Positions 1 through 37,506 of a stretch of DNA of 37,506 nucleotides are shown here, piece after piece. The DNA is from Candidatus Wolfebacteria bacterium. GTDB lineage: Bacteria; Patescibacteriota; Minisyncoccia; UBA6257; UBA9933. A program made the position numbers and the translations under genes. The first letter of the stretch is position 1. Each line of letters begins with the position of its first letter. Location of the stretch: NCBI GenBank assembly GCA_016214005.1, contig JACRPK010000022.1:1-37506 (forward strand), in the 5' to 3' direction. A model generated the notes under the pieces. It saw nothing but the letters and a program-made list of their open reading frames with translations. It did no database searches and was not told the DNA's origin.

Positions 1-1168
1 GCCGCGACTTTTGACTCAAACCTTTTGCCCGGAGTAGACAATCAATATGAAATAGGCTATTCAACCAATCAAAGATGGAAAAACATCTCTATTTCTAATC
101 TTCTTAATCTCGGCCAGCTTTCCGTTGATCCAGTTGGCGCGACAAACGGATCAATATATTACAATACAACCTCAAATTCGTTTAAAGGCTACGCTTCCAG
201 CACTTGGTCAACCATAAGCAGCCTTTGGAATTCTTCAAGTACAAGTATTTATTATAATGGGGGGAATGTGGGGATTGGGATGACGAATCCTACATCTAAA
301 TTTGTTATCGCCGATCAAGATTCACAAATGGTCTTCTCTCAAACAAGTACATATACGCTTATTGGCTCAGCAGGTATTAGTAATTATCCAACAGGTCGTG
401 ATATCAGACTTGCTCCCGGTGATGGATTTAGCACTACAATGACGATCGCAACAACCGGCAACATCGGCATCGGGACGACGGCGCCGGAGACAAAGTTAGA
501 TGTTGCGGGCTCAATTCGAACTAATGCCGTTTCAGCTACAATGGATAATGCTACATGGACAAGTCTGGGCTACAGTTTTCCAGCGAACATGGGCCACATT
601 CAGGTCATATGTTCAAATAACGTTAATAATTCTGGCATGTACATTGTCGCACATGACAACGGAGGCGTAAGTGCAGGTCTCGGAACGGTATATATTGGCG
701 GCGTGGGAAACTACTGGAGTTTCCGCAATAGCGCCGGGGTACTTGAAGTAAAAGGCTGGGACAGCTCACAGGGAGTTACGATTTCAGGCAGGTGCTCAAT
801 TCACGCTAGCCGTTAATGGAACAGCTTGGGTAACATCAGGCGCCTGGTCAGGTTCAGATATCAGATGGAAAAAGAATATTAAGCCATTGGAAAATTCATT
901 AAGCAAAATATTATCTCTTCAGGGAGTCAATTATGATTGGAAAAAAGAAGAATATCCTGATTTAAAATTTAATGATGGCCAACAAATCGGATTTATTGCC
1001 CAGGATGTGGAAAAAGTTTTTCCAGAAGTCGTATCTACCGATAACAACGGCTATAAGGGAATTTCTTATGATAAGCTTGTGCCGGCTTTAACGGAAGCCA
1101 TCAAAGAACAGCAAAAACAAATTGAAGAATTGAAAGCGGAAGTGAAGGAATTGAAAGCGGGGAGATAA
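1..1168 (+). pseudogene. Peptidase S74 domain surface/fibre-like protein, 5'-truncated by the window and frameshifted
   Basis: The reading frame is open from base 1 (the track's TTG at 25 is internal), so the gene starts upstream of the window. Frame 1 encodes beta-rich repeats of the type NVGIGMTNPTSKFVI and NIGIGTTAPETKLDVAG, typical of trimeric tail-fibre or adhesin-like proteins, and stops at 816. The expected continuation, AQFTLAVNGTAWVTSGAWSGSDIRWKKNI, is read in frame 2 and runs to 1168. Dropping one base near 790 (tcaggc-a-ggtgct) restores ISGGAQF and one continuous protein. The C-terminal part is a peptidase S74 intramolecular chaperone: SDIRWKKN keeps the Ser (854-856) and the Lys five residues on (869-871) that form the autocleavage dyad in endosialidase-type chaperones. 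It ends in a coiled coil (EQQKQIEELKAEVKELKAG). The cause may be a sequencing/assembly error or a real mutation. Family call is firm; functional state is unknown. Confidence 0.85.
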
Positions 1169-1205
1169 ATTTGACTTTGGGATTTTGGAGGTTAAAATAA
1201 ATAAT

Positions 1206-1418
1206 ATGAATACGATTACTATTCCGAAAAATTTAATAAAAAATGATTTAATTGTGATGGATAAAGAAAGTTTTGAAAGAATATCTAAGGAAAATAAAGA
1301 ATTACATTTAGCAATAAAAGCAATTTTAGAGGGGGAACGGGCTTTGTTTTTGGGGAAAACTCAAAATTTTAAAGAATTTTTAAAAATTAGATTTCCCAAA
1401 TATGCCAAAAATCGTTGA
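1206..1418 (+). CDS. Type II antitoxin (copy 1), 70 aa
   Basis: This small protein begins MNTITIPKNLIKND, the same 14 residues that open the 70-aa protein at 1758, which fixes the start at ATG 1206 rather than the TTG at 1185. A GGAGG lies about 14 nt upstream, rather far for a standard ribosome site. The N-terminus looks like the short DNA-binding strand region of AbrB- or Phd-like antitoxins, and the C-terminal half (KENKELHLAIKAILEG) is helical and would wrap the toxin. The gene overlaps the next ORF, a RelE/ParE-like toxin, by 17 nt, the usual coupling of antitoxin and toxin. By family logic it would neutralise the toxin and repress its own promoter; no operator is obvious. The exact antitoxin family is not certain. 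Confidence 0.7.
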   Translation: MNTITIPKNLIKNDLIVMDKESFERISKENKELHLAIKAILEGERALFLGKTQNFKEFLKIRFPKYAKNR

Positions 1419-1671
1419 TTCGCATACTACTCCTAATTTTGGAAAGCAATTTGATAAATTGCCTAAAAATTTTCAGAAAATCGTGATTAGAAAAATACTG
1501 CTTTTTGAAAATAACCCTTTTCATCCGGGACTCAATACTCATAAATTGAAAGGTGGACTTTCCGCATTTTGGTCTTTTTATATCAATGATAATTTTCGAG
1601 TTCTATGTCGTTTTTTAAAAAATAATGAAGTTATCTATTATGATATAAACAGTCATGATATTTATAAATAA
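1402..1671 (+). CDS. RelE/ParE-superfamily toxin, 89 aa
   Basis: The 89-aa basic protein has the RelE/ParE layout: an N-terminal helical hairpin (FGKQFDKLPKNFQKIVIRKILLFENNPF), the central HPGLNTHKLKGGLSAFWSFYINDNFRVLCRF strands, and the terminal VIYYDINSHDIYK strand. Relatives are either ribosome-dependent mRNA interferases (RelE/HigB/YafQ) or gyrase poisons (ParE); the sequence alone does not decide which. It starts inside the last codons of the antitoxin (17-nt overlap), so translation is probably coupled. The ORF appears intact and of normal length. A decayed relative sharing the HDIYK end lies at 1973-2136. Confidence 0.75.
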   Translation: MPKIVDSHTTPNFGKQFDKLPKNFQKIVIRKILLFENNPFHPGLNTHKLKGGLSAFWSFYINDNFRVLCRFLKNNEVIYYDINSHDIYK

Positions 1672-1676
1672 CTAAG

Positions 1677-1739
1677 GCTATTAAAACCCGGCAAAAACAA
1701 ATTGCAGAATCAAAAGCGGAAATTGACCACAATTTTTAG
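1677..1739 (+). pseudogene. Relic of the S74 protein's coiled-coil tail (duplicate)
   Basis: Read in frame this 21-codon stretch gives AIKTRQKQIAESKAEIDHNF followed by TAG. It matches the end of the upstream S74 gene (AIKEQQKQIEELKAEVKEL) at both DNA and protein level. It has no start and nothing of the S74 domain before it, so it is a leftover of a tandem duplication. It sits directly before the second antitoxin, just as the intact tail sits before the first, which defines the left edge of the duplicated block. Confidence 0.7.
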
Positions 1740-1757
1740 CTGTGATAATGTTTAAAA

Positions 1758-1970
1758 ATGAATACGATTACTATCCCCAAAAATTTAATAAAGAACGATG
1801 ATTTGGTGATTATACCGCGTCAGAAATATGAAGAGTTTTTAAATTTGGAAAAAATAATCGAAAAAAAAATGGCCGAGGAGGCAGATATTGATTTAGCTGT
1901 TCAGATTTATAAAAAAGAAAAACGACAGGGGAAATTAAAAGTAATTGAATCTTTAATTGATTTAGATTAA
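1758..1970 (+). CDS. Type II antitoxin (copy 2), 70 aa, toxin partner decayed
   Basis: The protein starts MNTITIPKNLIKNDDLVIIPRQKYEEFL, sharing its first 14 residues with the antitoxin at 1206 and having the same total length of 70 aa. It diverges afterwards (ADIDLAVQIYKKEKRQGKLKVIESLIDL). The ORF is intact, but the toxin that should follow is a shortened, frameshifted remnant. It may therefore be a solitary antitoxin, either on its way to loss or kept as an anti-toxin against related toxins. No Shine-Dalgarno site is visible before ATG 1758. Confidence 0.65.
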   Translation: MNTITIPKNLIKNDDLVIIPRQKYEEFLNLEKIIEKKMAEEADIDLAVQIYKKEKRQGKLKVIESLIDLD

Positions 1971-1972
1971 AT

Positions 1973-2136
1973 ATGATTATCCGTATTTCTTCTAAATTCA
2001 AGAAATCTTATAAAAAATTACCGAAAGATGTAATTGGTCTTTTACTGTCGTCGGTCAATATAGAATAATGTTTTCTTTTGCAGATAAAAATAAAATAGAT
2101 TTTATTAATATTGGCACCCATGATATTTATAAATAA
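1973..2136 (+). pseudogene. Degraded RelE/ParE toxin remnant
   Basis: From ATG 1973 the sequence reads MIIRISSKFKKSYKKLPKDVIGLL, the usual RelE/ParE N-terminus, then hits TAA after about 32 codons. In another frame GQYRIMFSFADKNKIDFINIGTHDIYK follows, the usual C-terminal strands, ending at 2136. Compared with the 89-aa toxin upstream, the middle (the NPFHPGLNTHKLKGG region) is missing and the frame is shifted, so an internal deletion is the simplest explanation. The transketolase start codon follows 2 nt after its end. It cannot encode a working toxin. Confidence 0.75.
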
Positions 2137-2138
2137 CT

Positions 2139-2999
2139 ATGCATCCGCTTCACGATAAAAAAATAAAATTTTTGGAAGAGACGGCGAATCTTATCCGTCA
2201 GGATATTATTAAAATGCTCGTTGAAGCCGGCAGCGGGCACAGCGCCGGGCCTTTGGGGATGACAGATATTTTTACGGCTTTATATTTTCATATTTTAAAC
2301 CATAATCCAAAAGATCCGAATTGGGCTGACAGGGACAGACTGGTTTTATCAAACGGCCATATTTGTCCGGTTCAATACGCGGCTTTGGCTTGGGCAGGAT
2401 ATTTTCCAATGGAAGAAATGATGACTTTAAGAAAATTAGGCAGCCGCTTGCAAGGACATCCGCATCGCGGAGCATTGCCGGGTGTTGAAACAACTTCCGG
2501 TCCGCTTGGCTCTGGTCTTTCGCAGTCAGCGGGCATTGCCTTGGCAGCTAAAATGGATAATAAAAAATATCATATTTATTGCCTGATGTCTGACGGCGAG
2601 CATGATGCCGGCAATACCTGGGAGGCCGCGATGTTTATCGGAAAAAATAAATTAAACAATTTGATAGCGATTATCGACAGAAATAATATTCAGATAGACG
2701 GCTTTACCGAAGACATAATGCCTTTAGAATCTTTACGAAATAAATATGAATCTTTTGATTGGCATGTTTTGGAAATTAACGGTCATGATATGCGCGATAT
2801 TATCGCGGCAGTCAATGAAGCCAAAGCGGTTTTTGAAAAGCCGACGGTCATTATCGCCCATACGATTCCGGGCAAGGATGTGAGTTTTATGGAAAGCGAT
2901 TTTGCTTGGCATGGCATTCCGCCGAACAAAGACCAGGCAAAAGCGGCCTTGGCGGAACTTCGGACTTTGGGCGGAAAAATAAAAAGCGAACATCAATAA
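2139..2999 (+). CDS. tkt: Transketolase, N-terminal (ThDP pyrophosphate-binding) subunit
   Basis: This 286-aa protein is the first half of transketolase, which moves two-carbon ketol units between sugar phosphates in the non-oxidative pentose phosphate pathway. It has the substrate/ThDP histidines in GSGHSAGPLG (residues 31-40) and SNGH (71-74), the GPLGSGLSQSAG segment (121-132) and the Mg-ThDP motif SDGEHDAGNTWEA...DRNN (151-183), with Ser where many enzymes have the first Gly of GDGE. The pyrimidine-binding and C-terminal domains are absent here and are encoded at 3588-4577. The two products should form one active enzyme, as in the split transketolases of archaea and CPR bacteria. Start ATG 2139 lies just after the toxin relic and has no Shine-Dalgarno site. 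Confidence 0.95.
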   Translation: MHPLHDKKIKFLEETANLIRQDIIKMLVEAGSGHSAGPLGMTDIFTALYFHILNHNPKDPNWADRDRLVLSNGHICPVQYAALAWAGYFPMEEMMTLRKLGSRLQGHPHRGALPGVETTSGPLGSGLSQSAGIALAAKMDNKKYHIYCLMSDGEHDAGNTWEAAMFIGKNKLNNLIAIIDRNNIQIDGFTEDIMPLESLRNKYESFDWHVLEINGHDMRDIIAAVNEAKAVFEKPTVIIAHTIPGKDVSFMESDFAWHGIPPNKDQAKAALAELRTLGGKIKSEHQ

Positions 3000-3004
3000 A
3001 AATT

Positions 3005-3595
3005 ATGGAAATTACAAAATTATTCAGCATTAAAAAATTCGGAATGGGTTTGGCGATTATCATTGTTTTTAATTTATTTATCAATTACGGAATCAATACT
3101 TTTTATAAATCGCCGGAGTATAATAATTTTTGCAATCCCGAAAGATTGAAACAGGCGCTAAATATGCGCGAAAGTTGCGAAGCAGTCGGCGGATTGTGGA
3201 CGGAAAATGTCGGCTATGAAAGCAAAAGGCTTTACGCGCCTGTTAACGGAACAGAAAAGCCGATGCCCTTGGTGGAAATTCAAAGCCAGGAGCCGAAAGG
3301 CTGGTGCGATCAGGATTATACCTGCCGTAAAAATTATGAGGGGGAAAATAATATTTATCGCCGTAATGTTTTTATAGTCTGGATTATCGCCGGCGCTTTG
3401 GCGATTATTGGAAGTTTTTTTGTAGTCGCGGTTTCAATGCTTTCAACGAGCTTTATGTTTGCCGGACTTTTGGCGCTTTTAATCGGTACGCTTGAGTATT
3501 GGTCAGCGATGCAGGATTATTTGAGGTTCATAATTTTAGGAATTGTTTTGGCATTTTTGGTTTTTACGGCGTATAAAAAATTAAAAAATGATTAA
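3005..3595 (+). CDS. Membrane protein of unknown function, 196 aa, between the transketolase halves
   Basis: The track ORF begins earlier inside the transketolase frame, but MEITKLFSIKKFG at ATG 3005 is the sensible start. The protein has one N-terminal membrane helix (GMGLAIIIVFNLFINYGI), a loop of about 90 residues with four cysteines (NNFC, RESC, GWC, YTC), and three further helices (VFIVWIIAGALAIIGSFFVVAV, FMFAGLLALLIGTLEYW, LRFIILGIVLAFLVF). The cysteine loop is probably outside and may hold disulfides. I recognise no domain. It lies 5 nt after the first transketolase half and overlaps the start of the second by 8 nt (ATGATTAA), so the three genes are one transcript and the second half is probably translated by reinitiation. 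Confidence 0.8.
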   Translation: MEITKLFSIKKFGMGLAIIIVFNLFINYGINTFYKSPEYNNFCNPERLKQALNMRESCEAVGGLWTENVGYESKRLYAPVNGTEKPMPLVEIQSQEPKGWCDQDYTCRKNYEGENNIYRRNVFIVWIIAGALAIIGSFFVVAVSMLSTSFMFAGLLALLIGTLEYWSAMQDYLRFIILGIVLAFLVFTAYKKLKND

Positions 3596-4577
3596 CAAAA
3601 TTGCAAAATTAAACAAAAAAATTTTTAAAGCCGATATAGAGCAGGCGCCGACGCGCGATGGCTATGGCAAGGGGCTAGTTGAGGCCGGAGAAAAAGATAA
3701 AAATGTTGTTGTTTTGTGCGCGGATTTGACAGAGTCAACTAGAAGTCATTGGTTTAAAGAAAAATTTCCTCAAAGGTTTATTGAAATGGGCGTGGCGGAG
3801 CAGAATATGGCAACCGTGGCGGCCGGACTGGGAATTTCCGGAAAAATTCCGTTTATTTCTTCTTACGCGGTTTTTTCTCCGGGAAGAAATTGGGAACAAA
3901 TTAGAACGACTATTGCCTATAATGATTCCAATGTGAAAATTTGCGGCGCGCATGCCGGAGTTTCGGTTGGTCCTGATGGCGCCACACATCAGGCGATTGA
4001 AGATATTGCTACTATGCGGGCAATGCCGAATATGAAAGTAATCGTGCCGTGTGATGCCATTGAAGCGCAAAAAGCGACGATTGCGGCAGCGCAAATTTAT
4101 GGACCGGTTTATTTCAGGTTTGCTCGGGAGAAAACTCCGATTTTTACCACTGAAAATTCTTCTTTTGAAATAGGAAAGGCTTATGAAATTTGGGCTGGCA
4201 AAAATCCGCAGATTGCGATTATCGGAGCCGGACCGGTTTTATATAATGCGTTGCTTGCTGCCCAAGAATTGGAAAAAGAAAAAATCAGCGTTATTGTTTT
4301 AAATTGTCATACCATTAAACCGCTTGACGAGAAAAAAATTATTGAAGTTGCGAAAAAATGCGGGGCCGTGGTAACGGTTGAAGAACATAATGTTATCGGC
4401 GGGCTGGGAAGCGCAGTAGCGGAAGTTTTGGCGAAGAATTGCCCGATGCCGATGGAATTTATCGGTATGCAGGACACTTTTGGCGAAAGTGGCGAGCCCG
4501 ATGATCTTATTGAAAAATATGGAATGGGAGCGAAAGATATTATTAAAGCGGTTAAAAAAGTTATTAAAAAAAAATAA
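3588..4577 (+). CDS. tkt: Transketolase, C-terminal (pyrimidine-binding + C-terminal domain) subunit
   Basis: This 329-aa protein supplies the second half of transketolase. The pyrimidine-binding domain contains GVAEQN (Glu71 activates the ThDP aminopyrimidine ring), FISSYAVFSPGRNWEQIR and AGVSVGPDGATHQAIEDIA. The C-terminal Rossmann-like domain (from about residue 200) has IAIIGAGPVLYNALLAAQELEK and VVTVEEHNVIGGLGSAVAEVL. DXS-like and E1-beta proteins share this fold, but partnership with the N half at 2139 makes transketolase the best call. Start ATG 3588 overlaps the membrane protein gene by 8 nt. Confidence 0.95.
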   Translation: MINKIAKLNKKIFKADIEQAPTRDGYGKGLVEAGEKDKNVVVLCADLTESTRSHWFKEKFPQRFIEMGVAEQNMATVAAGLGISGKIPFISSYAVFSPGRNWEQIRTTIAYNDSNVKICGAHAGVSVGPDGATHQAIEDIATMRAMPNMKVIVPCDAIEAQKATIAAAQIYGPVYFRFAREKTPIFTTENSSFEIGKAYEIWAGKNPQIAIIGAGPVLYNALLAAQELEKEKISVIVLNCHTIKPLDEKKIIEVAKKCGAVVTVEEHNVIGGLGSAVAEVLAKNCPMPMEFIGMQDTFGESGEPDDLIEKYGMGAKDIIKAVKKVIKKK

Positions 4578-4578
4578 A

Positions 4579-5613
4579 ATGTACGACATCATTACAATCG
4601 GCACGGCAACCAGAGATATTTTTTTGAAAAGTCCGTTTTTTAGAATAGTAAAAGACGGAAATTATTTTAAAAAAATCGGGTTTCCGACAGGCGAAGCTCA
4701 ATGTTTCGCTTTGGGAGGAAAAATTGACATTGAAAAACCGGTGTTTACGACCGGCGGCGGTGCCACTAACGCGGCCGTTAGCTTTGCAAGACAAGGATTT
4801 AAAACAGCGGCGGTTGTAAAGGTTGGCAATGATTTTTCAGGAAAAGAAATTTTGAATGAATTAAAATCTGAAAAGGTTTTTGCCTTTAATTTGAAGTCCG
4901 GCGAGGACACTGATTATTCGACTATTCTTTTATCGCCGACCGGCGAGCGGACGATTTTGGTTTATCGCGGCGCTTCAAAAAGTTTGGCGCTTAAAGAAAT
5001 TCCTTTCAAAAAAATGAAGGCAAAGTGGGTTTATATAACGCCCGGAAAAATTTCTTTTTCAGTGATGGGGGAAATTTTTGATTATTTTTATAAAAGGGGA
5101 ATTTTAATCGCTTTTAACCCTTCAAAGCGTTTTATTGAATTGGGAATTTCAAAAATGAGACCGTTTTTAAACAAAAGTAAGGTGATTCTTTTAAACCGCG
5201 AAGAAGCATCATATTTGACTGGGATTGATTTTCAAAAAGAAAAAGAAATTTTTAAAGTTTTAGACAAAGAAGTCCCGGGAATAGTTGTGATGACCGATGG
5301 AGAAAACGGCGCTGTTGTTTCCGACGGCCGAAAAATTTATAAATCAGAGATTTTTAAAGAAAAAAAAGTTGTTGACAGAACCGGCGCCGGCGATGCTTTT
5401 GGCAGCGGGTTTGTTGCCGGACTTTTGCAAAAAGGCGAGAAATGCGAGAAGGGATTGTGTAATATTGATAATATTGAATACGCTATCCGCTTGGCTTCGG
5501 CTAACGCCACTTCGGTGGTTGAGCATATCGGCGCCAAGGCCGGAATTTTGACTAAAAAAGATTTTGAAAAAAATAAAAGATGGAAGAATTTAAAAATAAA
5601 TGTTAAAATATAA
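4579..5613 (+). CDS. PfkB-family (ribokinase-like) carbohydrate kinase
   Basis: The start is ATG 4579, 1 nt after the transketolase stop; the track's earlier start lies inside transketolase. The 344-aa protein has the PfkB fold: substrate-side GGGATNAAVSFARQGF near residue 57, central LNREEASYLTG, and the ATP/anion-hole signature DRTGAGDAFGSGFVAG with catalytic base Asp272. It should phosphorylate a sugar or nucleoside hydroxyl with ATP. The family covers ribokinase, fructokinase, 6-phosphofructokinase 2 and adenosine kinase, and substrate cannot be read from sequence. Its position between transketolase and the aldolase suggests a role in feeding pentoses or hexoses into this pathway. Confidence 0.9.
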   Translation: MYDIITIGTATRDIFLKSPFFRIVKDGNYFKKIGFPTGEAQCFALGGKIDIEKPVFTTGGGATNAAVSFARQGFKTAAVVKVGNDFSGKEILNELKSEKVFAFNLKSGEDTDYSTILLSPTGERTILVYRGASKSLALKEIPFKKMKAKWVYITPGKISFSVMGEIFDYFYKRGILIAFNPSKRFIELGISKMRPFLNKSKVILLNREEASYLTGIDFQKEKEIFKVLDKEVPGIVVMTDGENGAVVSDGRKIYKSEIFKEKKVVDRTGAGDAFGSGFVAGLLQKGEKCEKGLCNIDNIEYAIRLASANATSVVEHIGAKAGILTKKDFEKNKRWKNLKINVKI

Positions 5614-5623
5614 ATATTGAATT

Positions 5624-6022
5624 ATGGATAGCCACAAATTAACCCATAAAGATAAAAAAATTCTTGTCGTTGAAGACGAAAAGCCGATGAGAAGAGTTTT
5701 GGCTGATTCTTTGATTGCCGAAGGATTTTCGGTTTTAGAAGCGGAAAACGGAATTATCGGGCTTGATGTCGCGATGAGAGAGCATCCCGATCTTATTTTG
5801 CTTGATTTATTGATGCCGCAAATGGACGGCATTGAAATGCTTAAAAAATTGAGAGAAGACGCATGGGGAAAAAATGCCATAGTGATTGTTTTGACTAATT
5901 TGGGTGATACGGAAAAAATCGTTGAAGCCACCAAGTGCGGCGCTTATGGCTATTTATTAAAAACAAATTGGCGCATGGATGAAGTGATAAGAAAAATAGA
6001 AGGCTGTTTGTGCCAAAAATAG
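5624..6022 (+). CDS. Single-domain CheY-like response regulator
   Basis: The 132-aa protein is a receiver domain alone: acidic pair Glu17-Asp18 (VVEDEKP), phosphoacceptor Asp61 in LLDLLMPQMDG, switch Thr91 (VLTNLGD) and Lys113 (YLLKTNW). No DNA-binding or enzymatic output domain follows, so it would act by binding a partner protein. No histidine kinase is adjacent; the only kinase in the window is the interrupted gene at 17446-19485. The gene lies 10 nt after the PfkB kinase and 3 nt before the 415-aa orphan protein, which could be its effector by context only. Confidence 0.92.
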   Translation: MDSHKLTHKDKKILVVEDEKPMRRVLADSLIAEGFSVLEAENGIIGLDVAMREHPDLILLDLLMPQMDGIEMLKKLREDAWGKNAIVIVLTNLGDTEKIVEATKCGAYGYLLKTNWRMDEVIRKIEGCLCQK

Positions 6023-6025
6023 CAT

Positions 6026-7273
6026 ATGAATTCTTCAATTACGGCATTGGCGAAAATTTTGAAAATTGAAGCGCCGATGCTTTTAAGTTTAGATCAAAAA
6101 ATGTCTCAGGCGGCCGGAAAAACCGGAACGCTCGATTTTATTTTTAACGAAAATCAAAAATTAACAGATGAAACTGTTGCGAAAATCAACGGCGATAAAA
6201 ATAGCGACGCTTATTATATTTTGGGATCTCTTAGAAAAACGATTTTTAACCACGAGGTAAAATTGAAAAATTTTTTGGAAAATATTCAGGGCGAAAATAT
6301 TTTTGAAAAATCGGTGGCCTTGGCGAAACAAATGGTAAAATTTGAAAAAGGACATTTTTTGAAAAAAGAAAATATTAAAAAAATATTGTTGTCGCGACCA
6401 CCGCAGCATTTAATGGAATATTTGGGATATAAAGATATAAATTTGCTTGTTGAAAAAGAAGATTTGACGGAATGTTTCAGCGCTTTGCGATTTACCGAAT
6501 CTAATGACTGGATGCACGAGACATTCAAAGAAGTTTATAGCCATTTTGCGCCGAGCGATTTTGAAGAGCGGGAAATTGAGGTAAAAGTTTTAGGAGAAAA
6601 ATGGCATGAAATCGCCGAAAGATTTGTTGCCAAAAAACACCATAATGTGAGCCATTTAAAAGAATTCGGCGTGATATTTTTGAATCCGATTGCGGAAAAT
6701 ATTCCGGGGAAATTGTTGCGCGATTTTTTGCTTTTTCTCCATTATTTTCATGAAGTTGATTTTTATTCAAAACTTTTTAAAAATTGCTTTAATTGTCCGG
6801 ATTTTTCCGGAAGGTTTCAGTCTCTTTTGCGCGGTGATGTAAAAGAAATTTTTGAGGCGAAAGATGGCCAGTGGCTGATTGTTCAAAGGTATCTGAGCAA
6901 AGAAAATCCAGATGATCCAAGATTATTTATGCCGCGCGTTAATCCTGAATCAATCCATTGGTTAAGGGGCGAGCGGGATTTCGCAGAGTATTTTAAAAAA
7001 ATTGGAGATAATGATTTGGCGATGTGGAGTGATTTGGGTTGGGTGGGCGCTTTTTTCAAGCGCGGCAATTTTGAAGAGCTTTTGAGCTTTGACATTGAAG
7101 ACAACGCGATGTCAGTCGTTTCTTTTATGGAGGGCCGCGGGTTGGAACAATTTTTTACTTATCATCAAACCGAGGCGATGTGGACAAGAATTTTTCAGGA
7201 GTATGTTGGCGGCGAAGAAAATATGGAGCGTTTTTTAATTGATAATTTCGACAAGGGAGTGATTAAATTTTAA
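6026..7273 (+). CDS. Conserved-looking hypothetical protein, 415 aa
   Basis: I do not recognise a named domain. The protein is soluble, with no signal peptide or membrane helix, and is predicted mostly helical. Notable segments are LLSRPPQHLMEYLGYKDINLLVEKEDLTECFSALRF, a histidine-containing KWHEIAERFVAKKHHNVSHLKEFGVIF stretch, and an aromatic-rich C-terminus (WSDLGWVGAFFKRGNFEELLSFDIEDN...FFTYHQTEAMW). It starts 3 nt after the response regulator and has clean coding character over the whole length, so the ORF is real. Its position suggests a link to the receiver protein, but nothing in the sequence proves it. Confidence 0.85.
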   Translation: MNSSITALAKILKIEAPMLLSLDQKMSQAAGKTGTLDFIFNENQKLTDETVAKINGDKNSDAYYILGSLRKTIFNHEVKLKNFLENIQGENIFEKSVALAKQMVKFEKGHFLKKENIKKILLSRPPQHLMEYLGYKDINLLVEKEDLTECFSALRFTESNDWMHETFKEVYSHFAPSDFEEREIEVKVLGEKWHEIAERFVAKKHHNVSHLKEFGVIFLNPIAENIPGKLLRDFLLFLHYFHEVDFYSKLFKNCFNCPDFSGRFQSLLRGDVKEIFEAKDGQWLIVQRYLSKENPDDPRLFMPRVNPESIHWLRGERDFAEYFKKIGDNDLAMWSDLGWVGAFFKRGNFEELLSFDIEDNAMSVVSFMEGRGLEQFFTYHQTEAMWTRIFQEYVGGEENMERFLIDNFDKGVIKF

Positions 7274-7337
7274 GTATATTTTATTGGTAGAGATACTGGC
7301 AAGAAAAGATTTTATGAGTTAGAATTTTTATAAAACT

Positions 7338-8213
7338 ATGGAATCTTTAAAACAAATAATTCAAGAAGCAAAAGATAAAAAAGTCGCTGTCGGACATTTT
7401 AATATTTCCGAATGCGTCGCTTTGAAAGGAATTTTTCAGGCAGCCAAGGAATTGAATTTGCCGGTGATTATCGGCGTTTCCGAAGGAGAGCGGGAATTTA
7501 TCGGAACAAAACGCGTTGCTTTGATGATAAAAAGCCTTCGCGAAGAATTTAATTGGCCGATTTTTTTAAACGCCGACCATACTCATTCGCTTGAAAAAAT
7601 AAAAGAAGCGGTTCTTGCGGGTTTTGACGCTGTTTTGTTTGATGGAGGCAAATTAGCGATTGAAGAAAATATCAAGAAGACCAAAGAGGTGGTTGAATAT
7701 GTTAGAAGTATAAATCCGAATATTTTAGTTGAAGGTGAACTTGGCTATATCGGTTCAAGCTCCACGATTTTAAAAGATATTCCCGAAGGCGCGGCCATTA
7801 AAAGCGAAGATTTGACGAAACCGGAAGAGGCTGCTTATTTTGTTAAAGAAACCGGAGTTGATTTGCTGGCGCCGGCAGTCGGTAATATTCACGGAATGTT
7901 TAAAAATTCTCCTAATCCGAATTTAGATATTAAAAGAATAAAAAATTTAAGCCAATCTGTTGATAAATTTGGGGCGCGGCTTGTGCTCCATGGCGGTTCC
8001 GGCATTAGCGACGATGATTTTATAAAAGCCATTGATGCCGGCATCTCAATAATTCACATTAATACTGAAATTCGTCTGGCCTGGAGACAAGGCGTGGAAA
8101 AAGCTCTTGCTCAAAATCCGGAAGAAATTACGCCTTATAAAATTTTGCCAACAGCCATTGAAGAAATAAAAAAAGCGGTTGAATTACGGTTGAGATTGTT
8201 CAATAGAATTTAG
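7338..8213 (+). CDS. fba: Class II fructose-bisphosphate aldolase family protein
   Basis: The 291-aa protein has the zinc-dependent class II aldolase signature: NADHTHS with catalytic Asp80 and zinc His81, VEGELGYIG (Glu134), zinc ligands His185 in GNIHG and His218 in VLHGGSG, and the phosphate-binding HINTEIR. It cleaves or forms ketose bisphosphates; fructose-1,6-bisphosphate is the default substrate, though tagatose-bisphosphate (GatY/KbaY) relatives look similar. With the split transketolase and the PfkB kinase it builds a short hexose/pentose interconversion route. The stop TAG is followed at once by the MFS transporter ATG. Confidence 0.93.
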   Translation: MESLKQIIQEAKDKKVAVGHFNISECVALKGIFQAAKELNLPVIIGVSEGEREFIGTKRVALMIKSLREEFNWPIFLNADHTHSLEKIKEAVLAGFDAVLFDGGKLAIEENIKKTKEVVEYVRSINPNILVEGELGYIGSSSTILKDIPEGAAIKSEDLTKPEEAAYFVKETGVDLLAPAVGNIHGMFKNSPNPNLDIKRIKNLSQSVDKFGARLVLHGGSGISDDDFIKAIDAGISIIHINTEIRLAWRQGVEKALAQNPEEITPYKILPTAIEEIKKAVELRLRLFNRI

Positions 8214-9434
8214 ATGGCAAGATTTTTCTTGGAAAAAATTTTCCCCGATGGTGTTGTTCCGCGAGACGTAAAATTTCTTACATGGGCAACGACTGTGAGA
8301 TTTATGGGTTGGAGTTTTGTAGAATCGCTGATCCCGGTTTTTCTTTTTTCTTTTGCCCGCAATTATGCCGAGACTGGTTTATTGCGTTCAATTTTTGACA
8401 TTGTTTATATTTTAGCTGTTCCTTTTGTCGGAATTTTGGCCGATAAAATTTCTACCCGAACAATTTTGATTATCGGCATATTGTTTTATCCGTTTGTCGG
8501 ATTTTTTTATTTTTGGGCGGGAGTAACAGGAGTGGCGTTATTTATCGTCGCGGCGAGATTTTTTAATGGAATAGGATTCGCTTTTGATAGTATCGGTCGT
8601 AGTACTTATTTCAGAAAGCATGTTAATAAGCCGGTAATTTCAACCGCTTTTGGATATTTCGATTCCGTTACCAATTTTTTTTGGGTTTTGGGAGTGCTTT
8701 TCAGTTTGATTTTGATAAAAATTTTCCCCGTTCATGCGCTTTTTTTGGCGATTATTCCGACATCATTAATTGCCCTAGTGATGTTTTTTTATTTGAAAAA
8801 AGATGGCGGCAAAAATATTAAAGATGGGGTTGCAGGCATTTTTAAAGATGGAATTTTTTATAGCATGTGGAATGAAATGCGGGGCTGGAATAAAAATTTG
8901 CGACTTATCAGTTTTGTGACTTTTTATTTGGGATTTATCGGAGTGGTTAATAATTTTATAATCCCAATCGATGTTTATAAAAATGGAGGAAATTATCAGC
9001 AAATTATATTGATAGGAGCGGTTTTGGCTCTGCCTTATATTTTTGGTTTTTATCTTGGAGAAATAGCCGATGAAAAACGCAAAATTTCCGTATTAACCGG
9101 AATTGCTTTTATATCTTTATTTTTTTTATTATTGGCGTTTACGGAAAATTATGCGTTGAAACTTATTTTTGTTTTCGGATTAAGCCTGGCGTTTGATTTG
9201 ATTATTTTGGCTTTTGCCGGAATCACGACCCAGAGCGTCAGCGAAGAACATTACGGAAGATTGAGCAGTATTTTAGCCGACAGTGGTTCTTTGGGGGCGC
9301 TTTTTGGCCCGATTGTTTTGGGAATTTTGGCTGATATTTTGGGATTGCGTTCAACTTTTATAATTTTTTCTTTAATCAACATTGTCATTTTTATTCTTTT
9401 ATTGGTTCAGTTAAAAAATTTTAGTCAGAAATAA
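8214..9434 (+). CDS. Major facilitator superfamily transporter
   Basis: The 406-aa protein has about 12 hydrophobic helices in two six-helix bundles with a charged middle loop (FYLKKDGGKNIKDGVAGIF... MWNEMRGWNKNLR). The loop after helix 2 carries GILADKISTRTILIIG, the MFS motif A (GxxxDRxxRR type), and a second one, GEIADEKRKISVLTG, stands in the second half. The substrate is not predictable; drug/sugar-type MFS members are the nearest by feel. It starts directly at the aldolase stop codon (0 nt gap), so it is co-transcribed with the carbon metabolism genes, which makes a sugar or organic phosphate substrate attractive but unproven. Confidence 0.88.
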   Translation: MARFFLEKIFPDGVVPRDVKFLTWATTVRFMGWSFVESLIPVFLFSFARNYAETGLLRSIFDIVYILAVPFVGILADKISTRTILIIGILFYPFVGFFYFWAGVTGVALFIVAARFFNGIGFAFDSIGRSTYFRKHVNKPVISTAFGYFDSVTNFFWVLGVLFSLILIKIFPVHALFLAIIPTSLIALVMFFYLKKDGGKNIKDGVAGIFKDGIFYSMWNEMRGWNKNLRLISFVTFYLGFIGVVNNFIIPIDVYKNGGNYQQIILIGAVLALPYIFGFYLGEIADEKRKISVLTGIAFISLFFLLLAFTENYALKLIFVFGLSLAFDLIILAFAGITTQSVSEEHYGRLSSILADSGSLGALFGPIVLGILADILGLRSTFIIFSLINIVIFILLLVQLKNFSQK

Positions 9435-9456
9435 TCATTAAATTCGGTTTTTCTTA

Positions 9457-9485
9457 TTGACATTAATTCAGGCCGAGATTATTAT
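9457..9485 (+). promoter_or_regulatory. Promoter of rpsU, predicted leaderless
   Basis: TTGACA (9457-9462) is a perfect -35 box, followed after 17 nt by TATTAT (9480-9485). A start site 7 nt past the -10 box falls on base 9492, the A of the rpsU start codon, so the mRNA would begin with its AUG. No Shine-Dalgarno site exists. Confidence 0.75.
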
Positions 9486-9491
9486 AAAATT

Positions 9492-9704
9492 ATGTTAGAA
9501 ATCAAAAGAAAAGAAGGTGAATCGGTCAACGCTTTTTTATTTCGTTTTTCCAAAAGAATGAAACAAAGCGGAATTTTGCTTGAAAAGAAAAATCGCCGTT
9601 ATAAAAAAAGAACAGTTAGCAAAGCAAAAAGAAAAGCTTCCGCAATCTACCGCGACAAAAAGAAAAAAGAATATGCGGAAATGAGGAAAAAAGGATTGTT
9701 ATAA
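9492..9704 (+). CDS. rpsU: 30S ribosomal protein bS21
   Basis: This 70-aa strongly basic protein matches bS21: LEIKRKEGESVNAFLFRFSKRMKQSGILLEKKNRRYKKRTVSKAKRKASAIYRDKKKKE. bS21 joins the platform of the small subunit late in assembly, near the anti-Shine-Dalgarno end of 16S rRNA. Here it is the head of a transcription unit with yqeY, and probably ybeY, ftsA and ftsZ behind it. The predicted transcript starts at the AUG itself (leaderless). Confidence 0.92.
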   Translation: MLEIKRKEGESVNAFLFRFSKRMKQSGILLEKKNRRYKKRTVSKAKRKASAIYRDKKKKEYAEMRKKGLL

Positions 9705-9720
9705 TTTATAAGGTCTATCA

Positions 9721-10176
9721 ATGCTTCAACAAGCAATTAACAGCGATATAAAAGAATTTTTAAAAGCCGGCAAAAGTTTTGAAGCCGGTATTTTGCGCTT
9801 AATGATTTCGGCTTTTAAAAATAAGGAGATAGAAAAAAGGGGGAAGGGAGAAGAAGGAGCTTTGACTGACGAAGAAATAATTGAAATTTTAAGCAAGGAA
9901 TCAAAAAAAAGAAAAGAAACTTCGGAAGTATACTTGCAAAATAATCGCCCTGAATTGGCTGAGCAGGAGTTGAAAGAATTAGAGATGATTAAAAAATATT
10001 TGCCAGCGCAATTAAGCCGTGAAGAGGTGGGAAAGATCGTTGATAAAGCGATTAAAGATTCAGGAGCAATGGGCGTCAAAGATATGGGCAAGACGATCAA
10101 GGCGGCAATGATTGAATTAAAAGGCAGGGCTGACGCGTCAATGGTGAGCGAATTGATCAAGCAAAAACTGGTTTAA
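9721..10176 (+). CDS. yqeY: GatB/YqeY domain protein
   Basis: The 151-aa protein has the YqeY layout: an N-terminal helical domain (SFEAGILRLMISAFKNKEIEKRGKGEEGALTDEEIIEILSKESKKRKETSEVY) and a small helical tail domain (YLPAQLSREEVGKIVDKAIKDSGAMGVKDMGKTIKAAMIELKGRADASMVSELIKQKL) related to the C-terminal tRNA-binding part of GatB. The true cellular role is not well settled; an influence on aminoacyl-tRNA or amidotransferase function is assumed. The rpsU-yqeY order is widespread. The gene follows rpsU by 16 nt and precedes ybeY by 1 nt. Confidence 0.93.
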   Translation: MLQQAINSDIKEFLKAGKSFEAGILRLMISAFKNKEIEKRGKGEEGALTDEEIIEILSKESKKRKETSEVYLQNNRPELAEQELKELEMIKKYLPAQLSREEVGKIVDKAIKDSGAMGVKDMGKTIKAAMIELKGRADASMVSELIKQKLV

Positions 10177-10177
10177 A

Positions 10178-10657
10178 ATGGGGAATATTATTGTTGCGTC
10201 AAGTTTAGAAAGGAAGTTTGAAAAATTGAATTCGGTTGCCAGGCGGGAATCTTTAAAAATTTTAAAAATTTTAAAAAAGGATAGAGTTTCCATTGAAATT
10301 TATTTGGTTGGCGACAGGAAGATGAGGGAATTAAATAAAAAATTTCGAGGCAAAGACAACCCGACCAATGTTCTAAGTTTTCAAAGCCCGAAAGGATTTA
10401 TTTTCCCCCAGGAATTTGGTGGATTTAAGACAAAAAATAAATTTTTAGGGGAAATTTATCTTGATATTTCGCAGATTAAAAAAGAAGCGAAAATTTTGTG
10501 GAAAATAAGCCTTGAAGATTTTTTTTTAAAATTGTTGATTCACGCTATTCTTCATTTATCGGGTTATGATCATAAGAAAAAAAGTGATAGAATAAAAATG
10601 GAAAAAAAAGAAAATTATGTATTTCACCGCCTTAGACATAGGATCATCTCAAATTAG
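10178..10657 (+). CDS. ybeY: Endoribonuclease YbeY (rRNA maturation)
   Basis: The 159-aa protein carries the zinc triad HAILHLSGYDH near residues 122-132, preceded by KKFRGKDNPTNVLSFQSP and LGEIYLDISQIKKEAK, all diagnostic of YbeY, which processes the 16S rRNA 3' end and takes part in ribosome quality control. The start ATG 10178 is 1 nt after yqeY. Its last 41 nt overlap ftsA in another frame, and the basic tail FHRLRHRIISN is encoded by the first bases of ftsA. This tail may be a recent extension; the catalytic part ends before the overlap. Confidence 0.93.
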   Translation: MGNIIVASSLERKFEKLNSVARRESLKILKILKKDRVSIEIYLVGDRKMRELNKKFRGKDNPTNVLSFQSPKGFIFPQEFGGFKTKNKFLGEIYLDISQIKKEAKILWKISLEDFFLKLLIHAILHLSGYDHKKKSDRIKMEKKENYVFHRLRHRIISN

Positions 10658-11873
10658 AGTTTTGGTTTCCGAAGCCCAAAAAAATGGCCAATGGTCTATT
10701 TTAAGAGTTTTTCAGGCTCCTTCTGGCGGATTAAAAAAGGGAGAAGTCGTTGATTGCGAAGAGGCGCAGATGAGTTTAAAAATTATTTTTGATAAAATTA
10801 AAGAATTTGATAAATCGGCTTTAAAAAATATTTTTATCGGCGTCAGCGGGGCCAATGTTAAATCAAGAAATTCAAAAGGTATTGTGGCGGTGTCTCGGGC
10901 AGACAATGAGATTTCTCAAGACGATATTGATCGCGTTATCAAAGCGTCTCAGGCGATTAAACTTTCTTCCAATCGGATGATTATTCATACGATTACCAGG
11001 GAATTTATTGTTGATGGCGTAAGTGATATTCGTGATCCATTGGGCATGGCCGGCACCAGACTTGAAGTTGATAGCTTGGTGATAGACGCTTTCAGCCCGA
11101 GCGTTAAAAATATTTTAAATATTGTTGAATCTTTGGAGGGCAGTTCGGCCGGATTAATTTATAATCCCATGGCCGCCAGCCGGGCGATTTTGACAAAAAA
11201 TCAAAAAGATCTCGGGGTGGTTTTGGTTGATATCGGTTTTGGCGTTACAACAATGAGCGTTTATGAAGATGGCAAGCTTCTCCATGTTGCCGGTTTCCCA
11301 GTGGGTTCTGCCAACATTACCAATGATTTGGCAATTGGGCTTAAGTGTTCGGTTAAAGCGGCCGAACTTATTAAATTGGTTTTCGGGCGCGCGGTTGTGA
11401 ACGAGGCTTCAAAAGAAAAAATAACGCCGGAAATTATTAAAAAGAAAAGCGGTATTAATATTTACGAACTTGACAAACATTTTAAATCTGTTTTTTCAGG
11501 TCGCGATGTCGCCGATATTATTGAAAGCCGGTTGACCGAAATTTTTGAATTTGTTAATAATGAGTTAAAGGCCATCGGAAGAGCCGGGCGGCTTCCGGCT
11601 GGGGTAATAATCTGCGGCGGCGCGGTTAAATTACCTGGCATAATAAATTTGGCAAAAAATGAGTTAAAATTAACGGCAGATGTCGGTTTTCCGGTTGCCG
11701 ATGAGTTTGAAACGCTTAATAGTGAAGAAGAAAACGATCTTAGCCAGCCGGAATTTTCAGTTGCCGTTGGATTGTCTTTGCTGGCAAAGGATCAGTGGCT
11801 TAGGGGGGGCGGAGCGCCGGCTTCAGATGTATTTTCATCCGTTAAAAAAATTTTTAAATATTTTGCGCCATAA
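10617..11873 (+). CDS. ftsA: Cell division protein FtsA
   Basis: The 418-aa actin-like ATPase has the phosphate-1 loop ALDIGSSQIRVLV (residues 5-17), the 1C subdomain region (NIFIGVSGANVKSRNSKG), phosphate-2 VVLVDIGFGVTTMSVYEDG and the adenosine loop GVIICGGAVKLPGI. The end, VFSSVKKIFKYFAP, is an amphipathic helix of the type that anchors FtsA to the inner membrane leaflet. FtsA tethers FtsZ filaments to the membrane and recruits divisome parts. The start lies 41 nt inside ybeY, and ftsZ follows after 16 nt. No other mur or fts genes flank the pair. Confidence 0.95.
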   Translation: MYFTALDIGSSQIRVLVSEAQKNGQWSILRVFQAPSGGLKKGEVVDCEEAQMSLKIIFDKIKEFDKSALKNIFIGVSGANVKSRNSKGIVAVSRADNEISQDDIDRVIKASQAIKLSSNRMIIHTITREFIVDGVSDIRDPLGMAGTRLEVDSLVIDAFSPSVKNILNIVESLEGSSAGLIYNPMAASRAILTKNQKDLGVVLVDIGFGVTTMSVYEDGKLLHVAGFPVGSANITNDLAIGLKCSVKAAELIKLVFGRAVVNEASKEKITPEIIKKKSGINIYELDKHFKSVFSGRDVADIIESRLTEIFEFVNNELKAIGRAGRLPAGVIICGGAVKLPGIINLAKNELKLTADVGFPVADEFETLNSEEENDLSQPEFSVAVGLSLLAKDQWLRGGGAPASDVFSSVKKIFKYFAP

Positions 11874-11889
11874 AATATCAAAAAATATC

Positions 11890-13149
11890 ATGAAATCTAA
11901 AATAAAAAAAATAAAAAAGACTTCCATTAAAAAACGCGTTAATCGGAAATTAAACCGCTCTGGCAAAATAAGTAAAATAAATAATGGGGAAAAAGCGCAG
12001 AAAAAAGAGAAAAAAGACGATGCGGTAAAAATTAAAATTATCGGCGTCGGCGGCGCTGGCGGAAACGCGGTAACAAGAATGAATGAAGATTTTCCCAGAG
12101 TTATTGAGTCGGTTGTAATCAATACAGATATTCAAGATTTAGAATGCTGCGCAGCCAGAAAAAAAATTTATATCGGCAAAAATTTAACCAGGGGCTTGGG
12201 CGCGGGAATGAATCCGGAAATTGGCCGTCAGGCAGCTGAAGAAAATCAATCAGAAATTGCGGAGGCTTTAGACGGGGTAGATATGGTATTCCTGACGGCT
12301 GGATTTGGCGGAGGCACTGGCACCGGCGCTTTGCCGGTTGTGGCTCAAATTGCCAAGGAAATGGGGATTTTGACCATTGCTGTAATCACTAAACCTTTTT
12401 CTTTTGAGGGTTATGAGCGCCAAAGAATTGCCGAAGAAGGAATTTCAAAAATCAGAGACAAAGTTGATACTTTGATTGTTGTTCCCAATGACCGGATTTT
12501 TTCCGTTATCAATAAAAATACGACAATGGCGAAAGCTTTTGATGAGATTGACGAGGTTCTTAAAAATTCGGTTATCGGCATTGCCGAAGTTATAGCGTCT
12601 CCGGGAATTATCAATATTGATTTCGCCGATATTAAGGCGATAATTCAAAATGCCGGATCAGCTGTTATCGGCATCGGTTCTTCATGCGGAGCCGAGCGGG
12701 CGATTTCAGCCGCTAATTCGGCTGTTAATTCGCCGCTTTTGGAACTTTCAATTGACGGCGCCAAAAGGGTGCTTTTCAGCGTTTCCGGAAGCCGCGATTT
12801 GAAAATGAACGAGGTTAATGAAATCGCTAAAATGATTTCCGAGCGGGCGCATTCTTCCGCAAAAATTATTTTCGGCGCTTACAGCGGCCGAAAACTCAAA
12901 AAAGGAGAAATTAAAATAACTTTAATCGCTTCGGATTTTAACGGCGAGATCAGAAAAGATTCGAAAAATTTATCTTTGCCCAATCTTTTTGTTATAGACG
13001 GCGTTGAAAAGAAAAACGAAAACATTCAGAAAGAAACTGCTCTAGATTTTAGCGTCAAGCCAAAACAGCAAGATGTTAGAAAAGAAGAATTTGCGAATAA
13101 AGAAGATATTTGGGATATTCCGACATTTTTAAGGAAAAAGAAAAAATAA
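11890..13149 (+). CDS. ftsZ: Cell division protein FtsZ with Lys-rich N-terminal extension
   Basis: I start at ATG 11890 (MKSKIKKIKKTS), since the track's longer ORF begins inside ftsA. The 419-aa tubulin homologue has IKIIGVGGAGGNAV, the GTP-binding FGGGTGTGA, and the T7 loop NIDFADIKAI that completes the GTPase site of the next subunit. The tail ends DIWDIPTFLRKKKK, the conserved C-terminal peptide that binds FtsA. About 43 residues before the GTPase domain are extremely Lys-rich (KSKIKKIKKTSIKKRVNRKLNRSGK...), longer and more basic than in most bacterial FtsZ proteins. The gene is 16 nt after ftsA; nrdJ starts 4 nt after its stop. Confidence 0.96.
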   Translation: MKSKIKKIKKTSIKKRVNRKLNRSGKISKINNGEKAQKKEKKDDAVKIKIIGVGGAGGNAVTRMNEDFPRVIESVVINTDIQDLECCAARKKIYIGKNLTRGLGAGMNPEIGRQAAEENQSEIAEALDGVDMVFLTAGFGGGTGTGALPVVAQIAKEMGILTIAVITKPFSFEGYERQRIAEEGISKIRDKVDTLIVVPNDRIFSVINKNTTMAKAFDEIDEVLKNSVIGIAEVIASPGIINIDFADIKAIIQNAGSAVIGIGSSCGAERAISAANSAVNSPLLELSIDGAKRVLFSVSGSRDLKMNEVNEIAKMISERAHSSAKIIFGAYSGRKLKKGEIKITLIASDFNGEIRKDSKNLSLPNLFVIDGVEKKNENIQKETALDFSVKPKQQDVRKEEFANKEDIWDIPTFLRKKKK

Positions 13150-13153
13150 AAGC

Positions 13154-15751
13154 ATGTTTAAATTTATTCAAAAAAGAAACGGCCAGCTGGTTCCGTTTAA
13201 AATAGAAAAAATTACCAACGCTATTTATAAAACATCAATTGCGATTGGCGATCCGAATTGGCAATTGGCCGGAGAGTTGGCAAATGAAGTTTTTAAGCGG
13301 CTTAATAAAAAAACTCCAAAAGGCGCTGTTCCGTCGGTTGAAGAAACCCAGAATGCCGTTGAAAAAATTTTAATTGAAACAGGTCATGCTCGAATGGCAA
13401 AGTCTTATATTTTATACCGCCAGCACCGCGCTGAAATCCGGCAAGAAAAAGAGCAAATTTTAAATAAATCGGAAATCGACGAGGTTGATAAAAAATTTGA
13501 TATTAACGCTTTGAGAGTTTTGGCTTCGCGCTATTTAAGAAAAGATGAAGATGGGAAAATCAGCGAATCGCCGAAGCAGCTTTTTGAAAGAGTGGCTATT
13601 CATACGACTATTCCTTCTTTATTTTATGATCAAAAAATTTATAAAAAAGGCGGCGGCGCTAAAGAACATCGTTTTGAAGATTTTGATAATTTTAAATTTG
13701 CCGGAAAATTTTTCATTGGCAAATATAAACTCAATCAATTTCATTTGGAAGGCGTAAAAAGGCTTTTTGACAGGCTTTCTAATCAAAGGAAAATTAAAGT
13801 TTCTTGGCAATCATTTTTAGATTTGCTTAAAAAAGGCTATTTTGACAAATATGAAGTTGAAATTACTTCATATTATAATTTAATGGTGAGCCGCCATTTT
13901 ATGCCCAATACTCCGGCTTTAGCGAATTTCGGCAATTATTTTGGTATGGGTAGCGCGTGTTTTGTGCTTGGCGTTGAAGATTCTATTGATTCAATTATGG
14001 CTACTTTAAAAGCCGCGGCAACTATTTTTAAATCCGGCGGCGGCGTGGGGTATAATTTTTCTCATTTGCGGCCAAGTGGAGATTTTGTAAAAACTACCGG
14101 TGGTGAATCTTCGGGTCCGATAAGTTTTATGTCTATGTTTGATAAGATGACCGAGGTAGTTAAGCAAGGCGGCATCAGGCGGGGAGCCAATATGGGGATT
14201 CTGAATTCTGACCATCCGGATATTGAGGAATTCGTTAAAGCTAAAGAAGGCAATAAGGCATTAAGAAATTTTAACATTTCTATAATGATGAAGCCGGAAT
14301 TTTGGCAGGCCATTAAAGAAAATAAGCCATATAAATTAATAAATCCGCGCAATGGGAAAGTCGTTAAAGAAATAGACGCTCAACAATTATTCAATATAAT
14401 CGCTTATCAGGTTTGGGAATCAGCCGAGCCGGGCATAGTTTTTTACGATCGCATTAATGAATACAATCCTTTTGCCAAATCTTTAGGGCCGATTGAATGC
14501 ACCAATCCCTGCGGCGAAGTTTTGCTCTATCCTTTTGAGAGCTGCAATTTGGGTTCTATTAATGTTTGGGAATATGTTAAAAAAAACGGCGGCAAAAAAC
14601 CGAGTTTTGATTGGGATAGCCTTGGTCGCGACGTGATTTTGGCGACTAAGTTTTTGGATAATGTCGTTGACATTAATAAATATCCGCTTAAAGAAATTGA
14701 AGAAATGAGTTTAAATACCAGAAAGCTCGGATTGGGTGTGATGGGAGTCGGAGATTTGCTTTTTGAGTTGGAGATTCCTTACGCCTCAAAGCAATGTTTG
14801 GAATTTATGGAGCGCTTGATGCAATTTATAAATTATCATTCGAAAATCGCTTCAATGGAATTATCCAAGGAAAGAGGTAAAATGCCCTATTTTGATAAAT
14901 CGTTTTATAAAGAAGGCAAACTTCCTTTTTCCGGATTTAAAGATAAAAAATCATGGGATTTTGATTGGAATGATATTATCAAAAAAATCAAAAAATACGG
15001 AATTAGAAATAGCTTTACAACTGTCATCGCGCCGACAGGTTCAATTTCTATGATTGCCGGCACTTCAAGCGGCATTGAGCCTATTTTCAGTTTGGTTTTT
15101 GAAAAAAGCGTAGCCATTGGCAATTTTTATTATGTTGATCCGGTGTTTGAAGAAAAAATGAGAAAAGAAGGTTTGATGGACGAAGATCTTATCAAAGACA
15201 CGGCGGTTTTAAATGGTAGCGTAAAAAATATTCCTTATATTCCCGAGCGTTTGAAAAAGATTTTTTCAACTGCTATGGATATTTCGCCCATTGATCATAT
15301 TAAGGTTTTGGCAGCTTTTCAGAAATGGGTTGATTCTTCAATTTCTAAAACTAATAATTTCCCGAGCGATGCCACAGTTGATGACATTAAAAAAGCTTAT
15401 TTAATGGCTTATGAATTGGGCTGTAAAGGAGTAACTGTTTATCGCGATAAATCTTTGACCCAGCAGGTTTTAATCGGCGGTAGCACAAAAAAGAAACATC
15501 ACGAAACTTCAAAGCTCGCGATTATCAAAGATGAAAAAGCCAAAGGAATGGCGGTTTATTCCGAAGCCGGAGCCAGCGCGGGTATAGGTTCAATGAATTT
15601 ATCGCCGGCCCAAGAATCAAAAAATGAATCTCAAAATAATTTTAATAATTTAAATGGCGGTGTTAAAAAATGTCCGTCTTGCAGCGCGCCTTTGGTAAAA
15701 CAAGAAGGTTGCATTAAATGTCCGGCTTGCGGCTGGGGAATGTGTTCTTAA
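13154..15751 (+). CDS. nrdJ: Adenosylcobalamin-dependent (class II) ribonucleotide reductase
   Basis: The 865-aa enzyme makes deoxyribonucleotides from ribonucleotides. It begins with an ATP-cone allosteric domain (residues 1-100, FIQKRNGQLVPFKIEKITNAIYK). The barrel holds Cys269 in GSACFVLG and Cys464 in ESCNLGSIN, the redox pair, and Cys453 in TNPCGE, the predicted thiyl radical. IAPTGSISMIAGTSSGIEP is the conserved substrate loop. The C-terminus has a four-Cys zinc-ribbon-like end (CPSCSAPL...CIKCPACGWGMCS) that also carries the shuttle cysteines. No radical-generating small subunit or NrdG activase is adjacent, which fits class II. B12 would have to be scavenged if synthesis is missing, as is usual in CPR. 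Confidence 0.93.
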   Translation: MFKFIQKRNGQLVPFKIEKITNAIYKTSIAIGDPNWQLAGELANEVFKRLNKKTPKGAVPSVEETQNAVEKILIETGHARMAKSYILYRQHRAEIRQEKEQILNKSEIDEVDKKFDINALRVLASRYLRKDEDGKISESPKQLFERVAIHTTIPSLFYDQKIYKKGGGAKEHRFEDFDNFKFAGKFFIGKYKLNQFHLEGVKRLFDRLSNQRKIKVSWQSFLDLLKKGYFDKYEVEITSYYNLMVSRHFMPNTPALANFGNYFGMGSACFVLGVEDSIDSIMATLKAAATIFKSGGGVGYNFSHLRPSGDFVKTTGGESSGPISFMSMFDKMTEVVKQGGIRRGANMGILNSDHPDIEEFVKAKEGNKALRNFNISIMMKPEFWQAIKENKPYKLINPRNGKVVKEIDAQQLFNIIAYQVWESAEPGIVFYDRINEYNPFAKSLGPIECTNPCGEVLLYPFESCNLGSINVWEYVKKNGGKKPSFDWDSLGRDVILATKFLDNVVDINKYPLKEIEEMSLNTRKLGLGVMGVGDLLFELEIPYASKQCLEFMERLMQFINYHSKIASMELSKERGKMPYFDKSFYKEGKLPFSGFKDKKSWDFDWNDIIKKIKKYGIRNSFTTVIAPTGSISMIAGTSSGIEPIFSLVFEKSVAIGNFYYVDPVFEEKMRKEGLMDEDLIKDTAVLNGSVKNIPYIPERLKKIFSTAMDISPIDHIKVLAAFQKWVDSSISKTNNFPSDATVDDIKKAYLMAYELGCKGVTVYRDKSLTQQVLIGGSTKKKHHETSKLAIIKDEKAKGMAVYSEAGASAGIGSMNLSPAQESKNESQNNFNNLNGGVKKCPSCSAPLVKQEGCIKCPACGWGMCS

Positions 15752-15758
15752 TTTTTTT

Positions 15759-17357
15759 ATGATTAAAAGAAAAATAGCGGTTTATCTTAAAAAAGCCGTT
15801 AAAATAAAAGATTTTGAGATGGAAGTTTTTATTCCTGAAAAAGATGATTTCGGCCATTATTCAACAAATGTCGCTTTGAAATTAGCGAAATTGAGTCAAC
15901 AGAGTCCGATGTTGATAGCGGAAGAGATTAAAAACGCGCTATCACTGGTGATAGCAAAAGATTTTTTTCAAAAAATTGAAGTTGCAAAACCCGGATTTAT
16001 AAATTTTTGGATTTCAAAAAAAGTTTTGCAAAGCGAATTGAAAGAAATTTTAAAGAAAAAAGAAAAATATGGCGCTGAAAATAAGAAAAAAGAGAAAATT
16101 CAGGTTGAATTTATTTCCGCTAATCCAACCGGTCCATTAACACTTGCCAATGGCAGAGGAGGGTTTTTCGGCGACGTCTTGAGCAATATTTTAGAATTTT
16201 GCGGATATAAAGTTGAGCGGGAATATTATGTCAATGACACAGGCAACCAAATTTTAACTTTGGGAAAATCAATTTTGGCCAATGCCGGAATTATAGATTC
16301 TGAAGAAAATTTTTATAAAGGAAGTTATGTTAAAAATTGGGCAAAGAAAAATTCGGCAATTATTAAAAAATATAAAAATAATTCTTTGAAGCTCGGTCAA
16401 GCGGCTGCTAAAGATTTTTTGAAAAATATAAAACAAGCTGTTCAAAAAAAATCGGGCATAAAATTTGATAGATTCACTTCGGAAGAAAAAGATATTCATC
16501 AAAAAAGTTTTATTAAAAAAGCTTTAAAAATTTTCAAATCAAAAAAGCTGACCTATGAAAAAGACGGAGCCTTGTGGCTTCAAACGACAAAATTTGGCGA
16601 TGAAAAAGACAGGGTTTTAATCACCAAAGACGGCTTCCCAACTTATTTTTTGGCGGATAGCGGTCATTTTTTAGAAACCAAAACGAGGGGATTTAAAAAT
16701 AAAATAATGATTTTGGGGCCGGATCACCACGGCTATGTCAGGCGCGCCAAAGCGGCAGCGGAAATTTTGGGGCTGAAAAATCTGCAAATTATAATCACTC
16801 AGGCGATGAGGTTGGTAAAAGGCGGCGAAGAAGTGAAAATGTCAAAACGAAGAGGAGAATTTATTACTTTTGAAGAATTGATCAAGGAGGTCGGAGCTGA
16901 TGCCGCTCGATTTTTCTTTTTGGTTCATTCAGCTGATACTCATATGGATTTTGATATTGATCTGGCAAGGGAGCGTTCAATGAAAAATCCGGTTTATTAT
17001 GTTCAATATGCCGCAGTGCGCGTTAATAGCATTATTAAAAAATTATCAAATATTAAACATCAAGCATCAAGAGTTGATTTAGGTTTGTTGAATACTAAAG
17101 AAGATTTGGATTTGATGCGATTGTTGGTGTGTTTTCCGGAAGCTATTGAAAGCTCGGCCCAAAGCCGCAATCCGCAGATTTTAGCCAGATATTCGCTAGA
17201 TTTGGCGAGGCAATTTCATAATTTTTATGAAAAAGAAAGAATAATCGGCGTTCAAAACGATTTGGTTTTAGCTCGCATGGAGCTTATTAAGGCAACTCAA
17301 ATAATTTTTAAGAATTTATTTAGTCTTTTGGGAATAAATTTGCCAAAGAAAATGTAA
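15759..17357 (+). CDS. argS: Arginyl-tRNA synthetase with a non-canonical HIGH box
   Basis: The 532-aa class I synthetase has the N-terminal Arg-tRNA domain (FGHYSTNVALKLAK), the catalytic domain beginning VEFISANPTGPLTLANGRGGFFGD, REYYVNDTGNQ, the KMSKS-like VKMSKRRGEFITFEEL and the anticodon-binding helical domain with NPVYYVQYAAVRVNSI. In most ArgRS proteins the ANPTGPL segment continues HVGHxRG; here it is TLANGRG, so both histidines of HIGH are missing. The rest is intact and this is the only ArgRS in the window, so it is probably active. It starts 7 nt after nrdJ. Confidence 0.94.
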   Translation: MIKRKIAVYLKKAVKIKDFEMEVFIPEKDDFGHYSTNVALKLAKLSQQSPMLIAEEIKNALSLVIAKDFFQKIEVAKPGFINFWISKKVLQSELKEILKKKEKYGAENKKKEKIQVEFISANPTGPLTLANGRGGFFGDVLSNILEFCGYKVEREYYVNDTGNQILTLGKSILANAGIIDSEENFYKGSYVKNWAKKNSAIIKKYKNNSLKLGQAAAKDFLKNIKQAVQKKSGIKFDRFTSEEKDIHQKSFIKKALKIFKSKKLTYEKDGALWLQTTKFGDEKDRVLITKDGFPTYFLADSGHFLETKTRGFKNKIMILGPDHHGYVRRAKAAAEILGLKNLQIIITQAMRLVKGGEEVKMSKRRGEFITFEELIKEVGADAARFFFLVHSADTHMDFDIDLARERSMKNPVYYVQYAAVRVNSIIKKLSNIKHQASRVDLGLLNTKEDLDLMRLLVCFPEAIESSAQSRNPQILARYSLDLARQFHNFYEKERIIGVQNDLVLARMELIKATQIIFKNLFSLLGINLPKKM

Positions 17358-17374
17358 AAAACAGCAAATTGCTC

Positions 17375-17410
17375 TTTATCAAAAATTGATAAAAAATTTA
17401 TTTATTTTTT
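17375..17410 (+). terminator. Possible terminator after argS
   Basis: TTTATCA (17375-17381), loop AAAAT, TGATAAA (17387-17393) forms a 7-bp AU-rich stem followed by a T-rich stretch (TTTATTTATTTTTT). The stem is weak, so termination may be partial. Confidence 0.4.
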
Positions 17411-17430
17411 AACTCTTTAAGCGATAATTT

Positions 17431-17439
17431 TAATATTAT
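17431..17439 (+). promoter_or_regulatory. -10 region of the histidine kinase gene
   Basis: TAATAT (17431-17436) overlaps TATTAT (17434-17439). The latter ends 7 nt before ATG 17446, again predicting a leaderless transcript. The best -35 candidate for TAATAT is TTTAAC at 17408-17413, 17 nt upstream, which is weak. Confidence 0.4.
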
Positions 17440-17445
17440 TGCCAA

Positions 17446-19485
17446 ATGTTTAAAAAATTTATTTTATCAATCATTGATAAGTATTTTCTCAATCTTTCGC
17501 GGAAAAGAGAGATTTTAATTAATCTTTTAATAATTTTTATTTTAACTTGTCCGGTTATTTTTCTTGCGGTTTATAGCGCCATAGCGGATTATAAAGAGCT
17601 CACTGAGGAAGTTTTTTCAAGGCATAAATCAATAGCCAATCTTTCTGCGGCAATTGTCAAAGAAAGGCTTGATCATATGGTTAATATCGGCCAGTCTTTA
17701 GCCTTGAGAAGCTCGGTAATAACTGCTTTAAAAATCGGCGATATGGCAGGACTAGATGAATCTTTTAAAATGGTTATTAAAGATTTTTCTTTTATTGACA
17801 GCATTTTTATAGCTGATATTAACGGCACAATGCTTGAAAGAACTCCTAATTCCCCTGGGAATATCGGTAAAAGTTTTGCTCATCGCGATTGGTATCAGGG
17901 CGCAAGCAAAAATTGGGAAATTTATGTTTCAGAAGTTTATAAAAGAACAGCTCAGCCGCAAATTAACGTGATGGCGATAGCATTTCCGATTAAAAATGAA
18001 AATAATAAGCCGGTCGGAATTTTAGTTTTGCAAATAAATCTTGATATTTTTTTAAGATGGTCAAAAGAAATAGAAGTCGGGCCTTCGGGCTTTGTTTATT
18101 TTGTTGACAGATACGGGCAAATTATTGCGCATCCTAAAATTGACATTCGAGACAACATTGTTAATTTTAATGACTTGCCGGCAATTAAAGAAATTTTAAA
18201 AGGAAATAGCGGAATAAAAATTTTTAATAATCAAAGCAAAGAGAATGCGCTTGTGGCTTATGATAATATTCCCCCTTATGGTTTTGGGGCATTAGTTGAA
18301 CAGCCGGAAAAATAAGCGTTTTCTGAAAGGACAGATCATATTTTAAGCGATAGCTTTTTCTATCTGTTTATTTTTGTTTTTAATTCATCGGTGGCATTTT
18401 TTGTGGTGCAGATTTTAAATAGCTTAAATTATGCTCGAAAAAAAGAAAAGATTTTTTTAAGCAGCATCGGCGATGTCATTGTTGCCATAGACAGATATTG
18501 GAATATTATTTTGTGGAATAAAACAGCCAGTCAAATCACTGGCTGGTCGGAAAAAGAAGCAATAGGTAAGTCATTTCGGGATATTGTTAAATTTATCCGC
18601 GAACGAGACAGAAAAGAAGACGTTGTTTTTATTGAAGAAGCTATGCTTTATGGCCGGCCGTTTCCCATGGCCGAAGGAATGGTTTTGATAACAAAAGACG
18701 GCAGAGAAATTCCGGTCGGCGATTCGGCTTCTCCGATGTTTGATTTAAAAAACAATATTTCCGGCGTTATTATAATTTTTCGCGATTTGACCAACGAAAA
18801 AGAATCTCGGGCTTTGCATTCGGATTTCGCTTACGCTTCTCATCAAATGAGAACCCCGATAAATGTGGCTCTTTGGAACATTGAAAACGCTTTAGAGGAA
18901 AAAAATATTGACGAAATAAAAAACGACCTTAATATCGCTTATCTTTCTCTAAAAAAAGCCCACAAAGCGGCGGTTGAGCTTATCGAAGTTTCCGAAGTTG
19001 ACCAGAAAATGATTATTCCCAAATTTCAAGAAACTAAACTTGCCGAATTGATGGACGAAATTATTAAAAAAACAAAAGGAAGTTCATTGAATAAAGAAAT
19101 TAAAATCGTTGTTTCGCCGATACCGATGGCGGTGAGTATTGAAACCGATTCGGAAATTTTCAAAAAAGCGCTTTTGGAAATTGTTAATAATGCGATTAAT
19201 TTCGGCAAGGGCGCAGAAGTGAGAATTAATGTTATTTTTGAGCATGACGGCATTTTGATTGAAGTCCATGATTTTGGCGTCGGCATTCCGGAGAATCAGC
19301 AAACTTTGGTATTTACCAAGTTTTTTAGGGCCTATAATGTGCCTTCGGATATTGTCGGAGCCGGTTTGGGGCTTTACTTAAGCCGTGAATATATTAGATT
19401 ATTAAAAGGCAGGATTTGGTTTAAATCAGAAGAAAACAAAGGAACAATTTTTTATATCTTTCTGCCGATTAATCCGAAAAAATAA
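17446..19485 (+). pseudogene. dCache-PAS sensor histidine kinase interrupted by an in-frame TAA
   Basis: One frame runs across both track ORFs (17446-18315 and 18391-19485). Only a TAA at 18313-18315 breaks it, between GALVEQPEK and AFSERTDHILSDSFFYLFIF. Without the stop it is a normal 679-residue kinase: N-terminal membrane helix (NLLIIFILTCPVIFLAVYSAI), extracytoplasmic dCache sensor (DSIFIADINGTML...HRDWYQGA...GFVYFVDRYGQIIAHP), a second membrane helix, a PAS domain (VIVAIDRYWNIILWNKTASQITGW), HisKA with His466 in ASHQMRTP, and HATPase N box (EIVNNAINFG), G1 (DFGVGIP) and G2 (VGAGLGLYLS). The junction fits a single GAA-to-TAA change. The 3' part could be made alone from GTG 18391, giving a kinase with one helix but no sensor. 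Confidence 0.85.
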
Positions 19486-19492
19486 TTTAAAT

Positions 19493-19897
19493 ATGAAATT
19501 TAAAATTCGCCGAATCTTATTGGTTATTTTAGGAATTTTTGCCGGTTTAGTTTTTTTGTTTATCGGCAAGACTCAATTTACTGATAATTCCGAAAAAATT
19601 GTTTTAAATATTGACGGTCGGGATTATACATTATTTACCGCTCGCACGACTATGGAAAGAACGCGCGGGCTTTCTGGAATTAAAGAGTTAAAAGGATCAG
19701 ATGGAATGATTTTTTATTTTGATTGGCCGCAGAAAATTTCTTTTTGGAATAAAAACACGTATTTAGATTTAGATTTAGTTTGGATGAAAGACGGAAAAGT
19801 TGTTGGCCGCGATTTTTTGCCTTCGGAAGACAAGACAGGATTGGTTGTTAAAGATTCTCCGCAAGAAATTGATTGGGTGGTGGAGTTGGTAAAATAA
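19493..19897 (+). CDS. Membrane-anchored DUF192 protein
   Basis: The 134-aa protein has one N-terminal membrane helix (ILLVILGIFAGLVFLFIG) and a DUF192 domain (ARTTMERTRGLSGIKELKGSDGMIFYFDWPQKISFWNKNTYLDLDLVWMKDGKVVG). DUF192 proteins are small beta-rich, usually secreted or membrane-tethered proteins with no established function. The start is 7 nt after the kinase gene, so they probably share a transcript. A terminator follows at 19918. Confidence 0.9.
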   Translation: MKFKIRRILLVILGIFAGLVFLFIGKTQFTDNSEKIVLNIDGRDYTLFTARTTMERTRGLSGIKELKGSDGMIFYFDWPQKISFWNKNTYLDLDLVWMKDGKVVGRDFLPSEDKTGLVVKDSPQEIDWVVELVK

Positions 19898-19917
19898 TTG
19901 GCAGCGCATTTATACTT

Positions 19918-19949
19918 ATAGGGATTCGATAATATCGGATCCTTATTTT
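19918..19949 (+). terminator. Rho-independent terminator after the DUF192 gene
   Basis: ATAGGGATTCGAT (19918-19930), loop AAT, ATCGGATCCTTAT (19934-19946) pair over 13 positions with two G-U wobbles, followed by TTTC. It separates the kinase/DUF192 unit from ileS, whose promoter begins 17 nt downstream. Confidence 0.7.
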
Positions 19950-19962
19950 CATATTGTTTTAT

Positions 19963-19991
19963 TTGAACTCAATAAGCTATCTTGCTAATAT
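19963..19991 (+). promoter_or_regulatory. Promoter of ileS, predicted leaderless
   Basis: TTGAAC (19963-19968), a 17-nt spacer, and TAATAT (19986-19991). Seven nt past the -10 box is base 19998, the A of the ileS start codon. An overlapping TATAAT (19989-19994) would start inside the AUG and is less suitable. Confidence 0.65.
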
Positions 19992-19997
19992 AATAAA

Positions 19998-22900
19998 ATG
20001 GCAGAAAATAAAAAATTTAGCATTAATGAATTAGAAAAAGAGGTTTCGGAATTTTGGAAGAAAAACAGAATTTTTGAGAAATCTGTTGAAAAGCCGGCTG
20101 GTAAAAAACCAAAAGACGATTATGTTTTTTTTGACGGTCCGCCATTTGCCACCGGAACGCCTCATTACGGCCATATTGTTGCCAGTGTTATGAAAGACGC
20201 GGTGCCCAGATATTGGACAATGAAAGGTTATCGCGTAAAACGCCGCTGGGGCTGGGATTGTCACGGATTGCCGATTGAAAATATTGCCGAAAAAGAACTT
20301 AATATAAAACGTAAAAAAGAAATTGAAGAAATGGGGATCGGGAAATTTAATGAATTTTGCCGTTCAAAAATTTTCGGTTATGTTGATGAATGGAAAAAAG
20401 TTATTGACCGCCTGGGCAGATGGGTTGATATGGAAAACAGCTATAAAACAATGGATGCGTCTTTTATGGAGTCTGTTTGGTGGGTTTTTAAAGAACTTTG
20501 GGACAAAAATTTGATTTATGAAAATTATCGTTCAATGCATGTTTGCCCGCGATGTGAAACAACGCTTTCTCAGCAAGAAGTGAGCGAAGGGTATAAAAAT
20601 ATTAAAGATTTGTCTGCAATAGTTAAATTTAAATTAAAGCCAAATCAAGCAATTGGCAATTGGATGTCTGGTAATAGAACATATTTATTAGCATGGACAA
20701 CAACGCCGTGGACTTTGCCGGGCAATGTGGCCTTAGCTGTTGGAAAAAATATTCAATATTCATTTTCAGAAAAAGATGGAGATGAAATAATTTTTGCCAA
20801 GGATTCGCCAGTGGCTAAAATATTAGGAACTATTTCTAAAGGACCGGTTTATGGAGTAGAACTTATTGGGAAATTTTATGAACCGCTTTTTGATTATTAT
20901 TCAAAAGATAATTCGTTAGCTGGCGAATTAAAAAATCGTGAGCAGGGATGGCAAATTTACGCCGGAGATTTTGTTACAATAGAAGACGGCACAGGGATTG
21001 TTCATATCGCGCCGGCGTTTGGCGAAGATGATTTTAAATTGATGGAGAAATATAATTTGCCGTTTATTCAGCATGTTGGCATGGACGGAATTATCAAGCC
21101 GGAAGTGAAAGATTTTAGCGGTGTTGATCTTAAACCGAGGGCTAAAAATAAGCCCGAAGAAATAAGAGAAACAGATTTGCAAATAGTAAAATTTTTAGAA
21201 GATCAAGGAAAGATTTTTGATTCAAAAAAATACGAACATAGCTATCCGCATTGTTGGCGTTGCGACACGCCGCTTATTAATTACGCCACTTCTTCGTGGT
21301 TTGTGAATATTTTGAAAACCAAAGATAAGGCTATTAAATTGGCAAAAGGCATAAATTGGTCGCCTGAGCATATTAAAGAAGGCAGATTCGGCAAATGGCT
21401 GGAAGGAGCGCGGGATTGGTCAATTTCCAGACAAAGATATTGGGCATCGGCAATGCCGATTTGGAAATGCGCAAATTGCAAGGCGATAAAAGTTATCGGT
21501 TCTGTTGATGACATTAAAAAAAGCGTTAAAAAATCCGGCAATAAGTATTTTATAATGCGCCACGGCGAGGCCGAGCAGAATGTTAAAGATATTATTAATT
21601 CAAATATAGAAAATAATCATTTTCATTTGACTCAGAAGGGGAAAAAACAGGTTTTGGTTGCGGCTCAAAAATTAAAAAAAGGATTAAAAAAAGAAAACAT
21701 TGATTTAATTTTCGCTTCTGATTTTTTGCGGATAAAAGAAACAGCGGAAATAATCACTGAAAATATCGGCTTTGCTAAATCAAAGATTATTTTTGACAAG
21801 CGTTTGAGAGAAGTGAACACGGGAATATTTAATAATAAAAAATCGCAGGATTATCATGATTATTTTTCTTCGCTTGAAGAAAAATTTTATAAAATTCCGC
21901 CGGAGGGCGAAAATTTAACAGAACTTAAAAATAGAATCACGGAATTTTTATATGAAATTGAAGGCAAATATTCCGATAAAAATATTTTAATACTCAGCCA
22001 TGAATATCCGATTTGGTGTTTATTCGCCGGAGCTAAGGGATTTAATTTAAAAGAAGCAACGGGGATGAAAGAAGGACACAATGATTTTATAAAAACCGGA
22101 GAAATTTTAAATCTTAATTTTGCGCCGTTGCCGCATAATAATAATTATGAGCTTGATTTACATCGTCCCTATATTGATGAAATTAAATTTGACTGCGAGT
22201 GCGGAGGAAAAATGAAGCGGATTTCAGATGTTTTAGATACATGGTTTGATTCCGGTTCAATGCCTTACGCTCAGGCGCATTATCCTTTTGAAAATAAAAA
22301 AGAATTTGAAAAAAATTTTCCGGCTGAATTTATTGCCGAAGGATTAGATCAGACGCGGGCGTGGTTTTATTATTTGCATTGCATTGCTGCGGCCATAAAA
22401 AATTCGCGGGCTTTTAGCAATGCGATTGTTAATGGCATTGTTTTGGCCGAAGACGGAAAAAAAATGTCAAAGAAATTGAAAAATTATCCCGATCCGATAC
22501 ATATTATTGATAAATATGGCGCTGACGCTTTGCGGCTTTATATTCTGTCATCTCCGGTGGTGGCTGCGGAAAATCTTAATTTTTCAGAGGCCGGAGTTGA
22601 TGAAATTTATAAAAAAGTCATTATGAGGCTTTGGAATTCATATCAATTTTATGAAATGTATGGCGAAAAGATTAAAATTTCAAAATTTAAGATCAAAAAT
22701 TCAAAAAATATTTTAGATAAGTGGATTTTGGCGCGACTTAATCAATTAATTGCTGAAATTTCAAAGTCAATGGATGAATATAAACTTGATAGGGCAGCGC
22801 GGCCAATCGGCGATTTTGTTGAAGATTTATCAACTTGGTATATCCGCAGATCGCGGGAAAGATTTAAAACCGAAGGAAATGATAAAAAAGTTGCCATTGA

Positions 22901-23534
22901 AACGACGAAATTTGTCTTGGAGGAATTTTCAAAAGTCATCGCGCCCTTTGCGCCGTTTATGGCGGAAAAAATTTATCAAAATTTAGGCAATAAAAATTCC
23001 GTTCATTTGGAAAATTTCCCCAAAATTGATAAAAAAGCAATTGATAAAAAATTGATTGAAGCTATGGTGGAAATCAGAAAAATTTGCTCGCTTGGGCTTG
23101 AGGCGCGGCAGAAAGCGGGGATAAAAGTCAGGCAGCCTTTGTCAGAATTAATAATTAAAAATTTTGAATTAAGAAATAATAAAGAATTATTGGAATTAAT
23201 AAAAGATGAAATTAATGTAAAAGAAATTATTTTTGATAAAAATATTGCCGATGAAGTTGAATTAGATATTAAAATCACGCCGGAATTAAAAGAAGAGGGC
23301 CAATTGCGCGAATTAACTCGCGCTATTCAAGATTTACGCAAAAAATCCGGGTTTTTGCCGGAGCAAAAAATTATTTTAGAAATTCAAACAAATGCGGCTG
23401 GCGAAAAATTGATAAATAAATTTGAACCCGAACTTAAAAAAAATGTTGGCGTGAAAGAAATAAAAATAAAATCTGTTAATGGGGAATTTCTAAAAATAGA
23501 TGAATTTGAATTTAGAATAGAAATAAAAAAATAA
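19998..23534 (+). CDS. ileS: Isoleucyl-tRNA synthetase with inserted histidine-phosphatase domain
   Basis: The 1178-aa class I synthetase has HIGH as PHYGH (55-59), the CP1 editing domain (WTTTPWTLPGNVALAV; GTGIVHIAPAFGEDDF), KMSKK (822-826) and the anticodon-binding C-terminus. The zinc ribbon of the catalytic domain is split: CANC (Cys491, Cys494) and CECGG (Cys733, Cys735) are about 240 residues apart instead of a few dozen. Between them, residues about 514-712 form a complete histidine phosphatase (phosphoglycerate-mutase-like) domain: MRHGEAEQN (Arg521, His522), SDFLRIKETAEII (Arg578), LREVNTG (acid candidate Glu605) and LSHEYPI (His668). IleRS sequence resumes at LDLHRPYIDEI. All RHG-type catalytic residues are present, so the insert may be an active phosphatase. 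It has its own promoter and glmS follows after 6 nt. Confidence 0.95.
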   Translation: MAENKKFSINELEKEVSEFWKKNRIFEKSVEKPAGKKPKDDYVFFDGPPFATGTPHYGHIVASVMKDAVPRYWTMKGYRVKRRWGWDCHGLPIENIAEKELNIKRKKEIEEMGIGKFNEFCRSKIFGYVDEWKKVIDRLGRWVDMENSYKTMDASFMESVWWVFKELWDKNLIYENYRSMHVCPRCETTLSQQEVSEGYKNIKDLSAIVKFKLKPNQAIGNWMSGNRTYLLAWTTTPWTLPGNVALAVGKNIQYSFSEKDGDEIIFAKDSPVAKILGTISKGPVYGVELIGKFYEPLFDYYSKDNSLAGELKNREQGWQIYAGDFVTIEDGTGIVHIAPAFGEDDFKLMEKYNLPFIQHVGMDGIIKPEVKDFSGVDLKPRAKNKPEEIRETDLQIVKFLEDQGKIFDSKKYEHSYPHCWRCDTPLINYATSSWFVNILKTKDKAIKLAKGINWSPEHIKEGRFGKWLEGARDWSISRQRYWASAMPIWKCANCKAIKVIGSVDDIKKSVKKSGNKYFIMRHGEAEQNVKDIINSNIENNHFHLTQKGKKQVLVAAQKLKKGLKKENIDLIFASDFLRIKETAEIITENIGFAKSKIIFDKRLREVNTGIFNNKKSQDYHDYFSSLEEKFYKIPPEGENLTELKNRITEFLYEIEGKYSDKNILILSHEYPIWCLFAGAKGFNLKEATGMKEGHNDFIKTGEILNLNFAPLPHNNNYELDLHRPYIDEIKFDCECGGKMKRISDVLDTWFDSGSMPYAQAHYPFENKKEFEKNFPAEFIAEGLDQTRAWFYYLHCIAAAIKNSRAFSNAIVNGIVLAEDGKKMSKKLKNYPDPIHIIDKYGADALRLYILSSPVVAAENLNFSEAGVDEIYKKVIMRLWNSYQFYEMYGEKIKISKFKIKNSKNILDKWILARLNQLIAEISKSMDEYKLDRAARPIGDFVEDLSTWYIRRSRERFKTEGNDKKVAIETTKFVLEEFSKVIAPFAPFMAEKIYQNLGNKNSVHLENFPKIDKKAIDKKLIEAMVEIRKICSLGLEARQKAGIKVRQPLSELIIKNFELRNNKELLELIKDEINVKEIIFDKNIADEVELDIKITPELKEEGQLRELTRAIQDLRKKSGFLPEQKIILEIQTNAAGEKLINKFEPELKKNVGVKEIKIKSVNGEFLKIDEFEFRIEIKK

Positions 23535-23540
23535 AATTTT

Positions 23541-25373
23541 ATGTGTGGAATAATTGGATATATTGGCAAAAATAACGCGGCGCCTATTTTGATTGAGGGA
23601 TTAAAGAGATTGGAATATCGCGGTTATGACAGCGCCGGCATAAGTGTTATTGATAAAAATGGCAATGTAAAAACTATTAAAAAAATCGGGAAAATTGAAA
23701 ATCTTGAAAAATCAATTAATGGGCAAATGGTTATTGGCGGACTGTGCGGCATTGCTCATACGCGCTGGGCAACCCATGGAATCGTCAATGAATTAAACGC
23801 TCATCCTCATTTTGATTGCCAAAAAAATATTTTTTTGGTTCATAACGGGATTATTGAAAATTATTCTGATCTTAAAGAAAAGTTGATTAAAGAAGGTCAT
23901 AAATTTATTTCTCAAACAGACACGGAGGTTGTCGCGCATTTGATTGAAAAATTTTTTGAAGGGAATTTGGAGAATGCAGTGGCGAAAGCTTTAAAAAATA
24001 TTAAAGGCGCTTATGGTTTGGCGGTAATTTCAAAAAAAGATCCGAATAAAATTGTTATTGCCAAAAAATCTTCTCCGCTTTTGGTCGGTTTGGGAGAAAA
24101 TGAATTTATCATTGCCTCCGATGCTTCGGCGATTTTAGCTTATACCAAGCAAATAATTCATTTAAACGATGGAGAAATTGCGGTTATTGGCAATGATAAA
24201 ATAAATTTTACCAATCTGGACCAAGAAATAATATCAAAAAAATCGGAAATTTTTAATGAAGATTTTAATAATGCGGACAAAGGTAAATATCAACACTTTA
24301 TGCTTAAAGAAATTTTTGAACAGCCAAAAACTTTAAGAAATTCAGTAATTGGCCGGTTAATTAAAAAAGAAGGATGGGCAAAATTGGGCGGTTTGGAAAT
24401 TATTGAAAATAAATTAAGGGAAATAGACAGATTGATTATCGTTGGCTGCGGCAGCGCTTATTTGGCTGGATTGGTCGGTGAATATATGCTTGAAGAATAT
24501 GTTGGATTGCCGACGGAAGTTGAGTTCGCTTCGGAATTTCGTTATCGTAAGCCGATTTTCGGGGAAAACACCGCCTTGCTTTGCATTTCCCAGTCAGGTG
24601 AAACCGCTGATACTTTGGCGGCTGTTGAAGAGGCCAAAAGAAAAGGAATTTTAACTCTGGGAATTGTTAATTCGGTTGGTTCGTCAATTGCCAGAAAAAC
24701 CGATGCCGGAGTGTATAATCATGTTGGACCTGAAATAGGCGTAGCTTCAACTAAGGCATTTACATCTCAATTAGAAATTTTAGTTTTACTTACTTTGTTT
24801 TTGGGAAGACAGAGACAGATGTCTTTGGTAATGGGTCAAAGAATTATCAAGGAATTGGAAAGATTGCCTATTTGGGTTGAAAAAATTTTACGTCAAGCGC
24901 CGAAAATTAAAAAATTAGCTAAAAAATATTATAAATCAAAAGATTTTTTCTTTTTGGGAAGGAAATATAATTATCCAATTGCCATGGAAGGAGCTTTGAA
25001 ACTTAAAGAAATTTCTTATATTCATGCCGAAGGTTATGGCGCAGGAGAGATGAAGCATGGGCCGATAGCAATGATTGATAAAAATTTCATAACTTTTGGC
25101 ATTGCGCCGATAGATAGCGTTTATGAAAAAATGCTTTCTAATCTGGAAGAAATTAAAGCGCGAAATGGAAAAATTTTGGTGATTGCGACCGAAGGTGATA
25201 AAAAAATTCAAAAAATAACCAAAGACGTTATTTCTATTCCAAAAACGCTGGAAATGCTCACGCCTATTTTATCAGTTGTTCCGCTCCAGCTTTTCGCTTA
25301 TTATTGCGCTGTTTTTAATAAGCATGATGTTGATAAGCCTCGCAATTTGGCAAAAAGCGTTACGGTGGAATAA
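23541..25373 (+). CDS. glmS: Glutamine--fructose-6-phosphate aminotransferase (isomerizing)
   Basis: The 610-aa enzyme makes glucosamine-6-phosphate, the first step to UDP-GlcNAc for peptidoglycan. The N-terminal glutaminase domain starts MCGIIGYIG with the nucleophile Cys2 and has YRGYDSAGI and HTRWATHG. Two SIS domains follow (GCGSAYLAGLVGEYMLE...ISQSGETADTLAAVEEAK; FFLGRKYNYPIAMEGALKLKEISYIHAEGYGAGEMKHGPIAMID), and it ends DKPRNLAKSVTVE, as in canonical GlmS. Length is normal. It is 6 nt downstream of ileS without its own obvious promoter. Confidence 0.97.
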   Translation: MCGIIGYIGKNNAAPILIEGLKRLEYRGYDSAGISVIDKNGNVKTIKKIGKIENLEKSINGQMVIGGLCGIAHTRWATHGIVNELNAHPHFDCQKNIFLVHNGIIENYSDLKEKLIKEGHKFISQTDTEVVAHLIEKFFEGNLENAVAKALKNIKGAYGLAVISKKDPNKIVIAKKSSPLLVGLGENEFIIASDASAILAYTKQIIHLNDGEIAVIGNDKINFTNLDQEIISKKSEIFNEDFNNADKGKYQHFMLKEIFEQPKTLRNSVIGRLIKKEGWAKLGGLEIIENKLREIDRLIIVGCGSAYLAGLVGEYMLEEYVGLPTEVEFASEFRYRKPIFGENTALLCISQSGETADTLAAVEEAKRKGILTLGIVNSVGSSIARKTDAGVYNHVGPEIGVASTKAFTSQLEILVLLTLFLGRQRQMSLVMGQRIIKELERLPIWVEKILRQAPKIKKLAKKYYKSKDFFFLGRKYNYPIAMEGALKLKEISYIHAEGYGAGEMKHGPIAMIDKNFITFGIAPIDSVYEKMLSNLEEIKARNGKILVIATEGDKKIQKITKDVISIPKTLEMLTPILSVVPLQLFAYYCAVFNKHDVDKPRNLAKSVTVE

Positions 25374-25378
25374 TTCCC

Positions 25379-25407
25379 TTGTTTTTTAAATTATTTTTTG
25401 TTATCTT
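25379..25407 (+). promoter_or_regulatory. Promoter of rpmH, predicted leaderless
   Basis: TTGTTT (25379-25384), a 17-nt spacer, and TATCTT (25402-25407). Seven nt further is base 25414, the A of the rpmH ATG. The -35 box begins 5 nt after the glmS stop. Confidence 0.5.
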
Positions 25408-25413
25408 TTAAAA

Positions 25414-25548
25414 ATGTCGTTAACTTATAATCCTAAAAAAAGAAAAAGGCGAAGGACGCACGGATTTTTGAAAAGGATGCGCAAGCCGGGCGGCAGAAAT
25501 GTTGTGCGCAGAAGAAGAGCGAAGGGAAGGAAAAAACTTACCGCTTAA
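25414..25548 (+). CDS. rpmH: 50S ribosomal protein bL34 (absent from the ORF track)
   Basis: ATG 25414 to TAA 25548 encodes 44 residues, [44 protein letters not shown], a full bL34 with the TYxPKKRKRxxxHGFxxRM core. It was too short for the supplied track. bL34 is the universal partner of rnpA, which follows 17 nt later. In many bacteria dnaA lies just upstream of rpmH, but here glmS does. Confidence 0.95.
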
Positions 25549-25565
25549 TAATTTATTAAGGTCTT

Positions 25566-25889
25566 ATGTTGGCTAAAAAATTTCGGCTTCAAATCCAGAA
25601 TTGGCTTAATGACAGAAATAAAAAAATTTTTAGCCGAAAAAGCGAATTTTTTATTATTAAATCTTCTTCCAATAATCTTGGTTTTAGCCGGTTTGGCGTG
25701 ATTATCAGCAAAAAAGTTTCTAAATCAGCTGTTCGGCGGAATAAAATTAAGAGAATTATTTTTAATTTTATCCGGTTGAATAAATTGCATGAAATCGGAG
25801 GAAAAGATGCGGCGATAACGGTTTTGCCGGCTGCCGGACAATTGGAAAAAACAGAACTTGAAACTAATTTGAAACGATTATTAATATGA
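25566..25889 (+). CDS. rnpA: Ribonuclease P protein component
   Basis: The 107-aa basic protein contains the RnpA signature RRNKIKRIIFNFIR preceded by SRFGVIISKKVSKSAV. It binds the RNase P RNA and helps cleave tRNA 5' leaders. The first residues, MLAKKFRLQIQNWLN, are unusual compared with the common RLRxxxDF start but occupy the same place. Its stop TGA overlaps the yidC ATG (ATGA), giving translational coupling. Confidence 0.93.
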   Translation: MLAKKFRLQIQNWLNDRNKKIFSRKSEFFIIKSSSNNLGFSRFGVIISKKVSKSAVRRNKIKRIIFNFIRLNKLHEIGGKDAAITVLPAAGQLEKTELETNLKRLLI

Positions 25890-26608
25890 TTAAAGAAATT
25901 TTCAACGATTTTTTTTATCAACCGCTATTTAGCGCTTTGATTTTTTTGCGCGATAATATTCCCGGTCATGATTTGGGGATAGCCATTATTACTTTAACGA
26001 TTTTAATTAGGATTATTTTGTTGCCTTTATTTTATAAAGGCGCTAAAGACGCGGCGATAATGCAACGTTTGGCGCCGAAAATCAAAGAAATTCAAAAAAC
26101 CCACAAAGATGACAGAGAAAAACAAGCCAAAGCGATGATGGATTTATATCGAGAGCACAGAGTAAACCCGCTTTCTCAATTTTTGATTATCTTGATACAA
26201 CTTCCGGTTTTGATCGCTCTTTATTGGGTTTTTTTGAATGGTATCAAAGAAATTCCGGATATTAATTATTTTTTTCTTGGATCAATTGATCTGGGAAAAA
26301 GTAATTTAGCGATTGTGATTTTGGCGGCCTTAGCGCAATATTTTCAAGGAAAATTGGCTTTGCCAAAAACTCAAAGCGCTAAAAAGGGAGAAGAACTTTC
26401 GACAGCTGAAATAATGGGCAAGCAAATGGTTTTTATCGGCCCGATTTTGACAATCGCGTTTTTGGGATATTTACCTTCGGCGGTTGGACTTTATTGGTTG
26501 ACAACGTCTTTTTTTTCAGTTATTCAACAAATATGGATTAATAAGCAATTAAGAAATGCCGATGAAAAAAAGTTGATTGAAATGGACAAAAAGTTGCATA
26601 ATAAATGA
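25886..26608 (+). CDS. yidC: Membrane protein insertase YidC/Oxa1
   Basis: The 240-aa protein is the short, Gram-positive/CPR form without a large periplasmic domain. Helices: GIAIITLTILIRIILLPLFY with the conserved Arg in the hydrophilic groove, FLIILIQLPVLIALYWVFLNGI, NLAIVILAALAQYFQGKLALP and MVFIGPILTIAFLGYLPSAVGLYWLTTSFFSVIQQIWI, separated by the cytoplasmic hairpin APKIKEIQKTHKDDREKQAKAMMDLYREHRVNP. It inserts membrane proteins with or without Sec. No lipobox is seen at the N-terminus. Confidence 0.95.
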   Translation: MIKEIFNDFFYQPLFSALIFLRDNIPGHDLGIAIITLTILIRIILLPLFYKGAKDAAIMQRLAPKIKEIQKTHKDDREKQAKAMMDLYREHRVNPLSQFLIILIQLPVLIALYWVFLNGIKEIPDINYFFLGSIDLGKSNLAIVILAALAQYFQGKLALPKTQSAKKGEELSTAEIMGKQMVFIGPILTIAFLGYLPSAVGLYWLTTSFFSVIQQIWINKQLRNADEKKLIEMDKKLHNK

Positions 26609-26609
26609 T

Positions 26610-27038
26610 ATGGAAAATTTTGAACAAAAAATTAAACAATTAATTGAGATGATGGGTTTTGGAGATTTTTCCGTGAATCAATCCGCTGAAAATGGCAGGT
26701 TTTCTATTTTTATAAACGATGATTTAATATCTGAAAAAAATTTGCCCAATATGGTAAATAATTTTGAGTGCGTTTTGAAATTAATGGCTCAAAAAAATGG
26801 GATTGAATCTATTTTTATAGATGTTAATAATTATCGCAAAAAACGCGAAGGCTTGATTTTAGATTTGGCGCGCGCCACAGCCAGAAGAGCGGTTGTTGAG
26901 AAAAAAGAAATGCCGCTTCCGGCAATGAACGCCTATGAAAGGCGATTAGTCCACACTGAACTTTCAAAGCATCCAGATATTAAAACCGACAGCGTCGGAG
27001 AGGGAAAGGAAAGATATATTGTAATAAAGCCGATTTAA
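26610..27038 (+). CDS. khpB: KhpB/Jag-type RNA-binding protein (KH-R3H)
   Basis: The start is ATG 26610 (MENFEQKIKQ), 1 nt after the yidC stop; the longer track ORF starts inside yidC. The 142-aa protein has a KH-like domain (residues about 40-85, ending IFIDVNNYRKKREGLILDLARATARRAV) and an R3H domain with ERRLVHTELSKHPDIKTDSVGEGKERYIVIKP. The N-terminal Jag-N domain is absent, so it is a compact version. In Firmicutes KhpA/KhpB bind many RNAs and affect cell division. It converges with the exonuclease gene, overlapping it by 4 bp at the stop codons. Confidence 0.9.
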   Translation: MENFEQKIKQLIEMMGFGDFSVNQSAENGRFSIFINDDLISEKNLPNMVNNFECVLKLMAQKNGIESIFIDVNNYRKKREGLILDLARATARRAVVEKKEMPLPAMNAYERRLVHTELSKHPDIKTDSVGEGKERYIVIKPI

Positions 27039-27922
27039 ATTCTGTTTATTAGGCTTTTAAATCCGAAATTTTCAAAATAAGCTGTTAATTTTTCTTTATT
27101 AAATTCGGCATAAGCCAATTCTTCAAGATTATTTATCTCAAGCGGAGCGTCGCGTCGAATGGTGGCGAGTTTTTTTGAAAAAAGCGCGATTTCTTGGTTT
27201 TCGAAAATTTTCGCATATTGTTTTTCAGCGCCCCCTTTTTCTAAAAAGTTTTCTATCGTGCCGTATTTTTGAAGAATTTGGCCGGCGGTTTTCGGGCCAA
27301 TGCCGCTAACTCCTTTGATGTTATCCGAGGCGTCGCCAACCAAGCCCTTATAATCTATCAATTGGCCTGGAAGAATCCCATATTTATTTTTTACTTCATC
27401 TTCGTTGTAAATTATTGTGTCGCTGATGCCTTTTTTAAAAGTTTCAACAACTATTTTATTATTTTCAACAAGCTGGAGAGCATCGGCATCGCCGGTTAAA
27501 ATTATTATTTTTAAATCAGGTTCATTTTTAAATTTTTCAGCAGCGGTGCCGATTAAATCATCTCCTTCAAATCCGGGAATTTCATAAGTTTTTATGCCAA
27601 AAGCTTTAAAAATATTATGAGCTTCAATAATTTGAGAGACTAATTCATCCGGCGCTTTGGGGCGGTGGATTTTATATTCCTCATACATTTCTTTTCTGAA
27701 AGTCGGCTCCGGTCTGTCAAAAAAAGCGGCGATATAATCGGGCATGTTTCCATTGATCCCGTCAACATCTGTTTTTTTATTGGGGTGGAGAATTTTTATT
27801 AAAATGCTTGAAAGGCCATAAAGCGCTCCGCTGGGCTTTCCGTCTTTGGTAATAAAAGGCGGCAGAGCGTGAAAACAGCGGTGAATTAAAGCATTGGCGT
27901 CTATTAAAAGCAAGATTTTCAT
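27035..27922 (-). CDS. Stand-alone 5'-3' exonuclease (Pol I N-terminal/FEN type)
   Basis: I start at MKILLLIDANALIHRCFHALPP (ATG at 27922), because the extra residues of the track ORF are not family-like. The 295-aa nuclease has the metal-binding acids in LIDANAL, EGDDLIGT, LTGDADALQLV and GDASDNIKGVSGIGPKTA, the last being the helix-3-turn-helix that grips DNA. Such enzymes remove RNA primers and flaps during lagging-strand synthesis. There is no polymerase domain on this gene. It is the first minus-strand gene in the window. Confidence 0.94.
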   Translation of the reverse strand: MKILLLIDANALIHRCFHALPPFITKDGKPSGALYGLSSILIKILHPNKKTDVDGINGNMPDYIAAFFDRPEPTFRKEMYEEYKIHRPKAPDELVSQIIEAHNIFKAFGIKTYEIPGFEGDDLIGTAAEKFKNEPDLKIIILTGDADALQLVENNKIVVETFKKGISDTIIYNEDEVKNKYGILPGQLIDYKGLVGDASDNIKGVSGIGPKTAGQILQKYGTIENFLEKGGAEKQYAKIFENQEIALFSKKLATIRRDAPLEINNLEELAYAEFNKEKLTAYFENFGFKSLINRI

Positions 27923-27929
27923 AAATAGT

Positions 27930-27958
27930 ATTTTACATAACAAATAAAATAATAACAA
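27930..27958 (-). promoter_or_regulatory. Promoter of the 5'-3' exonuclease gene
   Basis: On the minus strand TTGTTA (27958-27953), a 17-nt spacer, and TAAAAT (27935-27930). The start site falls at about 27923, 1 nt before the ATG at 27922, so the mRNA is nearly leaderless. It lies back to back with the promoter of the cassette at 27965. Confidence 0.45.
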
Positions 27959-27964
27959 ATAAAA

Positions 27965-27998
27965 TTGACTGAAATTTTTAAAAGGCGTATTCTATAAT
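27965..27998 (+). promoter_or_regulatory. Promoter of the two-gene cassette
   Basis: TTGACT (27965-27970), 17 nt, TATTCT (27988-27993); a consensus TATAAT (27993-27998) overlaps with a 22-nt spacer. Unlike other units here it leaves a 5' leader of about 55 nt before the likely start GTG 28058. Confidence 0.6.
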
Positions 27999-28043
27999 TA
28001 GTAATTTAAGGAGTTCTTTAAAAATTAAATATGCAAAATGGCG

Positions 28044-28051
28044 AAAGGAGG
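28044..28051 (+). promoter_or_regulatory. Strong Shine-Dalgarno site deciding start of cassette gene 1
   Basis: AAAGGAGG ends 6 nt before GTG 28058, whereas ATG 28031 has its nearest purine run (AAGGAG) 17 nt away. The GTG is therefore the better start. Such a full SD site is rare in this window. Confidence 0.7.
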
Positions 28052-28057
28052 CGCGTC

Positions 28058-28651
28058 GTGGAAGTAGGGAAGAACCCGATAAAAAGCGGTGAGAATATAA
28101 TTGAAGAATGGGGATCAGTTATCAGAACTTTTTTCGGATGTTTCAATGGAGATATTTCAAGCGTTAAGATTCCCGAATATCTCGAAGAGTTTTCCGATGC
28201 GATTGTTATGCCTGGTGATATAACTTGCCAAAGACTTTATGAAAAAGCGCGTGAAGTATTTGGTTGTGACACTTCGGTTGATTTGATGGGGGCGAATTTT
28301 GACAGGGTGATTTCATCATCAAGACCGCGCTTGCCATATGCTGCAAGAATCCGTAAGCAAAATATACATTGTAGTTGCGGAATTTGCGGTTGTGATGTTG
28401 GAGAAACTTTAATGATTTCCGATATCACTCTCCCTGAATTTTTTCTTCTAATACTAAGGCATTATAAGGAATTCGGAAGCTTGTCTGATGAAAAAGTGGC
28501 AACGATTTGCGGCGGTTCGTATTTATCAAATGGAGGGATTCCTGTTGCGCGCTCAACGGAAAAAGGAATTTTTGTCAGCTGGACGCCTGGATTTAGAAAA
28601 TTTTCCAATAACTCTGCGCGTTTTAGAAAAGTAGTTATTAACAAATGTTGA
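28058..28651 (+). CDS. Cassette gene 1: Cys-cluster protein of unknown function, about 197 aa
   Basis: I do not recognise this protein. It has no membrane helix or signal peptide. Visible are an N-terminal helical part (GENIIEEWGSVIRTFFGCF), KAREVFGCDTSVDLMGANFDRVISSSRPRLPYAARIRKQN, and a tight cluster HCSCGICGCDVG (residues about 104-115) that could hold zinc, then SDITLPEFFLLILRHYKEFGSLSDEKVATICGG. It looks richer in G+C than its neighbours by eye, and has its own promoter. It shares a transcript and SD style with the PD-(D/E)XK-like gene 18 nt downstream, which suggests a functional pair. The alternative start ATG 28031 would add nine residues. Confidence 0.75.
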   Translation: MEVGKNPIKSGENIIEEWGSVIRTFFGCFNGDISSVKIPEYLEEFSDAIVMPGDITCQRLYEKAREVFGCDTSVDLMGANFDRVISSSRPRLPYAARIRKQNIHCSCGICGCDVGETLMISDITLPEFFLLILRHYKEFGSLSDEKVATICGGSYLSNGGIPVARSTEKGIFVSWTPGFRKFSNNSARFRKVVINKC

Positions 28652-28653
28652 CG

Positions 28654-28661
28654 AAAGGAGG
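28654..28661 (+). promoter_or_regulatory. Strong Shine-Dalgarno site of cassette gene 2
   Basis: AAAGGAGG lies 8 nt before ATG 28670, identical to the site before cassette gene 1. Two identical full SD sites in one small unit set it apart from the SD-less genes around it. Confidence 0.75.
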
Positions 28662-28669
28662 TAAAAGGT

Positions 28670-29176
28670 ATGGGGGAGAGATCTATCCATAAAAGATGGT
28701 CTAGACCGCACAGTAAGATTGGGCAGGAAGATAAGCATGATTTTCACGATAGCATTGTTGACAGGATATTTGAAAATCCTCAGTTGTTGGGAAATCATTT
28801 TCCGTATAAAAACGGAGAGATTGTTTTGAAGGTAAAAGAGCCGCATCTTCCTAATTTTTATGCTACTAAAAATCGCGGAAGTGTTATTGATATTTTGGCT
28901 GTTTGCCGGGAAAGGAATTCTATTTATATAGTGGCGATTGAAGTAAAAGTAGGATATTTTCATAGAAGACGCGGTTTTAGCCAGATTGGGAAAGCTGCTG
29001 GATATTTTAAAAGGTGTTGGAAGGAGTGGATGATTTCCTCTGGCATTGAGAAATCTAATATAGATAATATAAATAATGTTTATTTTCTCGGAATCTTAGC
29101 CGAGAGACCGAATTACCCAGAAATAAACTTTGAAAAGTGGGTAAAGTCTCCAATGAGATTTTGCCTTAACGGATAA
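28670..29176 (+). CDS. Cassette gene 2: PD-(D/E)XK nuclease-like protein, 168 aa
   Basis: The central part reads NRGSVIDILAVCRERNSIYIVAIEVKVGYFHRRRGFSQIGKAAGYFKRCW. Asp74 (VIDIL), Glu91 and Lys93 (IEVK) have the order and spacing of the PD-(D/E)XK core, on two hydrophobic strands, and Gln105 in a following helix (SQIGKAAGYF) fits the motif-IV position. Many restriction, repair and defence nucleases use this core, so a metal-dependent DNA nuclease is a reasonable inference. No second domain is present, the N-terminus is very basic with many His (IHKRWSRPHSK), and no target is implied. It is co-transcribed with the Cys-cluster gene and ends before a clear terminator. Confidence 0.7.
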   Translation: MGERSIHKRWSRPHSKIGQEDKHDFHDSIVDRIFENPQLLGNHFPYKNGEIVLKVKEPHLPNFYATKNRGSVIDILAVCRERNSIYIVAIEVKVGYFHRRRGFSQIGKAAGYFKRCWKEWMISSGIEKSNIDNINNVYFLGILAERPNYPEINFEKWVKSPMRFCLNG

Positions 29177-29182
29177 TCTATT

Positions 29183-29213
29183 GGGAGCGGCTAAACCGCT
29201 CCTTTTCATTTTT
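29183..29213 (+). terminator. Rho-independent terminator of the cassette
   Basis: GGAGCGG (29184-29190), loop CTAAA, CCGCTCC (29196-29202), then TTTTCATTTTT. This 7-bp GC-rich stem with T-tract is the strongest intrinsic terminator in the window and closes the two-gene unit. Confidence 0.88.
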
Positions 29214-29231
29214 ATAATCAAAATGTAATAT
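29203..29231 (+). promoter_or_regulatory. Candidate promoter of mutM, leaderless
   Basis: TTTTCA (29203-29208, within the terminator T-tract), 17 nt, TAATAT (29226-29231); 7 nt further is base 29238, the A of the mutM ATG. The -35 box is weak. Confidence 0.4.
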
Positions 29232-29237
29232 TTTAAT

Positions 29238-30122
29238 ATGCCTGAGCTTCCGGAGGTCCAAACAATCGTAAGAGATTTAAATAAAAAAATTATTGGCCGA
29301 AAAATTATTGGTGTTTGGTTTGACGCGCCAAAAATAATTAAATTCGTCAGCCGGCGAATGAAGCCGAAAGATTTTGAAAAACAAATTAAGGGATTAAAAA
29401 TTGAAAATGTTAAACGCCGCGGGAAAAATATTCTGATTTATTTATCGGATAATCATTTATTGCTTATTCACCAAAAGCTCACTGGCCATTTATTGGTTGG
29501 CAAGTGGCAAATTAAAAATAATAAAGTTGTTTCATTGATTGGCGGGTTATTTAATGAAAGGGTTAATAATTACATTCATTTGATTTTTTATTTTGACGAC
29601 GGCTGGCAATTAGGACTTTCAGATTTAAGAAAATTCGCTAAAGTGATTTTCGGCAAGAAAGAAGAAATTGAAAATTTGCCTGAAATTAAAAATCTCGGAC
29701 CCGAGCCGTTAGATAAAAGTTTTAAGTTTGTAGAATTTATAAAATTGATAAGGCCGAAAAAGGGGAGAATAAAGCAAGTTTTAATGGATCAGAATATAAT
29801 TGCTGGCATTGGCAATATTTATGCTGACGAGATTTTGTGGTTTGCCAAGATTTATCCTTTTAAGCCGGCCAATAAATTAAGAGATGTTGAACTTAAAAAA
29901 ATTTATTCAACAATGAAAAGCGTTTTAAAAAAATCAGTAAAGCTTCGCGGAACTTCTATAAGCGATTATCGCGACACATCAGGAAAAGTCGGAGGATACG
30001 GAAATATTAGAAAAGCATATCAACGGGAAGGTGAACCGTGCGAACATTGCGGGAATTTAATTAAGCGAGTAAAATTATTTGGAAGATCAACTCATTTTTG
30101 CCCAAAATGTCAAATAAGTTAA
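29238..30122 (+). CDS. mutM: Formamidopyrimidine-DNA glycosylase (Fpg/MutM)
   Basis: The 294-aa protein begins MPELPEVQTIVRDL, so mature Pro1 is the Schiff-base nucleophile and Glu2 the acid. It has the beta-turn lysine in IHQKLTGHLL, the H2TH segment MDQNIIAGIGNIYADEILWFAKIYP, and the C-terminal zinc finger CEHCGNLIKRVKLFGRSTHFCPKC. It removes 8-oxoguanine and other oxidised purines and nicks the strand. Compared with typical Fpg (about 270 aa) it has a small insertion around KNNKVVSLIGGLFNERVNN. The stop is 1 nt before the Gre-like gene. Confidence 0.96.
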   Translation: MPELPEVQTIVRDLNKKIIGRKIIGVWFDAPKIIKFVSRRMKPKDFEKQIKGLKIENVKRRGKNILIYLSDNHLLLIHQKLTGHLLVGKWQIKNNKVVSLIGGLFNERVNNYIHLIFYFDDGWQLGLSDLRKFAKVIFGKKEEIENLPEIKNLGPEPLDKSFKFVEFIKLIRPKKGRIKQVLMDQNIIAGIGNIYADEILWFAKIYPFKPANKLRDVELKKIYSTMKSVLKKSVKLRGTSISDYRDTSGKVGGYGNIRKAYQREGEPCEHCGNLIKRVKLFGRSTHFCPKCQIS

Positions 30123-30123
30123 A

Positions 30124-30579
30124 ATGGATAAAATTGAAATCAAAAAGAAAATAATTGAATTTGCTAAAATAGAGCTGAAAAAAAAGATAGACTTTTTAAA
30201 TAAAATCATTGATGATGAGCAGAAAGAATCAGCTTCTCATAAGGGCAGAATGGAATCCCGATATGATACTTTTAAAGAAGAAGCCCAAATGCGAAGAGAT
30301 GCTTATAAAAAACAACTTTTTGATACTCAAAATTTATTATTAATAATTAATGAGATACCGCTTAAAATTAACAAATCAATTCAAATAGGCTCAATAATTG
30401 AAACAAATGAAAAAATTTATTTTATTTCTATTGGAGTATTAGGCCCAATAAAAATCAATAAACAAGATTATGTGCTTATAAGTCCCGAATCTCCAATTGG
30501 TCAAATTCTTTTACAAAAAAAGTGTGGAGATGAATTTGAATTTAGAGGAAAAAAAATAAAAATAAAAAATATTTTCTAA
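30124..30579 (+). CDS. Gre-factor-like protein (GreA/GreB C-terminal domain)
   Basis: The 151-aa protein has a helical N-terminal part (residues 1-80, KKIDFLNKIIDDEQKESASHKGRMESRYDTFKEEAQMRRDAYKKQLFD) and a C-terminal part ending VLISPESPIGQILLQKKCGDEFEFRGKKIKI, which matches the FKBP-like C-terminal domain of GreA/GreB (SPESPIGxALLGKKxGDE). GreA proteins enter the RNA polymerase secondary channel and stimulate transcript cleavage, but the N-terminal region here is not the usual GreA hairpin with its tip acids, so the activity may differ. Coupling to mutM (1-nt gap) suggests a joint stress or repair role, by context only. Confidence 0.7.
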   Translation: MDKIEIKKKIIEFAKIELKKKIDFLNKIIDDEQKESASHKGRMESRYDTFKEEAQMRRDAYKKQLFDTQNLLLIINEIPLKINKSIQIGSIIETNEKIYFISIGVLGPIKINKQDYVLISPESPIGQILLQKKCGDEFEFRGKKIKIKNIF

Positions 30580-30622
30580 AATATTTTTAATATAAATTCA
30601 AATTAATTAAAAAACGCCGCGT

Positions 30623-30636
30623 GAGCTTGTAAGCTC
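30623..30636 (+). terminator. Small hairpin after the Gre-like gene
   Basis: GAGCT (30623-30627), loop TGTA, AGCTC (30632-30636), followed by TCATTTGAAATTTT. The stem is only 5 bp and the T-tract is interrupted, so it is a weak terminator candidate. Confidence 0.3.
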
Positions 30637-30640
30637 TCAT

Positions 30641-30668
30641 TTGAAATTTTGCGCAAACTTTGTAGAAT
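30641..30668 (+). promoter_or_regulatory. Promoter of pyrG-holA
   Basis: TTGAAA (30641-30646), a 16-nt spacer, and TAGAAT (30663-30668). A start site near 30675 leaves a leader of about 6 nt before ATG 30681, too short for a Shine-Dalgarno site. Confidence 0.5.
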
Positions 30669-30680
30669 ATATTTAGAAAT

Positions 30681-32303
30681 ATGAAATATATTTTTATTGT
30701 AGGCGGTGTAATGTCGGGAGTCGGCAAGGGAGTGGCGGCGGCTTCTATTGGCCGGATTTTGAAATCTCGCGGCTTTGAGGTGACAGCTTTAAAGATAGAT
30801 CCCTATGTTAATATTGACGCTGGCACCATGAATCCGACCGAGCATGGCGAAGTTTTCGTTTTAAACGATGGCACGGAATGCGATCAGGATATGGGCAATT
30901 ATGAAAGGTTTTTAGACTGCGAATTGTCAAAAGATAATTATATGACAACTGGCAGCGTTTATCTTTCGGTGATAAATCAAGAAAGAAATTTGGAATACGG
31001 CGGTAAATGCGTTGAAGTGGTGCCGCATATTCCTTTGGAAGTGATCGAGAGAATTGATAAGGCAATTTTAAAAAATAAAGCGCAAATTGCGGTGATTGAA
31101 ATCGGCGGCACGGTTGGCGAATACCAAAATATTTTATTTTTGGAAGCAGTCAGAATGCTCAAATTAAAAAATCCAGACAGCGTTTCATTAGTCTTGGTAA
31201 GTTATCTGCCGATTTTAAATAATGATAGCGAAATGAAAACCAAGCCGACTCAATATGCCGTTCGAGCGCTTAATTCCGCCGGGCTTCAGCCGGATATTAT
31301 TTTGGCAAGATCAGCCATTGCTCTTGATAAAAAAAGAAAAAGCAAAATTGCGTTTAATTGTAATATTCGCGAAGAAGATGTGATTTCCGCTCCGGATGTT
31401 AAAAATATTTATGAAGTGCCGGTTAATTTTGAAAAAGACAATTTAAGCGAAAATATTTTGGGAAAATTAAAATTGAAGCCAAAGAGCCGCGATTTGAAAA
31501 AATGGCGTCAATTGGCCAATTTGGTAAATTCAACGAAAAAATCCGTGAAAATCGGCATTGTTGGAAAGTATTTTGGAAGCGGCGGATTTATTCTGACGGA
31601 TTCTTACATTTCAATAATTGAGGCTGTTAAACACGCGGCGTATTATTTTAAAGTTAAGCCGGAAATTATTTGGCTTGATGCTGAGGATTACGAAAAAAAT
31701 CCAAAAAATCTTAAAGAGCTTTCAAATTGCGACGGAGTGATCATTCCCGGGGGATTTGGCAGCCGCGCAGTGGAAGGGAAAATCGCCGCGATTAAATATC
31801 TGCGCGAGAAAAAAATTTCTTTTTTGGGAATTTGTTATGGCATGCAGTTGGCGGTGGTGGAATTTGCTCGTTCGGTTGCCGGCTTAAAAGGCGCTCATAC
31901 CACTGAGGTTGAGAGCGATATCCATCATCCAATAATAGATATTTTAGCTGAACAGAAAAAGCATTTGGAAAATAAAAATTATGGCGCAACGATGCGTTTG
32001 GGATCTTATCCGGCAGCGATTAAAAATGGAACAATCGCTTACAGCGCTTATAGATCCCCGTTGGTATCCGAACGCCATCGCCATCGTTATGAAGTGAACC
32101 CCGATTATATCGAGCGGCTTGAAAAAAGCGGTCTGATATTTTCCGGTTTTTCTCCTGACAAGCGCTTGATGGAAATAATTGAGCTTCCCAAAAATAAGCA
32201 TCCGTTTTTTGTCGCCAGCCAATTTCATCCGGAATTTAAATCGCATCCATTCAAACCCCATCCGCTTTTCAGGGAATTTGTAAGAACTTCTCTTAAAAAA
32301 TAA
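30681..32303 (+). CDS. pyrG: CTP synthase
   Basis: The 540-aa enzyme aminates UTP to CTP using glutamine and ATP. The synthetase domain has the P-loop GGVMSGVGKGVAAASIG and KIDPYVNIDAGTMNPTEHGEVFVLNDGTECDQDMGNYERF. The class I glutaminase domain has the nucleophile Cys in FLGICYGMQ and the His-Glu pair in QFHPEFKSHP. Both halves are complete and length is normal. The holA ATG begins 1 nt after the stop. Confidence 0.97.
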   Translation: MKYIFIVGGVMSGVGKGVAAASIGRILKSRGFEVTALKIDPYVNIDAGTMNPTEHGEVFVLNDGTECDQDMGNYERFLDCELSKDNYMTTGSVYLSVINQERNLEYGGKCVEVVPHIPLEVIERIDKAILKNKAQIAVIEIGGTVGEYQNILFLEAVRMLKLKNPDSVSLVLVSYLPILNNDSEMKTKPTQYAVRALNSAGLQPDIILARSAIALDKKRKSKIAFNCNIREEDVISAPDVKNIYEVPVNFEKDNLSENILGKLKLKPKSRDLKKWRQLANLVNSTKKSVKIGIVGKYFGSGGFILTDSYISIIEAVKHAAYYFKVKPEIIWLDAEDYEKNPKNLKELSNCDGVIIPGGFGSRAVEGKIAAIKYLREKKISFLGICYGMQLAVVEFARSVAGLKGAHTTEVESDIHHPIIDILAEQKKHLENKNYGATMRLGSYPAAIKNGTIAYSAYRSPLVSERHRHRYEVNPDYIERLEKSGLIFSGFSPDKRLMEIIELPKNKHPFFVASQFHPEFKSHPFKPHPLFREFVRTSLKK

Positions 32304-32304
32304 A

Positions 32305-33120
32305 ATGTTGATTTTTTTATACGGGCCGGATTCTTACAGAAAGCGGCAAAAAATTAAAGAATTAGTTGGCGATTATCAAAAAAAACATCCATTTTTAGCT
32401 GTTGAGAGTTTTGATCTTGAGGAAGAATCAGAAGTATTTTCAAAGCTTAATAATTTTTTTTCAAGCCTTACGCTTTTTGAAAATATAAAGCTGGCTGTGG
32501 CAGAAAATATTTTAAACGCTGTTAAAGACAATAAAAGAGAAAGTAAGAAAATAATAAAGCTTTTTAAGGACAATTTAGAAAATAAAAATTTTGTTTCAAT
32601 TATCTGCGAAGATAAAAATCCGATCAAAGAATTCAGTTTTTTGCTTGAAAAGCCGGTTTTGTCTCAGGAATTTGAAAATTTAACAGGTAGCCAGCTTGAA
32701 CAATTTATAAAAAAAGAAGCCAAATCCAGAAATTTAGAAATTGACGATAAAATGATTGTTTCTATGGTAAAAATTTTTAAAGGTAATATATGGGGGTTAA
32801 TAAATGAGCTTGATAAATTGTTTTTATTCGGTAAAAAAATCAGCGTAAAAGATTTTGATGAAATTATTGACTATAAAGAGCAAAACGCTGATTTTTTCCG
32901 CCAGGTGAGCAATTTTGCTTTTTCCCGCAGTTTACCGCAAAAAATTGTTAATTTGGAAGTTTTATTAGAAACAGAAGATCCGGCAAAAATTTTTAATTTT
33001 TTAGCGAGTTTTTCTTCAAATTCTCTTGATTTGACCAGAAAATTTGCGGATTACGATGTATCAATAAAATCTGGTAAAATGGATTATGAAGAAGCGCTGG
33101 TGGAAATGGCGTTGAGTTAA
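32305..33120 (+). CDS. holA: DNA polymerase III delta subunit
   Basis: The 271-aa protein begins MLIFLYGPDSYRKRQKIKEL, the AAA+-like N-terminus of HolA, followed by FFSSLTLFENIKLAVAENIL, the sliding-clamp contact and strand region, and SKIMVSMVKIFKGNIWGLINELDKLFLF-type helices. Delta opens the beta clamp within the clamp loader. It is shorter than the about 330-aa E. coli protein, mainly at the C-terminal collar domain, as in other small genomes. The family is low in sequence conservation, so the call rests on overall pattern. Confidence 0.85.
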   Translation: MLIFLYGPDSYRKRQKIKELVGDYQKKHPFLAVESFDLEEESEVFSKLNNFFSSLTLFENIKLAVAENILNAVKDNKRESKKIIKLFKDNLENKNFVSIICEDKNPIKEFSFLLEKPVLSQEFENLTGSQLEQFIKKEAKSRNLEIDDKMIVSMVKIFKGNIWGLINELDKLFLFGKKISVKDFDEIIDYKEQNADFFRQVSNFAFSRSLPQKIVNLEVLLETEDPAKIFNFLASFSSNSLDLTRKFADYDVSIKSGKMDYEEALVEMALS

Positions 33121-33264
33121 TAGTAATCAGGTTTAAAATTTTGAATTCTGAATTTTAATTAAATTTTGAATGAATAAATTTTGAATTTAAAATTAAAACA
33201 TTAAAACATTAAATCATTTATTTAAAATTCAAAATTAGAAATTAGAAATTAAAAATTTTATAAA
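33121..33264 (+). repeat. Low-complexity AT-rich spacer with short repeats
   Basis: The spacer between holA and the recombinase is about 85-90% A+T. AAATTTTGAAT occurs several times with small changes, followed by ATTAAAACATTAAAAC and ATTAGAAATTAGAA tandem copies. TTTTGAATTTAAA and TTTAAAATTCAAAA could pair as an imperfect stem. No ORF, tRNA or clear promoter is seen; TTTATAAA just before ATG 33265 may contribute to the start region. Confidence 0.6.
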
Positions 33265-34170
33265 ATGGCTGACATCAATAAGCTTTTTCAAAATTATCTT
33301 AATTATCTGGAAATTGAGAAAAATCGCTCCCCGAAAACGCGGGAAAATTATGAGCGCTATTTAAAGTCGTTTTTTAAATTCGCAAAAATAAAATCAGAGA
33401 TTGATATCACAAATGACATAGTAAGGGATTTTAGGATTTTTCTGGCGCGCAGCAAAAATGAAAAAGGCGAGTATTATAAAAAAACCACCCAAAGTTATTA
33501 CATCATCGCTTTAAGGAATTTCTTGAAATTTTTGATTAAAAATGAATATAAAGTTTTAGCGCCGGATATGATTGAACTCCCCAAAACTCCTTCGCGCCAA
33601 ATTGAAATTGTTGAATATAAAGACTTAGAAAGGCTCCTTAGCTCGCCAAAAGGAGGAGATTTAAAAAATTTGCGCGATAAAGCGATTTTGGAAATTTTGT
33701 TTTCAACCGGACTTCGCATTTCAGAACTTTGCGCCTTAAGCAGATATTTTGACATTGATAGAGGAGAAATTACCGTGCGCGGCAAAGGAGATAAGTTGAG
33801 AGTTGTTTTTTTATCGGAGCGCGCTAAAGAGTCTTTAAAAAATTATTTGGCAAAAAGAACAGACGCGGAAGAGGCGATGTTTGTGAGTTTGACTAAGGCG
33901 AAAAATTCTAAAATTATCGGTCGAATTTTGCCGCGAACAATCCAAAGGTTGGTGAGTTTTTACGCTCGCAAAGCCGGCGTTATGGGAAAAATTTCTCCGC
34001 ATCAGTTGAGACATCAATTTGCCACCGATCTTTTAATCGGCGGAGCGGATTTGCGCGCGGTTCAGGAGCTCTTGGGGCATTCCAGCATTACGACAACTCA
34101 AATTTACACTCATTTAACCAATAAAGCGCTCCGCGAAGTCCATAAAAGTTTTCACGGAAGAAGGAGATGA
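33265..34170 (+). CDS. xerC: Tyrosine recombinase XerC/XerD family
   Basis: The 301-aa protein has the SAM-like N-terminal core-binding domain (residues 5-95) and a complete catalytic domain with Arg151 (STGLRISEL), Lys174 (RGKGDKLR), His246 and Arg249 (HQLRHQF), His272 (LGHSSITTTQIY) and nucleophile Tyr281. Full-length Xer proteins resolve chromosome dimers at dif; a single Xer in small genomes would do so alone, as XerH or XerS does. It could also be an integrase, but no att repeats or mobile genes flank it. No dif-like site was found in the window. Confidence 0.93.
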   Translation: MADINKLFQNYLNYLEIEKNRSPKTRENYERYLKSFFKFAKIKSEIDITNDIVRDFRIFLARSKNEKGEYYKKTTQSYYIIALRNFLKFLIKNEYKVLAPDMIELPKTPSRQIEIVEYKDLERLLSSPKGGDLKNLRDKAILEILFSTGLRISELCALSRYFDIDRGEITVRGKGDKLRVVFLSERAKESLKNYLAKRTDAEEAMFVSLTKAKNSKIIGRILPRTIQRLVSFYARKAGVMGKISPHQLRHQFATDLLIGGADLRAVQELLGHSSITTTQIYTHLTNKALREVHKSFHGRRR

Positions 34171-34241
34171 TTTTATTGGAAAAATAAGATAATTTGTTTT
34201 GTTTGATTTGAAAAAGACAGATGAGAAAAATATTTTTAAAG

Positions 34242-34270
34242 TTGCTATTTTAAAAAATATTTTCTACTAT
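34242..34270 (+). promoter_or_regulatory. Promoter of the small membrane protein gene
   Basis: TTGCTA (34242-34247), 17 nt, TACTAT (34265-34270). The start site is at about 34277, 1 nt before ATG 34278. An overlapping TATATT (34268-34273) is less well placed. Confidence 0.45.
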
Positions 34271-34277
34271 ATTAAAA

Positions 34278-34529
34278 ATGGCTGAAAATTTTGGAAAAAA
34301 AATAGATCCTTCTTCAGATGTTGAGATCCGCACAATGAAGTCGGATGTTGAGGCGATTAGAGCTGCTGGCGGAGATATTACTTTGGTATCCGGTCAGGCG
34401 CCCGGCAAAACGCTTGAAAGCGAAAATAGATCTCCGGTCTTTAAAATTAGCGCTGTTTTTGTTATTATTTTAATAATTATTGGAATCGGATTTTTAGCAT
34501 ATTATCTGGCATTAAAAATGATAAAATAA
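34278..34529 (+). CDS. Small single-helix membrane protein, 83 aa
   Basis: The 83-aa protein has a polar N-terminal half (SSDVEIRTMKSDVEAIRAAGGDITLVSGQAPGK) and one C-terminal membrane helix (FKISAVFVIILIIIGIGFLAYYLAL) ending in KMIK. By the positive-inside rule the N-terminal half orientation is uncertain. I recognise no family with confidence. The stop codon TAA overlaps the left arm of the 20-bp inverted repeat that leads to the DksA/TraR gene. Confidence 0.75.
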   Translation: MAENFGKKIDPSSDVEIRTMKSDVEAIRAAGGDITLVSGQAPGKTLESENRSPVFKISAVFVIILIIIGIGFLAYYLALKMIK

Positions 34530-34679
34530 TCCCTCACCCTTCAAAGATTAAAAATAATAAAATTTGAAAAAAATATAAATTAATGTTAATATCTATTTAT
34601 AATAATTAAATTATCTTTAATAATTAATTCTTTGCTTTTTTAAAAATGGCAAAGAATAGATCTTTGAAGGGTGAGGGAT
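34529..34679 (+). repeat. Long inverted-repeat element covering the DksA/TraR start codon
   Basis: ATCCCTCACCCTTCAAAGAT (34529-34548) and ATCTTTGAAGGGTGAGGGAT (34660-34679) are perfect 20-bp reverse complements, 111 bp apart. A second perfect pair, ATTCTTTGC (34627-34635) and GCAAAGAAT (34649-34657), is nested inside next to the right arm. The right arm includes the purine-rich GGGTGAGGG and the first two bases of ATG 34678. As RNA the arms would hide the ribosome site and start codon; as DNA it could be a small mobile element with terminal repeats. The inner spacer is AT-rich and without an ORF. Confidence 0.85.
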
Positions 34680-35010
34680 GAATAAAAATGAAATGGAACA
34701 ATTAAAAAATCAGCTTGAAAATGAAAGAGAAAAAATTTTAAAAGAAATCAAAGAACATAAAGCAGTGCCGGATTTTGGCAGCGATGTTGATGTTGATGAA
34801 GAAACCGACGAGTCTGAGGGATATGGAAATGAACTTGCCATCGCTCAAACTTATAAAAATCGGCTTTCGGATATTGAAACAGCCCTGGAAAAAATAAAAC
34901 ATAATAAATACGGCGCTTGTGAAGAATGTAACAATGAAATTTCTTTTGATCTTCTTAAGATTGATCCCGAATCAAAACTTTGCCAAGATTGCAAGAAGAA
35001 AATTTTATAA
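34678..35010 (+). CDS. DksA/TraR-family C4 zinc-finger protein
   Basis: The 110-aa protein has a coiled-coil N-terminus (MEQLKNQLENEREKILKEIKEHK), an acidic centre (GSDVDVDEETDESEGYGNE), then LSDIETALEKIKHNKYGACEECNNEISFDLLKIDPESKLCQDCKKKIL with the four-Cys finger (CEEC...CQDC). Members bind in the RNA polymerase secondary channel and modulate initiation, in some cases with ppGpp. GreA-like factors use the same channel (compare 30124). The start is ATG 34678; the in-frame Met6 at 34693 is an alternative that would lie outside the inverted repeat. Confidence 0.9.
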   Translation: MNKNEMEQLKNQLENEREKILKEIKEHKAVPDFGSDVDVDEETDESEGYGNELAIAQTYKNRLSDIETALEKIKHNKYGACEECNNEISFDLLKIDPESKLCQDCKKKIL

Positions 35011-35064
35011 AACTTTTATTTTTTCTTTATAAAAATTTTAACCTCTTTTTTATAAAATTAGAGA

Positions 35065-36612
35065 GTGAAAAATTTTTCTAAAGTTTATTGCGCCGAACTT
35101 GTAGGCATTAGCGCTAAACTTATTGAGGTGGAAACCGATGTTAATGTCGGGCTTCATTCTTTTAATATTGTCGGGCTAGCCGACAAAGCTTTAAACGAAG
35201 CTAAAGAGCGGGTAAGTTCAGCTTTAAAAAATTCCGGCATTAAGCCGCCAACTAAAGAGAATCGGAAAATCACCATCAATCTTGCTCCGGCCGACATAAA
35301 AAAGACCGGCTCCCAGTATGATTTGGCAATCGCTGTTGGCTATTTGCTTGCCACTAAACAAATTAAAAATTTTGATACTTCAGATAAAATTTTTATCGGC
35401 GAGCTTTCTTTAAACGGCAATTTGCGGCCAATAAATGGCAGTTTGAATATCGCCCAACTTGCCAAAAATCTGGGTTTCAAATTTTTATTTTTGCCGAAAG
35501 CCAACGCTTCGGAAGCTGCGGTTATTAATGGTTTGGAAATTATACCTGTGCTAGATTTGAATTCTTTAATTAGTCATCTAGAAGAAAAGGAAAAAATTCC
35601 ATTTCAAAAATTTAGAGAAACAGATTTTCCAAAAAATAATTTATTAGAAAATTTTATTGATATTTCTGAAATTAAAGGTCAGGAAAATGCTAAAAGAGCG
35701 TTAATGATAGCGGCTTCGGGAGGGCACAATATCTTAATGTTCGGCCCGCCCGGGGCTGGTAAAACCATGTTGGCTCAGGCTTATGTTTCAATTTTGCCAC
35801 TTCCTTCGATTGAAGAAGCGATTGAAATAACAAAAATTTACAGCGCAGCCGGTATGCTTGGAGATATGTCTTTTATTGATTTTCGGCCGTTTCGGGCTCC
35901 GCATCATAGCGCTTCAATGGTTGCAATTATTGGCGGCGGAACAAATCCAAAGCCCGGCGAAATAAGTCTGGCGCATCGCGGAGTTTTGTTTCTTGATGAA
36001 ATTGCCGAATTCAGGCGGGATTTGCTTGAATCTTTGCGCCAACCGCTTGAAAGCGGAAAGGTTTGCGTTTCCAGGGCAAAAAATATATTAAATTTTCCGG
36101 CTAAATTTTCGCTTGTGGCAGCGATGAATCCGTGCCCTTGCGGATATTTTGGCGATAGTGAAAAAGATTGCCGTTGCAGCGCCAATGAAGTTTTTCGTTA
36201 TCAAAAAAAAATTTCCGGGCCGCTGCTTGATAGAATTGATATTCAAATTAAAGTGCCGCGGGTAAAAATTGATGAAATTAGAAAGGGCAAGCGCGACAAA
36301 ATTTCAGCTGATAAAATTAAAAAAGCCGTGACAAGAGCGCGGGAAATCCAAAAACAGAGATTTTCAAAATTAAAAACAATAATTAGCCTTAACTCCGAGA
36401 TGAGTTCTAAAATGGTTGATGAAATTATCGGACTTTCAAAAGAAACTGAAGATTTTTTGAAAAATTTATTGGAAAAATCTTTTATTTCCGCTCGCGGATA
36501 TTATCGGATGCTTAAAATTGCCAGAACGATTGCTGATATAGAAGAAAGCGAAGAAATAAAAAACGCCCATTTATCAGAAGCGTTTCAATATAGGGCAAGG
36601 GAGAAAGAGTGA
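35065..36612 (+). CDS. comM: YifB/ComM-family Mg-chelatase-like AAA+ ATPase
   Basis: The start is GTG 35065. The 515-aa protein has the N-terminal ComM domain (AELVGISAKLIEVETDVNVGLHSFNIVGLADKALNEAKERVSSAL; INLAPADIKKTGSQYDLAIA), a Walker A GPPGAGKTM, Walker B GVLFLDEIAEF, a Cys cluster MNPCPCGYFGDSEKDCRCS and the C-terminal lid with ISARGYYRMLKIARTIADIE. ComM is a hexameric helicase that promotes branch migration during natural transformation; CPR genomes often carry it with type IV pili and ComEC. TAAAAT (35053-35058) ends 7 nt before the GTG, another possible leaderless start, without a good -35 box. Confidence 0.95.
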   Translation: MKNFSKVYCAELVGISAKLIEVETDVNVGLHSFNIVGLADKALNEAKERVSSALKNSGIKPPTKENRKITINLAPADIKKTGSQYDLAIAVGYLLATKQIKNFDTSDKIFIGELSLNGNLRPINGSLNIAQLAKNLGFKFLFLPKANASEAAVINGLEIIPVLDLNSLISHLEEKEKIPFQKFRETDFPKNNLLENFIDISEIKGQENAKRALMIAASGGHNILMFGPPGAGKTMLAQAYVSILPLPSIEEAIEITKIYSAAGMLGDMSFIDFRPFRAPHHSASMVAIIGGGTNPKPGEISLAHRGVLFLDEIAEFRRDLLESLRQPLESGKVCVSRAKNILNFPAKFSLVAAMNPCPCGYFGDSEKDCRCSANEVFRYQKKISGPLLDRIDIQIKVPRVKIDEIRKGKRDKISADKIKKAVTRAREIQKQRFSKLKTIISLNSEMSSKMVDEIIGLSKETEDFLKNLLEKSFISARGYYRMLKIARTIADIEESEEIKNAHLSEAFQYRAREKE

Positions 36613-37305
36613 TTATTTTGCCAGCGGATTTTTAGCGCCATGAACTTCGTAATGCAAATGGCAGCCAGTTGGGCCGTGAGTATTGCCGGTATTGCCCATA
36701 TAGCCGATTAATTCCTTGCTTTTAACATATTGTCCGGTTGAAACAGTGGCTTTTTCAAGGTGGGCATAAAGAGTTTGAATATTATTGGGATGTTCGATTC
36801 TTATATAATTTCCATAGCCGCCGCTCCAATTGTTATCAATAGATTCTTCCATAACAAATCCTTCAAAAGCCGCATAAACCGGCGTACCGCAGCTGTTGGC
36901 TATGTCAACAGCGTTAAAAGCATGAAGTTGCCCCCAATTCCAGCCGATGGTTGGTGGAAATAATTTGTCGCTTTTGTCTGTTTTTTGGACCGTTGATTTG
37001 ACAGACAGAGCATTGCTTGCAAGAATCTGAGTTAAGGCGTCGGAATCGGTTAAATTTTCACGATTATCAATAAATTCGTTTGAATCATTAATATCGGCTG
37101 ACGCCAAAAGAGAATCATTAAGTTCAATACTTGGGCCGCCGAGATTCTTTTGATAAGCTGCGTTGGCTATAAAACCAGGAATAACAGAATTTTTGTTTAA
37201 AAGAGCAAAATTTAACCACAAAACCCCTAAAATTAAAAGCCCCCACAATGCTTGCGAGGTTGAAATCGAGGCTTTAATTCTGAATTTTTCGGAAAATTTT
37301 GCCAA
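36613..37305 (-). CDS. M23-family metallopeptidase, membrane-anchored
   Basis: The 230-aa protein starts at a TTG (37305); no in-frame ATG lies nearby upstream. It has an N-terminal membrane helix (ALWGLLILGVLWLNFALL), a Ser/Asp/Asn-rich linker of about 70 residues, and a C-terminal LytM/M23 domain: GWNWGQLHAFNAVDIANSCGTPVYAAFEG, GNYIRIEHPNNIQTLYAHLEKATVSTGQYVKSKELIGYMGNTGNTHGPTGCHLHYEVHG. The HLH end motif is standard. The first zinc motif has His six residues before Asp (HAFNAVD) instead of four (HxxxD). Such enzymes cut peptide cross-links of peptidoglycan or activate amidases. It meets comM stop to stop with no gap. Confidence 0.9.
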   Translation of the reverse strand: MAKFSEKFRIKASISTSQALWGLLILGVLWLNFALLNKNSVIPGFIANAAYQKNLGGPSIELNDSLLASADINDSNEFIDNRENLTDSDALTQILASNALSVKSTVQKTDKSDKLFPPTIGWNWGQLHAFNAVDIANSCGTPVYAAFEGFVMEESIDNNWSGGYGNYIRIEHPNNIQTLYAHLEKATVSTGQYVKSKELIGYMGNTGNTHGPTGCHLHYEVHGAKNPLAK

Positions 37306-37341
37306 ATATTTAATTTTGCTTAAAATAATACTAATAAATTA

Positions 37342-37369
37342 ATTTTATCAAAGCCTTAATAAAAGTCAA
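37342..37369 (-). promoter_or_regulatory. Promoter of the M23 peptidase gene
   Basis: On the minus strand TTGACT (37369-37364), a 16-nt spacer, and TAAAAT (37347-37342). This gives a leader of about 30 nt before TTG 37305. Confidence 0.45.
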
Positions 37370-37388
37370 TAATAAGAAACTATCTGCC

Positions 37389-37397
37389 TGTGGATAA
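37389..37397. promoter_or_regulatory. Perfect DnaA box
   Basis: TGTGGATAA is the exact reverse complement of TTATCCACA, the strongest DnaA-binding 9-mer. It lies between the divergent M23 and helicase genes, 20 nt before the helicase ATG. No second perfect box is visible nearby, so it is more likely a regulatory site than an origin. Confidence 0.6.
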
Positions 37398-37416
37398 CTT
37401 TTAGGGCTTAAATTAT

Positions 37417-37506
37417 ATGAATTTATCGCATAAAGATTTAAATAAAAGCCAACAAGAAGCTGTAGACAACCTTAATGGTCCGCTTTTAATAGTTGCCGGA
37501 GCCGGC
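37417..37506 (+). CDS. UvrD/PcrA-type DNA helicase, 5' end only
   Basis: The 30 codons in the window read MNLSHKDLNKSQQEAVDNLNGPLLIVAGAG, the Q motif (LNKSQQEAV) and the beginning of Walker A (VAGAGSGKT in the family) of superfamily 1A helicases. The gene continues beyond the window. UvrD, PcrA, Rep and related ATP-dependent nuclease subunits all begin this way, so the exact member cannot be named. A DnaA box lies just upstream. Confidence 0.85.
   Translation, partial: MNLSHKDLNKSQQEAVDNLNGPLLIVAGAG

Follow-up and report, generated by a model that had tools for sequence, protein, structure and literature searches.

A probable retired DGR target gene beside a nuclease-like gene in a Candidatus Wolfebacteria genome

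Between two housekeeping genes of a Candidatus Wolfebacteria bacterium lie two short genes, and the locus raises the question of where this pair came from and whether its two proteins act together. The host assembly (GCA_016214005.1) comprises 638,697 bases in 22 contigs with a completeness estimate of 100%; the window referred to below is the whole stretch of DNA analysed, 37,506 nucleotides of contig JACRPK010000022.1. Gene 1 and gene 2 are both encoded on the plus strand, between a 5'-3' exonuclease gene on the minus strand and fpg. From their own sequences, we take these flanking genes to encode a polymerase-I-type 5' exonuclease and a formamidopyrimidine-DNA glycosylase (Fpg). The initial annotation described a self-contained cassette with its own promoter, and much of this description stands. 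The two open reading frames are co-directional and separated by a gap of 18 nt, and the two identical ribosome binding sites that it reported are present. The Shine-Dalgarno (SD) sequence AAAGGAGG of gene 1 spans 28044-28051, 6 nt upstream of a GTG at 28058, and the identical SD of gene 2 spans 28655-28662, 7 nt upstream of the ATG at 28670. Since the former lies downstream of an alternative ATG at 28031, inside its frame, gene 1 likely starts at the GTG and encodes 197 aa (28058-28651), as opposed to 206 aa if read from the ATG. Gene 2 (28670-29176) encodes 168 aa and is followed by a terminator-like hairpin with a T tail (29183-29203; 8 pairs, 6 of them G-C), which indeed ranks first among the 50 terminator-like sites of the window. 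The remark that the surrounding housekeeping genes mostly lack SD sites is also borne out: of the remaining window start sites that were checked, DksA alone shows an SD-like stretch, a weak GAGG. The promoter is less secure. The promoter-like segment at 27965-27998 contains a 9/12 consensus match (TTGACT-17-TATTCT, 27965-27993) and a 10/12 match (CTGAAA-18-TATAAT, 27969-27998), but it is recognised by consensus only and chance matches that strong are common. Altogether, the tight spacing, the identical SDs and the common terminator favour joint expression, and we infer that both genes are co-transcribed from one mRNA.

Searches of public genomes with gene 1 retrieved relatives in 9 of 380 genomes of the phylum, 21 of 286 of the class and 15 of 200 of the order (overlapping sets, own genome included), with best E values per genome down to 6e-14. 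These relatives are mostly about 190-310 aa long and can be aligned over most of their length at 20-28% identity; 15 sequences share 11 invariant columns (W27, P48, R98, Y103, E136, D153, T158, G162, S163, G168 and R199). A profile made from 27 relatives from named public genomes, with gene 1 left out, detects gene 1 at E 7e-20. Against the same profile, the N-terminal 110 residues and the C-terminal 82 residues score 3e-12 and 4e-8 when searched singly, and none of 200 shuffles or of the other frames of the window scores. For the contig scan, alignment A1 was too diverse and A2 was used in its place. The homology runs full length, into the C-terminal part (28498-28651, from VATICGGS to the end) that corresponds to the VR in the targets of diversity-generating retroelements (DGRs). 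Judging from these alignments, gene 1 is almost certainly a homologue, and a very divergent one, of the variable (target) proteins of DGRs in the candidate phyla radiation (CPR). The earlier statement that gene 1 has no recognisable family holds for the models of Pfam, PHROGs, PADLOC and NCBIfam, none of which matches it, but not in view of this homology. The gene-1 family as a whole has no covering model in Pfam or NCBIfam. Gene 1 has no match in phages, and scans of viral contigs returned nothing.

In 17 of the 27 relative loci, RT and Avd genes adjoin the variable protein gene; the other 10 have no RT nearby, and some of them are cut by contig ends. The template repeat (TR) of the relatives is adenine-rich and located about 230-325 nt behind the variable protein gene. 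In 18 TR/VR pairs compared, one of which belongs to a DGR of the host genome itself with a different target family (contig C4), 339 of 367 mismatches fall at template adenines. Because RT and Avd genes adjoin and the mismatches are adenine-specific, the gene-1 relatives can be taken as hypermutated variable proteins of the CPR kind (PMC8144416). CPR DGR targets are small, typically lack recognisable other domains and go mainly with RT clade 2 (Roux et al. 2021, PMC8144416). A hairpin lies no more than 70 nt from the stop codon in most relatives of gene 1. A strong SD is usual in this family and, therefore, the SD alone is no sign of a foreign cassette. Gene 1 shares with the variable proteins of CPR/Patescibacteria DGRs this strong SD, the small size, the full-length homology and the lack of recognisable other domains. 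Paul et al. are said to have surveyed such proteins earlier, in 2017. Another contig, CAIMIV010000068.1 (L123), carries three tandem DGR-target genes at 108-2056 with no RT match within the stretch, and more copies are found on other contigs of that genome (L122, L132).

Gene 1 differs from these variable proteins in what surrounds it and in one internal stretch. The window yielded no substantial match to RT or Avd, no hairpin was found behind the VR-equivalent segment, and no TR for this segment was found anywhere in the host assembly, where no match extends beyond about 20 bases. In addition, gene 1 forms the longest branch of the family tree (6.07, against a median of 0.66). The cysteine cluster read previously as HCSCGICGCDVG is present at 28367-28393 (HCSCGICGC, residues 113-121 in ATG numbering); it stands in place of a conserved EADEE..SA stretch, and its CxCxxCxC pattern occurs in no relative. 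It is because of these missing DGR parts, the long branch and the unique cluster that gene 1 looks retired. What gene 1 is, and that its locus lacks the DGR parts, can be taken as firm; that it is a retired DGR target is probable.

On the contrary reading, gene 1 would have remained an active target and would receive its mutations in trans, from a resident DGR or from a TR missing from the 22-contig assembly. A study of other genomes proposes diversification in trans (PMC10907252), some of the 10 relative loci without an RT nearby may represent trans targets, and the host genome contains two RT loci. However, each of the two resident TRs has a target other than gene 1, and direct alignment of the gene 1 VR to the C4 TR and to a variable protein relic on contig C17 gave nothing. 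Together with the lack of a TR-like match in the assembly, the missing post-VR hairpin and the completeness estimate, this renders continued diversification very improbable.

The resident DGR on contig C4 (L026:5900-8760) serves a target of another family ('MSAGTEF...'). Its VR (6534-6667) and TR (7007-7140) are 82% identical, with 23 of 25 mismatches at template A; Avd follows on the minus strand (7190-7501) and RT on the plus strand (about 7556-8509). This RT is possibly broken, since one TAA interrupts it after the YADD motif. The second DGR, on contig C17 (L027:1-2620), has a formylglycine-enzyme-like target at the contig start, an Avd-like gene (942-1286), an open RT (1205-2449) and, on the reverse strand behind the RT, a TR with an Asn-rich reading (NNGVESAIFGNSGCNYANWNWIGNNTGNENSNAFRCVR). 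The relic, further along C17 (L027:11434-11559), derives from a canonical DGR target of the gene-1 family (LEERLLFELFYFWTAKKHLDINTITLCAGSRYLSGQVSSVDW...); it has no start and its VR end is lost. As the host carries such a relic, a standard member of the family was probably present in its lineage at one time. Elsewhere among the relatives, a long-branched DGR-target gene (L037/L077:4866-5792, genome G552; branch 2.45) has no RT or Avd nearby and a weak hairpin. This would be a second candidate retired target, and retirement may have occurred more than once.

The predicted model of gene 1, made with 28 sequences, reaches a pLDDT of 81 and a pTM of 0.80. Its order of elements (strand 56-60, helix 66-77, helix 134-148, then strands 157-204) is compatible with a C-type lectin core; the cysteine cluster is modelled at a pLDDT under 50. 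Foldseek searches of this model against PDB and BFVD gave no significant match, solved C-type lectins included, and 8oks, a C-type lectin (PMC10769870), appeared at E 4.8 only. In the case of AvpA, an earlier DGR target, the fold escaped prediction until it was solved (PMC5006420).

Gene 2 has the nuclease signature that the initial annotation had pointed out. The segment IDILAV...IVAIEVKVG...SQIGKAAGYF holds D74, E91-x-K93 and Q105, that is, the D-x16-E-x-K signature of the PD-(D/E)XK superfamily with the glutamine in the next predicted helix. This pattern, written post hoc with the protein already seen, matches one of 962 ORFs (gene 2 itself) and 4 of 20000 shuffles. A single-sequence model, at pLDDT 37 too poor to use, places strands at 75-81 and 84-90 and a helix at 102-123, where a PD-(D/E)XK core would need them. 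No PD-(D/E)XK model or other family of Pfam or NCBIfam matches. Among the described anti-phage defence proteins in PADLOC, gene 1 has no match and gene 2 has one, a weak match of residues 48-116 to the DndH profile (PDLC02683; E 3.5e-4). DndH belongs to phosphorothioation-dependent restriction; its profile has 1389 positions as compared with the 168 aa of gene 2, and no other dnd gene was recognised adjacent to the cassette. On its motif, gene 2 is a likely member of the PD-(D/E)XK superfamily.

No credible homologue of gene 2 turned up in the genomes of the phylum (380), class (286) and order (200), nor in contigs of GTDB or of viruses, nor among phages or plasmids, the contig scans reaching close relatives only. 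Several candidates were discarded: the weak matches in G579 and G755 fall in a REP-type transposase frame and in a sugar-transferase-like ORF, respectively, those in G146 and G165 failed to be reproduced by tblastn, and phiC31 gp3 scored E 0.8. Within loci carrying gene-1 relatives, gene 2 has no match in any of 67 (27 + 40, partly the same genomes). These results lend no support to the plasmid-addiction system suggested earlier, nor to a conserved and widespread defence system. The more specific idea of a toxin-antitoxin or addiction pair, with gene 2 as nuclease toxin and gene 1 as antidote, would suit two small co-directional genes and a nuclease motif. Nevertheless, members of the gene-1 family live as DGR targets without such a partner, and neither a plasmid match for gene 2 nor a phage match for either gene was obtained, so that an addiction pair is most unlikely.

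Horizontal gain had been proposed from an apparently higher G+C of the cassette. This argument is ruled out, as G+C is 39.6-40.3% in gene 1, 36.7% in gene 2 and 40.1% in PyrG, and GC3 is ordinary. Codon usage, by contrast, lends mild support to the proposal: with scores of 0.05 and 0.11, against 0.12-0.29, gene 1 and gene 2 depart furthest from host usage among 14 genes scored. Moreover, those members of the same family that were sampled yielded neither gene, although the Fpg-PyrG-HolA synteny goes on without the cassette in most of them, which indicates that the cassette was not vertically inherited with its flanks. Upstream of Fpg, gene order varies within the family. The same observations bear on the reading of gene 2 as a DNA-repair nuclease, with gene 1 incidental. 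The nature of the two flanking genes would agree with it, but the unconserved gene order and the failure to find gene 2 in the relatives leave it with a very low probability.

The question is then whether the two proteins work together. In the reading that we develop here, the ancestor of gene 1 would be a DGR variable protein, namely a ligand-binding scaffold whose C-terminal region is hypermutated in the relatives. Having lost its DGR link, gene 1 would have changed rapidly and become fixed, with a new cysteine loop that may bind metal. Gene 2, on the same mRNA and with the identical strong SD, would encode a nuclease that is small and PD-(D/E)XK-like. A single ligand or partner would be recognised by the gene-1 protein, with the nuclease as the action part, controlled, aimed or perhaps restrained through an interaction with gene 1, in a division between sensor and effector that might extend to defence. 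There is a precedent in other bacteria, where putative conflict systems link DGR targets with CLec domains to effectors (PMC10907252, PMC7159879). We give a lineage-specific operon of this kind, in which a fixed ex-DGR ligand-binding protein and a nuclease have a joint function, a probability of about 0.35. The pair is known from one genome only, flanked by housekeeping genes and no defence genes, so that joint working of both proteins has no comparative support. About as likely is that a retired DGR target and an unrelated nuclease gene share an operon by accident and without joint function, as two strong-SD accessory genes at a rearrangement point. The single occurrence of the pair is in line with an accidental operon, as is the lack of conservation upstream of Fpg. 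So are the 28 AAGGAGG-start sites of the genome, many of them preceding short uncharacterised ORFs, and the lack of any gene-2-like partner behind the RT-less variable protein relatives inspected. The tight spacing, the identical SDs and the single terminator argue the other way.

Compared with known systems, the sensor and nuclease reading resembles the Thiohalocapsa DGRs (PMC10907252) and the VMAP/vWA-MoxR ternary systems (PMC7159879) in the idea of a diversified ligand-binding domain joined to an effector. Those systems comprise large STAND, vWA or MoxR proteins, mostly peptidase or TIR effectors and active DGRs, whereas the cassette consists of two small proteins with no NTPase and no DGR at the locus. 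From other CPR DGR variable proteins, gene 1 is set apart by the nuclease-like gene that follows it in the same operon. The strongest form of the proposal, a frozen DGR target wired to a PD-(D/E)XK nuclease as a minimal two-protein immune device of a CPR bacterium, is unlikely on this evidence, which is one genome deep. If true, such a sensor-nuclease device would give a first hint at the role of intracellular CPR DGR targets. These are very common, and a retired homologue with a nuclease-signature partner is a testable lead to their function. A fixed, non-hypermutated gene 1 is also easier to study than its hypermutated relatives.

As for translation initiation in this host, the 28 AAGGAGG-start sites (L161-L188) are perfect matches, which are rare in the genome, and compare with 5 in a reversed control; 13 of the 28 lie on contig C1. 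It looks as if the accessory genes of this bacterium used SD initiation and most of its housekeeping genes did not.
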